A DNA stretch of 64,000 bases from Nodosilinea sp. FACHB-131 (lineage in GTDB: Bacteria; Cyanobacteriota; Cyanobacteriia; Phormidesmidales; Phormidesmidaceae): assembly GCF_014695395.1 (NCBI RefSeq), contig NZ_JACJOF010000021.1, forward strand, positions 1 through 64,000. Direction: 5' to 3'. The position numbers and the translations under genes were made by a program. The notes under the pieces were generated by a model. That model saw only the letters and a program-made list of their open reading frames with translations, had not been told where the DNA came from and did no database searches. This document shows positions 1 through 64,000 of the stretch, piece by piece; positions within the stretch are counted from its first letter, which is position 1; every line of letters starts with the position of its first letter.

Positions 1-186
1 ATGGCGTCGATGACCTTTTGCCTCAAATCGAGGCTGTAGGGTTTGGGCATAGCACTTGGAGGAAAATGTCTCTGCTTATAGCTTACGTCCTAACTCACAT
101 GGCTGTAGCTATACTATTCAGTATGTCACGCATCGTACCAGATTGGTTACATTTACGCCGTCAAATCCCTCTGACACAATCGGGGG

Positions 187-414
187 ATGGCGCGTGTGGG
201 CAAGGCTTTAAAGCAAGTTTTAGAAATTTATGGCATCAGCCAGAACAAGCTGGCGGTGACTATGGGTGTGCCGCGCCCTAGCGTGAACCGTTGGGTACAT
301 GAGCAACGCGACCCAGCAGGAGATGTGATTTTTGAGATTAAGGAAGCTCTCAAGCAGATCGACCCGGAAGCCGCGGATAAGTTTGTTCGTTTATATCTAG
401 GTGACACTTCATAG
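187..414 (+). CDS. Small XRE-like helix-turn-helix protein
   Basis: A 75-residue protein that is almost entirely one helix-turn-helix. The stretch ISQNKLAVTMGVPRPSVNRWV (residues 17-37) has the spacing of a Cro/C1-type HTH, and a short helical C-terminus (EIKEALKQID) follows. It probably binds DNA as a small autonomous regulator. The ATG at 187 directly abuts a GGGGG run, so a GTG at 196 with better ribosome-binding spacing is an alternative start. It lies upstream of the radical SAM/TcmP pair but in a different orientation from the radical SAM gene. Target genes are unknown. Confidence 0.7.
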   Translation: MARVGKALKQVLEIYGISQNKLAVTMGVPRPSVNRWVHEQRDPAGDVIFEIKEALKQIDPEAADKFVRLYLGDTS

Positions 415-486
415 CAATAACTGTAGGTGAACCCCTCAAAACATTTGGTTTTCTATCGAGGTGCCCTCAAAAGCTCATGAATGTTT

Positions 487-1428
487 TTACCAAACTTCAA
501 CAGTCGGTCGATAAAACCAAGTTTCAAGTCTATCCGAGCTTATATACTTATTTAAAGCAGGGTCGGGCCAAATATGCAGAATGTCTAGACAACCTAATTC
601 TGCAGCAGCCTCCTCTATTGCATTCCATTGCTTAAGAAAGTTTTCAGCCCAATCTTTATGACTCATTACCGAAGCTGCAAAAGATAGCCCCGCAGACAGC
701 ATTCTTTTCCCATTTGAACCCCTAGCATTGATAGGTTCCCAGAAAATAACCTCCGGTTCCAGAGGAAGTATTTTGCCTAAATACTCTAAAAAGTCTTTCT
801 TACCCATCTGGGGAACTGTAGGAGCAATGGCTACATAAAGCCTGCACCCAGACTTTTTACCCATGTATAAAGCTTTAAGCCTATCGGATGGCAAAGGCGC
901 ATGCGGTTCAATTTGACGACTTAGCTGATCATCTAAGTGTGGCAGACTCATGCCTATGGTAACGTTCCTATCCATAAGAACGTCCAAATCTTTTAACCAT
1001 AAGGGACTTCTAGTCAAAATTCTGATTCGCTTCTGACTCTTGAGAAGTATTTTTACCGACTGACGAGTTATTTTAGCAACTCTATTATTTTGATAAGGAT
1101 CAGTGCCAGAGCAAAGAAGTACGACTCCTTTACCTGCTTCAGTTTCTTTCCAAGTACGCTTTCTGTTAAGTTGCTCCTCTAACTTTTCTGGCAACTTGTC
1201 TCTTAACAGAAGATAATCTCCCCAGTCCATTTGAGGATCATTTACTCCGCTAGTGCGAAAGTGCTCCTGACGGGTACGTATTGTGGGCGTGGAAGGGACA
1301 TAGCAAAAAGTACACCCATGCAAACAACCAGAAGCTACATTGACCACATAGTCACATAGTCCCTTTTTGTTGAGTCCGCTTCTTTGCAAGGGAGACAAGA
1401 TCGTCTCAGTGCCGGAGACAGAAGCCAT
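487..1428 (-). CDS. Radical SAM protein, SPL-like (three-Cys) family
   Basis: A 313-residue protein with a CX3CX2C iron-sulfur motif (C35, C39, C42, in CLHGCTFCY), the signature of radical SAM enzymes that bind a [4Fe-4S] cluster and cleave S-adenosylmethionine. The overall pattern (TFCYVPS; GTDPYQ; a later ILTRSP strand) resembles the SplB-like/SPL-family radical SAM group. The substrate cannot be told from sequence. It is divergent from the TcmP-family gene at 1673, with a 244-nt shared promoter region. TcmP proteins are named for being encoded beside three-cysteine radical-SAM-like proteins, so the two probably work together. Base composition is more AT-rich than the main chromosome, consistent with an acquired module. 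Confidence 0.8.
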   Translation of the reverse strand: MASVSGTETILSPLQRSGLNKKGLCDYVVNVASGCLHGCTFCYVPSTPTIRTRQEHFRTSGVNDPQMDWGDYLLLRDKLPEKLEEQLNRKRTWKETEAGKGVVLLCSGTDPYQNNRVAKITRQSVKILLKSQKRIRILTRSPLWLKDLDVLMDRNVTIGMSLPHLDDQLSRQIEPHAPLPSDRLKALYMGKKSGCRLYVAIAPTVPQMGKKDFLEYLGKILPLEPEVIFWEPINARGSNGKRMLSAGLSFAASVMSHKDWAENFLKQWNAIEEAAAELGCLDILHIWPDPALNKYISSDRLETWFYRPTVEVW

Positions 1429-1672
1429 TTTAGTACATTTGAACTTTATCTAATCATAACTGATGGAACACTGGAGTAGTTGTAATCTTTAGATAAAACA
1501 AATATCAGGGATCCAATCAATCAAGCATCGTCAGCCAAATTGTGTCTAAAGCTGTATATAGCGTACAGATTTACTTCTTGACAGAGTGTTGCCACTATGC
1601 GTAGAAATTGCTAGGATTACTGTGCATGGTTAAAAATATTACTCAGCCCTAGTAAGCAAGGGACTCATAGAC

Positions 1673-3043
1673 ATGGAAGATTGGCAGAAGTACAAGCGCA
1701 GTTCCAAAGTTGTTTGGACGACTGATGGCCAGTTTCCTTCTATTGAGCCACATACTAAGGTTAAGCATCAATTACTTGAAAGCTACTTAAGCGACTGGGT
1801 GGCAACAATTACTGGGAACTGTCGTTTTGGGGCACAGCAAGTTACCCTGGTAGACGGCTTTTGTGGGGGTGGTATCTATAGGGATGGCAATTCCACATGG
1901 GAGGGCTCGCCAATCCGCATAATTAGGGCCATCGAGAGTGGTTGGAAATCAGTTCAGGAACGTAAACCCTACCAGAAACTGGATATTGCTTATTTATTTG
2001 TTGATAGGCGAAAAGAACATACAGATTGTCTCAAGCAGCAAATTAGGGATCATGGATATGGTCATTTGCTAGACTCTGGAATCATTCAAGTTAAATCAGG
2101 GCATTTTGAGGACCACTTGGGCGAATGCTTACAGTGGATCAAGTCTCGTGGCGGATATTCTTTCTTCTTTCTTGATCCATTCGGTAGCGTCGATCTGCCG
2201 GGAATGTCTAAGGCAATCCTTTCTCTTGGCAGATCAGAGGTTTTGCTTAATCACATGCAAAATGATGCTTTTGTAAGGCCAATCGTGCAAGCTTTTAAGA
2301 ATGGAAGAGGTGAAAGCTATTTAAGACAATACAACTTAGGTGAAGCTTATTCATTTTGTGCCGACTATGACAACTTGCCAAATCTTCAGCGCCAGACTTT
2401 GTCACAGAATGCAGCTTTAGAGCTTTACAGAAAGCAGAGCAACCCTAGATTTGCCTGGACATTTGCTTTCATGAAAAATAGAGATACAGTTTATTACTAC
2501 CTAATACATTTGTCAAATCAGCCTACTGCGGTCAGCGTAATGCGCAGAAACTTATGGCTATATAATAATCTAGACTACCAGTTTCATTATGGAGTTTTCG
2601 GTCTTGGATATCGGACAATTGAGGATTTTAGCAGCAACTTAAAGTTGCTAGACATAAACACAAGAAATAATCAAGCTTGTAGAGATAGACTTACAGAGCA
2701 GCTAGATAGATTTCTACATAAAACTAACAATTTAGCCTTTAAACAAATATATGAAGGAACGGTTGATTTTCATCCGGCTACTCGTGAAGATTGTATGAGC
2801 GTAATTCATCAAGGAATGCTAGATGGCTTGTGGGAAATTGAGCGAGATGGTAAGTACATAGGCTCCTCTCAGCTAACCAACAGAGACATTGTTCGACCAT
2901 CCAAAACACAACAATTAGTTCTGCTGCCTGATTATGCATCAGGGCGTATATCTCCTAAAAGGCAAGTAGGTAGTCGTAGTAGTGTGGCGCAAATGAAGCC
3001 GAGTCATTTTGGACAAATGAATATCCTAGAAACCGATATTTAA
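1673..3043 (+). CDS. tcmP: Three-Cys-motif partner protein TcmP-like
   Basis: A 456-residue protein matching the TcmP family layout. An N-terminal segment leads to VDGFCGGGIYRDG (residues 60-71) and a GSP motif, then FLDPFG (D168-G171). These resemble motif I and motif IV of class I SAM-dependent methyltransferases, so a methyltransferase-like fold is likely (inference). The C-terminal third (from about residue 330) is probably a winged-helix-like region. The start is the ATG after a weak upstream AG-rich stretch. It is divergent from the radical SAM gene at 487-1428. TcmP proteins are biochemically uncharacterised and often occur on mobile or defence-type islands. The local DNA is AT-rich relative to the flanks from 3.2 kb on. 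Confidence 0.75.
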   Translation: MEDWQKYKRSSKVVWTTDGQFPSIEPHTKVKHQLLESYLSDWVATITGNCRFGAQQVTLVDGFCGGGIYRDGNSTWEGSPIRIIRAIESGWKSVQERKPYQKLDIAYLFVDRRKEHTDCLKQQIRDHGYGHLLDSGIIQVKSGHFEDHLGECLQWIKSRGGYSFFFLDPFGSVDLPGMSKAILSLGRSEVLLNHMQNDAFVRPIVQAFKNGRGESYLRQYNLGEAYSFCADYDNLPNLQRQTLSQNAALELYRKQSNPRFAWTFAFMKNRDTVYYYLIHLSNQPTAVSVMRRNLWLYNNLDYQFHYGVFGLGYRTIEDFSSNLKLLDINTRNNQACRDRLTEQLDRFLHKTNNLAFKQIYEGTVDFHPATREDCMSVIHQGMLDGLWEIERDGKYIGSSQLTNRDIVRPSKTQQLVLLPDYASGRISPKRQVGSRSSVAQMKPSHFGQMNILETDI

Positions 3044-3222
3044 CTACTTCAAGTCCGTTTGAAATAGCGTAAATTGTTTGCTTAGGTGGCAAAGAAACGC
3101 TTGCTTAAGCCAACAATTCAGATGTAGAACGAAGGCCAGGTATATTTTTTATAACTCCGAGCGCAAACGCCTTCGCTGCCCAGACGAGAAAACACCCTCA
3201 CTCTAAGCACCAATAGAGCTTA

Positions 3223-3495
3223 TTAAGCCTGCCCACTAGCCACCAGCCATACGTAGGCCAGCACGCCTAGCGCCGCTACCCCTGCTAGTGCCTCGCCCTG
3301 CTGATTGATAAAGGTTTGCGCGATCGCCCACGAGTCGCGCAGCAGCTGTCGCCGGGTTTGGCCCAGCTCAACCATCAGCGCCTTAACTTCGGCATCAACC
3401 TCTTTAATGGTCAGCTCGTTGCGCTGGTAGGCGGCTTCGACCTCGTCTAGCTTGCGCCAGTAGTCTCGGGTGGCACCCATCAAATCGGGAAGCAT
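3223..3495 (-). CDS. Small membrane-anchored protein of unknown function
   Basis: A 90-residue protein with a helical, charged N-terminal part (residues 1-60, heptad-like, probably coiled coil) and one hydrophobic C-terminal segment (about 70-87, ALAGVAALGVLAYVWLVAS) that should be a tail anchor. No family recognised. The start ATG is preceded by an A/T-rich leader on the minus strand. It stands alone before the DUF433 gene; codon use matches the main chromosome. Confidence 0.6.
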   Translation of the reverse strand: MLPDLMGATRDYWRKLDEVEAAYQRNELTIKEVDAEVKALMVELGQTRRQLLRDSWAIAQTFINQQGEALAGVAALGVLAYVWLVASGQA

Positions 3496-3577
3496 TGGTT
3501 AACTTTTGTAACTGCGTTATTGACAGTTTAACGCTGCTCCGATTTGGGAGGGCTCTGTAGAAAGGGGTAGGGTGAGG

Positions 3578-4000
3578 TTAGGCTTTTGCTGCTTCGATCG
3601 GTTTCTCGACTACCTGCTCGGGCACTTGCGTGGGTATCTGCTCAGTGACGGCTACAGCTGCCTCATCGCCGTGGGCCTGATAAAAGACCAGCGCCGCCTT
3701 CACCTGATCTTCAGAAAGACCATACTCTTCGGCAATCTGCTCCGTTGACCATTCCCACTCAGTTGCCGCCATCACCACGGTTCGCACATGAATGCTGGTG
3801 CCATGTACCACGGGCACCCAGCTATTCTCAGCATCAGAGCGAAAGGCAATGTCTGGAAAGGCAGGGTCAGGTTCCATCAGAGCGCAGTGGGTTTCTTTTT
3901 GCAGCGAGGCTAAAACCGTATTCACGAGCTGCCAACGGTCCTCGACAGAGAGTTGCAGAACCTGATCTTGTAATTCCTGGAGGGTCATAGATGTGAGCAT
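3578..4000 (-). CDS. DUF433-family (antitoxin-like) protein
   Basis: The core HGTSIHVRTVV...TEQIAEEYGLSEDQVKAAL is the DUF433 helix-turn-helix-like fold, found in antitoxin-like proteins of cyanobacteria. The N-terminus (MTLQELQDQVLQLSVEDRWQLV) is the short helical segment often seen before it, and the C-terminal tail is low-complexity. The open frame extends to 4138, but starts at 4000 (GAGGTG about 14 nt upstream) or 3988 fit the conserved N-terminus and avoid the divergent gene. No PIN-domain toxin partner lies next to it, so a toxin-antitoxin role is not supported here. Confidence 0.75.
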   Translation of the reverse strand: MLTSMTLQELQDQVLQLSVEDRWQLVNTVLASLQKETHCALMEPDPAFPDIAFRSDAENSWVPVVHGTSIHVRTVVMAATEWEWSTEQIAEEYGLSEDQVKAALVFYQAHGDEAAVAVTEQIPTQVPEQVVEKPIEAAKA

Positions 4001-4155
4001 GGGTGCGGGTTGAACACCTCCTATTAAACTGCAAATGCTGGGCCGGGTCTTGTCTGTGGCAGCCCCAGGGGGCCAAGGCGACTGGTTTATGCTGATAGAA
4101 GTGCTTCTCGCCCGCAGGAGAGGCTTGCTAAACCCCATTTCTCTATTGTTGCGCT

Positions 4156-5367
4156 ATGTTTGCCACCACTGCCCCGCCGCTGCCCGTCAACCGCGATCGC
4201 ATTCGCCCAACCATTCAAGCTTTGCAAGATCAGTTGGTCACCTGGCGACGCGGTCTGCACCAGCGGCCCGAGCTGGGGTTTAAAGAGTGGCTGACCGCCG
4301 ATTTCATCTGCGAAAAGCTCAGCGAGTGGGGCATTGACTACCAACGCAACATCGCTCAAACCGGCGTGGCAGCGGTGATTGAGGGCACCCGTTCCGGCCC
4401 GGTGCTGGGCATTCGCGCCGATATGGATGCCCTACCCATTCAAGAAGAGAACGCCGTGCCCTACTGCTCACAGCACGACGGGGTGATGCACGCCTGCGGA
4501 CACGACGGCCACGTGGCGATTGCCCTGGGCACCGCCTACTATCTCTCCACCCACCGCGACTTTGCGGGCACTGTCAAAATTATCTTTCAGCCTGCCGAAG
4601 AGGGGCCGGGGGGTGCCAAACCCATGATTGAAGCGGGAGTGCTGAAGAACCCCGACGTGGAAGCCATAATTGGCCTTCACCTCTGGAATAACTTGCCCTT
4701 AGGCACCGTGGGCGTGCGCACCGGGGCACTGATGGCGGCGTCAGAATTCTTTACCTGCACGGTGCAGGGTAAGGGCGGCCACGGCGCGCTGCCTCACCAA
4801 ACGGTTGATTCCATCGTGGTGGGGTCGCAGATTGTCAATGCGCTGCAAACTATTGTGGCCCGCAACATTGACCCCACCAAATCGGCGGTGGTCACCGTGG
4901 GTCGGTTTCACGCCGGCAAGGCTCAGAACGTGATTGCCGACACGGCTACCCTCAGCGGCACGGTGCGTTACTTCGACTCCGTCTACGCCGACTACTTTGC
5001 CCCCCGCATGGAGCAGATCATTGCGGGCGTTTGTCAGGCCCACGGAGCCAGCTACAGCTTCGACTACAGAGCACTTTATCCACCCGTGATCAACGATGCG
5101 GGCATGGCGGATCTGGTGCGATCGGTGGCTTTGGCAGTGGTAGAAACCCCAGCAGGGGTCGTGCCCGACTGTCACACCATGGGCGGCGAAGACATGGCCT
5201 TTTTCTTGCAGGAAGTGCCGGGGTGCTACTTCTTTTTAGGCTCAGCCAATGCCGACAAGGCGCTGGCCTATCCCCACCATCACCCCCGCTTCGACTTTGA
5301 TGAAACGGCCCTGGGGTTGGGGGTGGAGATGTTTGTGCGCTGTGTGGAAGCGTATTTTGGAGAGTAG
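4156..5367 (+). CDS. M20-family amidohydrolase (IAA-amino acid/hippurate hydrolase-like)
   Basis: A 403-residue M20D peptidase. Metal-ligand motifs are visible: ADMDALPIQE (residues 89-98), HACGHDGH (112-119, with the Cys114/His116 ligands of the amidohydrolase subgroup), PAEEGPGG (147-153), and a late HTMGGEDMA metal/dimer motif. These enzymes hydrolyse N-acyl amino acids in the cytosol with two divalent metals. Length is normal for the family and it looks intact. It is monocistronic; a G-rich repeat follows the stop codon. Confidence 0.9.
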   Translation: MFATTAPPLPVNRDRIRPTIQALQDQLVTWRRGLHQRPELGFKEWLTADFICEKLSEWGIDYQRNIAQTGVAAVIEGTRSGPVLGIRADMDALPIQEENAVPYCSQHDGVMHACGHDGHVAIALGTAYYLSTHRDFAGTVKIIFQPAEEGPGGAKPMIEAGVLKNPDVEAIIGLHLWNNLPLGTVGVRTGALMAASEFFTCTVQGKGGHGALPHQTVDSIVVGSQIVNALQTIVARNIDPTKSAVVTVGRFHAGKAQNVIADTATLSGTVRYFDSVYADYFAPRMEQIIAGVCQAHGASYSFDYRALYPPVINDAGMADLVRSVALAVVETPAGVVPDCHTMGGEDMAFFLQEVPGCYFFLGSANADKALAYPHHHPRFDFDETALGLGVEMFVRCVEAYFGE

Positions 5368-5412
5368 ATGGGTAGGTGAGTAGGCGGGTAGAGGGTGGAT
5401 GGGTAGGGGGTG
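5367..5412 (+). repeat. G-rich interspersed repeat
   Basis: Short runs of GGGTAGG/GGATGGGTAGGGGG just after the amidohydrolase stop codon. This is one copy of the family seen at 6905, 10324, 36770, 45085, 45708, 49585, 50775, 52120, 55795 and 60110. Confidence 0.75.
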
Positions 5413-5568
5413 AGTTGTCCTCTTTTCTTCTGGGGTGCTCTGCGGCAACGCCTGTCCCTGGGGCAAATGGGGTCGCTTAGGGAGCACCCAAGATTAACTT
5501 CTTTAATAGAGAGAGTTCTCGGTCGACAGAGTTGCTATGCTTGGCGGTTAGATAACGAGGATTCCACC

Positions 5569-6174
5569 ATGGGGCAGCTGTTTCGGCGGTTTAGGGGGCT
5601 AGCGATCGCGGCGATCGCCCTGGTCGTGAGTATCGTGCTGACCCAGGAAATGCACCTTAGCGGCGGGATTAGTGATCGGGATGCGCTTGCCCAAACCAAC
5701 GCCCCACTGCCAGCCCTGGCACCGGCCCTGCCTATGGTCAACGGCAATTTTGAAGACCCCCAGGGCCGGTTTCAGATCGGCATTTTAGACGGCTACAGCG
5801 TCAGTTCGGCAGGTGGCAGTCCGCTATTTCAAGCTGCGGATGGCAGTTTAGCCTACACCGTAGCGGTGACCCCCCTGCCTACGGCCCAGACACCTGAAGC
5901 GGCCCTAGTGGCGGCAGCCGAAAGTACCTTTGGGGCGGGGGAGGGCTTTGTGGCAGGTGACGACGTGCAGCCCATCCCCGGCGGCGGCATTCGCATTAAC
6001 TGGACGGGCCGCCTCAGCCAGGGAGCCGCCCCGCCTCAACCCATTACCGGCAAAATCTTTGCCCGCCAGCGCGGCGAAGAAGCATTTCTGCTGCTGGTGG
6101 CGGCCACCAGTGCCGCCGAACCCCAGCTGTCTGACGCCATCAATGCCCTAGGGGGGACGCTGACGGTGCCGTAG
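5569..6174 (+). CDS. Secreted or membrane-anchored protein of unknown function
   Basis: A 201-residue protein. Start chosen at ATG 5569, with GAGG 8 nt upstream; the open frame runs further 5' without coding character. It has an N-terminal signal or anchor (RGLAIAAIALVVSIVLT), a Pro/Ala-rich spacer, then a compact domain of about 130 residues (NFEDPQGRFQIGILDGY...). The layout resembles cyanobacterial exported proteins with a small alpha/beta domain. No catalytic motif is visible. The next gene (6211) is co-oriented 36 nt downstream, and the VWA gene follows, so the three may form a unit. Confidence 0.65.
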   Translation: MGQLFRRFRGLAIAAIALVVSIVLTQEMHLSGGISDRDALAQTNAPLPALAPALPMVNGNFEDPQGRFQIGILDGYSVSSAGGSPLFQAADGSLAYTVAVTPLPTAQTPEAALVAAAESTFGAGEGFVAGDDVQPIPGGGIRINWTGRLSQGAAPPQPITGKIFARQRGEEAFLLLVAATSAAEPQLSDAINALGGTLTVP

Positions 6175-6210
6175 GCTACAGTAGCGTTAATTAAAGGGGT
6201 TCAGCAGGCT

Positions 6211-6858
6211 ATGGGTATGCGCCGATCGACCTTGTGGGGGCAGCCCCAAACCTATTTATTGCTGGGGGGCACCGCCCTGGGGTATGCCTTGATGATAGTT
6301 TTGGCGGGGCCAAAACCCATAGCTGTGCTGGCGGGCTCCGGAGTGGCGGCGGCCATGGTGAGCAGTTGGGCGGCGGGCTTTCGCCCCAGCAAAGCGACGG
6401 CCAACAGCGGCGATCTGCTCGACGCCCAAACCTTTGCCAGCCAGTTGGGTACTCTGGAGCAACGGGTGCCGCCAAAAGCCCAAAAAGCTTGGCGCGAAGT
6501 GCAAGCCTGGTCTACCGAATCGCAATGCTTTGCTGCCCGCATCTACGATCGCGACCCCCTTCTGCAAGTGGAACTGCTCGAAGCCCTGCACACCGTGCTC
6601 GATCTCTCAGGCCAGGTGGCCGACGGCCTAGCCGTGCTTGACCAGATCGAAACCCCAGCCTATCAACAGATGGCCCAGCAGCGCTTGGCCGCCAGCCGCG
6701 ATCGCCTCCAGGCCACCCACTCCCAACTGCAACAGCTCCAAGACCAGGTTGCCCTCTCCACCCTCGACACCGCTGGCGACAGCACCCTACCCCACAGCCT
6801 CCAATCCTTGATTGAGGCCAACAAAACCATTCTCCAAGACAACCAAGATTCCGCGTAG
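6211..6858 (+). CDS. Membrane-anchored coiled-coil protein, unknown function
   Basis: A 215-residue protein. Two hydrophobic segments (about residues 15-34 and 36-54) form a membrane hairpin. A helical cytosolic part of about 160 residues follows, with a Gln/Leu-rich coiled coil near 165-195 (QQRLAASRDRLQATHSQLQQL). Not recognised as a named family. It sits 36 nt after the secreted protein and upstream of the SBP-VWA gene, suggesting a role in the same envelope process. Confidence 0.65.
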   Translation: MGMRRSTLWGQPQTYLLLGGTALGYALMIVLAGPKPIAVLAGSGVAAAMVSSWAAGFRPSKATANSGDLLDAQTFASQLGTLEQRVPPKAQKAWREVQAWSTESQCFAARIYDRDPLLQVELLEALHTVLDLSGQVADGLAVLDQIETPAYQQMAQQRLAASRDRLQATHSQLQQLQDQVALSTLDTAGDSTLPHSLQSLIEANKTILQDNQDSA

Positions 6859-6904
6859 CCCCCAATCTACAAAAACCTTCAGGAAAACACGCAATTTGTC
6901 CTGT

Positions 6905-6956
6905 ATCTACTTCCCCACCCCCTACCCCTCACCCATCCACTCATCCACTCCCAAAA
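6905..6956 (-). repeat. C-rich copy of the interspersed repeat
   Basis: CCCACCCCCTACCCCTCACC followed by CATCCACTCATCCACTCCC, directly upstream of the VWA gene start. Written in the opposite polarity to the copy at 5367. Confidence 0.7.
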
Positions 6957-8699
6957 ATGCGCCGCCTCCCCCTCATTCCGTTTCTCATCAGCCTCTGCGC
7001 CGTGCTGCTGTGGAACTGCACACCAGACGCTTTCAATGGCACTCCCAAAGTTGATTCTGTGGAGAGCGCTCGGCAGGCCCTAGAGCAGTCGGTCTTGCCC
7101 AAGATCACCGTTGGCGAAGAGCTGATCCCTAATGAGGTGGCCAGTCGCTACACCACCGACCAGATCGTCGATCCCCTGCCTGATGTCAACACCTTTCCGC
7201 TGCACGCGGCCCAACCGGGCGGCAACAATACCGCCTACATAGAGATCTATAGTTCCTCTGAAAAGGCCAACGTTGATCGCCAAAACGAGCGCTGGCTGGT
7301 GGAAGTTGCCGAAGCCTTTAACCAGCGCAAAGAGACCCTGCCTTCTGGGGAAGTGATTCAGGTGGGAGTGCGCCAGGTGGCTTCGGGTACCGCCGCTCGG
7401 CTGCTAGGGGCCGGAGCCGTCAAGCCCCAGGGCTATAGCCCATCTAACGATCTCTGGGTGGCGATGGTGCAGAGCCAGGGGGTGAGCACCGTGCCTGTGG
7501 CCGCCCGCCTGGTGCCTAACACCGCTGGTTGGGTGCTGCCCAAGCCCGTCTACGATAGTTTGGCTGAAAACGGCACCGTCAGCTTTGACCGGCTGCTGAA
7601 TGCGATCGCCTCGGGCGAAGTCACCGTAGCCTACCCCAACCCCTACAGCAGCTCCACTGCGCTCAACCTGCTCTACACGCTGTACTGGCGGGCCGCTGGG
7701 CACCAGGACAATGGCGGACCGCTCACCGTAGCCGAGCTGCAAACTCCCCAGGTCAACTCGGTCTTTGACCAGTTTCAGCAGCAGGTGCTGATCACCACGC
7801 CCACCACCCTCGACTTGCAGGAGCTATTCCTGCGCGACCAGAGCAATCTGCAAGCCTTTCCGCTGGAATACCAAAACTACCTGGCCCTGCGCGAGGTGCC
7901 CGGCTTTAGCGACACCGAGTTTGTGCCCTTTGGCGTGCCCCACAACAATCCTTTAGTCGGCTTTGGTTGGAACACGCCCCAGCAGGTGGCGGCCCTACAG
8001 CGGTTTGCCCAGTTTGCCCAGTCGGCCGAAATGCAGACCCTGGCCCAGCAGCAGGGCTTTGTTGAAACCGACTACCTGAAGGCCAAGCAGGTGCCCCCCT
8101 TCCCCAACGGGGAAACCCTGCTGGCCGCCCAGTCAAACTGGAAACTCCGCAAAGATGGGGGCCGCACCGTCTATATGGCTCTAGTGATCGACACCAGCGG
8201 CTCCATGGAAGGGGAGCGGATTCAGGCTCTTAAGGATGGTTTACGGGTTGCCGCTGAGCAGATTAACTCAGGCAACTACGTCAGCGTCGTCACCTTTGCC
8301 GATGCGCCCAGTCGCCGACTGCCCCTAGCTCCTTTTGATCAGCTTCAGCACCAAAAGTTTTTGGCCACCGTTGACAGTTTGCGGGCCGATGGTGCGACAG
8401 CCATGTACGACGGGGCCATGGTGGGCCTAGCCGACCTGCTGGCCCAAAAAGAAAAAGACCCTAACGGACGCTACTACCTACTGCTGCTTAGCGATGGTGA
8501 GGTCAACCGGGGCTATACCTTTGACGCCGTTCAAGACATTCTTGCCTACAGCGATGTGCGCTTCTACCCCATTGCCTACGGTGAGGTGAATCAGGGGGAA
8601 TTGGAGGCGATCGCATCCCTGCGCGAGTCCACCGTGCAGCAGGGCACCCCTGACAACGTGCAAACCCTGTTCAAGGATCTGTTCCAGGTGAATCTTTAG
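6957..8699 (+). CDS. Substrate-binding-like plus VWA-domain protein
   Basis: A 580-residue protein. The N-terminal hydrophobic segment ends in LLWNC, a loose lipobox, so it is probably exported and perhaps lipid-anchored. Residues about 80-370 resemble a periplasmic solute-binding fold. Residues about 400-575 are a von Willebrand factor A domain with an intact MIDAS (VIDTSGSM, i.e. DxSxS; later a T in ADGATAM and the D of LLSDGE). Such proteins are thought to mediate metal-dependent protein contacts in the periplasm. The start follows a C-rich repeat with no good Shine-Dalgarno. The small gene at 8797 follows in the same direction. Confidence 0.8.
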   Translation: MRRLPLIPFLISLCAVLLWNCTPDAFNGTPKVDSVESARQALEQSVLPKITVGEELIPNEVASRYTTDQIVDPLPDVNTFPLHAAQPGGNNTAYIEIYSSSEKANVDRQNERWLVEVAEAFNQRKETLPSGEVIQVGVRQVASGTAARLLGAGAVKPQGYSPSNDLWVAMVQSQGVSTVPVAARLVPNTAGWVLPKPVYDSLAENGTVSFDRLLNAIASGEVTVAYPNPYSSSTALNLLYTLYWRAAGHQDNGGPLTVAELQTPQVNSVFDQFQQQVLITTPTTLDLQELFLRDQSNLQAFPLEYQNYLALREVPGFSDTEFVPFGVPHNNPLVGFGWNTPQQVAALQRFAQFAQSAEMQTLAQQQGFVETDYLKAKQVPPFPNGETLLAAQSNWKLRKDGGRTVYMALVIDTSGSMEGERIQALKDGLRVAAEQINSGNYVSVVTFADAPSRRLPLAPFDQLQHQKFLATVDSLRADGATAMYDGAMVGLADLLAQKEKDPNGRYYLLLLSDGEVNRGYTFDAVQDILAYSDVRFYPIAYGEVNQGELEAIASLRESTVQQGTPDNVQTLFKDLFQVNL

Positions 8700-8706
8700 A
8701 ATTCAA

Positions 8707-8752
8707 AATTCAAAGTTAAAAATTTAGAATCACCAATTTTTAACTTTGAATT
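8707..8752 (+). repeat. AT-rich perfect hairpin (TTGAATTTTGAA-type repeat)
   Basis: Perfect inverted repeat: arm 8707-8724 (AATTCAAAGTTAAAAATT), loop 8725-8734, arm 8735-8752. The 18-bp stem starts 8 nt after the VWA stop codon. It could act as a transcript end but looks like the AT-rich repeat also present at about 50655, 55869 and 59155. Confidence 0.75.
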
Positions 8753-8796
8753 GACAATTTTGAACTGCCACCGCAATCCCCCGTCTTCCCGCCCCT

Positions 8797-9174
8797 ATGC
8801 GTAACCCCAATCAACGACTGATTCTCACCATCGGCTCGGGCTGGTTGGCCTTTGCTGGCCTGGGGCTGGGTCTGCGCGAATTTCTTTCCGGCCCAGCGGT
8901 GACGGTGATCATCGATCGCAGCTACTGCGCCCCGGCCCAGTGGCAGGAACGGGTGAGCGATCGCTACGCCAGCCTCTACGCCGAACAGGAGCAGCGGCAG
9001 CTCACCATCGACCAGGTGATCTACGTCAGCGACCTGGGTCAGGAGGTTGCCGCAGCGATCCCCTCCCCCGAAGATGTGCAGACCCTCAGCACCTACGGCA
9101 GACCCAACCCTACCCAAATGCAGCAAGCCACCACAGAAAATCCCGATGCTACGGTGCTGAGCTGCGGCAATTAG
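8797..9174 (+). CDS. Small exported or membrane protein, unknown function
   Basis: A 125-residue protein with one N-terminal hydrophobic segment (TIGSGWLAFAGLGLGLREFL) followed by a soluble region (ITVIIDRSYC..., two cysteines at both ends). The conserved look of IDRSYCAP and the position after the VWA gene suggest a shared envelope function. No family recognised. The start is the first ATG of the frame, preceded by a C-rich run and no clear ribosome-binding site. Confidence 0.6.
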   Translation: MRNPNQRLILTIGSGWLAFAGLGLGLREFLSGPAVTVIIDRSYCAPAQWQERVSDRYASLYAEQEQRQLTIDQVIYVSDLGQEVAAAIPSPEDVQTLSTYGRPNPTQMQQATTENPDATVLSCGN

Positions 9175-9272
9175 CTGGATGGGTGCGGGGTCGGTGAGTC
9201 GGGGGTATGGCTCTGCCACTTACCTCGATTCAGACCTAAACTGGAGGCTGCGTCAACATTTGCATCACCTCC

Positions 9273-11297
9273 ATGACCGCTACCCCCACCCTCCCCAGCG
9301 ACGACACCACCCGCCGCCCCGACAGCGACTGGCGGCTGTTTCTGCGCATGTGGCCCTACATTTATAAGCACCGCAATGCCCTGGTGATGCCGCTGGTGTT
9401 GCTGGTGCCCCTGTCACTGGCCAACGCCCTCCAGCCGGTACTGATTGGTCAGGCTATCTCTCTGATTCGCCAAGAGCCGGTCATGTTTTTTTTGGAGGGT
9501 GCGACCCTTCAGGGCGGGCTCAATTTGCTGGTGGGGCTGCTGGTCGTCACCGTCCTGATTCGCCTGCTGCTGGACGGCTTTCAGAGCTACCTAGTGCAGG
9601 CCGTAGGCCAGAATATTACTGCCGACATTCGCACTGACCTGTTTACCCACGTCACCTCGCTAGCGGTGCGCTTCTTTGATCGCACCCCCGTGGGCAAGCT
9701 GATTACCCGCATCACCAGCGACGTCGATGCCCTGGGCGACGTATTCTCGACTGGGGCGGTGGGCATCATCACCGACGTAGTTTCGATGCTGGTGCTGATC
9801 GTGGTGATGTTTACTATGCAGTGGCAGCTGGCCCTCATGCTGCTGGCCCTGCTAGTGCCCGTCACCTGGCTGATTATTTACTTTCAGCAGCAGTTTCGCA
9901 AAGCCAACTACAAATCCCGCGAGCATCTTTCAGAACTCAACGCTACCCTGCAAGAAAATGTGGCAGGCATCAACGTGGTGCAGCTATTTCGGCGCGAGCG
10001 CTACAACGCCGAAATGTTTCGCCACACCAACCAGAAATACATCACCGCCGTCGATAAAACCATTTTCTACGACTCAGCGGTGTCATCGACGCTGGAGTGG
10101 ATCTCACTGGTAGCGATCGGCGGCGTGCTCTGGCTCGGCGGCCTGCTGGTGATGCAAAACGCCCTCACCTTCGGCACCCTGGCCACCTTTATTCTCTTTG
10201 CCCAGCGCCTTTTCGACCCCTTGCGTCAGTTTGCCGACAAGTTTACCGCCATCCAGGCCGGCCTCACCGCCGTGGAGCGCATCACCGACCTGTTTACCGT
10301 GCCGGTGGAAATCCGCGACCCGGAGAAGGTAAGCGGAGATGGGGAAGGTAAGGGAGATGAGGAAGGTAGGGAAGCAAGGGGAGCTAGGAAAGCGGCAATG
10401 AGGCTTGGCGACAACGGTAACGGAGTGAAGGAATCAATAGCTGAGAACGACTACTCAACCAACTTCCCCACAACCTACTCTCCCACCTCCTCATCTTCCC
10501 CATCCTCGTCACCCCCTCACCCATCCACCCACCCACCCACCCACCCACCCACCCCCTACCCCTCCAAGGCCTCCGAAATCCGCTTCGACCACGTCACCTT
10601 CGGCTACAAGGCCGATGAGCACGTGCTCAAAGACCTCACCTTTACCATTCGCCCTGGTGAAAAGGTAGCCCTGGTGGGGCCGACGGGAGCGGGGAAAAGT
10701 TCGATCATTCGGCTGCTGTGTCGGCTCTACGACATCAACCAGGGGGCAATTTTGCTGGATGGGGTTGATATTCGCGCTTTGCCCCAGGCGGAGCTGCGGC
10801 GGCGCATGGCGGTAATTTTGCAGGATGGCTTTCTTTTTGCGGGGGATGTAAAGAGCAACATTACCCTGGGGGAGGAATATCCCTTAGAGGCGGTGATTGA
10901 GGCAGCGAAAAAGACCAATATTCACGGCCTGATTGAAGATCTGCCCCAGGGCTACGACACTGAGCTGCGGGAGCGGGGCACGAATCTCTCAGGGGGGCAA
11001 AAGCAGCTGCTAGCCTTTGCCCGAGCGGCGATTCGCGACCCGGGAATTTTGGTGCTGGATGAGGCCACGGCCAACCTGGATGTGGGCACCGAGGCGATGA
11101 TTCAAGAGGCGCTGGAGCGCCTGTTAGAGGGGCGCACGGCGATTATTATTGCCCACCGCCTTTCCACTATCCGCCATGTCGATCGCATTCTGGTGCTCAA
11201 GCATGGCGAGCTGGTGGAGCAGGGCAGCCACGACGAGCTGCTGGCACGGGAGGGGTTGTATTCGAGTCTGTATCGTTTGCAGCGGTTGGGGGTATAA
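9273..11297 (+). CDS. ABC exporter, fused permease and ATPase (MsbA/MDR type)
   Basis: A 674-residue half-transporter. Six membrane segments span residues 25-330. The ATPase domain spans about 435-672, with Walker A GPTGAGKSS (about 468-476), signature LSGGQ (about 571), Walker B ILVLDEAT (about 591) and the switch His (IIAHRLST). It should act as a dimer exporting lipids or drugs. Unusually, about 80 residues of low-complexity linker (about 350-431: acidic/basic, then Ser/Pro/His/Thr-rich) separate the permease and the ATPase. This linker is encoded by an in-frame copy of the interspersed repeat, and both flanking domains are intact. The ATG at 9273 is followed by a Thr/Pro-rich leader. Confidence 0.92.
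   Translation: MTATPTLPSDDTTRRPDSDWRLFLRMWPYIYKHRNALVMPLVLLVPLSLANALQPVLIGQAISLIRQEPVMFFLEGATLQGGLNLLVGLLVVTVLIRLLLDGFQSYLVQAVGQNITADIRTDLFTHVTSLAVRFFDRTPVGKLITRITSDVDALGDVFSTGAVGIITDVVSMLVLIVVMFTMQWQLALMLLALLVPVTWLIIYFQQQFRKANYKSREHLSELNATLQENVAGINVVQLFRRERYNAEMFRHTNQKYITAVDKTIFYDSAVSSTLEWISLVAIGGVLWLGGLLVMQNALTFGTLATFILFAQRLFDPLRQFADKFTAIQAGLTAVERITDLFTVPVEIRDPEKVSGDGEGKGDEEGREARGARKAAMRLGDNGNGVKESIAENDYSTNFPTTYSPTSSSSPSSSPPHPSTHPPTHPPTPYPSKASEIRFDHVTFGYKADEHVLKDLTFTIRPGEKVALVGPTGAGKSSIIRLLCRLYDINQGAILLDGVDIRALPQAELRRRMAVILQDGFLFAGDVKSNITLGEEYPLEAVIEAAKKTNIHGLIEDLPQGYDTELRERGTNLSGGQKQLLAFARAAIRDPGILVLDEATANLDVGTEAMIQEALERLLEGRTAIIIAHRLSTIRHVDRILVLKHGELVEQGSHDELLAREGLYSSLYRLQRLGV
10324..10566 (+). 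repeat. Interspersed repeat inside the ABC exporter gene
   Basis: A purine-rich left part (GGGGAAGGTAAGGGAGATGA, about 10340-10380) and a pyrimidine-rich right part (CACCCATCCACCCACCCACC repeats, about 10505-10565) flank a 100-nt core. This matches the G-arm/C-arm design of the intergenic copies, but here the reading frame stays open throughout. Confidence 0.8.
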
Positions 11298-11350
11298 GAC
11301 GTCTTCTAAAAACCCTGGAACTAAAGTTCTAGACTTAGAGCAAAATTTTC

Positions 11351-11437
11351 TTCTAACGGTTCGGGTCAGCGGTTGTCGATACCTTTTCATCACACCCAAG
11401 TGGTTTCAGTCAATCCGCTGCACCCGAATTGTTAGAC
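11351..11437 (-). other. attC: attC recombination site of an integron cassette
   Basis: Read on the minus strand, the site runs from R'' GTCTAAC (11437-11431) to R' GTTAGAA (11357-11351), 87 nt. The arms between are TTCGGGT then CAGCGG on both sides (11360-11372 and 11415-11428), so the bottom strand folds back on itself. The hallmarks are present: a mismatched two-base central spacer (TT at 11429-11430 against GG at 11358-11359) and one extra unpaired base (C at 11421, a G on the minus strand) in only one arm. The 42-nt terminal part is variable. It lies 11 nt after the stop codon of the lectin gene, where a cassette attC belongs. Confidence 0.9.
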
Positions 11438-11447
11438 CGCGATCGTG

Positions 11448-13046
11448 CTACTTCACACTTACGCGCATGATGTACTGAGCATCGCTATCAGTAGCCTTGA
11501 ACAAAGCAGTGGAACCATCCTGATGCACTAGTTCTGTAGCAGAACCAGAAACCCACTCTACTTTACGTTGTCCATCTCTGTAGACAACCCTTACACTGAA
11601 GCTACCAATGTTTTGATGCCCGTCTTGCTTTAAGGATTCATAAAACTGCATTGCTGCACTCTTGGCTTTCTCCATAGCGACACCTGCGGTGGGTGCACCA
11701 AAATAGGCTGCAATGCCAGCAGCAGCAGCAATAGCAGCTTCTTTAATGGCAGGTAGTTGAGCGTTGTCTTGCTCCCGCAGCACAACTGTTACGAATGCTG
11801 ACTCTCCAGCGTTAAGAGAAAGCTCTGCTAGCCTAATATTATTGATAACCGTTTCGTTCCAGAATTGAAAATAATCTTCAGGAGGTGGAGGTGCAATTTT
11901 ACCGCCATTAACTGGACGATATCCGGTGTTTGACCCGGTACCTCCGGTAAGAACGAAGTAGGCTTCATCACGATTGTTCAACGTTCCTCTTTCCGTTGTC
12001 CAATCCGCTCTAATTTCATCAATCACAATCTGAGCAACATAATTCTGAGGAACACTGATTTCACCAGATTTAGTGTAAAGCTTACCGTCGCTTCCTTGTA
12101 CAAAGAGGTCGATACGGTTAGGTCCCCAAGACACGGCAGATAACAGCGCACTGCCCAAAGGCTCATCGCCTAGTTTAATGTAACCGCTCCACTTAGTTCC
12201 GTCCCAGAACTTTGTATAAAGCTTATTGTCCGTTCCTGTCACGAAAACATCAATACGGTTAGGTCCCCAAGACACAGCAGACGGTAGACCAATAACTTCA
12301 CTACCTAGTTGAGCGTAACCACTCCACTTAGTTCCGTCCCATGATTTGGTATAAAGTCTGCCATCAGCTCCCACTACGAAGACGTCGATGCGATTGGGTC
12401 CCCAAGACACAGCAGACGTACTAGCGACAGATTCATTACCTAGTTGAGTGTAACTACTCCACTTAGTTCCATCCCATGATTTGGTGTAAAGTCTACGATC
12501 TGTTTCTCCTATCATGAAGATGTCAATACGATTAGGTCCCCAAGATACGGCAGACACCGATCCAACAACAATAGCTTCATCGCTCAGTTGAGTGTAACCA
12601 CTCCACTTAGTTCCATCCCATGATTTGGTGTAAAGTCTGCTATCAGTTCCTATCACGAAGACATCAATGCGATTAGGTCCCCAAGATACGGCAGACGGCA
12701 CTTCAATAACAGCTTCATTGCCCAGTTGAGTGTAACCACTCCACTTAGTTCCATCCCATGATTTGGTGTAAAGTCTGCTATCAGTTCCTATCACGAAGAC
12801 ATCAATGCGATTAGGTCCCCAAGATACGGCAGACACCCAAGACACAACAGCCTCCCTACTGGAGATAAGCTCATTGCCCAGTTGAGTGTAACTACTCCAC
12901 TTAGTTCCATTCCATGATTTGGTATAGAGTCTATTATCAGTACCTACTACAAAGACATCAATACGATTAAGTCCCCAAGACACGGCAGACGGAGGGTATT
13001 TGATAACTTCATTGCCTAGCTGAGTGTAACCGCTCCACTGAGACAT
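11448..13046 (-). CDS. Seven-bladed DUF346 (PLL-like) beta-propeller protein with C-terminal domain; integron cassette gene
   Basis: A 532-residue protein. Residues about 1-330 hold seven near-identical repeats built on [18 protein letters not shown]...[18 protein letters not shown]. The first residues ([11 protein letters not shown]) supply the closing strand of the last blade, as in velcro-closed propellers. The pattern matches DUF346 repeats and PLL-type fucose-binding lectins. Residues about 340-532 form a second domain with an Ala-rich hydrophobic helical stretch ([14 protein letters not shown]) between beta-rich segments; its function is unknown. No signal peptide. The start has AAGGAG 9 nt upstream. 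It is the single cassette of the integron, divergent from intI. Carbohydrate binding, perhaps toxin delivery or anti-grazer activity, is inference. Confidence 0.88.
12085..13045 (-). repeat. Coding tandem repeats of the propeller (about 135-155 nt unit)
   Basis: Seven DNA units containing the motif CCACTTAGTTCC and TTAGGTCCCCAAGA at regular spacing. Identity between units at DNA level is very high, including silent positions, which points to recent duplication or gene conversion. Confidence 0.85.
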
Positions 13047-13066
13047 AGCTTAGCTCCTTCGCTAAT

Positions 13067-13145
13067 GGCTAACGCGATTTCAACATTATTCAGCAATTTC
13101 AATATCAAGAGAATGACCCATGAGGGTACCTTTTTGCGGGCTAAC
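13067..13145 (-). other. attI: Candidate attI region with two core sites
   Basis: On the minus strand two GTTAGCC cores occur, at 13073-13067 and 13145-13139. The first is 20 nt before the lectin ATG and is probably the cassette junction: joined to the attC its TTAGCC half pairs well with GTCTAAC. The second could be the attI core, in which case the 72 nt between are either part of attI or a remnant. Direct copies of TTGAAATYGC lie between them. Placement between the cassette and intI is as expected; assignment of the exact crossover is not certain. Confidence 0.6.
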
Positions 13146-13156
13146 AACTTATTATG

Positions 13157-13300
13157 CCGACAGTTTCCGTATAACTGCATTAGAGAGGGCAGTTATACCG
13201 ACAGTTTCCGTATAATTCACCTTCTGAAGGCAGTTATACGGATAATTGCCGCATATTATCCTTGCTAGGGGTAGTTACCCAGAAATTTTCCGTATAACTT
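13157..13300 (+). repeat. Short repeats in the integron control region
   Basis: CCGACAGTTTCCGTATAA occurs at 13157-13174 and 13198-13215, and a shorter TTTTCCGTATAA at 13286-13297. GTATAACTGC (13169-13178) and GCAGTTATAC (13189-13198) form a perfect 10-bp inverted repeat, and another GGCAGTTATACGG lies at 13229-13241. They may be integrase-binding sites of attI or operators. A possible -10 for intI, TACAAT, is at 13337-13342. Confidence 0.65.
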
Positions 13301-13366
13301 CACAAAGCCAGAGGTGCGTAAGCATGTACTATTTATTACAATACTGTTCTCCGTACAAACGTTGCC

Positions 13367-14329
13367 GTGGCATCTACCCCCAAGCTTTTTGATCAAGTTC
13401 GCCAGGTGCTCCGGGTCAGGCACTACTCATATGAAACCGAGAAAAGTTATATCCACTGGATCAAGCGCTTCATAGCGTTTCATCAGATGAGGCCACCTAG
13501 GGAAATGGGTGCTGCTGAACTAGAAGCGTTTTTAACTCACCTTGCGGTTGAGCAAAAGGTCGCACCATCCACCCAAAATCAAGCGCTCAGCGCCTTAATA
13601 TTTTTGTATCGAGAGGTTTATCAGCAAGATACAGACTGGAACTTGAATGCCGTCCGGGCTCGGCCTACTCGATATCTGCCCACGGTGTTGACGCCCAGCG
13701 AGGTCAGCGTTGTGCTCAACAACCTATCTGGAGTCTACCAACTAGTGGCTAAACTGCTTTACGGTAGTGGGCTACGGCTGACTGAAGGCTTGAAGTTACG
13801 GATCAAAGACGTTGATTTTGGTCAGCGTCAGCTCATCATTCGAGATGCTAAAGGGCGAGAAAGCCGAGTGACGATGCTGCCAGGTGCGCTGATTGAGCCC
13901 TTAAACCACCACATTCAAGGAATTCGGTAACTGCACCAGCAAGATTTAGCCCAAGGCTATGGGTCGGTTTATTTGCCCTATGCCCTCGAACGTAAACATC
14001 CTAATGCTGATCGGGAATGGGTTTGGCAATATGTATTCCCCGCAGAGCGTCGCTCCATCGATCCGCGCATGGGCATTTGCCGTCGCCATCATTTTCACGA
14101 AAGTGGATTGCAAAAGGCGGTTAAACAAGCCGTTCGAGCTGCTGATATTCAAAGGCGTGTATCTTGCCATACGTTTCGCCACAGCTTTGCAACCCATCTG
14201 CTGCAAAATGGCTACGACATTCGCACGGTGCAAGAGCTATTGGGCCACAAAGATGTCAAGACCACCATGATTTATACCCATGTTCTAAATCGAGGTGGAC
14301 TGGGGGTGAAAAGTCCGTTGGATAGTTGA
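13367..14329 (+). pseudogene. intI: Integron integrase (IntI), interrupted by one stop codon
   Basis: A 320-codon frame starting at GTG 13367. Residues 1-90 are the SAM-like DNA-binding domain ([18 protein letters not shown]), followed by the catalytic domain. Catalytic residues of tyrosine recombinases are visible: Arg in [11 protein letters not shown], His/Arg in [13 protein letters not shown], His in LLGHKD and Tyr in TMIYTHV. The segment [18 protein letters not shown] is the extra patch specific to IntI, separating it from XerC/XerD. Codon 188 is TAA (13928-13930); the frame continues unchanged ([20 protein letters not shown]) to TGA 14327. One base change from a sense codon such as AAA would explain it. 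The truncated product lacks the HxxR, His and Tyr residues. It is divergent from the cassette gene, as in integrons. Confidence 0.92.
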
Positions 14330-14511
14330 TCCTGCCTTTAGCAACTATCGTTAATACGGTTGACGGGGAGCTTTTGTATCAGTAGTGTTTTACGTTAAGC
14401 CGTTCAGCAGAGCGGTGACCACACAGAACTCGGAAACTTTAGCGCTGCCGGAAGGTGGTACCAGCACCAACCGACAGCTAACCCCGCAAATCTCTAAGGC
14501 AGATTGCGAGG

Positions 14512-14613
14512 CTAGGCTCATGGTACCCTAGCCCCCCAGTTTGCACCTCAAGCTGCGGGTGGCTGGGGTTTTCGCGTTCTGTTTCTTGCAACCCTACGTC
14601 AAGGAAACAGAAC
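14512..14613 (+). promoter_or_regulatory. Structured leader with terminator-like and RBS-masking hairpins
   Basis: GGCTAG/CTAGCC forms a hairpin at 14512-14533. CCCCAG (ending near 14539) pairs with CTGGGG followed by TTTT (about 14562-14571), a terminator-like stem. GTTCTGTTTCTTG (14576-14588) pairs with CAAGGAAACAGAAC (14600-14613), burying the AAGGAAA ribosome-binding site of the gene at 14616. This looks like an attenuator or ligand-sensing leader, but no known riboswitch class is assigned. Confidence 0.45.
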
Positions 14614-14615
14614 CG

Positions 14616-14894
14616 ATGTTTGAATATCTCGAACCCGATAATTGCGGCGCGTCTAATCTGCCGCCGTCTTCGCGCAGCAACCCCCAAACTCACCCCGAGA
14701 AAGTGCGTCACCTGCTCTACGGCAGCCTGGCCGCCATAGACCGCACCATCAAAATTCTCCATGCCCACGGCTACGCCGACCCCAACGACTGGAGCGACCC
14801 CATTCCCGTGCCGCCGGGCGGGGTCGTGGGCGCAGCCTCCCCAGACATGCCGTGGATGGTGATTCTGACTAAAACCCTATTTATAGAGGAGTAG
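14616..14894 (+). CDS. Conserved small cyanobacterial-type protein, unknown function
   Basis: A 92-residue protein starting at ATG 14616, with AAGGAAA upstream inside a hairpin. The core HLLYGSLAAIDRTIKILHAHGYADPNDWSDPIP resembles short cyanobacterial hypothetical proteins with a YGS..AI..TI..LH..GYA.PNDWS pattern (from memory, not searched). No transmembrane segment. Function unknown. Confidence 0.7.
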   Translation: MFEYLEPDNCGASNLPPSSRSNPQTHPEKVRHLLYGSLAAIDRTIKILHAHGYADPNDWSDPIPVPPGGVVGAASPDMPWMVILTKTLFIEE

Positions 14895-15279
14895 CTCTAC
14901 TGATCAACGAGGCCGGGGCCGCGCTAGCTTTGGCCCAAATTGAGCTATAGGCTAAGGCGCCCGGCCTCTAAACACCATAATTGAGCAAAGTGGCACAGCG
15001 GTTTACGTTCGCGCAGCGTTGCAAAGCAATCTGCATCCTCAGATCGCCAATGTGGCACAGCAGTTTGGCGATCTGAGGGCTCAGATCGCCAATGTGGCAC
15101 AGCAGTTTGGCATTGCAGGCCCAAAGTACGGCTCTGCGGTAGGTCAGCTTAAGATATTTCGTTTTGCATTGAGATAGTGCTCACCATTTGACCTGTGTTT
15201 ACCGCAAACTTGTCTGCGAAGGAGCCACTGCCCAATTCTCCCGCCTACAATAGCGGCATTCTACTTCTCTGCTCTCCCT
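14895..15279. other. Intergenic region with short repeats
   Basis: No gene seen. The 32-nt unit beginning CTCAGATCGCCAATGTGG occurs at 15038-15069 and 15080-15111 (period 42). GGCGATCTGAG at 15068-15078 is the inverted copy of its first 11 bases, so either unit can form an 11-bp hairpin with it. A third partial copy, GTGGCACAGCGGTTT, is at 14991-15005. A GGCCGGGGCCGCGC segment lies near 14913. Confidence 0.65.
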
Positions 15280-17409
15280 GTGCTCGACGCAGTTCCTCAA
15301 CCGCCGAAGTCTTCGCCGCCCCTGGCCAACGAGGGCTTTTTGGTGTGCGGGTTGGGCAGCCTGGGCCAAAACTGCGTGGCCAATCTCAAGAGTTTTGGGG
15401 TGCCGGTGCATGCCATCAACAACACCCTGCCCGACCAGTGGGAGGTTCCCCACCTACGGGATTTAATTGACCACTTGGAGATGGGAGACTGCCGCTCTGC
15501 AGCAGTGCTGGAGAAAGCAGGTATTCGCCAGTGCCGAGCAGTGCTGCTGGTTACCCAGGATGAGCGAGTCAATTTAGAGGCGGCGCTGACGGCGCGGGTG
15601 CTGAACCCACGGGTACGAATCGTCATGCGCTCAGACAAGCAAAACCTCAACAACTTGATGAGACAGCAGCTCAAGAACTTTGTTGCCTTTGAGCCCACGC
15701 AGTTGGCAGCACCAGCCTTTGCGTTGGGGGCCTTTGGGGAAGAACTGATCGGCTACTTTAGCCTCGACGGCCACCGCTTTCAGGTAGTGAAGCAGCGGCT
15801 AGAACCCGGGCACAGATGGTGCGATCGCCGCCAGATCCACGAGCTAGAGACCGGCCATCGCCGGGTGCTCTGCCACACACCCCTCACTCCAGATCCGGCG
15901 CGGGTGGCAGCCAGCCCCTCCACGCTGTTCTACACCTGGCTGCCCGACACCCTGCTGCGCGCCGACGATGAAGTCGTCTTGGTCGAGTGTGGTGCTCAGT
16001 TGCGCTGGTCAAGGACCGGCCCCCAAGGGCCATCGCTCCAGGGTGAAACTGCTAAACCCCTGCGCCAGGAGGCGTTTAAGGGCCTGAGACGGGCGATCGC
16101 CCGCCGGGGTAGCTGGTCGGCCCTCAGGCAAGACTGGCTCAGCATTTGGCAAGCCAGCTCTGGGCATCAGCTGCGGCAAGTAGCCATTCTCTGTGGCGTT
16201 ACCGTGCTAACCCTCTGCCTAGTTGGCACCCTGCTCTTAGACATCAATTCTCCTGATGACATTCCCCTGTTTCAAGCATTTTTGTACACCTTTATTACCC
16301 TGTTTGGGGGCTATGGCGATGTCTATACCGCCCTGGAAAAGTTTGATCATTCGCGCCTGCTGCAAGCTTTTGGGGTGCTGCTGACGGTAGCCGGAGCCGC
16401 CTTTGTTGGGGTACTTTATGCCCTGCTGACCGAGAAGCTGCTCACCCTGCGATTTGAGTTTATGGAGCGCCGCCCCCCCGTACCCGAAAAAGATCATGTG
16501 GTGGTGATCTGGCTGGGGCGAGTCGGGCGTCAGGTGCTAGCTGCCCTTCAAGAACTCAACCAGCCCGTTCTGGGTATTTCTTCCCATGGCCTAGATGCCG
16601 ACCTGCTGCCCAAAGTGCCGCTGCTGACCGGCGATGTCACCGCTGCCCTAAACAAGGCCAACCTAGCTACCGCTAAAAGCGTGGTGGCCGTCAGCGAAGA
16701 CGAAATTCAAAACCTGGAGATGGGGCTTTTAGCCCACCGACTCAACCCCCACTGTCGGGCCATCATTCGTACCTACGACCAGCAGTTTACCGATCGCGTC
16801 GCCCAGATCTTTCCCTTTGCTCAAGTGCTCTGTGCCTCAGCCCTATCGGCCGAAGCCTTTGCCGGAGCTGCCTTCGGTGAGCAGGTAATTGGCCTCTTTC
16901 GGCTCTACGAGCAAACGGTGCTGATCACCCAGTACCAGATCGAATCCGAGGACACCCTGGTTGACAGGCTGTTGTCAGAGGTGGCCTATGGCTATGGCGT
17001 TGTTCCCCTGTGGCATCAGCCCCAGAGCCAGCCCGGCAAAATTATGCCCTCCGACGATGCTCGATTGCAGCCAGGCGATCGCCTGGTGGTGCTGGCCACG
17101 ATCAGCGGTCTGCGCCGCATTGAGCAGCACCAGATGGCACCCCGCACCTGGCATATTCACCTTAGTCAGGCCCTCACTGCCGATGCTCTGTTTGACGGTG
17201 CCGCCGAAATCGCTCGCGTGGCAGGTTACCGCTTAGGCGAGGCCCGCGAGTTTATGGCTCAGCTACCCGGTACCCTACCGCTGCCCCTCTACCGCCACCA
17301 GGCTCTGCGCCTGAGTCGACTGCTGACCCGAGCCCAAGTCAAGGTTCAGGTGGTGGCACCCCCATCCTCAGAGCCAGAGCAAACAACCGGAGGATTTCTG
17401 AAGAAATAG
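15280..17409 (+). CDS. Potassium channel with two RCK (TrkA-N) regulatory modules
   Basis: A 709-residue protein. An N-terminal nucleotide-binding RCK module (GFLVCGLGSLGQNCVANL, residues about 18-36) and a TrkA-C-like part come first. A two-helix pore follows (about 310-390), with the filter-like segment TLFGGYGDVY. A second RCK module comes after the pore (VVIWLGRVGRQVLAAL, about 408-423) with its own C-terminal domain. RCK domains gate K+ channels in response to nucleotides or ions. Having one RCK before and one after the pore is unusual among bacterial channels. GTG at 15280 is the proposed start; no ATG gives the complete first RCK. Confidence 0.82.
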   Translation: MLDAVPQPPKSSPPLANEGFLVCGLGSLGQNCVANLKSFGVPVHAINNTLPDQWEVPHLRDLIDHLEMGDCRSAAVLEKAGIRQCRAVLLVTQDERVNLEAALTARVLNPRVRIVMRSDKQNLNNLMRQQLKNFVAFEPTQLAAPAFALGAFGEELIGYFSLDGHRFQVVKQRLEPGHRWCDRRQIHELETGHRRVLCHTPLTPDPARVAASPSTLFYTWLPDTLLRADDEVVLVECGAQLRWSRTGPQGPSLQGETAKPLRQEAFKGLRRAIARRGSWSALRQDWLSIWQASSGHQLRQVAILCGVTVLTLCLVGTLLLDINSPDDIPLFQAFLYTFITLFGGYGDVYTALEKFDHSRLLQAFGVLLTVAGAAFVGVLYALLTEKLLTLRFEFMERRPPVPEKDHVVVIWLGRVGRQVLAALQELNQPVLGISSHGLDADLLPKVPLLTGDVTAALNKANLATAKSVVAVSEDEIQNLEMGLLAHRLNPHCRAIIRTYDQQFTDRVAQIFPFAQVLCASALSAEAFAGAAFGEQVIGLFRLYEQTVLITQYQIESEDTLVDRLLSEVAYGYGVVPLWHQPQSQPGKIMPSDDARLQPGDRLVVLATISGLRRIEQHQMAPRTWHIHLSQALTADALFDGAAEIARVAGYRLGEAREFMAQLPGTLPLPLYRHQALRLSRLLTRAQVKVQVVAPPSSEPEQTTGGFLKK

Positions 17410-17489
17410 ATAGATTCAGCGGTTTTCATCCCGAGGCCGGGGCCTTTGCGATAGAGTTTGCCCAGAGATATTTGCAGCAGGGTAGGGCT

Positions 17490-19133
17490 ATGGCTAAGTG
17501 GGGTAAGGGGATGACGCAGCACCAAGGGCTAAAGTCCCGTCTGAAGACGCTGCTCTGGCTGGGGGGAATTGGCGCTCTGGTGCCCCTGGCCTTGCCGGTG
17601 CTGGCCCTCACCGAATCCGTTGGCCCCGAGGGCATTGACGCTCGGCGGCTGCACGACGCCCCCTACAATCTAACCGGCGAAAAGATTGCCATTGGCCAGG
17701 TTGAAATTGGCCGCCCCAGCCAGTTTGGCCTCGACAAGGTGGCCTCAGAAACCCTGCCCGTAATGGTGCGGCGCGTGCTGGTGCTCGACGGCTGGGCCGT
17801 AGCCGATGAGTATGTCGATGGCCACGCCGCCAATGTAGCCAGCGTCATGATCAGCCAAGACAAGCTGCGGGTGGGAGTCGCCCCTGCGGCGATGCTGTAT
17901 TCGGGAGCGGTGGGGCCCTTAGAAGATCGCAGCGCCCAGCCCGAAGAATGCCTCGCCTCCCAGTCAGTGGCCTCGCAGAACGGTGGTGATGTGCGAGCCA
18001 TCAATTTTAGCTTTGGCGAACCCCTGGGCCGCGACCCGCGCCCCAATGCAGTGCTCGACGGCAATGCCCTGCTCACCCAGTGCATCGACTGGTCATCTCG
18101 GGTGCACGGTGCTCTATACGTGATTGCGGGCAACCAGGGCGGTGGCGGCATTCCCATTCCCACCGACAACTTTAACGGCCTTAACATTGCCTACTCGCGC
18201 CAGGTCAACGGCCAGTTCAACAAAATCGACTACTCTAACTTGGGCAGCGAACCCACGATGCGATCGCGCCGCGCCGCCCCCGAAACCAACGAAGGCCCCC
18301 GTCGCTCAATCACCCTGGTCGCTCCCGGCAGCGACATTGAGCTGATCGACCCCGACGGGCAGGTGCGACGCTCTAGCGGCACCAGCTTTGCCTCGCCCCA
18401 CGTAGTGGGCACCATTGCCCTGCTGCAACAGTTTGTCGATCGCCAGTTTCGCGCCGGGTCGCCCAACTGGTCTTTAGATGCCCGTCACCCCATGGTGATG
18501 AAAGCCGTGCTGCTCAACTCCGCTGACAAAATTAAAGACAGCGGCGACGGTCTGCGCCTGGGCATGAGCCGCACCCTAGTGGATGATGGCAACCGCTCCT
18601 GGCTGGAGTCTGATGCCTACCGAGACCCCAAAATCCCGCTCCACAGCGAATTGGGGACTGGTCACCTCAACGCCTACCGCGCCTACCAGCAGCTGGCTCC
18701 CGGTGCTGCTGGCCCTGACCAGGCCATTCCCGCCATCGGCTGGAACTTTGCTGAGCTGGAGGCTCGGCCCGCCACCGTCCACGACTACGAATTTGCCGAC
18801 GCCCTCCAGGCGGGCAGCTTTTTGTCGGCCACCTTGGCCTGGGAGCGGGTGGTAGAGTTGGTCGATGCCAACCGCAACGGCCTCTACGATCTCGGCGAGG
18901 GCTTTAACGACAAGGGGCTTAATAACCTCGATGTCTACCTCATGCCCGCTGACGAAGACGACATCACCAAGAGTGTGTGGTCTTCAGTGAGCGAGGTTGA
19001 CAGCATCGAACACATTTTTTATCAAATTCCGGAGACGGGTCGGTACAAACTGAGAGTTGTCTATCAGCAGCAGGCCCACAGCGAACCCACTCAACCCTAT
19101 GCCCTGGCCTGGTGGTCAGTGCCTACGCCCTAG
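17490..19133 (+). CDS. S8-family (subtilisin-like) serine peptidase, exported
   Basis: A 547-residue protein from ATG 17490 (AGGG just upstream; a TTG at 17472 is the alternative). A signal peptide is clear (TLLWLGGIGALVPLALPVLA). The S8 domain has its serine motif GTSFASPHVVG and a histidine motif GHAANVASVM. In the position of the catalytic aspartate (normally a DTG/DSG strand) the sequence reads IAIGQVEIGRP, with Glu rather than Asp. A C-terminal region with an Asp-rich calcium-type loop (DANRNGLYDLGEGF) follows, perhaps a pre-peptidase-like beta domain. Probably a periplasmic or secreted protease; activity is uncertain because of the Glu. Confidence 0.82.
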   Translation: MAKWGKGMTQHQGLKSRLKTLLWLGGIGALVPLALPVLALTESVGPEGIDARRLHDAPYNLTGEKIAIGQVEIGRPSQFGLDKVASETLPVMVRRVLVLDGWAVADEYVDGHAANVASVMISQDKLRVGVAPAAMLYSGAVGPLEDRSAQPEECLASQSVASQNGGDVRAINFSFGEPLGRDPRPNAVLDGNALLTQCIDWSSRVHGALYVIAGNQGGGGIPIPTDNFNGLNIAYSRQVNGQFNKIDYSNLGSEPTMRSRRAAPETNEGPRRSITLVAPGSDIELIDPDGQVRRSSGTSFASPHVVGTIALLQQFVDRQFRAGSPNWSLDARHPMVMKAVLLNSADKIKDSGDGLRLGMSRTLVDDGNRSWLESDAYRDPKIPLHSELGTGHLNAYRAYQQLAPGAAGPDQAIPAIGWNFAELEARPATVHDYEFADALQAGSFLSATLAWERVVELVDANRNGLYDLGEGFNDKGLNNLDVYLMPADEDDITKSVWSSVSEVDSIEHIFYQIPETGRYKLRVVYQQQAHSEPTQPYALAWWSVPTP

Positions 19134-19203
19134 GCCACAGCAGGGTCAGCTACTCTTCTGACAGTTTTCAGGAAAAATTCAAGCCTTTTTGGAGGAATGC
19201 CCA

Positions 19204-19926
19204 ATGGTCGACTACGCCGTTGCTCTTAAATGCGCTCGCCTGTGCCAGGAGGTCTACCGTGACTTTAGCGGCCTGCGGTTTTCGGGCTATCCCGACATTG
19301 AACCAGTGTTTGTGGAAAGCCAGGACAACGGTTTTACCGACACCCAGGTGTCGATTTTGAATGAGATGACCAGCGATCGCCTCTTTATTGTCTTTCGCGG
19401 CTCTGACAAATCTATTGACTGGATGAACAACGTTCAGTTCCGCCAGCAGGTCTATCCCTACGGGGACGGCAACACCGAGGTGAAGTTTCACCAGGGATTC
19501 ATGACGGCCTACTTCGCTGTGCGTCAGCAACTGCTAGAGGCCATGGATAAGTTTGTAGGGCAGCAGGTCATTGTCACCGGTCACAGCCTGGGTGGGGCGC
19601 TCGCCACCATCGCTGCCCTCGACATTCAGTACAATCTGGGCACCAAGCGCGATCTCAGCTTTGAGGTCTACACCTTTGGTGCTCCGCGAGTGGGCAACCG
19701 CGCCATGGTCGAGTCGTATAACGGCCGCATTCCCAACAGCTACCGCTTTGTTTACGGCTGGGATATTGTCACCCGCATTCCCCGCAGCTGGCAGGGCTAT
19801 GACCATGTGGAAAAAGCTATCCAGCTAGGCTCTCGCTGGACCTGGCAGGTGCTCAGCCGCCGCTTTAGCGACCACTCGATCGACGGCTACATTGCTGGGC
19901 TAGAGGCCGAGGCCGAGGCTGCCTGA
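19204..19926 (+). CDS. Class 3 lipase (alpha/beta hydrolase)
   Basis: A 240-residue protein from ATG 19204, with GGAGGA 8 nt upstream. The nucleophile elbow VTGHSLGGALA is intact, with an FRGSDK oxyanion-type motif ahead of it and TFGAPRVGNRAM after it, all typical of fungal-type lipase_3 proteins. No signal peptide, so it is cytosolic unless exported otherwise. It probably hydrolyses membrane lipids or other acyl esters. It is 70 nt downstream of the subtilase. Confidence 0.85.
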   Translation: MVDYAVALKCARLCQEVYRDFSGLRFSGYPDIEPVFVESQDNGFTDTQVSILNEMTSDRLFIVFRGSDKSIDWMNNVQFRQQVYPYGDGNTEVKFHQGFMTAYFAVRQQLLEAMDKFVGQQVIVTGHSLGGALATIAALDIQYNLGTKRDLSFEVYTFGAPRVGNRAMVESYNGRIPNSYRFVYGWDIVTRIPRSWQGYDHVEKAIQLGSRWTWQVLSRRFSDHSIDGYIAGLEAEAEAA

Positions 19927-19960
19927 GCGGAGAGAAATTTAATGCCGAGGCCAACCCGCC

Positions 19961-20365
19961 GTGAGACGCTTTCTACCGCTCTTTTGCAGTGTCGCTGTAG
20001 CGCTGATAATCGGGTTTGTCTTGGGTCTAGCTCTGGCTAATACTTCAGAGACCGTGGAAATTAACCAAGTTGTTGCCATGAGCTGGGGCGATGGCAAGTA
20101 TGGAGATGCCTTCTACGGTGCCCTGGTATATCTGGAGCCCCGGAGCAGCGGTTATGCTGTCAGGGCTAAAGTCTACATTGGGCGCGACAACATTGGGCGT
20201 GGCACCAGCTACATCCACGATTGTGGTCAGCTTGGCACAGTCAAAACCCATGCCGAGGCAGTAGAGCAGTGGGGGGCGATCGCTTGGTCCGAATCAGGAT
20301 TACAAATTGGCAACCGCGCAAACAGCTACTTCTTAGCGCGTGACCAGCTCGAAAACCACCGGTAG
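19961..20365 (+). CDS. Small exported protein, unknown function
   Basis: A 134-residue protein from a GTG start. One N-terminal hydrophobic signal or anchor (PLFCSVAVALIIGFVLGLALA) precedes a soluble domain with aromatic and glycine-rich strands. No recognised family. A strong hairpin terminator follows at 20392-20423. Confidence 0.6.
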   Translation: MRRFLPLFCSVAVALIIGFVLGLALANTSETVEINQVVAMSWGDGKYGDAFYGALVYLEPRSSGYAVRAKVYIGRDNIGRGTSYIHDCGQLGTVKTHAEAVEQWGAIAWSESGLQIGNRANSYFLARDQLENHR

Positions 20366-20391
20366 TGGCGTGAAACAGGGCTTTACGTTCA

Positions 20392-20423
20392 CGGCCCCGG
20401 CATCTCTAAAGATGTCGGGGCCG
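20392..20423. terminator. Bidirectional hairpin terminator
   Basis: CGGCCCCGGCATCT (20392-20405), loop CTAA, AGATGTCGGGGCCG (20410-20423): 14-bp stem with one G-U pair. It lies between convergent genes and can serve both. Confidence 0.75.
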
Positions 20424-20431
20424 CATTGTTT

Positions 20432-20950
20432 CTACAAGCTATCGGTGACGCCGGTTTCGGCTAGGGGAGGGGGAGCAGTGACGCTAGTGAAGCCCATTTG
20501 GGTAGCAGCTTCCCGCAGCAGCGAAATCTGTGATTGGAACTCCATGCCCTTGATGTCAGAGAGAATTTTGCTGACATCGCCATCGGCTTGGTAGTCGCTG
20601 GGCATATCTACAATTTGCTTGCCCATGGCTTCGGCCCAGCCGTACCACACCAGCAGTTGGTTGTTGGCGCTCAGAGCACCGTAGCGCTCAGAAAGATCGC
20701 TGTGCTCGCCTCGTGCCACACTGCGCATGGCCTCAAGCTGATCTTCTTCCGACAGGTCATATAGCTCTCTGATTAGCGGCTCAGCCAATTCAGGATCAGC
20801 GGCTTCGGGTGCTGCTGGAGTAATAGAGCTTCCCATTGCCTCATAGATGTAGTAAAGCAATGCCAGTTTGTCGTCTACAGACAGCGCATCGTAGCGTTGA
20901 AACAGATCATTAGTGGAGTCTTCAGTGATTTGAGTTGTTCTAGAAACCAT
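20432..20950 (-). CDS. hcp: Helical carotenoid protein (OCP N-terminal domain homologue)
   Basis: A 172-residue all-helical protein equal in length to the orange carotenoid protein N-terminal domain. The hallmark segments are present: LFQRYDALSVDDKLALLYYIYEAMG, GALSANNQLLVWYGWAEAMG and KGMEFQSQISLLREAATQMG (each given in part). It should bind one keto-carotenoid and quench singlet oxygen or phycobilisome excitation; HCP paralogues differ in quenching ability. No C-terminal (CTDH) partner gene or carotenoid ketolase is seen in the window. Start at ATG 20950 (a GTG 12 nt upstream is possible). Confidence 0.88.
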   Translation of the reverse strand: MVSRTTQITEDSTNDLFQRYDALSVDDKLALLYYIYEAMGSSITPAAPEAADPELAEPLIRELYDLSEEDQLEAMRSVARGEHSDLSERYGALSANNQLLVWYGWAEAMGKQIVDMPSDYQADGDVSKILSDIKGMEFQSQISLLREAATQMGFTSVTAPPPLAETGVTDSL

Positions 20951-21235
20951 ATAACCATCCACATCTAATATCTTCGCCTTACCCTAAACCCGCCGTCCTT
21001 GCTTCAACATCGGCTGTGGGGGAGACATGGCCATAGTCAGTGGGTAGAGAAGGGGGTTTAGGGAGAATGAATCACCTACTACACAGCTATATCTCTCCAT
21101 TTCTTTGCAGGGCCGCTTGCGACTACCCACTCAGCACAACGACTGGCTCGGCCTGATGTCGCCTGCGAGCGGTTTTAGCCGCTAACCTGCTGTAGTCTCG
21201 TGGGGTCTGACCATAGTCTTTAGATTTGGGCTGAG

Positions 21236-22195
21236 ATGAGGGATAACCACCAAAATCAGATGAAACTGTCTCAGCTGCGGATTTTAGTGGCCGTGGTGGA
21301 GCATGAAACCTTTAGCGAGGCCGCGCTCAACCTCGACATGTCGCAGTCGGCGGTGAGCCACAGCATTTCGGCTTTAGAAGATCATTTAGGGGTGGTGCTA
21401 TTTTCTCGCGGGCGGCATGGGGCGCGGCTGACTCCGGTGGGCGATCGCATCGTGGGCCACGCCCGCACCATTTTGCAGCAGGCCGACGCCATTGCCCGCG
21501 AAGCAGAGCTGGCGCGAGGCCTGCAAGGGGGCCAGGTGCGCATCGCCTCCTTTCGCAGCATTGCCATTCATCTGCTGCCCAATGCGATCGCTCAGTTTAA
21601 GCACCGCCACCCCAAAATTGCCGTCAACCTCAGCGAGCACGACAACTACCTCCAGGTCGAACGCGCCCTGCGAGAGGGCCGCGCTGACATTGGCTTTACG
21701 CTATTGCCTGCCGCCGCCGATTTCGATACCCAAGAGATTCTAGAAAATGCCTACGTAGCCCTATTCCCGCCCGGCTTTAAGCTCGCTGGGCCGCAGCTAA
21801 CCTGGGCCGAGCTGGCTCAGTACCCGCTGATTATGCCCCCCGCCGATCGCATTATGATGCGCGATGTCTACGAGCATGTGCAGGCCCACGGCTACCCGCT
21901 CAACGTGGTCTCTGAAGTCGAAACCGACACCACCATTGTCAACCTAGTAGCTCAGGGGTTGGGAGCCACCATTTTGCCCCGGCTGGCCGCTGAGCCGATT
22001 CCGCCTCAGGTACAGGTGTTTGCGCTGCCGGTGCCCCTCAAGCGCATTATTGGGGCTGCTGTCTTAAAGGGTGCCCTGCACACTCCCGCCATCTACGCCT
22101 TTTTAGATGTGCTCAAAACTCTGGGTGGCTCGATCGCCACCGGTTCTACCCGCTCAGCTGTTGCCGCTACCCCCCAACCCCTAACCCAGCTCTAG
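21236..22195 (+). CDS. LysR-family transcriptional regulator
   Basis: A 319-residue LTTR. The N-terminal winged HTH is KLSQLRILVAVVEHETFSEAALNLDMSQSAVSHSISALE (in part), followed by a linker helix and a periplasmic-binding-type effector domain. The start could also be ATG 21260, where the conserved MKLSQLRIL begins. The C-terminal end overlaps by 4 nt the stop region of the convergent membrane gene at 22192. It is divergent from the helical carotenoid protein gene with a 285-nt control region between, so it may regulate that gene (inference). The effector is unknown. Confidence 0.88.
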   Translation: MRDNHQNQMKLSQLRILVAVVEHETFSEAALNLDMSQSAVSHSISALEDHLGVVLFSRGRHGARLTPVGDRIVGHARTILQQADAIAREAELARGLQGGQVRIASFRSIAIHLLPNAIAQFKHRHPKIAVNLSEHDNYLQVERALREGRADIGFTLLPAAADFDTQEILENAYVALFPPGFKLAGPQLTWAELAQYPLIMPPADRIMMRDVYEHVQAHGYPLNVVSEVETDTTIVNLVAQGLGATILPRLAAEPIPPQVQVFALPVPLKRIIGAAVLKGALHTPAIYAFLDVLKTLGGSIATGSTRSAVAATPQPLTQL

Positions 22196-22806
22196 CTAGA
22201 AGCACCGGCATTGACCGGGTGCGTAGCGATAGCGCTGCGGTAAATGCAGAACAGCGCCACCATTTGCACCAGGTGGTAGACCACCAGGGGGCTGACCCCA
22301 GGCCAGGGAATTAGCAGCCCGATCGCCCCCAGCCCAGAGAGGGCGATCGCCGCCAGCATCCAAGTTGGTGCGGCAGGGTCAGAGCAGGGGTGAAGCGATT
22401 GCACCAGCAACACAATAATCAACGCGCTGAGATAATCGACTATCCGCAGAGCGAAGCCCCACAGGGTGAATCCCACGGCGATCGCCAGAGCAAGCTTTGC
22501 CGTCGCCAGGGCGAGTAGGGCCAAGCGACTGCTCCGGCGCAGGGTCACCGCCACTGCCACAACGGTGAAGAAACTGGCGATCGCCACCGCGATACCCATG
22601 CCCTGCCAGAGCCAAATCCGCTGAAGTAGAGACATCTGGTGGGCAAACCCGTGGTAGATACCACCCAGCAGCGCCGCACCGCTGACGCTGCCAAAGGCCA
22701 CTGCCCAGAGCCGTTGCACACCGCCCTGCAAGAGCAGTCGACCCGCCAGCAACAGGCATTCTAAGGCGATCGCGTAGTCGGTCAGGGTGGTGATGGGTTC
22801 TGCCAT
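22192..22806 (-). CDS. Multi-pass membrane protein, unknown function
   Basis: A 204-residue protein with about six hydrophobic segments, covering most of its length. Conserved-looking residues YHGF and YHLVQM put histidines at membrane faces, a pattern resembling DUF6962-type integral proteins. No charged loops of note. It lies convergent to the LysR gene and divergent from the MerR gene, whose palindromic site at 22905 sits in its promoter region. Confidence 0.65.
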   Translation of the reverse strand: MAEPITTLTDYAIALECLLLAGRLLLQGGVQRLWAVAFGSVSGAALLGGIYHGFAHQMSLLQRIWLWQGMGIAVAIASFFTVVAVAVTLRRSSRLALLALATAKLALAIAVGFTLWGFALRIVDYLSALIIVLLVQSLHPCSDPAAPTWMLAAIALSGLGAIGLLIPWPGVSPLVVYHLVQMVALFCIYRSAIATHPVNAGASS

Positions 22807-22904
22807 GCGGAGAAAAACGAATGAGCCTGGGCTAGTTGCAGCCCGCGGTTAAAGTCTAATACTGAATGCGAACTCAACACTTTCGCTCCCCCACGGGCAC
22901 ACAG

Positions 22905-22928
22905 TTAGAGCAAATGGCTTTGCTCTAA
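22905..22928. promoter_or_regulatory. Perfect palindrome TTAGAGCAAA-TGGC-TTTGCTCTAA, possible second MerR operator
   Basis: A 10-bp perfect inverted repeat with a 4-nt centre. Its outer half-sites TTAGAG/CTCTAA are the same as in the MerR operator at 23014-23029. It lies 99 nt upstream of the membrane gene at 22806 and 118 nt upstream of merR. It could instead be a hairpin with no protein role. Confidence 0.5.
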
Positions 22929-23008
22929 CGAATTAGCAGTTTCCAAGGGAACTTCTTAGGGCAAGCACCTCGTTCTAGGTCAAACCAGACAGATCTAAAA
23001 AATTCTGC

Positions 23009-23039
23009 TTGACTTAGAGTGCGCTCTAACCTCTAACGT
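23009..23039 (+). promoter_or_regulatory. MerR-type promoter and operator
   Basis: -35 TTGACT (23009-23014) and -10 TAACGT (23034-23039) are 19 bp apart, the long spacing typical of MerR-activated promoters. The spacer contains the inverted repeat TTAGAG (23014-23019)/CTCTAA (23024-23029). The gene start is at 23046, so the transcript is nearly leaderless. Confidence 0.8.
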
Positions 23040-23045
23040 GCAGAT

Positions 23046-23459
23046 ATGGAACAGGAACTCACCATTCAGCAGGTCGCCGCCGCCACTGGGCTCAGCGTTT
23101 ACACCTTGCGCTATTACGAGCGCTGCCACCTGATTGCGCCCATTGGTCGCTCCACTAGCGGCCATCGGCGCTACTCAGCCAACGACCTCCGCTGGATCGA
23201 GTTTTTAAACAAGCTGCGGCTGACGGGTATGCCCATTCGTCAAATGCAGGAGTATGCAGAGCTGGTGCGATCGCAGCCCGACTCTGGGTTCCACAGCCGG
23301 CGGCAAATCCTGGAATCTCACCGTGAAGCCGTGCTGGCCCAAATACAGCAGCTTCAAGACAACCTGGCCGTCATTGACTGGAAAATTCAGCACTACTCAG
23401 AACTAGAGGCAAACATTCATGACTCACTTACCCCATCAGAACAGACCCGCTCTGCCTGA
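23046..23459 (+). CDS. MerR-family transcriptional regulator
   Basis: A 137-residue protein with N-terminal winged HTH (LTIQQVAAATGLSVYTLRYYERCHLI) and a following HRRYSANDLRWIEFLNKLR helix, then a dimerisation coiled coil. No metal-binding cysteine pattern at the C-terminus. It resembles MerR regulators that respond to electrophilic or small organic compounds and sit beside an aldo/keto reductase. Own promoter at 23009-23039 with MerR spacing, so autoregulation is likely. Confidence 0.87.
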   Translation: MEQELTIQQVAAATGLSVYTLRYYERCHLIAPIGRSTSGHRRYSANDLRWIEFLNKLRLTGMPIRQMQEYAELVRSQPDSGFHSRRQILESHREAVLAQIQQLQDNLAVIDWKIQHYSELEANIHDSLTPSEQTRSA

Positions 23460-23677
23460 CGCATAAGCCTGGCGGTCAAGCCCGCAATAGATAGGGCGAC
23501 AGCCGAGCAGAGCTTCGCCAGTTCGCCAGTCACACAACTGGTCAAAGCCTTCAAGTTTCACCTCTGGCAGCCGATCCAATAGATCTGTGCTGCGGAAATT
23601 TGAGCATCCCAACCCCCAAGATTGGGGCTTAGGGAAGAACGATCGTTAGACGAAACACGCCAATTAGGAGTTAAACC

Positions 23678-24652
<975 letters not shown>

Positions 24653-24668
24653 GTAGCACTGTCTATTT

Positions 24669-24697
24669 CCCCTGTCCCTTCCATGAGGGGACAGGGG
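24669..24697. terminator. Hairpin terminator
   Basis: CCCCTGTCCC (24669-24678) and GGGACAGGGG (24688-24697), 9-nt loop. It follows the aldo/keto reductase; no strong U-run. Confidence 0.6.
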
Positions 24698-24818
24698 ATC
24701 AATAGATATCCAGTTCCCTCGCAGAATTCCTTCAACTATTGCCGGGTGAACTGCCCAAAAAACTAAAGGGGTGCCCGATCGAGCACCCCTTCTCAAAAAC
24801 GTCAGTTAAACCTTTGTC

Positions 24819-25217
24819 TTAAAACCCTCCAGATGGGCTCAGCCACTGGAACTGAAAACTAATCACGGTTTGGGCGTAATCGTCATCGGTGATGGTGCAT
24901 GACTGAATTGCTCCGTCTTCGTCGGTAATGATGCTGACGGCTTGGGGAGACACAATGCGGTGGGCATAGACAGCCTCGCGGGTGCCCAAAAAGCGGTTGA
25001 CCGTGACCATCAGGTCGTTGCTGTGGTCGGGCTGGTCGTAGGTGATCGAAAACAGCGGCTTCTGATACAGCACGTTAAAGTCGCCCAGTTCTTTATCTAA
25101 TTGCTTTAAGGTAACCAACCGTCCTCGATGCTCATCGGTGAGCTGGGCAAAAAATTCTTGCCAAATGCCGTGGGGAATCTCGAGCTGATACCGCTTGCAG
25201 GACAGTTCCAAATCCAT
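24819..25217 (-). CDS. DUF5335-like protein
   Basis: A 132-residue soluble protein. IPHGIWQEFFAQLTDEHRGRLVTL at the N-terminus and the later beta-rich part (SITYDQPDHSNDLMVTV) resemble the DUF5335 family, whose function is not established. The ATG has a GAGGTAAA sequence upstream (minus strand), a good ribosome-binding site. It stands alone. Confidence 0.65.
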   Translation of the reverse strand: MDLELSCKRYQLEIPHGIWQEFFAQLTDEHRGRLVTLKQLDKELGDFNVLYQKPLFSITYDQPDHSNDLMVTVNRFLGTREAVYAHRIVSPQAVSIITDEDGAIQSCTITDDDYAQTVISFQFQWLSPSGGF

Positions 25218-25418
25218 CGTTTACCTCCTCACTAACAATGGTGTTCAGAGTAAATTTGCCGTGTGTCATTGCTGTGCCAAGACTATGACAAAAGAGCTAA
25301 ATCTAACCGGAGCATCGCGCTGAGACGTGACTGAGACGCCACCGACACAAAATCGCCACAACCGCTAACTACCGTGACTGCAAATGCACCGATTCCCTTT
25401 AGGAAAAGGACAGATGCT

Positions 25419-26018
25419 ATGGAAACTATGGTTCGCGATCGCCAAATCTCACCCATTGGCCTTCGATCCAGTGCAACGCCATCTCAAGGCCGGTCTCTGG
25501 CCACCATCCCCAGGGCTCTACCTCCCTGCGACGACGAAACCGTTGCCATGGGCCAGTGTGAACTTGGCAAGATTCGTTTAGAGATGGGCCGCTTTGAGGA
25601 TGCCCTTGAGCTGTTTGAGCAAGCCCTAGCCCTACAACCCCATGATGTCGAAAGCTGGCACAACAGAGCCGAGGCGCTCACTTGCCTCAATCGCTACGAA
25701 GATGCCCTGGCCAGCTTAGAGCAGGCTCAAACCCTTGCTGGGTTTGCCACCACTCGCTTGCTAGTGCAAAAAGCCGTGGTGCTGATTTGGCTCAATCGCC
25801 TAGAGGACGCGCTCGCCTGCTGCAACCGTGCCCTCTGGCTCAACCCCGACCACAGCCAAGCATGGCTATTTCGTGGCGTTACCTTACAGCGTTTGGGGCG
25901 CTCTAAGGAAGCTCAACGCAGCTATCGCCGGGTAGCTCAGCCAGCTCTAGCGGCTGGGTCTCACTCAAATCTCCAGCGTCTTTGCCAAGACATTGTTGAC
26001 AACCACCAGGCTAGCTGA
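25419..26018 (+). CDS. Tetratricopeptide-repeat protein
   Basis: A 199-residue protein from ATG 25419, with AAAAGGA 8 nt upstream (a GTG at 25374 in the same frame is the alternative). From about residue 45 it consists of four TPR-type helical hairpins (GRFEDALELFEQALALQPHD; NRYEDALASLEQAQ; NRLEDALACCNRALWLNPDH and one more). A charged N-terminal tail precedes them. TPR proteins are scaffolds; the partner is unknown. Confidence 0.8.
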   Translation: METMVRDRQISPIGLRSSATPSQGRSLATIPRALPPCDDETVAMGQCELGKIRLEMGRFEDALELFEQALALQPHDVESWHNRAEALTCLNRYEDALASLEQAQTLAGFATTRLLVQKAVVLIWLNRLEDALACCNRALWLNPDHSQAWLFRGVTLQRLGRSKEAQRSYRRVAQPALAAGSHSNLQRLCQDIVDNHQAS

Positions 26019-26212
26019 GGCAGACAACCAACGCGTTTTTTGAGAATTGTTCAGCCATCCTGATGGTGCTCAATGCGGGTGTGATGTAATCCCCCACCTT
26101 TTTATCTGATGCGCTAAGCCTTTCAAAGCCTCATACTACAGGTTCCATAGGCTTCGCCAACTGAGGGGCTAGCGTGTTTTCGGAGCATTTCTCAGGTCAC
26201 TAAGCCTTAAAA

Positions 26213-26243
26213 AATCCCTCTCCTTTTTCCAAGGAGAGGGATT
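26213..26243 (-). terminator. Rho-independent terminator
   Basis: AATCCCTCTCCTT (26213-26225), loop TTTCC, AAGGAGAGGGATT (26231-26243): perfect 13-bp stem. On the minus strand it is followed by TTTT, so it terminates the gene at 26290-26646. Confidence 0.9.
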
Positions 26244-26289
26244 CGAGGCATCAGATTGCAGCTCAAGACATCGCTGGTACCGACACGGT

Positions 26290-26646
26290 CTAGTTACCGG
26301 GGGTAATTTTCTCTAACACGTTTTCGATCTGGTCTTGCACGGTGGTGGAAGACTGAGAATCTGCGGGGGAGTTCATGGTGTGCAGGTCAGCATCGCCCTG
26401 CACTTCGTTGGGGCCTCGCTGGGCTTTGCGCTGAACTTCTTTCTGGTCTCGGGGTTCAGCGCTAAGGGCACGCTCTGACGTTTCCTGGAGTTTGTTCATT
26501 TGAGTGGTGCCGTCAGAGGGGCTGCTGCTGGAGTTGCCAAAGGCCATAGCCGGGTTAGCTATCCCCAATAGCAAAAACAGCGAGGCCACCACCACCATAG
26601 AAATTCGAGCCAGGTTACGATTTAGGCGACGTAGAACGTGTTCCAT
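26290..26646 (-). CDS. Small exported acidic protein, unknown function
   Basis: A 118-residue protein with a clear signal peptide (ISMVVVASLFLLLGIANPAMA) and a mature, hydrophilic chain rich in Ser/Gln/Glu (PNEVQGDADLHTMNSPADS). Start at the third ATG (26646) with AAAGGA upstream. The pattern KAQRGPNEVQG...TPGN resembles small cyanobacterial exported proteins sometimes annotated as low-temperature-induced; that link is from memory and weak. A strong terminator follows. Confidence 0.65.
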   Translation of the reverse strand: MEHVLRRLNRNLARISMVVVASLFLLLGIANPAMAFGNSSSSPSDGTTQMNKLQETSERALSAEPRDQKEVQRKAQRGPNEVQGDADLHTMNSPADSQSSTTVQDQIENVLEKITPGN

Positions 26647-27675
26647 TGTCATCATCCTTTCAACTTAGTTGTTTAACCGATATTGAAAGCTGAAATCGCT
26701 GTGGGCGCGATCGCAGACCTTCTATAATCAGCCCTTTGACAGAGCCTGAGGTAAGGTCTGCGGTGTTTTCAGCTATAGCAATACAACCCTAGGGCACTGC
26801 TACAGACTCAACATCGACCCCAGGATATACGTCTAACGGCTGCTACTCTGCCGTTTGTCATATTTCCTGAGCCACTAAAGAAACAGATTTCTATAATGCT
26901 ATTCGTTTCTAAAAAAATTTCTAATGCTTAACATTGCATTGTTAAGTAGCTTAAATTTAACGTTGGATGAACACTGAGTATAAGCTTTGGCGCACCAGCC
27001 CGGACGGTTGGACAAACCACCGCTAATTTAATGTGTTGGGAGTTTTCTCAAAAGTGCTGCAACTTAGAATAAAGACGAAATGCCCTCAAATTCCTTGATT
27101 TCCTTTGAATTTGAAGGTGATATAAAAAGAAGTTCTTAGTCTGAATAGATTTTTTCTTAACAAAGGCATAAAAGACCGTTCAATAACAAAAGTGACCACA
27201 AATGCCTTTTAACCGCTTTTAAATAATTGGATCAATCACAAACCTCTACGTAAAGATAGCGGCTGTAGTTGACATCACATTTGAGTTGAGTGCTTGTAGC
27301 AAATGTTTTTAACGTTTTGTTTGCCTAACTGGCTTCAATGGAGGCCAATATTGAGTGATCTAAAGTGATCAACGTAATTAAAAGTAAAAAAGGTTTCTAC
27401 CCTAAGATAGATCACCCTTTCTATAAAAAGACTGATCATCAGTCATAGCTGTAGTCTCAAAACTATAGCTAACGAGACAGGCCTAGAATCAGTTCAGTTC
27501 TTTGGGTCAGTCAGAGTTTTGGTTGAGCCGGGGCTTGGGTCAGTCAGACCATCCAGGAAGCTGGTTTAGCCAATTAGTGATTCGCCGCTGCCACATAGCA
27601 TTGCAGAGCAGCTATATTCCTCTAAGGGTGAGGGCTGCTGGCGCTAGGGTACATCAGGCGTTACGGGAGAATAGA
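26647..27675. other. Long AT-rich intergenic region
   Basis: About 1 kb with no convincing gene. It is AT-rich from 26880 to 27480, with many stop codons in all frames, and should hold the promoters of the exported-protein gene and of the histidine kinase. The kinase frame is open upstream of 27676 but without coding character. Confidence 0.6.
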
Positions 27676-30108
27676 ATGTCCCTTCAGGGAACTACCCAAG
27701 CTGTTTTTGCTGGCCCAGCCCCACTGGCAACGCTGCTACAATCGCGCGATTGGTCACAGACCTCGCTGGGCGACTTCACCACCTGGTCCTCCGCCCTCAA
27801 GACAACTCTAGGCATTGTGCTCAGCGCCGAGACGCCGATGGCTTGCGTTTGGGGCTGCGATCGCGTCTTACTGCACAACTCAGCCTGCGCCACTTTACTG
27901 CCCGCCGTTAATACCCAGGGACAGCCCCTAGCCGCCATCGATGGCTGGGGAACGGCAGTCAGCGTTACTGAGCAGGTGTTTGCTACTGGGCGATCGCAGT
28001 CCTTCGACTTTATTCAAGATGCCGTCCTGTATCACTGGGCCTGTAGCCCCATTTGGGATGAGGCCGGCCAAGTCGGCGGGGCGTTTATCACCGGCCAGGC
28101 TACCCATTGCCCCTCGACGGAGGGCGCCCTGCGCAAGAGCGAAGAGCAGCTGCGCCTGGCCCAGCAGGGCGCTGAGGCCGGTCTGTGGGATTGGGACATG
28201 GTCGCCAACGATGTCACGTGGTCGGAGGAGTACTATCATCTCTACGGCTTAGCCCTGACGGTGAAGCCCTCCTACGACAACTGGTTGGCCTGCATTTTAC
28301 CGCTCGATCGCCCCCATGTTGAGCAAAAAGTCCGTGAGGCGATTGAGCGGGGCAAAAACCTGAAGACCAGTTTTCGCATTGCCCACCCCCAGGATGGTCG
28401 ACGCTGGATCATGGTCAGGGGGCAAACCTTCTACGACGCAGCGGGCAACCCGATCCGCATGACGGGCATCGCCATCAACGTCACTGAGCAAAAGCGCTTT
28501 GAACAAGCCCTGATCGGCAGCGAAGCCATTGCCCGCACCCAGGCCGAAGAACTGGCCGCTCTGATGGAAACTGCCCCCGCCGCCATCTGGATTGCCCACG
28601 ATGTCGAGTGCCGCCAAATGACCGCCAACCGCATGGCTCATCAGCTCATGCAGGCGGAACCAGGATCGCTACCCGCTGGCACCTCCTGGGCTGGCGGCGG
28701 CACGCTGCCGTTTAAGCAGTACAGGCAGGGGCAAGAACTGCTGCCCCAGGACATGCCGATGCAAAAAGCCATTCGCACCGGGCAGGAAGTCACCGACGAA
28801 ATCGAGTTTGTTTACCCCGACGGCACGGTGCGCACCATCTACGGTAAGGCGGTGCCGCTCTATGCTTCCAATGGTGGGGTGCGGGGCGCGATCGCCTGCT
28901 TTGCCGAAATTACCGCGCTCAAACAGAGCGAGTACGAGCGCGAGCAGTTGCTCCAGCGCGAGCGCTTCGCCCGCGAAGAGGCCGAGCAGGCCAACCGGCT
29001 CAAGGATCAGTTTTTGGCGGTGCTCTCCCACGAGTTGCGATCGCCCCTCAACCCCATTCTGGGCTGGGCCAAGCTGCTACAAACCCGCAGCTTTGATGCG
29101 GCTAAAACCGCCCAGGCCCTAGCCACCATTGAGCGCAATGCCCTGCTCCAAACCCAGCTGGTCGACGATCTGCTCGATCTGGCCAAAATTTTGCGTGGCA
29201 AGCTGCACCTTCACCCGGTGCCGGTCTACCTGGCTGGCGTTGTCGAAGCGGCCGTGGAGACGGTGAAGGCCTCGGCAGCGGCTAAAACCATTGCCCTCAA
29301 GCTCGACCTAGAGCCGACGATTCAAGTCGCGGGCGATACCGCGCGGCTTCAGCAAATCGTCTGCAACCTGCTCTCCAATGCCGTCAAATTTACCCCCAGC
29401 GGTGGGCAGGTCACCGTCACGCTGCAATCTGTCGATGACCAGGCCGAGATTAGCGTCAGCGACACAGGCATTGGCATTAGCCCAGAGTTTTTGCCCCACT
29501 TGTTTGAGTCTTTTCGGCAGGAAGATGTTTCCATCACTCGCAAGCATGGGGGACTGGGGCTGGGGTTAGCGATCGTGCGCCAGCTAGTCGACATCCATGG
29601 GGGCACCATTACGGCCCGCAGCCCTGGCGAGGGGCAGGGGGCCACCTTCAGCGTTCGGCTCCCTCAGCTGTCGGTGGAGGCTAGCACCGACCCCGCCGCT
29701 GCCCTGCCCAAAGCAGCCCTCGATCTGAGCGGCATTCGGGTGTTTTCTGTCGATGACTCGGCCGACACGCGCGAGTTTTTGACGGTGCTGCTGGAGCAGT
29801 ACGGGGCCAACGTGATTACCGCTGGCTCGGCTAGCGAAGCCCTCGCCACCATTAGAACCCTGCACGCCGACGTGCTGATCAGCGACATCGGCATGCCCGA
29901 TATGGACGGCTACAAGCTAATTCGCCGGGTGCGCGCTCTGCCCCCCGACCAGGGGGGAAACATTCCGGCGATCGCCCTCACCGCCTATGCCCGCGACGAA
30001 GATCAGCAGCAGTCCTTGGCCAGCGGCTATCAACGCCACCTCAGCAAACCCCTCGATCTCGAAAAACTGGTGCAGGCCGTGGTCGAACTCACTCAGGCTC
30101 GTTCATAA
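27676..30108 (+). CDS. Hybrid histidine kinase with PAS domains and receiver
   Basis: An 810-residue cytosolic protein from ATG 27676 (GGGAG 7 nt upstream). Three PAS/GAF-like sensor segments lie between about residues 25 and 420. The HisKA phosphoacceptor is LAVLSHELRSPLNPILG; the ATPase boxes are NLLSNAVKFTPSGG, DTGIGISPEFLPHLF and GGLGLGLAIVRQLV. The C-terminal receiver starts at FSVDDSADTREFL (phosphoacceptor Asp in VLISDIGMPDMDG, Lys in HLSKPLD). No membrane segment, so it probably senses a cytosolic cue. It faces a related hybrid kinase on the other strand. Confidence 0.9.
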   Translation: MSLQGTTQAVFAGPAPLATLLQSRDWSQTSLGDFTTWSSALKTTLGIVLSAETPMACVWGCDRVLLHNSACATLLPAVNTQGQPLAAIDGWGTAVSVTEQVFATGRSQSFDFIQDAVLYHWACSPIWDEAGQVGGAFITGQATHCPSTEGALRKSEEQLRLAQQGAEAGLWDWDMVANDVTWSEEYYHLYGLALTVKPSYDNWLACILPLDRPHVEQKVREAIERGKNLKTSFRIAHPQDGRRWIMVRGQTFYDAAGNPIRMTGIAINVTEQKRFEQALIGSEAIARTQAEELAALMETAPAAIWIAHDVECRQMTANRMAHQLMQAEPGSLPAGTSWAGGGTLPFKQYRQGQELLPQDMPMQKAIRTGQEVTDEIEFVYPDGTVRTIYGKAVPLYASNGGVRGAIACFAEITALKQSEYEREQLLQRERFAREEAEQANRLKDQFLAVLSHELRSPLNPILGWAKLLQTRSFDAAKTAQALATIERNALLQTQLVDDLLDLAKILRGKLHLHPVPVYLAGVVEAAVETVKASAAAKTIALKLDLEPTIQVAGDTARLQQIVCNLLSNAVKFTPSGGQVTVTLQSVDDQAEISVSDTGIGISPEFLPHLFESFRQEDVSITRKHGGLGLGLAIVRQLVDIHGGTITARSPGEGQGATFSVRLPQLSVEASTDPAAALPKAALDLSGIRVFSVDDSADTREFLTVLLEQYGANVITAGSASEALATIRTLHADVLISDIGMPDMDGYKLIRRVRALPPDQGGNIPAIALTAYARDEDQQQSLASGYQRHLSKPLDLEKLVQAVVELTQARS

Positions 30109-30121
30109 ATTCAGCAGTCCT

Positions 30122-30179
30122 CGCAGAGGCAAACGGTCGTTTGCCCCTACCCAAATTCGTGCCTCAGTTCAGCAACGCC
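30122..30179 (+). repeat. Dispersed hairpin repeat (copy 1)
   Basis: GGCAAACGGTCGTTTGCC hairpin, then GTGCCTCAGTTCAGCAACGCC. Aligned over 58 nt it matches the copy at 60941-60998. Resembles a widespread cyanobacterial MITE-like element. Confidence 0.75.
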
Positions 30180-30308
30180 ACCGCTCCATCATGGCTTAGC
30201 CCCTGAGGGAATAGCCCAGTGTACTTGGCGATCGGGTACCAATTGCACCTCAAACCCTACACCCGAAACCCTGCACCTGACACCCGATCGCACCCCCAAC
30301 CCCTCCCC

Positions 30309-30825
30309 TACCGAGCGACGCTCAGCGCTTGCAGCAGAGCTTGAGCCGCCGCCTCGGAGGAGGCCGGATTTTGCCCGGTGATTAGGAGACGGGCGCTTTG
30401 GCATGGCGCAGCACCCCGGGGGCATGGCACACGGCGGCTACAGGCTTATTTGCCCCATAGAAGGCCTCAATCAAAGCAATGGAATGGGTGTCGGCGGCGA
30501 GATCCCACAGCGGCCCGTGGCCACCGGGGTAGAACACAGCGTCGTAGTCGGCGGCTGACAGCGTCGCCAGCACGGCGGTCTTGGCTAGAGCCTTCTGGGC
30601 GTCGGAGTCTTGGCTAAAGCGAGCGGTGGCCTCAGTTTGGGCATCGGGGGCGTCGCTTTTGGGGTCTAGCGGAGGTTGGCCACCCCGAGGCGAGGCTAGG
30701 GTAATGTCGGCCCCAGCATCTTTAAACACATAGTAGGGGGCCGCAAATTCTTCTAGCCAGAAGCCGGTTTTTTTGCCGGTGTCTCCCAGTTGGTCATGGG
30801 AGGTCAAAACCATCAAAATTCTCAT
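30309..30825 (-). pseudogene. DJ-1/PfpI-family protein gene with internal deletion
   Basis: The first 140 residues are an intact DJ-1/PfpI type-1 amidotransferase-like half (MRILMVLTSHDQLGDTGKKT, AVFYPGGHG, catalytic Cys in VAAVCHAPGVLRH). The frame then stops at 30382 (HAKAPVS). The typical family C-terminus, LLITGQNPASSEAAAQALLQ, follows in another frame from about 30389 to TAG 30309. Related proteins have about 60 further residues between these parts, so roughly 180-190 nt have been lost out of frame. Start ATG 30825 has AAGGAA upstream. Confidence 0.8.
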
Positions 30826-30874
30826 GGGTTATTCCTTAGATAAAGTTAGGAGGGCGGTTGAAACAGAGGTGCGC

Positions 30875-33529
30875 CTAGCCGCTACCGCAGAGCAGCTCTG
30901 CCAGGGCCTGATCCAGCTGATCTAGGTCGAGGGGTTTACTCAAGTGGCGCTGAAACCCGGCGGCGATCGCGCGATCGCGCGTTTGTCCATCGACGTAGGC
31001 GGTCAGAGCGATCGCCGGGGTCAAACCTCCCTCTGCCGCTGGCCGCTGGCGCAGGGCCTGAATCAGCATAATGCCATCCTTCTCGGGCATGCCGATGTCG
31101 CTAATTAGCAGATCGGGATGGTGCTGCTCGACCAGGTGCAGGCCCACCTCGGCAGATTCAGCAATTAGCACCTCCATGCCGTAGTCTTCCAGCAGGGCCG
31201 TCAACAGGTGCAGCGAATCGAGATCATCGTCTACAACCAGAACTTGCCGCCCGGTCAAGCTGCCCATGCCAGGGGTGGCGAGTTCCGGAGAGGGGGAGGA
31301 TATAGCGAGCTGCAAGGGCAGTCGCACCGTAAACGTTGACCCCTGCCCCAGGCCTGGGCTAGTCACCGACGCCTCGCCGCCGTGCTGCTCCGTCAGATAG
31401 CGCACGATCGCTAGCCCCAGCCCCAGCCCACCAAAGGCCCGAGTGCTGCTGCTGTCGGCCTGGCGAAAGCGCTCAAACACGTGGGGCAAGAAATCGACGC
31501 TGATTCCCTGGCCGGTGTCGGCCACTTCGACGACGGCGTAGTTGTCAGCCTGGCGCAGTCTGATGGTGACTGTACCGCCCTTGGGGGTGAACTTAATCGC
31601 ATTGGAGAGCAGGTTCCACACGATCTGCTGAAGGCGGTTGTGGTCGCCTGCCACCGCCCCCAGGTCGGGGGCAAACTCGGTGACTAGGGTAATCGCCTTG
31701 GCCTGAGCCGAGAGCTGCACGGTCTCCAGGGCGGCCCGCACCACGTCAGGCAGCACCACCGATTGAATGTTGAGCGGTAGCTTGCCGCGCAAAATCCGCG
31801 ACACATCGAGCAGATCTTCGATCAGCTCGGCCTGAACTTTGGCGTTGCGCTCAATGGTTTCAAGGGCGCGGTTGCGGGTGGGCTCGTCGAGGGGGCGCGA
31901 TCGCAGCAGCGAGACCCAGCCCAAAATCGGGTTCAGCGGCGTGCGCAGCTCATGGGAGAGCATCGCCAAAAATTCGTCTTTAATCCGGTTGGCCGCCTCA
32001 GCCTCTTCGCGGGCGAGGCGCTCTTGCTCCAGGGCGCGATCGCGCTCCACCAGCGCCATTTTCTGGTCGTGAATATCGGTCAATGAGCCAAACCATCGCA
32101 GCACCTCTCCCCGCTCATCCCGCAGGGGAAAGGCCCGCACCAGGTGCCAGCGATATTGACCATCGGCGGCTCGCTGCGGCCGAACCTCTAGGGTCAGCGG
32201 CAGCCCCTTTTGCAGCGCCTCGTCCCAGGCGCTCTGGCTGCGATCGCGGTCGTCGGGGTGCAGCACTGCCAGCCAGCCATGGGCAAAACTTTGAGCTGGG
32301 GTCAGCCCCGTATAGTCATACCAGCGTTGGTTACAGTACTCCAGCTGGCCACCGGGCAGCGCCGTCCAAAACATCTGCGGCATGGAGTTAGCCAGGGTGC
32401 GAAAGTGCAGTTCGCTCTTGCGCAGGGCTTCCTCCACCTGCTTTTGCTCGGTTACATCAGAGCTGATTTCTAAGACAGCGTCGGGTTCGTTCGCCGGATT
32501 AGTCTGAAGCGTCCAGCGGCTGTTGGTAATAATTGATTGGCCGTCGCGGGTGGTTTGCACCAGCTCCCCCGTCCAGTAGCCCTCCTGCAAAATGGCCTCG
32601 CGAATCGCCTCCATGGGTTCTGGTAAAACGGTCTTGAGCAGTTCTGTAGTCGATTGCCCGATCGCCTCTGCCGCCGACCAGCCATAGCGGCGCGCTGCTC
32701 CCTGGTTCCAGTAGGTAATGGTGGCCGTGTCGAGGTCTTGAATAATAATGCTGTCGTTGGCCAGGTCGAGCATTTGCATTTGCTGATAGAGCTGGCGCTG
32801 GTTATTTCTGCGATCGGTGACGTCTCGAAAATAGATGGCCAGCCCGTTTACCAGGGGGTTAATGTGCATTTCAAACAGGCGATCGGAGTGCAGCACCCCT
32901 GGGATTTCAACGATCAGCGGCTGTCGAGTTACCATCGCTCGCCGAAATGATTCCCCCATGGCACTGCCCTCTAAATTTGGCATCACCTCCCAAATTGATT
33001 GTCCCAGCAATGCATCTAGGGGACGATTAAACAGGTACTGAGCCTGGGGATTAATGTACACAAACCGCCACTGCAAATCAACGGCATAAAAGCCGTCGGT
33101 AATACTTTCTAAAATAGCTGTCACCCACTGATTGGTGTGGCGCAGAGAAGACTCGCTTTCTTGCAGCTGTAGAGAGCTGTGCTCTAAGCGATAGCGGGCC
33201 GATCGCAACGAGCCACACAGCAGGCTAAAGACAACGCCTTGGGTAACAAATACTAGGGTCCGAATAATGGCTGGAGCATCTAAGCTCAAGCCACTATTCG
33301 GGGTCATAAAAAAATAGTTGCTGAGTAAGGCCGCTAACCCTGTTGCTAGAAACCCGGAGGCAACACCGCCCCACATTGCGGCTATCACCACCGATCCAAA
33401 AAACAGTAAAAATGGGGTCGTAGCCATGTTGGCTACCGGATTCAGTAACCCCATCAGCAGGAGCGCCATCGTCACGCTCAAAACCGCTATGCCGTAGTTT
33501 TTAGGACGCAAATAAGGCCGAACGTTCAT
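30875..33529 (-). CDS. Membrane hybrid histidine kinase (DUF4118-like N-terminus, PAS, receiver)
   Basis: An 884-residue protein. About four N-terminal membrane helices (residues 10-110; VLSVTMALLLMGLLNPV and following) resemble the KdpD-type DUF4118 region. A coiled linker, then PAS domains (ESITDGFYAVDLQWRFVYIN; QMLDLANDSIIIQDL; LANSMPQMFWTALPGG) follow. The HisKA (FLAMLSHELRTPLNPILG), HATPase (NLLSNAIKFTPKGG, DTGQGISVDFLPHVF) and receiver (VLVVDDDLDSLHLL; ISDIGMPEKDG; HLSKPLD) are intact. It is 69% longer in sensor content than the 27676 kinase but shares the same output design. The DJ-1 pseudogene follows it on the same strand. Confidence 0.9.
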   Translation of the reverse strand: MNVRPYLRPKNYGIAVLSVTMALLLMGLLNPVANMATTPFLLFFGSVVIAAMWGGVASGFLATGLAALLSNYFFMTPNSGLSLDAPAIIRTLVFVTQGVVFSLLCGSLRSARYRLEHSSLQLQESESSLRHTNQWVTAILESITDGFYAVDLQWRFVYINPQAQYLFNRPLDALLGQSIWEVMPNLEGSAMGESFRRAMVTRQPLIVEIPGVLHSDRLFEMHINPLVNGLAIYFRDVTDRRNNQRQLYQQMQMLDLANDSIIIQDLDTATITYWNQGAARRYGWSAAEAIGQSTTELLKTVLPEPMEAIREAILQEGYWTGELVQTTRDGQSIITNSRWTLQTNPANEPDAVLEISSDVTEQKQVEEALRKSELHFRTLANSMPQMFWTALPGGQLEYCNQRWYDYTGLTPAQSFAHGWLAVLHPDDRDRSQSAWDEALQKGLPLTLEVRPQRAADGQYRWHLVRAFPLRDERGEVLRWFGSLTDIHDQKMALVERDRALEQERLAREEAEAANRIKDEFLAMLSHELRTPLNPILGWVSLLRSRPLDEPTRNRALETIERNAKVQAELIEDLLDVSRILRGKLPLNIQSVVLPDVVRAALETVQLSAQAKAITLVTEFAPDLGAVAGDHNRLQQIVWNLLSNAIKFTPKGGTVTIRLRQADNYAVVEVADTGQGISVDFLPHVFERFRQADSSSTRAFGGLGLGLAIVRYLTEQHGGEASVTSPGLGQGSTFTVRLPLQLAISSPSPELATPGMGSLTGRQVLVVDDDLDSLHLLTALLEDYGMEVLIAESAEVGLHLVEQHHPDLLISDIGMPEKDGIMLIQALRQRPAAEGGLTPAIALTAYVDGQTRDRAIAAGFQRHLSKPLDLDQLDQALAELLCGSG

Positions 33530-33998
33530 AGCAGCCTAACGGTACGAAGCATTTAGGGCGATCGCAAGCTGCTTCTAGCCTACAGCCCCCACGCAAAAAC
33601 CTCTAACCAAGCCTGCCCCATTGTTTTTCAGCTAGTTCTAGCTTGAAATGGCGAAACTCTTTAGTCATATATCCCCAGGCATAAATTAGGTATTTGCACT
33701 GGCGGAGCTAGGCAATCGCTGTCGGTTTACACTTCATCTAATAAAGCGGTGCTGTTGCTGCAAAACTGTCTATCGGCAAAAGTTTTTCTCAAGTCATCAC
33801 TAAAGGACGCTTTTGAAAGTCGTGTCTTTTGCTGCGTAGGGCAGAGCCTTTGGAACAACCGCGGAGAGAGCGTTGAACAAAACAGCTGGTAAATCTGGCT
33901 GAATCTCAAAAATATTGAAAGTGTCCTGAAACTGTGGCATAGTTTTTGGGGAAACACCGGTAATCCGATGGGTTTTTAGTAGTTTGGGCGGATTTGGC
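33530..33998. other. Intergenic region, possible small minus-strand frame
   Basis: No confident gene. A minus-strand frame at 33800-33940 (MPQFQDTFNIFEIQPDLPAV...) has a protein-like composition but no good ribosome-binding site. It may be a remnant or a small protein of about 46 residues. Confidence 0.35.
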
Positions 33999-34796
33999 AT
34001 GGTTGAGGTTTCGATCGCAGGTCAGCTCAGGCTTGGCTCGGTTGAGCTAGGGCTTTCCCCAACGGTGCTAGTGCTCTTGGTGGGAGTGTTTTTTCTCACC
34101 AGCGCCATCAGCATGGTGACCGGCAGCACATCGCTGATTACGGTGCCCGCGCTGCTACAGGCGGGGGTAGAGCCGCAGGTGGCGATCGCCACCAACATGG
34201 CTGCCCTGACCTTGATGAGCATCGGCGCCACCCTCCCCTTTGTCGGCCAGAGCAAACTCGACAGCCGCCGCGCTCCGGGACTGATTGGCCTCACCCTGGT
34301 GGGGTCTGCCCTAGGGGCGATGCTGCTGCAGCGGCTGCCCACCAGCGCCCTGTCGCCCTTCATCGCCGCCTCTATGCTGGTTGTCGTTGGAGTTTCTTTG
34401 ACGATGGGCGATCGCGGCCTTGAGCCCAGCCTGGCCAAACGTTCTGACCTGGGAACTGCGATCGGGTACTTGGCCGCCTTTCTGTTGGCCATCTACGGCG
34501 GGCTATTTAGCGGCGGCTATGTCACCCTGCTCACCGCTGCCTTTGTGGGCTGCTTCGGCCACAGTTTTATCGAGGCGATCGCCACCAGCAAGCTGGTCAA
34601 CATCTTTTCGTCTCTGGTGGCCACCCTGGTATTTATCTACCTGGGGCTAGTGGATTTTGGTCTGGGTTTGCTGTTAGGTGTGGTGATGTTCTCGGGTGCG
34701 TTTTTGGGAGGACGGGTGGTGCTGCACCTGCCTAACTGCTGGCTTCGCCGCATCTATGTCGTTGCCGTTATTGCCCTTGCCCTGAGACTGTTGTAA
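33999..34796 (+). CDS. TauE/SafE-family sulfite/anion permease
   Basis: A 265-residue membrane protein with about eight hydrophobic segments, from ATG 33999 (GGGCGGA upstream). Two TauE/SafE halves are visible: SAISMVTGSTSLITVPALLQAGVEP and GYLAAFLLAIYGGLFSGGYVTLL (each in part). Such carriers export sulfite, sulfoacetate or related anions. A HAD gene follows 4 nt after the stop, suggesting co-transcription. Confidence 0.85.
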   Translation: MVEVSIAGQLRLGSVELGLSPTVLVLLVGVFFLTSAISMVTGSTSLITVPALLQAGVEPQVAIATNMAALTLMSIGATLPFVGQSKLDSRRAPGLIGLTLVGSALGAMLLQRLPTSALSPFIAASMLVVVGVSLTMGDRGLEPSLAKRSDLGTAIGYLAAFLLAIYGGLFSGGYVTLLTAAFVGCFGHSFIEAIATSKLVNIFSSLVATLVFIYLGLVDFGLGLLLGVVMFSGAFLGGRVVLHLPNCWLRRIYVVAVIALALRLL

Positions 34797-34800
34797 GCCC

Positions 34801-35271
34801 ATGATCGACATCCCCATCCCCGGCTTTCGCCACCTCCAGCTAGCCCATCTCGTCTTGGACTACAACGGCACCCTGGCTACAGACGGTCGTCTTATCCCCC
34901 AGGCGGGCGACACCCTCGCCGCGCTCTCTGAGGCGTTGCAGATTCACATCATCACCGCCGACACCTTTGGGCTGGCCCAGGGCGAACTGGCGGACCTGCC
35001 GCTCAGCCTGACCATTACCCCTGTGGAAAATCAGGCCGAGACCAAACTGGCCTACGTCGCCGATCTAGGCACCGAGCGGGTGGTGGCGATCGGCAATGGC
35101 CGCAACGATCGCCAAATGCTTAAAGCTGCCGCCCTGGGAATTGCCCTGGTGCAGCGGGAAGGGGGCGCAGCTGAAACCCTGATCTCAGCTGATGTTGTCT
35201 CTACCAGCATTCTTGATGCCCTAGATCTGCTGCGCCAGCCCCGCCGACTGGTGGCTACCCTGCGATCGTAG
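34801..35271 (+). CDS. HAD-superfamily hydrolase (soluble P-type-ATPase-like)
   Basis: A 156-residue protein with motif I LVLDYNGTLATDG, motif II IITAD and motif III/IV GNGRNDRQML, typical of the small HAD branch related to the P-domain of P-type ATPases. Asp nucleophiles are present. It probably removes phosphate from a small molecule or protein; substrate unknown. Tight operon with the TauE/SafE gene upstream. Confidence 0.85.
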   Translation: MIDIPIPGFRHLQLAHLVLDYNGTLATDGRLIPQAGDTLAALSEALQIHIITADTFGLAQGELADLPLSLTITPVENQAETKLAYVADLGTERVVAIGNGRNDRQMLKAAALGIALVQREGGAAETLISADVVSTSILDALDLLRQPRRLVATLRS

Positions 35272-35309
35272 TTTTGCTCCGCCGCCCAACGTTAACCCCC
35301 ATAGTTAGG

Positions 35310-35840
35310 ATGAACCCCTTGGCACTCCTTCAGTCCGATACCGAGTTAGATTCCAACACCGCGTTAGAACTTGCTGCCGCCGCCGACAGCTCCCCTGTGG
35401 TGGATGACGCCCAATCGACGGCCCCTTGGCTGCGACGGCTGTGGGGCGGCAGTCTGGTAGTGGTCGGCTACCTGCTCTCACCCCTGTGCTGGTGGAACGA
35501 TCTGGTGATTAATCTGCCCCTGGCCCTGGGCTTTGGCTACCTGGTCAGCCGCCCGTTTCCCGGCACGCTGGTGCCCATGACTGGGCTAGGCTACTGGCTG
35601 ACCAATGTCGTTGGCTTTATGCTCATGCAGCAGGGGGCGGTCACTGCGCTGCAAAAAGAGGGCCAGGGCAGCAGTCACTCGCTGCGCAACGGCCTGATCA
35701 CCTCGACGCTGTATACCCTGGCGATTGTGGTGCTGCTCCAGCTGCACATCCTCGATGTGCCCGATTTTCTCACGGGTGACCTGCTCACCAATCTTGAGGC
35801 TGTGTTGCCCGATTGGCTCATGACCTGGATTTCGGCCTAA
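35310..35840 (+). CDS. Membrane protein, unknown function
   Basis: A 176-residue protein from ATG 35310 (TTAGG upstream). It has an acidic soluble N-terminus of about 50 residues, then about four hydrophobic segments (GSLVVVGYLLSPLCWWNDL, GTLVPMTGLGYWLTNVVGFML, and others). No family recognised. It lies between the HAD gene and a PAP2 phosphatase, probably in one transcription unit. Confidence 0.6.
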   Translation: MNPLALLQSDTELDSNTALELAAAADSSPVVDDAQSTAPWLRRLWGGSLVVVGYLLSPLCWWNDLVINLPLALGFGYLVSRPFPGTLVPMTGLGYWLTNVVGFMLMQQGAVTALQKEGQGSSHSLRNGLITSTLYTLAIVVLLQLHILDVPDFLTGDLLTNLEAVLPDWLMTWISA

Positions 35841-35856
35841 TTTAATCTTTAGTCAA

Positions 35857-36546
35857 ATGGAACATTCTGCTCGCTCGTCAGCCCCCAGCTCCCTCTGGCT
35901 GGGAGTCATTTTACCGCTGCTGGCCCTGGTGATTTTGATTGGCCTAGGGCTACTGGTGGCGGCTTACCCCACTCTGCCCGCTTGGGATGCGGCCTTTTTG
36001 CTGCGCCTGCATCGCTACGCTACCCCAGAGCTAAATCGAGGCGTGGCGATCGCTACCAAGTTGGGCACCCAATGGGGCGTGCTGCCCGCTTCCCTGGGGT
36101 TGATAGCTCTGGGCCTCTGGCATCGCCGCTGGCAACCGGCCAGCTACCTGGCCTTGGTGATGGCGGGCAGCGCCGAGCTTAACCAGGTTGCTAAGGTGCT
36201 CTGGCATCGAGTGCGCCCCGCCCTCTGGGAGGGCATTCCGCCCCACACCGACTTTAGCTTTCCGAGCGGCCACGCCACCTACTCGATGACCTTTGTGCTG
36301 GCCCTGATCTTGCTCAACTGGGATAGTTCTAAGCGCCCCTGGCTGTTGGGGTTGGGCGGTCTGTTTGCGCTCTGCATTGGAGCGAGCCGGGTTTATCTGG
36401 GGGTACATTTTCCGAGCGATATTTTGGGGGGCTGGCTGCTGGCTGCCGCCTGGGCACTGAGCCTGCATCAGGCTATGTTTCGCTGGCTACCACTGCTGCC
36501 AGGGTTAGAGCCTGAAGCCGAGGAGCAGTCCATTCAGCACCGCTAG
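35857..36546 (+). CDS. PAP2-type membrane phosphatase
   Basis: A 229-residue membrane protein with the full PAP2 signature: KVLWHRVRP (KX6RP), PSGH in FSFPSGHATYSM, and SRVYLGVHFPSD (SRX5H). These enzymes dephosphorylate lipid phosphates such as phosphatidate or undecaprenyl diphosphate at the membrane surface. It is 16 nt after the preceding membrane-protein gene. Confidence 0.9.
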   Translation: MEHSARSSAPSSLWLGVILPLLALVILIGLGLLVAAYPTLPAWDAAFLLRLHRYATPELNRGVAIATKLGTQWGVLPASLGLIALGLWHRRWQPASYLALVMAGSAELNQVAKVLWHRVRPALWEGIPPHTDFSFPSGHATYSMTFVLALILLNWDSSKRPWLLGLGGLFALCIGASRVYLGVHFPSDILGGWLLAAAWALSLHQAMFRWLPLLPGLEPEAEEQSIQHR

Positions 36547-36556
36547 CGGGCGCTAC

Positions 36557-36751
36557 TCACCCATTTACTGTCTGCGATCGCCAAGCTAAAAATGCTTCAA
36601 CGGTGGGAAAGTAGCGCACCACCTCATCTAGCCCTATCAACCTGCCTGAGCGATCGCCCTTCCAATAGTCAGCGTTGGTGCTTTGGGGCAGCAGGTCCGT
36701 GTTGCGATCGCGGCACCCTCGCTGAAAATACCGGTCCTGTCGATTTCTCAT
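36557..36751 (-). CDS. Small protein of unknown function
   Basis: About 64 residues from ATG 36751; the frame extends upstream into the interspersed repeat and is probably not translated there. It is hydrophilic with many Arg/Asp and ends in FLAWRSQTVNG. It does not overlap any neighbour. Low certainty. Confidence 0.4.
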   Translation of the reverse strand: MRNRQDRYFQRGCRDRNTDLLPQSTNADYWKGDRSGRLIGLDEVVRYFPTVEAFLAWRSQTVNG

Positions 36752-36816
36752 AACCACCCTCAGCAACTCATCCACCCATCTACCCATCCACTCCTTCACT
36801 CTTAAACCCTGCTACA

Positions 36817-37494
36817 CTACAACCCCGGAGCCAGGGCATAGAGCAGCTGATAGCTGCCGTTTTCGAGCACAATCGAAGAGCCCAGCCAGATCAGCACAAA
36901 GGGAAACGCGCGCCGCACGTAGTTGGCCATCACAAAGGCTGCCTGGGGCTGGCGAATCAGGCTATAGGACAAGGTTAGCCACAGGCCAATCGCCGCGTAG
37001 CACACCGCCAAAATAATGCTGAGGCGAGGCAGAGTGCTGCTAGCAAACAGGGGAATGTAGATCGCGATGTTGTTGCCGCCGTTGGCTAAAGTAACCGCCG
37101 ACACCCGATAGGTCTGAGGGTCGCGCAGGGTGTGCCACAGCGACTGGCGGCGCACCTTGCGGTAGTGGGGGTGGGTGGGGTTGGCCACCGACACATCTAC
37201 GGGCTCGTCTTCTGCCATGGTTTGGCGGCTGAGCAGAGCGTTGACGCCGATGGCGATGGGCAAAAAGCCCAGTAGACCAATCCAAATGTGGGGAATCATC
37301 AGCCCGGCAAAATAGCCAATCAGGCTAATGCCTACCAGCCCGGTAAAGCCGACAAACTCGCCCACCACAATGTGACGCGGCCGAAAGGTGCGGTTGGTTT
37401 TGCTGAAAAACATCGTCAGGTAGATGTTGTCGTCGAAGGTGGTAGCGGTAGCAGTGGCAACACCAAGCATCACAGTCGGCACAATCCAGTCCAT
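36817..37494 (-). CDS. CadD-family (cadmium-resistance-type) transporter
   Basis: A 226-residue membrane protein from ATG 37494 (AGGGG upstream). The N-terminal motif TTFDDNIYLTMFF and the LANGGNNIAIYIP motif correspond to the conserved Asp/Asn and NGGxN signatures of CadD-type transporters, between about five or six hydrophobic segments. Cadmium is only the founding substrate; homologues may move other ions. A promoter-region element nearly identical to that of the distant cadD operon lies upstream (37546-37587). Confidence 0.8.
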   Translation of the reverse strand: MDWIVPTVMLGVATATATTFDDNIYLTMFFSKTNRTFRPRHIVVGEFVGFTGLVGISLIGYFAGLMIPHIWIGLLGFLPIAIGVNALLSRQTMAEDEPVDVSVANPTHPHYRKVRRQSLWHTLRDPQTYRVSAVTLANGGNNIAIYIPLFASSTLPRLSIILAVCYAAIGLWLTLSYSLIRQPQAAFVMANYVRRAFPFVLIWLGSSIVLENGSYQLLYALAPGL

Positions 37495-37545
37495 GTGTAA
37501 CCCCTGAAGGAAGAACACCCCCAATTTACGGGGAGCAAAAAATAA

Positions 37546-37587
37546 GAGCAAACGCTCTTTTTTGTGGAATCGATAAATTGAATTTAT
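37546..37587 (+). promoter_or_regulatory. Conserved upstream element of CadD genes, with LysR-type palindrome
   Basis: GAGCAAACGCTCTTTTTTGTG (37546-37566) then, after 6 nt, the palindrome ATAAATTGAATTTAT (37573-37587), which fits the T-N11-A type of LysR site. The same pair, same order and same 6-nt gap, occurs at 58083-58125. Confidence 0.75.
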
Positions 37588-37711
37588 GAATGCAACAAAA
37601 AGGCTGAAACCCCTGCTGGACAAGAGTTTTATTGCAGTAATTTGACCCGTTGACAGTACCCGAACGAGTCATTTTTGCAAAGCAGACTTGAGATTTTTGA
37701 ATGCGATATAG

Positions 37712-37966
37712 CTACGTAGTAACACGCAGAAGCTGACCTAAAATGTTGTTTTGGTCGCTCAGGGCACGATGAATTTGGCTGGCGTAAGCATCCCAATCTA
37801 AGTTTTAGAGCACACAACAATACCCATGTGGTCAACATAAAACTGCACACAATCAAGCAGCCTCGTTCTCACGAATGGCTGCTTCAATCTCACACCGATA
37901 GATGTCGGCGTAGTGTCGCAGGAAGTCGCGCTGTGACTTTTGGAGCTGGAAATCTGGTTGTGCGAT
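37712..37966 (-). pseudogene. Decayed coding fragments
   Basis: Two minus-strand stretches read like protein but lack starts. One at 37712-37804 is LDWDAYASQIHRALSDQNN followed by ILGQLLRV. One at 37853-37966 is PDFQLQKSQRDFLRHYADIY followed by RCEIEAAIRENEAA. The second follows the GFA gene stop in the same frame. They are probably remnants of lost genes. Confidence 0.4.
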
Positions 37967-38359
37967 TTACTCCTCAAAGCGACTGGTGGGGTCGCGATCG
38001 CGTTCATATTGTCTCGTCAGCGGAAACGGCGGCAGCCAGGATTCGCGCCGGATGATCCAGTTTTCGTAGGTTGGCGTTAATTGGTTGGGGGCATCCAAGG
38101 AGCCTAGGTACACTTCGATTTCGTCTGCGGTGCGGGCAAAAACCGACGAACCGCAGCGAGGACAAAAAAACCGCCCGCCGTAGTCGCGGGTTTCGCCAGC
38201 GATCGCTACCGCATCTTGAGGGAAAATCGCGGAAGCGTGAAAAAGAGCCCCATGATGCTTGCGGCAGTCGAGGCAGTGACAAAGTCCAACTCGGTATGGG
38301 CGTCCCGTTGCTACAATTTGGACGTTGCCGCACAGGCAACCGCCGGTGAATTTGTCCAT
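37967..38359 (-). CDS. GFA/CENP-V-family zinc protein
   Basis: A 130-residue protein with the complete zinc ligand pattern of GFA proteins: GGCLCGNVQ, LCHCLDCRKHHGA and FCPRCGSSVF. The family includes glutathione-dependent formaldehyde-activating enzyme-like proteins, though most members are uncharacterised. First gene of a run of small minus-strand genes. Upstream are GCCTAAC and GTTATAAC, which resemble integron core boxes but are not proof. Confidence 0.85.
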   Translation of the reverse strand: MDKFTGGCLCGNVQIVATGRPYRVGLCHCLDCRKHHGALFHASAIFPQDAVAIAGETRDYGGRFFCPRCGSSVFARTADEIEVYLGSLDAPNQLTPTYENWIIRRESWLPPFPLTRQYERDRDPTSRFEE

Positions 38360-38502
38360 GCTGCGTCTTCTGTAAAGTTAGGCGGTCAAAATAGTTATAA
38401 CGAACAGCACTAATCAACTTTCTATAGTTTATCCACTACTGCCACTACTAATGCCCCAAAAAAGAGGACTGTAGAGACTACGGTAGTATGCACAATGGCT
38501 GC

Positions 38503-38565
38503 CACCAACCAGCTCACCCGCTGCGGGAAACCCAAGCTGTAGTCGGGTTCAGCGCCTTGTTAGCC
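38503..38565 (-). other. Weak attC-like site
   Basis: On the minus strand, GGCTAAC (38565-38559) then GGCGCTGAACCCG, and further on GCGGGTGAGC followed by GTTGGTG (38509-38503). GCTGAACCCG pairs with CGGGTGAGC with an extra base in one arm, as in attC, but R' deviates from GTTRRRY. It lies about 40 nt after the stop of the methyltransferase-family gene, which is the expected place for a cassette. Confidence 0.35.
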
Positions 38566-38603
38566 CGCTTGTGGGCGTTGTAGTCATTGCTTCTTGCGAG
38601 TAC

Positions 38604-39170
38604 TCAAAAGTACCTTCTTACTCGATTGCAATAAGCTATGTATTCTTGACCATAGTGTTCTATCAGAAATTCTTCTTCGCGTAACACTTGACGATGAAGC
38701 AACCAAATACCAGCAACGAGATAGACCAGCAAAATCCAATTGGGAAATACTAAGAATTGTCCGATTAAGACCAAAGCAAACGCTACATAAATGGGATTAC
38801 GGCTGAGAGCAAATACGCCCATTGTTATAAGTTCGTCAGGGTGCTCAACGTCAATGCCAATGCGAAAACTCTTACCGAAATAAACGAGACTGAGAAGCAG
38901 AAAAAACAAGCTCGCGAGACATAGAAGCACTCCAACCCAAGCAATCGCTTGAGAAGAGAAGAATGTCTGACCGCTGACAAGAGGGAGATTGAAGGCAGCA
39001 GCAAACACAGTATAGAAGTAGAAAAGAGCGAACGGCGGAATCAAGAAGTCTGTTTTGTCTGTATTCGCAAAATGCAACGCTTCTGTTCCTGCCTTTCTCA
39101 GTGGAAAAACTCTGAGCAACACCATTCCAATTAAAAGTATAATCGCCAGTGCAGCCAAGTATCTTTGCAT
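38604..39170 (-). CDS. Isoprenylcysteine-carboxyl-methyltransferase-like membrane protein
   Basis: A 188-residue integral protein with about five hydrophobic segments and the ICMT/PEMT C-terminal motif: VFALSRNPIYVAF, then REEEFLIEHYGQEYIAYCNRV. The family methylates lipids or prenyl-cysteines at the membrane with SAM; the bacterial role is not known. Both flanking genes are small and co-oriented. Confidence 0.82.
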   Translation of the reverse strand: MQRYLAALAIILLIGMVLLRVFPLRKAGTEALHFANTDKTDFLIPPFALFYFYTVFAAAFNLPLVSGQTFFSSQAIAWVGVLLCLASLFFLLLSLVYFGKSFRIGIDVEHPDELITMGVFALSRNPIYVAFALVLIGQFLVFPNWILLVYLVAGIWLLHRQVLREEEFLIEHYGQEYIAYCNRVRRYF

Positions 39171-39447
39171 GCGACTTTTCTCCGACTCTGTTGTGCTGCA
39201 ACTTACTTTCGGCTAGTTCTGCTCTTAATTCTGCCCTAGAAAAAGAGCTTTCATAGAGGCTTTGAAACAAGTCTTCGTGACGGTGCCGCATGCCTTCACT
39301 GAGTAGCATGCGATGCTATTTTGGCTCAAACTGCTGGCGGCAGTATAAGGGGAGCCTAGTAAATCCTTTGATTGATCTCAACTTACAAAGCCCCTCTTTT
39401 CCTTAACCCCAAACTGAAGTTTTCTTAGGCGCTGTCCACCCCACTGG

Positions 39448-39840
39448 CTATTGAGCAAGCTCGGTTTGGAGATACTCTTGCATATTTGAGTCAACCAAAT
39501 CTTGCCCTGTACTAATCAGCCACTTCTCAAGTTTCCGGTCTGGATCTTGAAGCTGTATCTCTTCCGATTGAGAAACACCTCTATAAATCCTGATAAAGTC
39601 CCTCACCCCTTGCTGATTTTCATAGTGGATGATTAAGCCTCGATAACCAAGCGCAGGTAGAGATTGCAGAGATTCGTCTGCGACTTCAGGTAATTGGTCT
39701 ATGTGCTGTTCAACTTCAGCACATTGAGCCTCGCTTAGATTCCAAACAGGATTAGGTCGGCCCGAAAAAACATCTAATTCTACTGCAACAGGTGCTGAAC
39801 ACATTGTTACAGCTGCTAGGGGCATAAGTAAATTAATCAT
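39448..39840 (-). CDS. Small exported protein, unknown function
   Basis: A 130-residue protein with a short hydrophobic N-terminus ending in SAPVAVELDVFSGRPNPVW. The VELDVFSGRPNP.W motif at the start of the mature part appears in small uncharacterised proteins. No catalytic motif visible. Confidence 0.6.
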   Translation of the reverse strand: MINLLMPLAAVTMCSAPVAVELDVFSGRPNPVWNLSEAQCAEVEQHIDQLPEVADESLQSLPALGYRGLIIHYENQQGVRDFIRIYRGVSQSEEIQLQDPDRKLEKWLISTGQDLVDSNMQEYLQTELAQ

Positions 39841-39919
39841 AATACTAAATCCACGGTGACCAATTTTTCAAAACTTTATAAGGCTTAGTTAGTGCACGCT
39901 TTTCTATAGTTGTTATACG

Positions 39920-40918
39920 TTATATGTTGCTACTGCAACGCACTTTTTCAACAGCTTGACGAATTGCATCAATGACTATTTCTGGCTTGTCGAGTTGGAT
40001 TGCATGCCCACTTTCATGAGCAATAATGTGAACACCTTGGGGCGACTCATTGGCTAGATCTGCATGTAATACTTGCAATTTCTTAACTACCTCTTCGGTT
40101 ATATCAAAATCTGGTTTTCCAGCCGATAGAACAATGAGAGGAATATCAGGAAACGATTTTGTCTGCCTTACCTGTTCAACTTGTTGCATGCTGACTGGTA
40201 CCGCAGCCGATTCTTGAGCAAAAGTCTTGCCAAACTGGGTCTGAGAATAGAGTGCTTTAGCAAGAGACCGCATTGAAGGTGGGAACTTTTGGAATAAACC
40301 AGCCGCCATTGGCAAAGAATCAAAGGCGATGAGCAGACGAAGCAGACCAGTACGCCCCAGAATCGGCACTATGTACGTTAACAGTCGTTCGAGTCGTTTG
40401 TTCAGTTCAACCCATTCAACTGGTGCATCTTCATACATCCGCTCGTGGGCGACATCCACTAACACCATTCCAGCCACCTCTTCGGGGTAGTGATAGGCAA
40501 ATAAGCGAGTGGATAAGCCGCTTGAAGACATTCCTACTAAGACATAGGGGGGTTCAATTTCAACCTCTGCTAAAAGCTGTCGCAACTCACTAACGGCTTG
40601 CTCAGCGGTACGCGGTTCTGAACTTACATCACTCCAGCCATAGCCAGCGCGATCGTAGGTTAAGATTCTCGTAAACTTGGCGATTTCAGGCTGTACTGAT
40701 TGCCAATCCAGGTGAGTACCTCCAGTTCCACCATCCACAATGACTGTCGGGCGGCCTTCCCCCGTCATTTGGTAGTGCCAGTTTTTACCATTGATTTGAA
40801 CTACTTTGCCGGGTGGCAGGAACCTTCGGCGATCGCGACTTGCGGCAAGTGCTTGATAAATTGCGCCAACCCCAACTATTCCAATCACCACCCCAAGGGG
40901 CACAACAAGCCATAGCAT
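39920..40918 (-). CDS. Alpha/beta hydrolase with membrane anchor
   Basis: A 332-residue protein. A hydrophobic N-terminal anchor (LWLVVPLGVVIGIVGVGAI) is followed by a hydrolase core: VIVDGGTGG oxyanion loop, TYDRAGYGWSD, and VLVGMSSSGLSTR as the nucleophile elbow, where the canonical GxSxG reads GMSSS-G. The acid is probably in AGKPDFD and the histidine in HESGHAIQLD. Substrate unknown. Confidence 0.82.
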   Translation of the reverse strand: MLWLVVPLGVVIGIVGVGAIYQALAASRDRRRFLPPGKVVQINGKNWHYQMTGEGRPTVIVDGGTGGTHLDWQSVQPEIAKFTRILTYDRAGYGWSDVSSEPRTAEQAVSELRQLLAEVEIEPPYVLVGMSSSGLSTRLFAYHYPEEVAGMVLVDVAHERMYEDAPVEWVELNKRLERLLTYIVPILGRTGLLRLLIAFDSLPMAAGLFQKFPPSMRSLAKALYSQTQFGKTFAQESAAVPVSMQQVEQVRQTKSFPDIPLIVLSAGKPDFDITEEVVKKLQVLHADLANESPQGVHIIAHESGHAIQLDKPEIVIDAIRQAVEKVRCSSNI

Positions 40919-41044
40919 CTAGTCATTCTCCAAACTCACAGCGTTTACGCTTGTCCTACAAATAACTTCTAAATCATGCCTCAAGTCATAGCTTGAGCCC
41001 CACAACAAATTCTTCAAGCCTCGACTATGCTATCTCCATTCCTA

Positions 41045-41206
41045 TCATCCCACCTGGAAAGAGCACGACTTCACCATCACGGAGAACGGAGCTGTAAAAC
41101 CTTTTGCTGGTTTTCGTTCCCGTTCATAGGGCTTGCCATCCTTGCTCTTCGAGATTAACCAGGTCTTGCACTGCGGGCATTTCTTCCAAACTATTGTGTC
41201 GCACTA
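41045..41206 (-). pseudogene. Remnant with zinc-ribbon-like fragment
   Basis: A minus-strand frame without start (KKCPQCKTWLISKSKDGKPY, then ERERKPAKGF, to TGA 41045) contains CPQC but no second pair. It looks like the tail of a lost gene. Confidence 0.35.
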
Positions 41207-41213
41207 CCAATCT

Positions 41214-42206
41214 TCATTCTTCTAACCGCTTCTCAAAATTCGATTGACGCACAGTACGATTCGCGATCGCAAGCAGAACAATCGCGCCCATCGCAAAGAT
41301 TCCATTACCAATCAAATCCACAGTGCCTTTAGAACCAGCAGTCGGGGGTTGTGGGAACCCATACCAAGCGTAGGTCAACAATGCTCCACCCGCGAGTGCG
41401 AGCCGATGAGCATCTCCCCACCTTTTTGATCGCGACCACCGAGAAACGAATTTGATGATCAAGGCATAGAGCGCAAGGTAAATTCCAACAATCGCCCAGC
41501 CAGGTACGATATCAATGACCAAACTGAGCGCCATGAACAAGCTTGACGAGAGCAGTGAAACCAGACCCACAGTCCTCGGACGAGGTGTTTTTCTCGTAAC
41601 CTGCGATCTCTGAGGCAAACGAACGCTAAAGGCAAGAGCAATCAGAACGACGATCGCGATCACGGTTCCAATCAGTTGTGGAGGAGAGGCTAAAAACCCC
41701 TCCTGGGTATAAATGCCAAAACCGATGATCGCGGCACCAAAGAGAAATAAAAGAGTTGTGAGTGCTAAACCGAATTTGCCTAACCAGGGTGTCGTTCTTC
41801 TATAGGGAACTAATGCTTCAATCAGTGCGATCGCTACACTCGTACTCCAAACCGTGTGTAAGGTCAAAACATACAGTGTCCACCATGCCCCCATGCCAAT
41901 TGAGGGAATATAGGCAATGTCCAGCAGGTTCAGGCCAACAAACGAGGGGTTGAATAGACTTTGAGTGACGAGTCCTTCTTCAACCACAGCATACGCTAGG
42001 CCAAGCAAGATCATGGTTATCCAGCTTCGTTTGGCATGTCGAGTCACTTCACGAATCAACAGCGCTCCACCGCCGTATAGTGGCACAGCAAATAGCCCGT
42101 CTAGCAGAGCATCAATTGCTAGATTCCCTAGTAGGAATTCCCCAATCATGGGTGAGAGAAAGACCAGTCCGATCGCGGGTGCAATGCGCTTCAAAAAGTT
42201 CAGCAT
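41214..42206 (-). CDS. Multi-pass membrane protein, possibly CPBP-type
   Basis: A 330-residue protein with about eight hydrophobic segments. AVVEEGLVTQSLF carries the EE pair typical of CPBP intramembrane proteases, and a His lies in a later helix (LTLHTVWST), but the full EExxxR motif is not present. It could be a CPBP-like or unrelated integral protein. Last gene of the minus-strand accessory run. Confidence 0.6.
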   Translation of the reverse strand: MLNFLKRIAPAIGLVFLSPMIGEFLLGNLAIDALLDGLFAVPLYGGGALLIREVTRHAKRSWITMILLGLAYAVVEEGLVTQSLFNPSFVGLNLLDIAYIPSIGMGAWWTLYVLTLHTVWSTSVAIALIEALVPYRRTTPWLGKFGLALTTLLFLFGAAIIGFGIYTQEGFLASPPQLIGTVIAIVVLIALAFSVRLPQRSQVTRKTPRPRTVGLVSLLSSSLFMALSLVIDIVPGWAIVGIYLALYALIIKFVSRWSRSKRWGDAHRLALAGGALLTYAWYGFPQPPTAGSKGTVDLIGNGIFAMGAIVLLAIANRTVRQSNFEKRLEE

Positions 42207-42554
42207 TGGGTGACCTCTCTCTGCAAAGCCACTTTACTAAAGCTGTTTGATAGATGACACAGCCAAAAGTTAGAGAGCGGAATGACCTTCTCATCAATGT
42301 CCTGTTACAACAGTAGGCTGCCCGATTGCTACCGGCTCTCAAATCCAGCACTACTAACGCATCTTCAACGACAACTTTGCCTGCCAAGGCTTTCACGTTC
42401 TGTTTTAGATGGTGATTGTGACCGAAATCTCGGTGCTGGAGTAGCTCTGTAGATCGGCAAAGCCCCAAGACTCTTGAGGAATCCTGGGGCCTGTCCCTAG
42501 CTAAATTAATGCCGCTGCAGGGTGAAGCATTACGGCGGCGAGAGGTCAGCCCAA
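42207..42554. other. Intergenic region
   Basis: No gene recognised. A minus-strand frame (42268-42430) has some protein-like stretches (VKALAGKVVVEDALVVLDL) but no start and is probably decayed DNA. A hairpin terminator lies at 42462-42490. Confidence 0.4.
42462..42490 (-). terminator. Hairpin terminator of the sulfur-transporter operon
   Basis: GCCCCAAGA (42462-42470) with TCCTGGGGC (42482-42490), 9-bp stem with one wobble, followed on the minus strand by TTTG. Downstream of the YeeE/YedE gene. Confidence 0.55.
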
Positions 42555-43721
42555 CTAATTAGAGAGTCGAAACAATGGCCTGAGCCTGACCCCCAGCAGA
42601 GTGCCAAGCAGCGCAAAGACGATCCACAGCCAGCCGTGCAGACTGGTGGAAGCAATGCCGCTGAAGTATGCGCCGACATTGCACCCAAAGGCCAACCAGG
42701 CACCGTAGCCCATCATCAAGCCGCCGATTAAAGCCGCCAGCACCGCCAGCCGCGAGGGGGGCTGCCGCACCGTGAGCTGCCCGGCGATCGCGGCGGCGAT
42801 CGCCGCCCCCAGCACAATGCCAACATTCATCACGGAGGTGATATCGGCAAAGACATTGGCTTGTAGCACCTCAGCGATCGCCTCCTGGCTCCAAAACTCG
42901 CTGCTAGCCGGATTCCAGCCCAGCAGGGTAGCCAGCTTAGCCGTCCAGAGAGTAAACCCCCAGGTCACGCCCCAGGGTCGACCGGCCAGCAGCAGAGTCA
43001 GCGTATTCAGCAGGGCCAGCACGACCCCTCCGGCAACCAACGACCAGGGCCCGTAGAGCAGCGATCGCCAGCTTGGCGGCGGTTTCAGCGGCAGGGTTGC
43101 ATGACCCTGCCGCCGCTGCCAGTACCAGAGGCCAACCCCCAGCAGCACCAGCAGCACCAGTTGCAGGGCAACTCCTGCCCAGCCCCACGCCACCAGCGCC
43201 ACGGGCTCAGTCTGGGGCAACCCCTGCCAAAAGCCGTTGGTCAACGTGCCCAAAAACGACCCAATGCCAAAGGTCAGCAGGGTAAACAGCATCATTGAGC
43301 TGCCGCCGCCAATGGTGTAGAGCGTGCCGCAGGCGCAGCCGCTGCCCAATTGCATGCCCACCCCAAACACCAGCGCCCCGATCGCCCCCTGCAGCGCAAC
43401 CGGAGCCAGCGATCCCCGGCCTAGCCCGCCTATCAAGATGGGCGCAAACAGCACCGTCGCCAGCGCCAGCATCACCACCTGCGCCAATACCCCCTGGCCG
43501 TCGCCCTGCACCATCAGCCGCCGATAGGACGACGCAAAGCCGAAACTGGCGTGGTAAAGGGTGAGGCCAAACAGGGTGCCAATCAGAAATAGTAGGCTCT
43601 GCCGCCAGCCAAAGCTAATTAAACCGGCAGCGATCGCCGCCACAACGGCCAGCAGCAAATAGAGCCACAGTGACTGCGATCGGGGTGCCTGCTGGCCAGT
43701 CAGGTCAACAATAGGGGTCAT
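42555..43721 (-). CDS. YeeE/YedE-family sulfur-compound transporter
   Basis: A 388-residue membrane protein with about ten hydrophobic segments. The family cysteine motifs are present: GSGCACGTLYTIGGGS in the first half and FGCNVGAYFSGIASTSLHGW in the second. Characterised members (TsuA-type) import thiosulfate through relay cysteines, so thiosulfate or a similar sulfur anion is a fair inference. Same operon as the acidic small protein and the tandem rhodanese upstream, which supports a sulfur role. Confidence 0.88.
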   Translation of the reverse strand: MTPIVDLTGQQAPRSQSLWLYLLLAVVAAIAAGLISFGWRQSLLFLIGTLFGLTLYHASFGFASSYRRLMVQGDGQGVLAQVVMLALATVLFAPILIGGLGRGSLAPVALQGAIGALVFGVGMQLGSGCACGTLYTIGGGSSMMLFTLLTFGIGSFLGTLTNGFWQGLPQTEPVALVAWGWAGVALQLVLLVLLGVGLWYWQRRQGHATLPLKPPPSWRSLLYGPWSLVAGGVVLALLNTLTLLLAGRPWGVTWGFTLWTAKLATLLGWNPASSEFWSQEAIAEVLQANVFADITSVMNVGIVLGAAIAAAIAGQLTVRQPPSRLAVLAALIGGLMMGYGAWLAFGCNVGAYFSGIASTSLHGWLWIVFALLGTLLGVRLRPLFRLSN

Positions 43722-43742
43722 AGTCAGCGCCAGGTTAAAAAA

Positions 43743-43961
43743 TTAAGAGAACCGCCCCCGAGTGGGGCGGCGCGGCTTCTTGCCATCTTCTTCGTCTTCG
43801 TCAGCCTCCTCGTCCTCGTCCTCAGGCTGGGTGGGGGCGCAGGAGGCAACCGGGTCTACAGTATCGCTACTAGCAGCCCCGTGGGTAACTGACCAAAAAC
43901 TATGCCCCACCAGGCTGAGCGGGGTAAGAACGCTGGCGACCAGCAACAGGCGTAACAGCAT
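43743..43961 (-). CDS. Small membrane-anchored acidic protein
   Basis: 72 residues from ATG 43961 (AAGGAG upstream). One N-terminal hydrophobic segment (LLRLLLVASVLTPLSLVG) and a tail rich in Glu/Asp followed by Lys/Arg/Pro. Sits 21 nt upstream of the YeeE/YedE gene; it may assist that transporter. No homologue recognised. Confidence 0.55.
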   Translation of the reverse strand: MLLRLLLVASVLTPLSLVGHSFWSVTHGAASSDTVDPVASCAPTQPEDEDEEADEDEEDGKKPRRPTRGRFS

Positions 43962-44051
43962 AAAACAATAGGCTCCTTCAAAGTTAAGTGGCCCTGGCCG
44001 TTGCCACAGACAACCGCCAAAGGCCACCGATATTACAACCGATTAGGGCAA

Positions 44052-45002
44052 TTAAACATTCGGGTCGCGCCCGGTGGCAACGGGCAAGTCAGTCTGGGCC
44101 GAATACTCCGTCCAAGCCCCTTCATACAACCGCACGTTGGAATAACCCAGCAGATGCTTCAGCACCACATACTGAAGCGACGCTTCGCGCCCGGTGCTGC
44201 AGGTTACGACAATGTCATCTTCGGGGGCAATTTCTCGGCGAGCCAGCAGCGCGCGAATCTCATCCAGGGACTTGAGCTGGTGGAAATTGTCTTCGCCCGC
44301 AGTAAAGCTGGGCCAGGGAAGGTTTTTGGCTCCCGGAATGTGGCCATTGCGAATGAACAGATCCTCTTCACCAGCAAACAGCGCGGGCGGGCGCGGGTCA
44401 ATGAAGGTAACGCGGGCGCTACGGTCACGCACAATCGATCGCACCTCGTCGAGCGACACGCGAATATCGCTGTTATCGGTCAGGGTGAAGTTGCCTTTGT
44501 CATATTCAGGGAATTCCTTTGTCACTGGCAGGCCAGCATCCTTATAGGCTTTGAACCCGCCATCCAGCACCGAAACCCGACCGGCAAAGCTGCCCCGCTC
44601 CAGCAGGTAGGCCACCTGAGTGCTACCCAAAATACTGTTGCCTTCGGAGTAGATCACCACCTGGCTGTCGTTGTTAACTCCGGCTTCTTGAAACAGCGCT
44701 TCAATCTTTTGCTGCTCCCAAAACTGCACCGGCAAGCGACCATTGGGGCCCCGGAAAGTGTTCTCAGCAATATTTACCGCCCCGGGAATGTGGCTGCTGA
44801 TGTAGTCCAGCGGGTTAGTGCGCACGTCGAGAATGCGCAGGCTTGCATCCCGAGAATGCTGCGCCACCCACTGAGGGGTAACGAAATCTATGGTCGTTGC
44901 CGCTGCTCCAGGCTGCACCAGCCCCGGCAAAGCGGCCACGGCTAAAACCGCCGCCAAAAAGGCGACCAGCTGAATTTTCCAGCGCTGTAGTTGCTTAAGC
45001 AT
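44052..45002 (-). CDS. Exported tandem-rhodanese sulfurtransferase
   Basis: A 316-residue protein with a signal peptide (LVAFLAAVLAVAALPGLVQPGAAA) and two rhodanese domains. The second carries the active-site loop VVTCSTGREA, with catalytic Cys; the first has the inactive loop VVIYSEGNS. This is the 3-mercaptopyruvate/thiosulfate sulfurtransferase architecture, placed in the periplasm. Co-oriented with the YeeE/YedE gene downstream, so it may pass sulfane sulfur to or from the imported compound. Confidence 0.9.
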   Translation of the reverse strand: MLKQLQRWKIQLVAFLAAVLAVAALPGLVQPGAAATTIDFVTPQWVAQHSRDASLRILDVRTNPLDYISSHIPGAVNIAENTFRGPNGRLPVQFWEQQKIEALFQEAGVNNDSQVVIYSEGNSILGSTQVAYLLERGSFAGRVSVLDGGFKAYKDAGLPVTKEFPEYDKGNFTLTDNSDIRVSLDEVRSIVRDRSARVTFIDPRPPALFAGEEDLFIRNGHIPGAKNLPWPSFTAGEDNFHQLKSLDEIRALLARREIAPEDDIVVTCSTGREASLQYVVLKHLLGYSNVRLYEGAWTEYSAQTDLPVATGRDPNV

Positions 45003-45084
45003 TGAACGTGTCTCCTTATTTGTTCATCAATTGTCAATACAAAGGGGTAAAGGCTTGGGAATCAGACTTTGAAGCTGAGACTCC

Positions 45085-45125
45085 CTCCCCACCCATCCAC
45101 CCCCTACCCCTTACCCATCTACTCC
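45085..45125 (-). repeat. C-rich interspersed repeat
   Basis: CCCTCCCCACCCATCCACCC and CTACCCCTTACCCATCTACT, ending just inside the carbonic anhydrase gene 3' end. Confidence 0.65.
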
Positions 45126-45706
45126 CCGCCCCCTGCCCCCACCGCCGTCGCCTCCGGCACCTCCACCAGCCGCCCCGTCTTCACGTCGTAGATATAGCCG
45201 TAGATGGGGATATTTGCGGGCACCAGCGGGTGGTTGCGAATGCGGGCCACATCTTCCGCCACGCTTTTGGTCTGGTCAGCGATGGTGAGCCAGCTAATGA
45301 AGTCGCCCGCACTGGAGCCCGGCCCCTGGCCCACATCGTGCCAACCGTCGGCATCGACCTTAGCGGTTTCGAGGCTGTTGGCCAGCAGCCCGCGAATTAC
45401 GGCATCGGTGAAGGTTTCCATGCCGCAGTCGCTGTGGTGAATGACAAACCACTCGCGAGTCCCCAGCAGTTTGTAGGAAATCACCAGGGAACGAATGGCA
45501 TCGTCACTGGCCCGTCCCCCGGCATTGCGAATCACGTGGGCATCGCCCTCGCTCAGCCCAGCGAATTTAGCCGGATCCAGGCGGGCATCCATGCAGGTAA
45601 GCACCGCAAAGCGCCGACCGGGGGGCAGGGGCAGATTGCCTTTGTCGCCAAAGTCGGCGGCGTAGGCATCGTTGGCGTTGAGTACAGCTTGGAGAGTTTG
45701 GGACAT
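45119..45706 (-). CDS. Beta-carbonic-anhydrase family protein
   Basis: A 195-residue protein with the zinc ligands CMDARLD (Cys, Asp-Arg dyad) and HHSDCGM (His, Cys). The fold is beta-carbonic anhydrase; the length is short for the housekeeping CcaA type. Related proteins hydrolyse carbonyl sulfide or CS2, which would fit the sulfur neighbourhood (inference only). Between it and the rhodanese lies a C-rich repeat. Confidence 0.85.
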
Positions 45707-45707
45707 G

Positions 45708-45842
45708 GGGGGTAGGGGGTAGGGGGTGGATGGGTAAGGGGGTGGATGGGTAGAGGGTAGGAGAGTGGATTTGGATCAGGTTTGAGTCTTGGTTTTCACC
45801 CATCGACTCATCCACCCATCCACCCATCTACCCCTTCACCCA
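45708..45842. repeat. Interspersed repeat with both arms (hairpin-capable)
   Basis: G-rich part at 45708-45755 (GGGTAGGGGGTGGATGGGTA) and C-rich part at 45795-45835 (CATCCACCCATCCACCCATC) flank about 40 nt. It separates the carbonic anhydrase gene from sqdB and encroaches on the end of sqdB. Confidence 0.75.
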
Positions 45843-47030
45843 CTTCGACGTAGAGGGGATTTTGCTGCGATCGCACCGCTCCGCATACTTCTGCGCCACT
45901 TCGGTCACTTCCAGCAGCAGCCCTTTACTGAGGGTGATGGGCTCCAGGCCCAGTTCGAGGAAGCAGCGGTTTTCAACGAAGAGGTCGTTTTCGGCGGCTT
46001 CTTTACGGGGGTTGTCGAGGTAGGTGATTTCGGCTCCGGTGATGTCGCTGACCAGCTGGGCCAGGTTGCGAACCCGATGGGTTTCGGTCATCTGGTTAAA
46101 GATTTTCACCGGTTCCCCGGGGCTGGGCGGGTTTTCGAGCGCCAGCTGAATGCAGCGCACGGTATCTTGAATGTGGATAAAGGCGCGGGTTTGGCCGCCG
46201 GTACCGTGGACGGTGAGGGGGTAGCCGATCGCCGCCTGCATGAGAAAGCGATTCAGCACGGTGCCGTAGTCGCCGTCGTAGTCAAAGCGGTTGATCAACT
46301 GCTCGTCGAGGCGGGTTTCGCGGGTGTGGGTGCCCCAGACCACGCCCTGGTGCAGGTCGGTGACCCGCACGCCGTCGTTTTTGTTGTAGTAGAAAAAGAA
46401 CAGCTGATCCTGGGTTTTGGTCATGTGGTAGACACTGCCCGGATTGGCTGGGTAGAGAATCCGCTGGGCGATGCGCTCCCCGCTTTCGGTGGGAATTTCC
46501 ACATCCAGATAGCCCTCAGGAATTTTCATGCCCGCCGTGCCGTAGCCGTAGACCCCCATGGTGCCAAGGTGGGTGACGTGGATGTCGAGCCCCGATTCGA
46601 CGATGGCGCAGAGCAGGTTGTGAGTGGCGTTGAGGTTGTTGTCGACGGTGTAGCGCTTGTGGCGGGGCGATTTCATCGAGTAGGGGGCGGCCCGCTGCTC
46701 GGCGAAGTGTACGACGGCATCGGGGCGATACTGCTGAATCAGGCCGAGGAGCTGGTCGTAGTCCTGGGCGATATCGACTCGATGAAAGGGAATGTCGTGC
46801 CCGGTCAGGGCTTTCCAGGTGGCCAGCCGCACGCCGAGGGGAGCGATCGGGGTGAGGGAGTTGACTTCTAGCTCGTTGTCAATGTTGCGCCGGGAGAGGT
46901 TGTCAAGAATGACGACCTCGTGACCCAGGTTCGACAAATGCAGGGCTGTGGGCCAGCCACAAAATCCGTCGCCGCCCAAAACAAGGACCTTGAGCGGCTG
47001 GGTCAGAGTCTGACCGTTGGCAACCACCAT
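45828..47030 (-). CDS. sqdB: UDP-sulfoquinovose synthase
   Basis: A 400-residue NAD-dependent SDR enzyme. It has the N-terminal Rossmann motif VLGGDGFCGWPTALHLSN, then VHFAEQRAAPYSMKS, the catalytic Tyr/Lys (SVYHMTKTQDQ) and the segment HGTGGQTRAFIHIQDTVRC. These match cyanobacterial SqdB, which makes UDP-sulfoquinovose from UDP-glucose and sulfite for the sulfolipid SQDG. No sqdX (glycosyltransferase) lies next to it. The ATG follows directly after the stop (TAGATG) of the DUF442 gene, so the two, and the membrane protein before them, form an operon. Confidence 0.92.
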   Translation of the reverse strand: MVVANGQTLTQPLKVLVLGGDGFCGWPTALHLSNLGHEVVILDNLSRRNIDNELEVNSLTPIAPLGVRLATWKALTGHDIPFHRVDIAQDYDQLLGLIQQYRPDAVVHFAEQRAAPYSMKSPRHKRYTVDNNLNATHNLLCAIVESGLDIHVTHLGTMGVYGYGTAGMKIPEGYLDVEIPTESGERIAQRILYPANPGSVYHMTKTQDQLFFFYYNKNDGVRVTDLHQGVVWGTHTRETRLDEQLINRFDYDGDYGTVLNRFLMQAAIGYPLTVHGTGGQTRAFIHIQDTVRCIQLALENPPSPGEPVKIFNQMTETHRVRNLAQLVSDITGAEITYLDNPRKEAAENDLFVENRCFLELGLEPITLSKGLLLEVTEVAQKYAERCDRSKIPSTSKWVKG

Positions 47031-47492
47031 CTACCCGACCTCCTGCTGGTCAGGCACGGGGGCGCCATAGTAGTCGCGCAAAAACTGCTGAATCTGCGGC
47101 TGCTCTGGCCCCAGCCCGTGGGCCGCGGCCTGCTCCAAAAACGCGTCGCGAGAGAGCTGCTCCTGGGTGGCGATCGCAGCTAAGGCCACTGCTGTAGCCC
47201 GTCCCCCGCCTCGACAGTGAACTAATACGGGCTTCGGCAGAGCATCTAAAGCGGCCAGGGCCGCGGTTAGAGCTTCGCCGTCTGGGACAGTGGGGCTAAC
47301 GGGAGCTTGGGCATAGCCCAGGCCAGCGGCGGCGGCGTGATCGGCTTCATCGGCCAGGCTGTCGGGTTCGGCGGGCGATCGCACATTCAGCACTGCCTGA
47401 AAGCCTTGCTCAGCCAACGCTTGAATTTGCTCCGGGGAAAGCTGCCCAGCACTGCTGTAGTCCTGATTCACAGGGGGAATATTATCTGTCAT
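47031..47492 (-). CDS. DUF442/BLH-type phosphatase-like protein
   Basis: A 153-residue protein with a dual-specificity-phosphatase-like P-loop VLVHCRGGGRAT (Cys and Arg conserved), matching the DUF442 domain that is often fused to sulfur dioxygenase-like beta-lactamase domains in BLH proteins. Here it stands alone. Its place immediately before sqdB suggests a sulfur-metabolism role. Confidence 0.8.
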   Translation of the reverse strand: MTDNIPPVNQDYSSAGQLSPEQIQALAEQGFQAVLNVRSPAEPDSLADEADHAAAAGLGYAQAPVSPTVPDGEALTAALAALDALPKPVLVHCRGGGRATAVALAAIATQEQLSRDAFLEQAAAHGLGPEQPQIQQFLRDYYGAPVPDQQEVG

Positions 47493-47495
47493 GAC

Positions 47496-47972
47496 CTATC
47501 CTCTCAACTGTCGAGCGTCGGCATCGGTCAGCAACCGGTAAAAGGCCACCGCCACCACGCCCCAGACCACATTAAACAGCACCACAAAGGCCGGGGTCAG
47601 ACCGCCCAGCCCTAGCCCCAGCACCCCGTGGGGGGTCTGGATGGGGAAGACGATGAAGAGCTGGGCGATCGCAGGTAGCAGACCAATCAACAATCCCTGG
47701 GTAAGCCGACTACCGCGAGACCGAGCAAAAAACGGCAGCAACAGCCCCCATAGACCGCCCCACACAATGCGGTGATACAGCCAGGCCGGAGTCCATTCAG
47801 GGGCGATCGCCACCCCCAGCAGGGCGGTAATACCCAACAGACCAAACAGCCACACGGTCACGCTATTGGCCAAACCACCTAGGGCTCCCGCCGCAAAAGA
47901 CCAGGCGACCTCCTGCAGATGGGGTATCGAAATCGGCAAACTGCCCTCTGAAGATGACGAGAAGCGACTCAT
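47496..47972 (-). CDS. Membrane protein, unknown function
   Basis: 158 residues from ATG 47972 (GGAGG upstream). About five hydrophobic segments (GALGGLANSVTVWLFGLLGITALLGVAIA and on). First gene of the three-gene operon with the DUF442 gene and sqdB (3-nt gap to the next start). No family recognised. Confidence 0.65.
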   Translation of the reverse strand: MSRFSSSSEGSLPISIPHLQEVAWSFAAGALGGLANSVTVWLFGLLGITALLGVAIAPEWTPAWLYHRIVWGGLWGLLLPFFARSRGSRLTQGLLIGLLPAIAQLFIVFPIQTPHGVLGLGLGGLTPAFVVLFNVVWGVVAVAFYRLLTDADARQLRG

Positions 47973-48077
47973 AGAATGCCTCCAGGCAATGGGATGAAGA
48001 CCGGGCAAATGCTTGGTGCGCTTAATCAGAGCGTATCGAACCGCTCTCGACAGAGGCAAACGCATCCCGAATCGTAC

Positions 48078-48770
48078 ATGAAACCAAAAATGTTTGCAAT
48101 CGGATTGAAAACTATTCGATGGCATGCCATAGTTGTCAAACACAAACTAATCACCGGTAAACCTACCGGGTTTTCGGTGTATGCAGTGGCGGGGGCAATT
48201 ATTTTGGCGATTCAGGCTGGCTACATTGAGGCCAACGACTGGCTCAACCTGATCTTTCGGGTCGGGCTTTCCGTTGTCATCGGCGGGCTGATTGGCTTCG
48301 AGCGTCAGTGGACCGGCACTAACCGCTCTGCCGGGGTTCGCACCCACATGGTGATTAGCTTGGGAGCAACGCTGTTTATTCTGCTGCCCATTCAGCTCCC
48401 CCAAGACTACTCCTCCGTGAACGCCCTCAGCCGCACCATCCAGGGCATTGCTACCGGGGTGGGCTTCATTGGAGCGGGGCTAATTTTGCAGCAGTCCCAC
48501 CGGGGCAAAGTTAAGGGACTGACCTCGGCGGCGGCGATTTGGGCCACGGCAGCCCTCGGCACCGCGATTGGCCTGGGCTATTGGCAACTTGCCGTGGTGG
48601 GCACTGTAGCCATGCTGCTGGTGCTCAGCGGGGTCAAGCAGGCCAAACGGCCGATCGCCGTGCGCTTGGGGCGCTCGTCGTCCTCATCAAAAAAGCGTTC
48701 CGCCGATGCACCGTCACCTACGCCAACTGACCGGCGCGCTCACCCATCGTTTTTCTCCCAAGATGACTAA
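48078..48770 (+). CDS. MgtC/SapB-family membrane protein
   Basis: About 230 residues from ATG 48078; the first part is poorly conserved and the true start could be later. The MgtC motif is plain: RVGLSVVIGGLIGFERQW, then RSAGVRTHMVISLGATLF, TGVGFIGAGLIL and VKGLTSAAAIWATAALG. MgtC proteins bind and restrain ATP synthase or affect Mg2+ homeostasis in other bacteria. The C-terminal tail is Ser/Lys-rich. Divergent from the sqdB operon. Confidence 0.85.
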   Translation: MKPKMFAIGLKTIRWHAIVVKHKLITGKPTGFSVYAVAGAIILAIQAGYIEANDWLNLIFRVGLSVVIGGLIGFERQWTGTNRSAGVRTHMVISLGATLFILLPIQLPQDYSSVNALSRTIQGIATGVGFIGAGLILQQSHRGKVKGLTSAAAIWATAALGTAIGLGYWQLAVVGTVAMLLVLSGVKQAKRPIAVRLGRSSSSSKKRSADAPSPTPTDRRAHPSFFSQDD

Positions 48771-48819
48771 CCTTTAGTCCTCCAAACGTTCACCCGTTGT
48801 TTCTATTGGTTTACGCACC

Positions 48820-49110
48820 ATGACAACCACCCAGACTCAGCTCAGGCTCAGAATTTACGGTTCTCCCCAGCTCTCCGTTAAAACGCTGCTCGAAGATCTG
48901 GCCGAAAGCTGTCGGGTTGTGGTGCGAGCCATTGCGTTGAACGGGCAGCCGACTACGCTTTCGATCAGCAGTTCGGCCCAGTCCACGGCCCTAGAAGTTG
49001 AGCTATCTGGCCCGCTCAATGCGGTGCAGTGCTGGCTCAGTCAGCTGCAAAAATATCCCCTCGTCATTCAGGGCAAAGGCAACCCCGATGGCGACGGCTG
49101 GCATTACTAG
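48820..49110 (+). CDS. Small protein, possibly NIL-like domain
   Basis: 96 residues with an alternating beta-alpha pattern (LRLRIYGSPQL..LLEDLAESCRVVVRAIALN..ALEVELSGPLNAVQCWLSQL). This resembles the NIL domain, a ferredoxin-like ligand-sensing fold often attached to methionine transporters. Assignment is tentative. It lies just ahead of the cysteine/methionine gene group. Confidence 0.5.
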   Translation: MTTTQTQLRLRIYGSPQLSVKTLLEDLAESCRVVVRAIALNGQPTTLSISSSAQSTALEVELSGPLNAVQCWLSQLQKYPLVIQGKGNPDGDGWHY

Positions 49111-49301
49111 TCAGCACCGTCGGAGCATAGACCGTTTCAAGTTTTTCTTCGCCCCCAACCTGGGGCTCTCTGCGGAGTACAGCAAACCCAAATACCAAAG
49201 GGGGAACCCTAGAGCGATCGGCTCAACCCTTGGTCTCAAGCCTACTCCGCATCTTCGCTAGTCAAGTTTTCCGCTGTTCTCTTCTCTCTCCATTTTTTGC
49301 C

Positions 49302-49514
49302 ATGACTTCCTTCTCTCTTAACCAGGCTGAAATCCAGCCCTCCTCCCCCGCCACTTCCTTTGCCAACCACTCTCTACCTAAACCCCTAAAAAACCGCTGG
49401 AGCCGCGGTCGTGGCTATTTCATAATCGCCCTAATTGCGCCGCTGTTGCTGGGTAGTTTGCTGCTGGTTTATCTACACAACGCCACCAAAACGCGACTGA
49501 GTCTGTGGCAATAA
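49302..49514 (+). CDS. Small single-span membrane protein
   Basis: 70 residues from ATG 49302. A hydrophilic first half, then a C-terminal transmembrane helix (YFIIALIAPLLLGSLLLVYL). Function unknown. Confidence 0.5.
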   Translation: MTSFSLNQAEIQPSSPATSFANHSLPKPLKNRWSRGRGYFIIALIAPLLLGSLLLVYLHNATKTRLSLWQ

Positions 49515-49584
49515 CGGATCTTTGTTAGACAGTGGGGAGTAGGGGTAGAGAGTAGAAGATCCTTGGCCCTGAAGACTGCAAAGC

Positions 49585-49640
49585 CCTTCACCCATCCACC
49601 CCCTACCCCTCACCCATCCACCCCCTACCCTTCATCCCAT
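49585..49640 (-). repeat. C-rich interspersed repeat
   Basis: CACCCATCCACCCCCTACCC occurs nearly twice, ending at the cysK start codon, so it forms the 5' leader of cysK. Confidence 0.75.
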
Positions 49641-50628
49641 GCCCATCGCCAACAACATCACCGAACTCATCGGCCACACCCCCATGGTGCGCCTCAACCG
49701 CATTCCTCAGTCTGAGGGAGCCGTGGCTCACATTGTCTTCAAACTAGAGAGCTTCAACCCCGCCGCCTCCGTCAAAGACCGCATCGGGGCCAGCATGATT
49801 CAGGCGGCCGAAGATGCGGGACTGATCAACCCAGAGTCCACGATTCTGGTAGAACCTACCTCTGGTAACACCGGCATTGCCCTGGCCCTGGTTGCCGCCG
49901 CCAAGGGCTACCGGCTCATTTTGACTATGCCCGACACCATGAGCCTAGAGCGGCGGGCGATGCTGCAAGCCTACGGTGCCCAGCTAGAGTTGACCCCCGG
50001 CAGCCAGGGCATGGTCGGAGCCATTCGACGGGCCGCAGAAATTGTCGAATTTTTGCCCGATGCCCATATGCTTCAGCAGTTCCGCAACCCGGCCAACCCC
50101 AAGATTCATCGTGAAACCACCGCTGAGGAACTGTGGGCCGATACCGAGGGGGCGATCGATATTTTGATTGCCGGAGTCGGCACCGGCGGCACCATTACCG
50201 GCGTAGCCGAGGTGCTAAAGCAGCGCAAGCCGGGGTTCCAAGCGATTGCTGTGGAACCCGTCGAAAGCCACATACTCTCTGGCGGTACCCCTGGCCCCCA
50301 CAAAATCCAGGGCATTGGCGCAGGCTTTATCCCCGAAGTGCTGAACGTTGACCTAATTGACGAAGTGATTCAGATCGACAGCGAAACCGCCGTCAGCTAC
50401 GGCCGCCGCCTGGCCCGAGAAGAAGGCATCCTCTCCGGCATTTCTGCCGGCGCTGCCTTAGCCGCCGCCATTCAGGTTGGGCAGCGTCCCGAAAACGCTG
50501 GCAAACTCATCGTCGCCGTTCAGCCCAGCAACGGTGAACGCTATCTCAGCACCGTGCTGTTTAACAATCTGCCGCCCAATCAGGTCGCCGATCTGTCAGC
50601 TCTGCGAGGTGAATTGATCAGCGTCTGA
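49639..50628 (+). CDS. cysK: Cysteine synthase (O-acetylserine sulfhydrylase)
   Basis: A 329-residue PLP enzyme. The PLP lysine is in [11 protein letters not shown], the substrate loop in [12 protein letters not shown] and the phosphate-binding loop in [10 protein letters not shown]. It makes cysteine from O-acetylserine and sulfide in the cytosol. Length and motifs are normal. Its ATG directly follows the C-rich repeat with no Shine-Dalgarno, so translation may rely on a leaderless or unstructured leader. Confidence 0.93.
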
Positions 50629-50640
50629 CGAGAGTGAGAA

Positions 50641-52119
<1,479 letters not shown>

Positions 52120-52120
<1 letters not shown>

Positions 52121-52227
52121 GGGGAGTGGGGAGTAGGGGAGTCATGGAGTAATGGAGTAGGAGGTACGGGAAGTCAAGCTGCGTCTACATCCCATCTACC
52201 CATCCACCCCTTACCCCTCACCCCCAT
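52120..52227. repeat. Interspersed repeat with both arms
   Basis: GGGGAGTGGGGAGTAGGGGA (from 52121) and CCATCTACCCATCCACCCCT (from 52193) flank about 50 nt between metY and metX. Confidence 0.7.
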
Positions 52228-53329
52228 GTCCTACCTTCACCTGGTCTCACCCCACACCCAGCTCTACCACCTACCCGATCCCCTAGAGCTAGAGCTGGGC
52301 GGCATCCTTCCCCAGGTGCAGGTGGCCTATCGCACTTGGGGAGAGCTGAGCGATCGCGCCGACAATGCCGTACTAGTCTGCCATGCCCTCACCGGCACCG
52401 CCGATGTCGATGACTGGTGGCAACCGCTGCTGGGGCCGGGGCGCACCCTCGACCCAACCCAAGACTTTGTGGTTTGCAGCAATATTTTGGGCAGTTGCTA
52501 CGGCACCACTGGCCCCACCAGCCTTGACCCAGCTACAGGGCAGCCCTATGGTGCCACCTTTCCCGCCATCACCGTGCGGGATATGGTGCATGTGCAGGCC
52601 AAGCTGCTGGAAGGGTTAGGGGTAAAGTCTTTACGCTTAGTCATAGGCGGTTCCCTCGGCGGCATGCAGTCCTTGGAGTGGGGCTTGCAGTATGGCGATC
52701 GCGTGGGCAGCCTTGCCGTCATTGCCGCTCCTGGCCGCCATTCTCCCTGGTGCATTGGCTTGAGCGAAGCCCAGCGTCAGGCTATCTACACCGACCCCCT
52801 CTGGCAGGATGGCCACTACTCTCCCGACAACCCGCCGGCCCAGGGCCTGGCTGTGGCGCGCATGATTGCCATGAGCACCTATCGCTCCTGGGCCAGCTTC
52901 CACCACCGCTTTGGCCGCAACCCACCGACCCAATCCTCCCCCTCTCACTCCCACACACCCTACGCTGTCACCCAATATCTCCATCACCAGGGCCACAGGC
53001 TCGTGGAGCGCTTCGACGCCAACACCTATGTTGCCCTCACCCACGCCATGGATCGCCACGATGTCGGGGCAGTGTATCCGGGGCAGGATGCCGATCGCCG
53101 CTACCGAACTGCCCTAGGCAGCATTCACCAGCCCACCTTAGTAGTGTCCATCGACTCCGACCTGCTCTACTGCCCTGCTGAGCAGCAAGAATTAGCTGAA
53201 CTGATGCCCCAAGCCCAGCTCAGCTGGCTCTATTCTCCCCACGGTCATGACGCTTTTTTGATTGATATGGAGACTCTAAATGAGCAAGTTGTGGCCTTTC
53301 GGCAGCGTTGGGCGCTGGTCAATCGCTAG
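52226..53329 (+). CDS. metX: Homoserine O-acetyltransferase
   Basis: A 367-residue alpha/beta-hydrolase acyltransferase. The nucleophile is in VIGGSLGGMQSLEW, the acid in SIDSDLLY and the His in HGHDAFLID. It acetylates homoserine using acetyl-CoA, feeding MetY just upstream. A low-complexity insertion (RNPPTQSSPSHSHTPYAVT, about residues 230-248) encoded by a C-rich tract interrupts a normally short loop, and could be another small insertion of repeat-type DNA. Confidence 0.92.
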   Translation: MSYLHLVSPHTQLYHLPDPLELELGGILPQVQVAYRTWGELSDRADNAVLVCHALTGTADVDDWWQPLLGPGRTLDPTQDFVVCSNILGSCYGTTGPTSLDPATGQPYGATFPAITVRDMVHVQAKLLEGLGVKSLRLVIGGSLGGMQSLEWGLQYGDRVGSLAVIAAPGRHSPWCIGLSEAQRQAIYTDPLWQDGHYSPDNPPAQGLAVARMIAMSTYRSWASFHHRFGRNPPTQSSPSHSHTPYAVTQYLHHQGHRLVERFDANTYVALTHAMDRHDVGAVYPGQDADRRYRTALGSIHQPTLVVSIDSDLLYCPAEQQELAELMPQAQLSWLYSPHGHDAFLIDMETLNEQVVAFRQRWALVNR

Positions 53330-53385
53330 CGGAAAGACAACCTCAACAGCCCCATTAGAATCCTGTACCGAATCATTTAGAACGA

Positions 53386-53967
53386 TCAACGCAGCGATTT
53401 CCCTTTGTTGAATGCTGCTAGGGCTGCGATCGCAACAACTATCCCGCCTACCCCGCTGACAATCCAAACAGGGGAACGGCGCACTTCAGGCGCAGCCTCC
53501 TGATCTGGGGCTGGTGTTGGGGTAATGCTACGGGCACCCCCGGCGACAACGGTGGTATAGCTGAGTTCAAAAGGGGTAAAGGTAGCATCGGCTCGGGGGC
53601 GACCGGTAAGCACCATGCGGTATTCGCCCAGGGCAGGAAACGTGATGTCGGCCCCAGGAATGTTCTGAAAGCGCTCGGGCGACATAGCTTGCAGGGTGGG
53701 CTGCACAACCGGAGCGGCATCGGGCTGGTTGGTGGCATAGACGGCCAGGGTGCAGTCACACTGCTCTAAAGAAATGACCCGTCCCCCCTGTTGAGTGAGG
53801 GCCACCCACACTCGCGCTGGTTCTCCGGCTTTGGGGCTGTGGTTGGGTTCCAGGTGCCAGGTGCCTGCGACATCACCCGACACTTCGGTCTTGTGGGCCT
53901 GGGCAGGCAGCACGGCCAGGCTGCCGATCAATAACCCGGCCATCAGGCTAAGACTTGGCGGGCGCAT
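53386..53967 (-). CDS. Exported protein with C-terminal membrane anchor
   Basis: 193 residues. Signal peptide (SLMAGLLIGSLAVLPAQAHKTE), a beta-rich domain containing a QCDCTL motif, then a transmembrane helix (VSGVGGIVVAIAALAAF) and a basic end. It overlaps by 20 nt the end of the TauE/SafE-fusion gene at 53948 and is co-transcribed with it. Function unknown; the layout is CopC- or FixH-like but not identifiable. Confidence 0.65.
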   Translation of the reverse strand: MRPPSLSLMAGLLIGSLAVLPAQAHKTEVSGDVAGTWHLEPNHSPKAGEPARVWVALTQQGGRVISLEQCDCTLAVYATNQPDAAPVVQPTLQAMSPERFQNIPGADITFPALGEYRMVLTGRPRADATFTPFELSYTTVVAGGARSITPTPAPDQEAAPEVRRSPVWIVSGVGGIVVAIAALAAFNKGKSLR

Positions 53968-55159
53968 AGTACTTCTCCAGAGACAACAGCGCCCAAATCC
54001 GCCGCCAGCGCAATAGCAGCGCCAATAACGCCAGCAACACCAGGGCCACGGCTGCTAACCAGTGGCGGGTAGAGCGCTCAAACCCGCCCAAATAGCTCGA
54101 ACCCAAAAGCAGCGTATGGGTCACCGCTAACACAAAAATGGGAAGGCTGAGCAAATGGAGCCGTCGCCAGCCGTGGCCCAAGCGAGTTTGCGCCCGATTG
54201 AAGCTGGTTAGGGCCAGGGGCACCATCAGTCCCAGAGCAACAATGCCCGTCCAGCCGCCCAGTTGCAGAGTCGGCAGGAGAAACGGCAAAGCGGCCGGAT
54301 TCCACCCCATGGTGACCATGTGGGCGACATGGGCTATAGAGAGCACAAAGGCTCCCACTCCCAGAGTGCGACGATAGATGAGTAAAGCTGGCCAGAGCCG
54401 GCTGAGGGGACGAGCGATCAGCGCCAGCAGCAGCAACACCAGCGCCCCGTGGCCGGTGAAGTCGATCATGTCGCTGCCCCGCAGCAAGGTCAGAATGCCA
54501 ATTAGGAGAGTAATCCAACCGCCCAGGCGAAACAGCTGCCCTCGGCGATCGCTGCTGACCCAGGCCGTCGATACGCCGACCCCAAGCATCATCGGCAGGG
54601 TGCCCATCCCAAAGGCCAGCATGGTGGCCCCGCCCCGCCAGAGGTTGGTGGTCTCTGCGGCCTTCAACTGCGCTGCGTACAAAAACCCGCAGGGCATCAG
54701 CCCCCAGGCTAACCCGAGCAGCAGCGGCGTCCACCGCTGGGGGTTGAGAGAAAGAGCCTGCATGGCACGACTCAGCCGACTGTGCCAGCTCGCCTGGGCC
54801 ATGGGGTTGAGCAGCGGCACTTGGGGCACCTGGCCAGGGCTAATTTGGGCTAGCCCAAACCAGATCAGCAGCAGCCCGGTCACCAGGGCCACCCCTCGCC
54901 GCAGGGGGCTGCCGATGCCGGCCATTTGCCCACTGGCCACGAGCACCGACCCCAGCGCCCCAATCATCAGGCCCACTAGGGCGTAGCTCACCAGCCGCCC
55001 CAGGTTGAGCAGCAGGTGAAACCCAATCTGCTGCCAGCGATCGCGCTCGGTATCTGGCTGAGACAGCGAAAAGGCGACGGTGATGGGGCCGCACATGCCC
55101 AGGCAGTGGCCAAAACTGCCTAAAAATCCTAAGCTGGCCATGAGCAACAGGTCGAGCAT
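53948..55159 (-). CDS. TauE/SafE-DsbD-like domain fused to a cytochrome-like membrane domain
   Basis: A 403-residue integral protein. Residues 1-230 carry the HCLGMCGPI and GLMPCGFLY motifs of the sulfite-exporter/DsbD-type (DsbD_2) family, typical of thiol or metal transfer. Residues about 260-400 have GVGAFVLSIAHVAHMV and HGWRRLHLLSLPIFVLAVTHTLL. Their histidines in adjacent helices resemble the heme-binding helices of YedZ/MsrQ or ferric-reductase-like proteins. The fusion suggests electron transfer across the membrane to the cysteine pair (inference). Confidence 0.8.
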   Translation of the reverse strand: MLDLLLMASLGFLGSFGHCLGMCGPITVAFSLSQPDTERDRWQQIGFHLLLNLGRLVSYALVGLMIGALGSVLVASGQMAGIGSPLRRGVALVTGLLLIWFGLAQISPGQVPQVPLLNPMAQASWHSRLSRAMQALSLNPQRWTPLLLGLAWGLMPCGFLYAAQLKAAETTNLWRGGATMLAFGMGTLPMMLGVGVSTAWVSSDRRGQLFRLGGWITLLIGILTLLRGSDMIDFTGHGALVLLLLALIARPLSRLWPALLIYRRTLGVGAFVLSIAHVAHMVTMGWNPAALPFLLPTLQLGGWTGIVALGLMVPLALTSFNRAQTRLGHGWRRLHLLSLPIFVLAVTHTLLLGSSYLGGFERSTRHWLAAVALVLLALLALLLRWRRIWALLSLEKYYAPAKS

Positions 55160-55472
55160 GCTGGCGTTGAGGCGCTGATGAACGGCTTTTCAGCGTAACA
55201 CCCTGCCTGACCAGTGTCTTTCGACCGCCTGTCTATTGACCTGAACCCTGGTCTGCTCCCGTTGTAGTGCTCCCTAGGGAAGAGCGGCTGATAATGTGAA
55301 CACCTTAGACAAGAGGCATCAAAAGGGCGTAATTACTTCGATAATTACTGCGGCGGTAAGGGCCTGTGAACGTTGCTCTAAGGAACTACCGATCGATTTG
55401 AAGGTCCCTACGGCCCCTTAGTTACGACAGCCAAATTTTGGCCATCCACTGCAATCCCGCAATCTACAGAAC
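55160..55472. other. Intergenic region
   Basis: 313 nt with no gene or clear motif. It separates the TauE/SafE fusion gene from the small gene at 55473. Confidence 0.5.
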
Positions 55473-55748
55473 TCACCCAACACCATCATCTATTAGCTCG
55501 ACTAGGCGCGAAAACCAGTAGGTGATTTCTGGATCGCAGCAGGTGGTGAGGCGGGCAATTTCTCGGGCCAGCTGAAAGGTTGCCTCTCCCTTGGGGTGGT
55601 GGGTCATACCCGCGTGGTCTAGCAGCGCTGCCTTGAGATCGCCGGGGTAAACGGGCAATTTTTGCCCATCGGCCAGGTGCATTTGGTTGAGAATAGGCTG
55701 CCAGTCGACAGCCTGTTTGGGGCGCTTAGGAGGGAGAGGAATTTTCAT
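55473..55748 (-). CDS. Small soluble protein, unknown function
   Basis: 91 residues from ATG 55748. The chain PKRPKQAVDWQPILNQMHL...GDLKAALLDHAGMTHHPKGE...FSRLVELIDDG is helical; HHPKGEATFQLAREIARLTTCC is a conserved-looking centre. No family recognised. The frame is open upstream only through the C-rich repeat. Confidence 0.6.
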   Translation of the reverse strand: MKIPLPPKRPKQAVDWQPILNQMHLADGQKLPVYPGDLKAALLDHAGMTHHPKGEATFQLAREIARLTTCCDPEITYWFSRLVELIDDGVG

Positions 55749-55794
55749 TGTAGGCCTGCTTTTTATAGGTTTATTTATGCTTAGTTTTCCCGCC

Positions 55795-55940
55795 CGGGGG
55801 AGGGAGAAAAACAGGCGGGAGAGGTAAACAGACGGGTGAGGGGTAGGGGGTTTAAGGGGGTAGGGGGAATGCAAAATTCAAAATTAGAAAGGCAAAATTT
55901 TGAACTTCCCACTCTCCACCCCCTACTCCCCACCTCCTGT
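55795..55940. repeat. Composite interspersed repeat (G arm, AT core, C arm)
   Basis: GGGTGAGGGGTAGGGGG (from 55835), AT core GCAAAATTCAAAATTAGAAA and CAAAATTTTGAA (55870-55902), then CCACTCTCCACCCCCTACTC (from 55910). The clearest complete copy in the window. Confidence 0.8.
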
Positions 55941-55943
55941 TAC

Positions 55944-56582
55944 TTAGTCGACCGGAGCTGTCGCCACCTGGGTTGCTACATCGGCCAGGGTGAATTCGGG
56001 CAGAGGTAGGGTGGTGTCGGCCGCTTTCAGCACCTTGTAGATCGGGGCATCAAACTCGATCGCACCAGTGATGGGGTTTTCGCTGATGGTGAGACGGGTG
56101 CCGTCGACGAGGGAGGCGATCGCCCCCTCACCGCCTAGGTCAATGCCGGTTACTGAAGCATCGCTGGGCAGAAACACGCCAGTACAGGCCCAGTCGTCGT
56201 CGGTGGTTTGGCCTGCGCCCAGGTAGGCAATTTCAGGGGTGGCGTTTTTGTGGTCGGGGTCATAGCCGTAGACGCCGACAGTGCTGGCCGTGGTGTTGCT
56301 GCAAATGCCCCAGTCTTCGCTGGTGTCCTGAATGTACTTTTGAAAGCGCAGATCAGAGAGTTTTTGGGTGAGCGAGTCCGCCGTATACCCTGCCGCTTCA
56401 AGGTCAGCCTCGGGGTTGGATTGAAGCTGTTGCAGATCGGTGAGCGCCTGGGTGATTTCAGCGTATTGAGAGCTTTTTTGGGCAATGGGGTCAGCAAAGG
56501 CTGGGCGGGCCACGCCGACAAGCACCAGCAAAATTCCGGCAAACAGTAGAAAGCTCAGAGCATTTTTGATTGTGCGAATCAT
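55944..56582 (-). CDS. Exported protein of the CadD operon
   Basis: 212 residues from ATG 56582 (AGGAG upstream). Signal peptide (FLLFAGILLVLVGVARPAFA) then a mature protein with two cysteines (WGICSNT, WACTGVF) that may form a disulfide. It is 27 nt downstream of the second CadD gene and so probably co-transcribed. No family recognised; a periplasmic helper of the transporters is a guess. Confidence 0.6.
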   Translation of the reverse strand: MIRTIKNALSFLLFAGILLVLVGVARPAFADPIAQKSSQYAEITQALTDLQQLQSNPEADLEAAGYTADSLTQKLSDLRFQKYIQDTSEDWGICSNTTASTVGVYGYDPDHKNATPEIAYLGAGQTTDDDWACTGVFLPSDASVTGIDLGGEGAIASLVDGTRLTISENPITGAIEFDAPIYKVLKAADTTLPLPEFTLADVATQVATAPVD

Positions 56583-56608
56583 AGGAAAGTCTCCTTTTAG
56601 AGTGAAAG

Positions 56609-57241
56609 CTAGAGGCCGATCAAGCGGTAGGTGCCGCTGTCGACCAAGATAAATAGGCCCAGACCAATCAACACCAGGGGCATCAGCCGGTGACCAACGG
56701 CGGTCAGGCGATCGCGGACCCCAGGCTGGCCAACAAACCCCCGAGCCAGCCAATACCAGAGGGCGACCAGCACCCCAAACACCAGCAGGGTAAGGCCCAG
56801 CTCGGCCCAGGTTTGGCCCGCAAACAGCGACACATAGATGCCGATGTTGTCGCCGCCGTTGGCCAGGGTAATGCCTGCGATCGCCGCTACCTGGCCATTT
56901 AGCAGGGGCAGCTCGGGAAGCACAAACTGCCCTGGAGCATCGTCTTCTCGTTTGAGCAGCTGCCTGAGGCCAATGGCAATGGGCACTAGGCCCAGCAGTC
57001 CCACGTAGGCTTTAGGTAGCACCAGACCGCCAAAGAAACCGGGCAGGCTAAGGACAACCAGGGCAGCAAAGCCAAGGTAGCGACCCCAAAAAATTTGGGG
57101 GTGGGAGAAGCGGCTGGGCACCTGAGAAAAGAACACCATAAGTAGGACAAAGTCGTCTAGGTTGGTGGCTACAAATGCGAGTCCCGCCGGAATCACGGTG
57201 TGAACTGTGGCCTGAGTTAGAATTTGCAGGAGCGAGGGCAT
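56609..57241 (-). CDS. CadD-family transporter (second of pair)
   Basis: 211 residues from ATG 57241. Five to six hydrophobic segments with FVATNLDDFVLLMVFF and ITLANGGDNIGIYVS motifs. Same family as the upstream gene and the one at 36817. Short tandem copies of CadD domains often act as hetero-oligomers. Stop-to-start gap with the upstream gene is 13 nt. Confidence 0.8.
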   Translation of the reverse strand: MPSLLQILTQATVHTVIPAGLAFVATNLDDFVLLMVFFSQVPSRFSHPQIFWGRYLGFAALVVLSLPGFFGGLVLPKAYVGLLGLVPIAIGLRQLLKREDDAPGQFVLPELPLLNGQVAAIAGITLANGGDNIGIYVSLFAGQTWAELGLTLLVFGVLVALWYWLARGFVGQPGVRDRLTAVGHRLMPLVLIGLGLFILVDSGTYRLIGL

Positions 57242-57254
57242 AGGGGCAAAAACG

Positions 57255-58010
57255 CTACCCGTCCATTCTCTGGGCGGCGGGCATCGGTTCACCCGCGGCA
57301 ACCGCCGCAGAGAGCTGCACCGCCGTCCGCAGCAGATGAATCACGCAGATGCCGACCAGGGTGAGGGCCAAAGCCGTCAACCCCCGGTACTCCAGGGTGT
57401 GACTATCGACCAAGATCAGCCCACCCAGAGCCATCAGCACAAAGGGCACAACCTGAGAGCCGTAGCGGGTGAGTAAAGCCGCGATCGCTTCCACCTGGGT
57501 CAGTTGGTAAGCCACAAAGCACCACACCCCCACCAGCCCAAAAAACACCGCCAGCATTACTCCCAGCCCCAGGCCGTCGCTGCTGGCAAACATAGGCATA
57601 TAGATACCCACGTTATCGCCGCCGTTGGCCAGGGTAATGGCCGCCACGCTAGTGGTCTGGGGCGACAGCCAGCTAGACCCGCCGCTGGTGGGCGCTAGCA
57701 GCACCTCTCCGGTATCTTCACCACTTGCTTCGTCGGGTACAACCGACAGCAGGTGGCTCAGACCAATGACGATGGGGACGACCCCCAGCAGTCCAATCCA
57801 GGGCCGGGGAAAGAGCAAACTGCCGAAAAATCCCGGCAGACTCAGAGTTACGAGGCCCGCAAAACCCACGTACTGCCCCGCCACAATGTGGCGCTTGCTT
57901 AGGGCTACCCCGACCTGGGAGAAAAACAGCATCAAAATGACGATGTCGTCGAGGTTGGTGGCGGCAAACGCCATGGAGCTACGCCCCAGGATGGTCAGTA
58001 AGTCGGTCAC
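57255..58010 (-). CDS. CadD-family transporter (first of pair)
   Basis: 251 residues. N-terminal FAATNLDDIVILMLFF and ITLANGGDNVGIYMP motifs, an acidic/Gly/Ser-rich loop at about 95-115, and a longer C-terminus than its partner. First gene of the operon; its promoter region faces the LysR gene at 58179 and carries the conserved element at 58083-58125. Confidence 0.8.
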   Translation of the reverse strand: MTDLLTILGRSSMAFAATNLDDIVILMLFFSQVGVALSKRHIVAGQYVGFAGLVTLSLPGFFGSLLFPRPWIGLLGVVPIVIGLSHLLSVVPDEASGEDTGEVLLAPTSGGSSWLSPQTTSVAAITLANGGDNVGIYMPMFASSDGLGLGVMLAVFFGLVGVWCFVAYQLTQVEAIAALLTRYGSQVVPFVLMALGGLILVDSHTLEYRGLTALALTLVGICVIHLLRTAVQLSAAVAAGEPMPAAQRMDG

Positions 58011-58082
58011 GATCGCAGCACCTCGTCAAGGGAGTCAACAAACTTTGCCAATTGACCCTTACCTTAAGTTGGATAAACAGGG

Positions 58083-58125
58083 GAAGCAAACACTCTTTTT
58101 TGTGAGTTTGATAAATAGAATTTAT
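58083..58125 (+). promoter_or_regulatory. Conserved CadD-operon element with LysR-type palindrome
   Basis: GAAGCAAACACTCTTTTTTG (58083-58102) and, 6 nt after TTTTTTGTG (ending 58104), ATAAATAGAATTTAT (58111-58125). Same layout as 37546-37587. It lies between the cadD operon and the divergent LysR gene, so the LysR protein probably binds here. Confidence 0.75.
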
Positions 58126-58178
58126 GCAATAATTGAGCAGGTTTTTTTGACTGTTTAGCCATCACAAAATTAGCTCCT

Positions 58179-59114
58179 ATGAAGCTTGAGCAACTCAGGG
58201 TTTTTTTGGCAGTGGCCGAACATTTGCACTTTACCCGAGCGGCAGACTCCCTCTACATTACTCAGCCTGCGGTGAGTGCATCTATTCAAACCTTGGAAGA
58301 AGAGTATGGGGTAAAGCTATTTCACCGCATTGGTAGACATATTGAGCTGACTGACGCTGGCGAAATGCTTCAGATTGAGGCCCAAAAAATTCTCGATCAG
58401 GTGGAGCTAACCGCCCAGGGTTTGCGCGAGCTAAACGATCTTCAGCGGGGTGGCCTAAAGGTTGGTAGTAGCCTTACCGTGGGCAACTACTGGCTACCCC
58501 ATAAAATTAGCCACTTCAAGCAGCAGTACCCCGGCATTTCAATCCATTGCACCATTGCCAATGCAGAGGAAATTGTCAGCGGCACCGTGAGCGGTTTGTT
58601 TGACCTAGGGCTAGTCACCGGAGAGGTAAAGGCTTCCCTCAGCCAAAATCTGTCGGTATCGATGATTGGTCAAGATGTGGTGGCTATTGTGGTCGGCCAA
58701 AGCCACGCCTGGTTTGGGCGCGATCGCGTTTCTCTCGCCGAAATTACCGATACGGCCTGGATTATGCGGGAGCCTGGATCGGGCTCTCGCTATATGTTTG
58801 AGCGATCGCTTCAGGGTTGGGGTGTTGACCCCAGCACCTTAGAAATAGCGCTTATTCTCACCACCAGCGAAATGATTAAAGCCGTAGTCGAAGGGGGCAT
58901 TGGGGCAGCAGCTCTGCCTCGATCGATCGTGCGATCAGAGCTAAAACTCGGCACCCTCAAAGCGATCGAAATTGTCAATGATACTGACGCGCCTCAACAC
59001 ACCTATGAGATGACTCAGCCGGTGATCTTGCTGCGCCATCAAAAGCGATTTCGCACCCGCATTTCTAAAGCCTTCGAAGAGGTTTTGGTGGAGCCAGAGA
59101 AGGTGCTGGTTTAA
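58179..59114 (+). CDS. LysR-family regulator of the CadD operon
   Basis: A 311-residue LTTR with HTH EQLRVFLAVAEHLHFTRAADSLYITQ and a complete effector domain. The sequence resembles the CysL-like branch. It is divergent from the CadD operon, with a 168-nt intergenic region holding the palindrome at 58111. It should control that operon, itself and, by the shared site, the CadD gene at 36817. Confidence 0.88.
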   Translation: MKLEQLRVFLAVAEHLHFTRAADSLYITQPAVSASIQTLEEEYGVKLFHRIGRHIELTDAGEMLQIEAQKILDQVELTAQGLRELNDLQRGGLKVGSSLTVGNYWLPHKISHFKQQYPGISIHCTIANAEEIVSGTVSGLFDLGLVTGEVKASLSQNLSVSMIGQDVVAIVVGQSHAWFGRDRVSLAEITDTAWIMREPGSGSRYMFERSLQGWGVDPSTLEIALILTTSEMIKAVVEGGIGAAALPRSIVRSELKLGTLKAIEIVNDTDAPQHTYEMTQPVILLRHQKRFRTRISKAFEEVLVEPEKVLV

Positions 59115-59237
59115 GTATTTTGGGGTAGAAGAGGTGGGGAGAAAGATTCTAGCGTTGAGTTTTGAAGGTTGAGTTTTGAGTGTCTATCATACGAAGAGGA
59201 CTCAGCATTCAAAACTGAGAGCCCAAAATATTCTTTA
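59115..59237. repeat. AT-rich and G-rich repeat traces
   Basis: GGGGTAGAAGAGGTGGGGAG (from 59124) followed by TTGAGTTTTGAAGGTTGAGT (from 59154) and CATTCAAAACTGAG (59206-59219), a rough inverted repeat. No gene. Confidence 0.55.
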
Positions 59238-60095
59238 CTACTCTTTACTTGGCAGCAAATCATCCAATTCAATCACGGTGCTCGTTCCTTCTCCGCTAAT
59301 CATAGGCAGTCGCCCGTCCCACTTTTGTAAGGCTTCATACCTCAGCACGCTGGGTGTCAAAGTTTCCATCAAAATTTGGTGAGCTTCGGCGGTTCCCCTA
59401 GCTAAATTGACTTCGATTTCGGCCTGGCGCAGAGCTTTTTTAGCAACAAATTCTGCCTGTTTGGCCTCTTGCACGGCAATTTGCTTGGCCTCTACCGCCT
59501 CGCGAAACTGCTGCGAAAAATGAATGGTAGTGAGTGATACATCGTCAACGGCCAGGTTATAGGGAGTCAGGCGCGATCGCAGCCCTGCATCTACCTCGGC
59601 CTTCACCTGGTCGCGCTGGGTGATCACCTCTTCGGCGGTGTAGTGGGCCATGACAGCCTTGATCACCTCTTCGATGGCGGGGTTGACGATGGAGCGCACT
59701 ACCGCAGGCTCATCACCAATTTGCCGATACACCACGTTGGCCTTGTCGGGCAGAATGTGCCAGTTGAGAGCCACATCACTAAACACATCCTGCAAGTCTT
59801 TTGACGCCGCTTCGGTGGCGATTTCCTGCTTTTGCACCCGCGTGCTGAGGGTCTCTACCGAATCGACTAGGGGCAGCAAAAAGTGCAGCCCCTCAGCCAG
59901 AATTTCCTCCTGCACCTGGCCAAAGCGCATCCACACGCCGCGCTCGCCGGCAGGAATGACCACCCAAAAGCTGGCTACCAAAGCCAACCCCAGCAGCGCT
60001 AGCAAAACCCAGGCCGCTAGGGTAGCCCCACTCCCCCATGGGGAAGCAGTGACTGGCCTAGCGGCGCGATCGCCGGTGTTGCTGAGATCGACCAA
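59238..60095 (-). CDS. Prohibitin/SPFH-family membrane protein
   Basis: A 285-residue protein with one N-terminal transmembrane helix (LAAWVLLALLGLALVASFWV) followed by an SPFH domain (PAGERGVWMRFGQVQEE...LHFLLPLVDSVETLSTRVQKQE) and a coiled-coil tail rich in EAKQAEFVAKKALRQAE. Prohibitins form large ring complexes at membranes, acting as scaffolds for proteases or in stress tolerance. Confidence 0.9.
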   Translation of the reverse strand: MVDLSNTGDRAARPVTASPWGSGATLAAWVLLALLGLALVASFWVVIPAGERGVWMRFGQVQEEILAEGLHFLLPLVDSVETLSTRVQKQEIATEAASKDLQDVFSDVALNWHILPDKANVVYRQIGDEPAVVRSIVNPAIEEVIKAVMAHYTAEEVITQRDQVKAEVDAGLRSRLTPYNLAVDDVSLTTIHFSQQFREAVEAKQIAVQEAKQAEFVAKKALRQAEIEVNLARGTAEAHQILMETLTPSVLRYEALQKWDGRLPMISGEGTSTVIELDDLLPSKE

Positions 60096-60109
60096 GGGTG
60101 ACGGACTCC

Positions 60110-60245
60110 TGAGGTAAGTGGGTAGGGGGTGGATGGGTGGATGGGTAGGGAGTGGATGGGTAAGGAGGTCAGTTAGTTTTGAATTTCGAAGTCGCGCTTC
60201 AAATCAGCAACCTTGCCCCCTACTCCTTACCCCTTACCCCTACAT
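60110..60245. repeat. Composite interspersed repeat
   Basis: G arm GGATGGGTGGATGGGTAGGG (from 60130), AT part GTTTTGAATTTCGAAGT (60175-60191), C arm CCCCCTACTCCTTACCCCTT (from 60216). Lies between the prohibitin and DUF202 genes. Confidence 0.75.
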
Positions 60246-60701
60246 CATCGGAAATCCTTTCACCGTCGCTGGCGCTGAAAACAGCACGTACAGCACTCCC
60301 GCCCCCAGCAGCGTGACCACCAGACTAAAGAGAATGACCCAGCGGCTGTTGGGTTCGTAGGTGTTGCTCTCAATGGCTTTGAGTACCGCAAAGTAGTGCC
60401 AGGTTGACAGCAATACGGTCACCAAGCCAATAGAGGATAAACCTAGCCCCACCAGCCAGCCCTGGCCAGTGCCGGGCACATCGGGCGAGACTAGGTAGCG
60501 TAGGCGAGCAATCAGAACGCCGAAGCCGATTAGGGCGATTGCAGTACGCATCCAGGCCAGGTAGGTGCGCTCGTTGGCCAAGTGATCGCGGGTGCGAGAG
60601 CCAGACCTTGGAGGTGGGGTGGGGCTGGGGGCAGGCGCGATGGTTTCTTGGGAGCGATCGCCCGTGGTCGAGTTGTCAATTGCTTGAGAAGACTGAGTCA
60701 T
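60240..60701 (-). CDS. DUF202-family membrane protein
   Basis: A 153-residue protein. A Thr/Pro-rich soluble start, then the DUF202 motif RDHLANERTYLAWMRTAIALIGFGVLIARL and three transmembrane segments. Similar to YidH. Its function is unknown in any organism. Confidence 0.8.
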   Translation of the reverse strand: MTQSSQAIDNSTTGDRSQETIAPAPSPTPPPRSGSRTRDHLANERTYLAWMRTAIALIGFGVLIARLRYLVSPDVPGTGQGWLVGLGLSSIGLVTVLLSTWHYFAVLKAIESNTYEPNSRWVILFSLVVTLLGAGVLYVLFSAPATVKGFPMM

Positions 60702-61015
60702 TAACGCGGTAGAGAGTTAGAACAGGCAGCAAAGCTGGCGGGCCAAACCTGACCAGCCTAGGCTAAAGTCTACAGCAGTTCGATTCAATCTGCGATTAGA
60801 TCGTGATTGAATTTCGATTTTATGCCTTGTGGATTAGGTCGCAAAACCCTGTACCCCGCCTGTCGCCATAACAGTGCCAAGCTCGCCGATCGTGTTCGGC
60901 ATTGCTGTATACAGGTATGAATCAAAACCGCAACATCTCTCGTAGGGGCAAACAGCCGTTTGCCCTGACCCACATTTATGCCTCAATTCAGCAACGCCTC
61001 GTGCTCTTACCCTGG
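60702..61015. other. Intergenic region with dispersed hairpin repeat
   Basis: No gene. It contains copy 2 of the hairpin repeat at 60941-60998. Confidence 0.6.
60941..60998 (+). repeat. Dispersed hairpin repeat (copy 2)
   Basis: GGGGCAAACAGCCGTTTGCCC then CTCAATTCAGCAACGCC; aligns with 30122-30179 over 58 nt. Confidence 0.75.
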
Positions 61016-61663
61016 CTAAATTTCGTAGTGCCAGTGGTCACTAGATTCAGCCAGGATCAACTGGCGCGATCGCCGGTAGATCAGCCCTTGCTCTTCAAAC
61101 TGGCGCAGCAGCCGTGTCACCGTCACTCGGCTGAGGCCGCTAAAGTCGGCTAGGTCTTGATGGGTGATCTTGAGGTCAATTAAGCAGCCGCGCTCAAGCT
61201 GTAGCCCAAAGCGATTGGCCAACCACTGCAACAGCCCAAGCAGGACGGCTTCGGCTCGGCGGTGGGTGCGCACCACCATCAGCGCCTCGGCGTGCTTTAG
61301 GTAACTGGTGATCACGTCCACTGGTGGTTGCCAGTCAGCTAGGGAAATGCAAACTGCCTCAACATCGTTGACGGCTTCAATTAAATAGGGCTCCGCATTG
61401 GAGAGAAATTTCCCCACGACGTCGCCTGCACTCCACAGGCCCAGGGCGATCGCAGTGCCGTCTTCTAAGTAGGTGAGGGTGCGCACCGCCCCTGCTTTAA
61501 TCAGCCAGAGGCGATCGCTGGCAGCGGGCAAATAGCCGCGCCGGGCAAAATGGCTAGACCCAGACACCGGCAGCCGCCGTAGCTGCTCCAACGAAAGGCC
61601 CTGCAACCGAGCAGCCACCGGCAAGTCTGGCAGACCCGCTAAACTATCCAGTTGTCCCAACAT
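61016..61663 (-). CDS. Crp/Fnr-family transcriptional regulator
   Basis: A 215-residue protein. The N-terminal cyclic-nucleotide-binding-like domain (WLIKAGAVRTLTYLEDGTAIALGLWSAGDVVGKF) has no obvious cAMP-binding RXS loop, so the effector is uncertain. The C-terminal HTH is ITHQDLADFSGLSRVTVTRLLRQFEEQGLI. Similar to the NtcA-like/CRP-like regulators of cyanobacteria but shorter than NtcA. Confidence 0.87.
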   Translation of the reverse strand: MLGQLDSLAGLPDLPVAARLQGLSLEQLRRLPVSGSSHFARRGYLPAASDRLWLIKAGAVRTLTYLEDGTAIALGLWSAGDVVGKFLSNAEPYLIEAVNDVEAVCISLADWQPPVDVITSYLKHAEALMVVRTHRRAEAVLLGLLQWLANRFGLQLERGCLIDLKITHQDLADFSGLSRVTVTRLLRQFEEQGLIYRRSRQLILAESSDHWHYEI

Positions 61664-62068
61664 TGAGTGACTCCTATGTGAGGATTTGTGAAAATCCGAG
61701 CTGCAGATGCCTTTAGGAAAAGATTGCAGGCCCTAGGTTTTGACTAGCCCTGCTGAGGATTAGCCTATGCTCCAAGCGAGCCGCCCAGCTAGCAAAGGGC
61801 TAAGGGGCAGCTCCAGAACCATTCCTAAAAATTCATCTCTGGAGCATAGCTCAATTTCAAAACATTTTCAAATGAAATTCATTTTGACTCCAACACCCAT
61901 TTGCCCAAAGAGTATACAGGGCAATGCTCTGAAGCAAGATGGCAACTGAGTCAGGCTTTTTTGACTGCTGAGTGACTAAAATTATCGATCAAATCAGTCA
62001 GACAGCAGTACAATTGCACTACATTAAAATGAATTTAGACAACCGACTTTGCTGGCAGGAGCGCAACC
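61664..62068. other. Divergent promoter region
   Basis: 405 nt between the Crp/Fnr gene and the sigma-factor gene. No gene recognised. AT-rich from about 61830, with promoter-like AT stretches before both genes. Confidence 0.5.
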
Positions 62069-63301
62069 ATGAACGAATCCCTCCAGATGCAGAGGCAGGT
62101 AGATGCCATTTACCGAACTGAGTCACGTCGGGTTTTTGCCACGCTGATTCGCCTATTGGGGGATTTTGACCTGGCTGAAGAAGCGCTGCACGATGCCTTC
62201 GCTGTGGCGATGGCGCAGTGGCCGCGGGATGGGGTGCCCGCTAAGCCAAGGCCGTGGCTGGTGTCAGTGGGTCGATTTAAGGCGATCGACAACCTGCGCC
62301 GTCGCACTCGCTTTGACGCGTCGTTGGCCGAGCTGGCCCAGCAGCTCGATGCCCAGCCCGACTTGCCCGACGACGATCTTGAGGACGATCGCCTGCGGCT
62401 GATTTTCACCTGCTGCCACCCGGCCCTGCCCCAAGAGGCCCAGGTAGCCCTCACCCTGCGCGAGGTCTGCGGCCTCAAGACTGAAGAAATTGCCAGCGCC
62501 TTTTTGCTGGCCCCACCCACCCTGGCCCAGCGCATCGTGCGGGCCAAGGCCAAAATTCGTGCGGCGGGTATTCCCTACCAGGTGCCCGCCCTGGAGGACC
62601 TGCCCGATCGCTTAGACACCGTCATGCAGGTGATCTATCTCGTGTTCAACGAGGGGTATGCGGCCTCCTCTGGCCCATCGCTGACGCGGGCCGACCTCTC
62701 AGGTGAGGCGATTCGGCTGGGGCGACTGGTGCTAGAACTGTTGCCCGACCCCGAGGTGATGGGGCTGCTAGCGTTGATGCTGCTGCAAGAGTCGCGGCGT
62801 CAGGCCCGCACCTCCACCACGGGCGATCTGATTCTTTTAAGCGATCAAAATCGCGAGCTGTGGAACCAGGAGCAGATTGCCGAAGGGCGATCGCTGGTGC
62901 AGCAGGCCCTATCCTCAGCGCAAGTAGGGCCATACGGGATTCAGGCGGCGATCGCCGCCGTCCATGCCGAAGCTCCCGACCCAGCTGCAACAGACTGGGC
63001 TCAGATTGTTGGGTTATACAGCCTGCTGGCCCAGATCGAACCGACCCCCGTCGTCCACCTCAACCGAGCCGTAGCCGTGGCGATGCGCGATGGCCCTCAG
63101 GCCGGCCTGCACCTGCTAGATGAGATTCTCGCCGAGGGCGATCTAGCCCACTATCACCTGGCCCATGCGGCCCGAGCCGACCTGTGCCGCCAGTTGGGAG
63201 AAACCGCTGAAGCGAAGGCGTCTTATCAGCGAGCGCTCGATCTAGTCAAGCAAGAACCCGAGCGCCGGTTTCTCGAAAGCCGCCTGCGCGAGCTGGTCTG
63301 A
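62069..63301 (+). CDS. ECF42-type RNA polymerase sigma factor with C-terminal TPR-like extension
   Basis: A 410-residue protein. Residues 1-170 are a sigma-70 ECF core: region 2 (VFATLIRLLGDFDLAEEALHDAFAVAMAQW) and region 4 (LTLREVCGLKTEEIASAFLLAPPTLAQRIVRAKAKI). The remaining 240 residues (ALEDLPDRLDTVMQVIYLVFNEGY..., DUF6596-like, then TPR-like helices ending in YQRALDLVKQEPERRFLESRL) are the long extension of the ECF42 group, which substitutes for an anti-sigma factor. A YCII/DGPF gene lies downstream, as usual for ECF42. Confidence 0.9.
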   Translation: MNESLQMQRQVDAIYRTESRRVFATLIRLLGDFDLAEEALHDAFAVAMAQWPRDGVPAKPRPWLVSVGRFKAIDNLRRRTRFDASLAELAQQLDAQPDLPDDDLEDDRLRLIFTCCHPALPQEAQVALTLREVCGLKTEEIASAFLLAPPTLAQRIVRAKAKIRAAGIPYQVPALEDLPDRLDTVMQVIYLVFNEGYAASSGPSLTRADLSGEAIRLGRLVLELLPDPEVMGLLALMLLQESRRQARTSTTGDLILLSDQNRELWNQEQIAEGRSLVQQALSSAQVGPYGIQAAIAAVHAEAPDPAATDWAQIVGLYSLLAQIEPTPVVHLNRAVAVAMRDGPQAGLHLLDEILAEGDLAHYHLAHAARADLCRQLGETAEAKASYQRALDLVKQEPERRFLESRLRELV

Positions 63302-63431
63302 CTAGCGTTGCCAAATAGGAACAGAAATCCGTCTAATCCCTAATCTTCGGTCATTAACCCCTCTATTGAATAGTCGATTTAGCGCCGTAGCCAGACATCC
63401 CAAAAAAAATTAGAAAAAACTTTTGCGATCC

Positions 63432-63458
63432 TGTCGATCTGCCCTCCAGCCAAACGAC
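63432..63458 (+). promoter_or_regulatory. Candidate ECF42 promoter
   Basis: TGTCGA (63432-63437), 17-nt spacer, CGAC (63455-63458). TGTCGA and CGA(C/T)C-like boxes are the promoter elements reported for ECF42 sigma factors. It lies upstream of the YCII/DGPF gene, the usual target. Confidence 0.6.
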
Positions 63459-63597
63459 TAATCCACAAAGGTGACAAATTCAGGCCAAACTCACAGTCAA
63501 TCACCTTGCTGCCAAGCCCAGGGTGCAAGCGATGCAACCCTACAAAACGGGAGACGCAGACAGGCTTTGGCCTCAGACCTAAATTTTGGAGGCAATC

Positions 63598-63993
63598 ATG
63601 AAATTTATCTGCCTAGGCTATTTTGACGAAACGCAGTGGGACGGGCTTTCTGAGACCGAACAGGCGAGTCTGATGGCCGACTGTTTTGCCTACGATGACG
63701 AACTGCGGCGGGGCGGCCACTTTCTCGGTGGAGAAGCACTGCAAAGCGTTCGCAACGCGGCGACGCTGCGGTACCAGAACGGCCAGGTTGTCGTTACCGA
63801 TGGCCCCTTTGCCGAAACCAAGGAGCAGATCGGCGGCATCTTGATGCTGGAGGCCCGCGATCTCAACCACGCCATCCAGCTGATGTCACGCCATCCCGGA
63901 GTGCGCAACGGCCCCTTTGAGATTCGTCCAGCGGATGAAGAGATTAACGCCCAGGTTAACCAAAGCCAAACCCTCCAAACCAACCTGCACTGA
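63598..63993 (+). CDS. YCII/DGPF-domain protein
   Basis: A 131-residue protein from ATG 63598 (TTGGAGG upstream; a TTG at 63586 is an artefact of the same frame). The signature [14 protein letters not shown] and the fold [14 protein letters not shown]...[18 protein letters not shown] match the DGPF branch of YCII-related proteins. Its role is unknown, but it is the standard partner of ECF42 sigma factors. The window ends 7 nt after the stop. Confidence 0.88.
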
Positions 63994-64000
63994 GCGCAAA

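Follow-up and report, generated by a model that had tools for sequence, protein, structure and literature searches.

A candidate mobile module of a conserved radical SAM enzyme and an exchangeable TcmP protein in cyanobacteria and haloarchaea

TcmP is a named protein family, and its pairing with a DUF5131 gene is a named candidate system: the PADLOC candidates PDC-M30 and PDC-M41 consist of TcmP as component A and DUF5131 as component B. The PDC label stands for guilt-by-embedding only. One study gives 68.8% of 32 strains as phage-resistant for PDC-M30 in P. aeruginosa and adds that resistant strains carry more systems of every kind (PMC10855318); another reports no activity of two other PDC systems in a native host (PMC12409345). 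Our searches of the open-access literature found, among the matches listed, no functional study of TcmP, of DUF5131 or of TcmP paired with a radical SAM protein (rSAM). Two enzymes provide the nearest solved folds for the proteins described here. RlmJ, the 23S rRNA m6A2030 methyltransferase, acts on rRNA adenine-N6 and has DPPY as motif IV; spore photoproduct lyase (SplB) is a direct-reversal repair enzyme. Nothing linking RlmJ with phage defence was found in the open-access literature.

The locus and its two predicted proteins

We analysed a stretch of 64,000 nucleotides (the window) that starts a 160-kb contig of Nodosilinea sp. FACHB-131, whose genome comprises 6.16 Mb in 45 contigs. Positions 1-113 are a repeat that occurs in six more exact copies elsewhere in the genome, all of them at contig ends; the window therefore begins where the assembly breaks within this repeat. 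The features of the locus are as follows.

187..414, strand not given: helix-turn-helix (HTH) ORF, HTH_3 29.7 bits against a cut-off of 23, outside 487-3043
487..1428, minus strand: rSAM gene, 313 aa, the conserved partner, with a predicted spore-photoproduct-lyase-like fold (ORF, profile and model)
1303..1326, minus strand: CxxxCxxC cluster motif (CLHGCTFC) with Cys35, Cys39 and Cys42, invariant in the 27-sequence alignment A4
1429..1672, no strand: 244-bp spacer of the divergent genes (ORF coordinates)
1673..3043, plus strand: TcmP gene, 456 aa, the exchangeable partner, with a predicted class I SAM-methyltransferase fold (ORF, profile and model)
1850..1873, plus strand: TcmP motif I (VDGFCGGG), whose D61, F63, G65 and G67 do not vary across the 28 sequences of alignment A3
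2174..2185, plus strand: TcmP motif IV (DPFG; LDPFG), with D168, P169 and G171 invariant in A3
2618..2848, plus strand: part of TcmP predicted as a winged helix, about residues 316-392 (helices and strands of the model)

The divergent radical SAM/TcmP pair proposed at 487-3043 in the initial annotation was confirmed, both ORFs being in place and both proteins passing their family models. The rSAM reached 44.1 bits with Radical_SAM PF04055 (cut-off 29.5) and carries the CxxxCxxC motif; its Cys25 is also invariant in A4. TcmP reached 131.2 bits with TIGR04474 (curated cut-off 53), and the two methyltransferase-like motifs that had been read in it, VDGFCGGG and DPFG, are present. Alignment A3 contains long-class TcmPs and two haloarchaeal ones. 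The AT-richness claimed for the pair was also found: GC content was 0.43 for rSAM and 0.41 for TcmP against 0.565 for positions 3221-64000, the pair had the lowest GC among 615 sliding windows of equal size in the 64 kb, and AT content was higher in the pair than in its flanks at 56 of 60 related loci, with a mean difference of 6.5 points. The neighbouring HTH gene had been counted as part of the module. A tblastn search at E 0.01 found no relative of it in 96 related loci, and we rejected it as a member. The spacer contains a 16-nt imperfect inverted repeat (1445-1460 and 1482-1497) that may be due to chance. Promoter and terminator scans gave no excess over shuffles, and neither an Rfam scan of window positions 1-12000 nor a tRNA scan of the whole window gave anything useful.

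The NCBIfam models nearest to the rSAM were the radical SAM families PA0069 (NF033668, 88.7 bits) and Rv2578c (NF038135, 63 bits), yet these scores lie far under the respective cut-offs of 360 and 430, so the rSAM belongs to neither. Against PADLOC, read without PADLOC's own thresholds, the window TcmP matched PDC-M30A (65.9 bits, E 8e-19) and PDC-M41A (24.9 bits). The locus thus has in common with PDC-M30 and PDC-M41 a component A-like TcmP paired with an adjacent three-Cys partner; that partner is DUF5131 in the candidates, whereas in this locus a radical SAM protein (PF04055) takes its place, for which an SPL-like fold is predicted. The DUF5131 neighbours of other TcmPs match PADLOC component B. 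At E 0.01 neither the window copy of the rSAM nor that of L033 matched a PADLOC model, and the window copy did not match PF07505 either. We therefore rejected the pair as being PDC-M30 or PDC-M41 itself, since component B is absent and the rSAM matches no PADLOC model. The rSAM and DUF5131 profiles nevertheless align (hhalign E 1e-5, probability 82), so that these two TcmP partners may be distantly related.

An AlphaFold2 model of TcmP made from 28 sequences (pLDDT 80, pTM 0.79) showed a Rossmann domain followed by a helical and winged C-terminus, with motif I after strand 1 and DPFG after strand 4. With VIA-align the best match was RlmJ (Z 17.0, 3.0 A, 216 residues), and the first row outside the RlmJ family was Trm1 (Z 13.6). 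In the Foldseek ranking, histamine methyltransferase, Trm1 and CouO came before RlmJ, which was fourth; all four had E of about 1e-5, and Foldseek alone therefore does not set RlmJ apart. TcmP differs from RlmJ in its DPFG, its extra winged helix, its mobility and its partner gene, and hhalign gave no significant sequence match between the two (E 0.044, probability 1.2), although the short match aligned both motifs I; a control with RsmJ gave E 0.45. Searching PDB sequences with the TcmP profile gave one irrelevant match only (E 0.036). A winged helix at the C-terminus also fits a profile match in a relative: the L065 TcmP, 61% identical to the window copy, passed GMT-wHTH PF22560 over residues 316-392 (32.8 bits, cut-off 27), the L038 TcmP scored 22.8 bits, under the cut-off, and the window TcmP gave no match at E 0.01. 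For TcmP, these models predict with good confidence the fold of a class I SAM methyltransferase, to which a winged helix is added, and SAM binding is very probable, in keeping with the SAM-binding fold expected initially.

The rSAM model (pLDDT 92) is predicted to have a fold closest to spore photoproduct lyase, which was nearest by both methods (VIA-align Z 19.7, 3.2 A, 259 residues; Foldseek E 1e-7); the second-best VIA-align row was SuiB (Z 16.3). The CxxxCxxC regions of the rSAM and SplB align. However, the two are only 12% identical, the sequence match was not significant (hmmsearch E 0.3), and the rSAM, unlike SplB, is paired with TcmP. A first search of PDB sequences with the rSAM profile gave nothing useful.

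Pairing and distribution

Among 386 cyanobacterial genomes, TcmP was found in 54 and the rSAM in 12 (E 1e-30). All 12 rSAM genomes also had TcmP (Fisher p 1.8e-11), and in 11 of them the two genes were adjacent. The twelfth (G030) contained abutting fragments of both genes, a decayed copy; another decayed copy was seen in G060. A wider profile scan covering 84,980 species, with one genome per species, yielded 60 rSAM loci, 47 cyanobacterial and 13 haloarchaeal, and 57 of them had a TcmP profile match (E 1e-3) separated from the rSAM gene by -130 to 229 bp. The two counts overlap, because loci L066, L080, L100 and L102 come from assemblies also present among the 386 genomes. These results bear out the expectation that the two families co-occur beyond chance and rule out chance adjacency; rSAM and TcmP are almost certainly a functional pair.

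The pair was divergent in 23 cyanobacterial loci and TcmP-first in 21. Haloarchaeal pairs were convergent (6), TcmP-first (4), rSAM-first (2) or divergent (1), and 11 of the 13 haloarchaeal loci had two rSAM genes beside one TcmP. None of the loci that we read had a nuclease as a fixed third member.

The TcmP genes of the 386 genomes followed a simple rule. Of 58 TcmP places 51 were covered, and the gene next door encoded DUF5131 in 40 and the rSAM in 11, never both and never neither. This rule suggests that TcmP needs a three-Cys partner. Twelve TcmPs on viral contigs gave a related picture, DUF5131 lying within 500 bp in nine and at 597 and 768 bp in two more; beside the last (L131, near a contig end) no DUF5131 was found, and none of the 12 had this rSAM. 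A search of viral contigs with the rSAM (29 stretches) returned no relatives, and the rSAM-like matches in nine phage records reached at most 30% identity over at most 73% of the rSAM length. A search of genome contigs for TcmP alone (19 stretches) likewise returned no relatives.

Replacement of TcmP and mobility of the genes

Conservation differed strongly between the two partners. Over the 630 pairs of 36 cyanobacterial loci, median identity was 66% for the rSAM against 37% for TcmP, and TcmP was the less conserved protein in 626 pairs. The comparison took 36 of the 60 loci, namely cyanobacterial ones with no intein and a TcmP piece longer than 260 aa, some of these pieces being truncated; both this comparison and the rSAM tree were made without the four intein-bearing rSAMs (L103-L106). 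The contrast was sharpest in the Pseudanabaena clade, where twelve pairs of loci had rSAMs 87-95% identical and TcmPs 16-19% identical, the extreme case being L075 and L076 (95% and 18%).

The DNA of these loci showed where the likeness stops. Between L075 and L073, homology covered the rSAM gene and 35 bp upstream of it (87%), the TcmP genes were not homologous, and homology resumed 15 bp past the L075 TcmP stop codon (94% over 83 bp) and again further out (94% over 630 bp). Both flanks were also homologous between L075 and L071 (87% over 1171 bp and, further out, 88% over 631 bp); between L075 and L076 homologous DNA was found on the rSAM side only. The exchanged TcmP forms differ at motif IV, which is DPFG in one and DENG in the other. 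Loci L071, L073, L075 and L089 belong to metagenome-assembled genomes, so that misassembly retains a small probability; the long TcmP was present in two separate metagenome-assembled genomes (L075 and L089), and the short one in L069, L072 and L076, which are not labelled as such. Judged from the sequences, TcmP is replaced beside a conserved rSAM, beyond the effect of drift.

At motif IV, TcmPs of other classes that accompany this rSAM family had DENG, DNQG/DNQA or DPKG, and amino-methylation may therefore not be general among TcmPs. Short TcmPs of about 290-300 aa occurred beside this rSAM family in L020, L021, L068, L100, L103 and L104, that of L020 being PDC-M41A-like. When Tset was compared with class c3 and with the short class, the comparisons were circular, and they did not enter the results. 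Since unlike TcmPs lie beside near-identical rSAMs, one rSAM family appears to work with several unlike TcmPs, which points to a constant chemistry with exchangeable targeting.

The rSAM also occurred by itself. No TcmP was detected with seven profile HMMs at E 1 in L078, L115, L117, L138 and L140. By PHROGs, the lone rSAM of L115 is surrounded by genes for terminase, portal and integrase, and that of L117 by genes for terminase and tail completion. Near L078, ORFs resembling integrase and ParA were identified by eye, and this locus is probably a mobile element; L138 is on a conjugative plasmid of Gloeothece and L140 on a plasmid of Halorussus. On the rSAM tree, in which long branches were flagged (among them L083, L117, L121, L138 and L140), the lone state required four changes, and the lone-copy labels were clustered no more than in 61 of 500 shuffles. 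Complete pairs are found on plasmids as well, such as pC052_C of Nostoc sp. C052, conjugative by MOB-suite. The horizontal mobility suggested in the initial annotation is thus the part of the proposed self-contained mobile module with an HTH gene that held, being supported by AT-richness, plasmid copies, patchy distribution and gene exchange.

Possible functions of the pair

Some of the neighbouring genes suggested a link with defence. On pC052_C, brxL, pglZ and a BrxA-family gene follow the pair within about 8 kb; BrxC lies near the pair in L068 (Nostoc) and PsyrT in L033. A scan at E 1e-10 of 84 ORFs from 10 pair loci matched 67 PADLOC families, a single PsyrT gene accounting for 20 of these, and a control scan of 113 ORFs from 10 stretches matched 38, including PsyrA, ShosA and HEC-01; counted as families, since genes were not countable, this gave no clear difference between case and control. 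With the cut-off at E 1e-30, a further 15 pair loci (127 ORFs) matched 62 families and the same control 11. Among the matches listed, the gene names numbered at least 11 for the pair loci against 3 for the control, with Cas12f and Cas12u4 taken as one (Fisher p 0.056, borderline and not independent). The Cas12f match may be a transposon TnpB. The case names included four BREX genes, of which BrxC is that of L068, the loci of BrxA, BrxB and BrxE being not stated. This contrast, obtained with differing size limits (150 and 110 aa), with case and control from different assemblies and with L075, L080 and L100 (28 of 155 ORFs) outside the case set, favours defence in a suggestive way only. On the sequence evidence, a defence role for the pair is in our estimate evenly balanced.

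We propose that the pair is a mobile two-enzyme module composed of a winged-helix, methyltransferase-like TcmP and an SPL-like rSAM, an explanation that as a whole has about an even chance of being correct. The nearest folds are rRNA and tRNA base methyltransferases for TcmP and a DNA lesion enzyme for the rSAM, which makes nucleic acid the most likely common substrate; from the models, we regard a nucleic-acid substrate as probable. TcmP would recognise RNA or DNA and methylate a base, most likely at an exocyclic amine. The conservation of the rSAM beside a variable TcmP suggests that its reaction is constant, and it would perform this one radical reaction at the site of TcmP, so that TcmP alleles would set where and the rSAM what. 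That both enzymes act on one site may equally be right or wrong. The modification would serve defence against phages or plasmids, the pair being a partner variant of PDC-M30/PDC-M41 in which an SPL-like rSAM replaces DUF5131. This defence step has less support than nucleic-acid methylation and a same-site radical reaction. TcmP-DUF5131 pairs are common and named only as candidates, and a recognisable SPL-like radical SAM partner offers a concrete hypothesis for the whole group.

The lone rSAMs on prophages and plasmids bear on the choice between defence and counter-defence, and they give the one hint that the rSAM might remove, rather than add to, the mark made by TcmP. TcmP could make a harmful RNA or DNA base modification that the rSAM directly reverses, phages and plasmids carrying the rSAM alone as a counter-measure. 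The repair activity of spore photoproduct lyase agrees with such an antidote, a constant antidote with a variable effector would yield the conservation pattern that we observed, a partner was present at all 51 genomic TcmP loci read, and the lone state of the five copies requires four changes on the tree. However, five is a small number, three of these copies are on long branches, their clustering did not exceed that of 61 of the 500 shuffles, plasmids carry complete pairs too, and an rSAM on a mobile element may serve a modification of the element's own; we consider this reading unlikely. Its extension to a modular immune system appears quite improbable: exchangeable TcmP alleles would inflict one nucleobase modification at differing targets, the SPL-like rSAM would reverse it in the host, and phages and plasmids would take the antidote alone to escape. 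We know of no defence system in which a base lesion inflicted by the system itself is directly reversed by radical chemistry.

Two further readings assign the proposed two-enzyme module no role in host defence. The pair could mark the nucleic acid of its own element, or host RNA, for protection from restriction or tuning of translation. Complete or lone copies on plasmids and prophages would be expected in this case, as would TcmP with DUF5131 on viral contigs (9 of 12 within 500 bp), but the contigs of most of the 60 loci are labelled neither plasmid nor phage, and BREX genes lie near two pairs; we judge this self-marking to be somewhat unlikely. The pair could also be an accessory of an ordinary kind that repairs and modifies RNA or DNA, spreads by transfer and has no part in conflict. 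RlmJ and spore photoproduct lyase, the nearest folds, are indeed housekeeping enzymes; occurrence in only 12 of 386 genomes, AT-rich islands, the decayed copies and TcmP replacement are unlike housekeeping and make such a role improbable.

In the open-access literature, no description was found, among the matches listed, of an SPL-like rSAM as an alternative, mutually exclusive partner of TcmP, nor of TcmP replacement, the haloarchaeal form with two rSAMs or lone mobile rSAMs. One plasmid annotation already places TcmP adjoining a radical SAM protein.

Insertions and apparently intermediate forms of the TcmP partner

In four of the loci read for comparison, the radical SAM (rSAM) gene is enlarged to an ORF of 652-657 aa by an intein-like insertion that includes a LAGLIDADG domain:

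L103, 6861-8819: rSAM ORF with intein-like insertion
L104, 6858-8825: rSAM ORF with intein-like insertion
L105, 3941-5908: rSAM ORF with intein-like insertion
L106, 3151-5124: rSAM ORF with intein-like insertion

The LAGLIDADG domain of L103 corresponds to PF14528. In L103 and L106, where the insertion point was read, the element lies immediately N-terminal to Cys42, the third cluster cysteine, so that the catalytic motif is interrupted until splicing.

At two other loci the partner is a variant of DUF5131:

L031, 215-1087: DUF5131 variant beside long TcmP
L032, 7542-8510: DUF5131 variant beside long TcmP

Both variants contain a CxxxCxxC motif, read CWHGCPYC. The Radical_SAM model also matches them weakly, besides DUF5131, so they seem to stand between the two families.

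Paralogues and decayed copies

One TcmP accompanied by two rSAM paralogues was observed in haloarchaeal loci (L108-L110, L112-L114, L116, L118-L121). The paired paralogues were mostly placed in different parts of the rSAM tree, and both copies of L108 have CxxC pairs at the N-terminus. Decayed remnants were detected in two cyanobacterial genomes:

G030, contig C81, 34293-34837: abutting rSAM and TcmP fragments
G060, contig C31, 547455-547694: C-terminal rSAM fragment

These remnants show that the rSAM-TcmP module undergoes turnover.

Other ORFs and a dispersed repeat

Three further ORFs of the window were annotated:

3578-4138, minus strand: DUF433 (PF04255, 30.1 bits), a family frequent in toxin-antitoxin contexts
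11451-13046, minus strand: AT-rich, 532 aa, lectin-like repeats (Fungal_lectin PF07938, DUF346)
13973-14326, plus strand: phage integrase family (PF00589, 81.9 bits), C-terminal portion

The last, which we take to be reminiscent of an integron integrase, may be a remnant.

The Pseudanabaena contig of L073 contains many copies of a dispersed repeat of ~110 bp (about 1222-5715 and 9057-13878), which was also found after the rSAM gene of L075, from the same clade.
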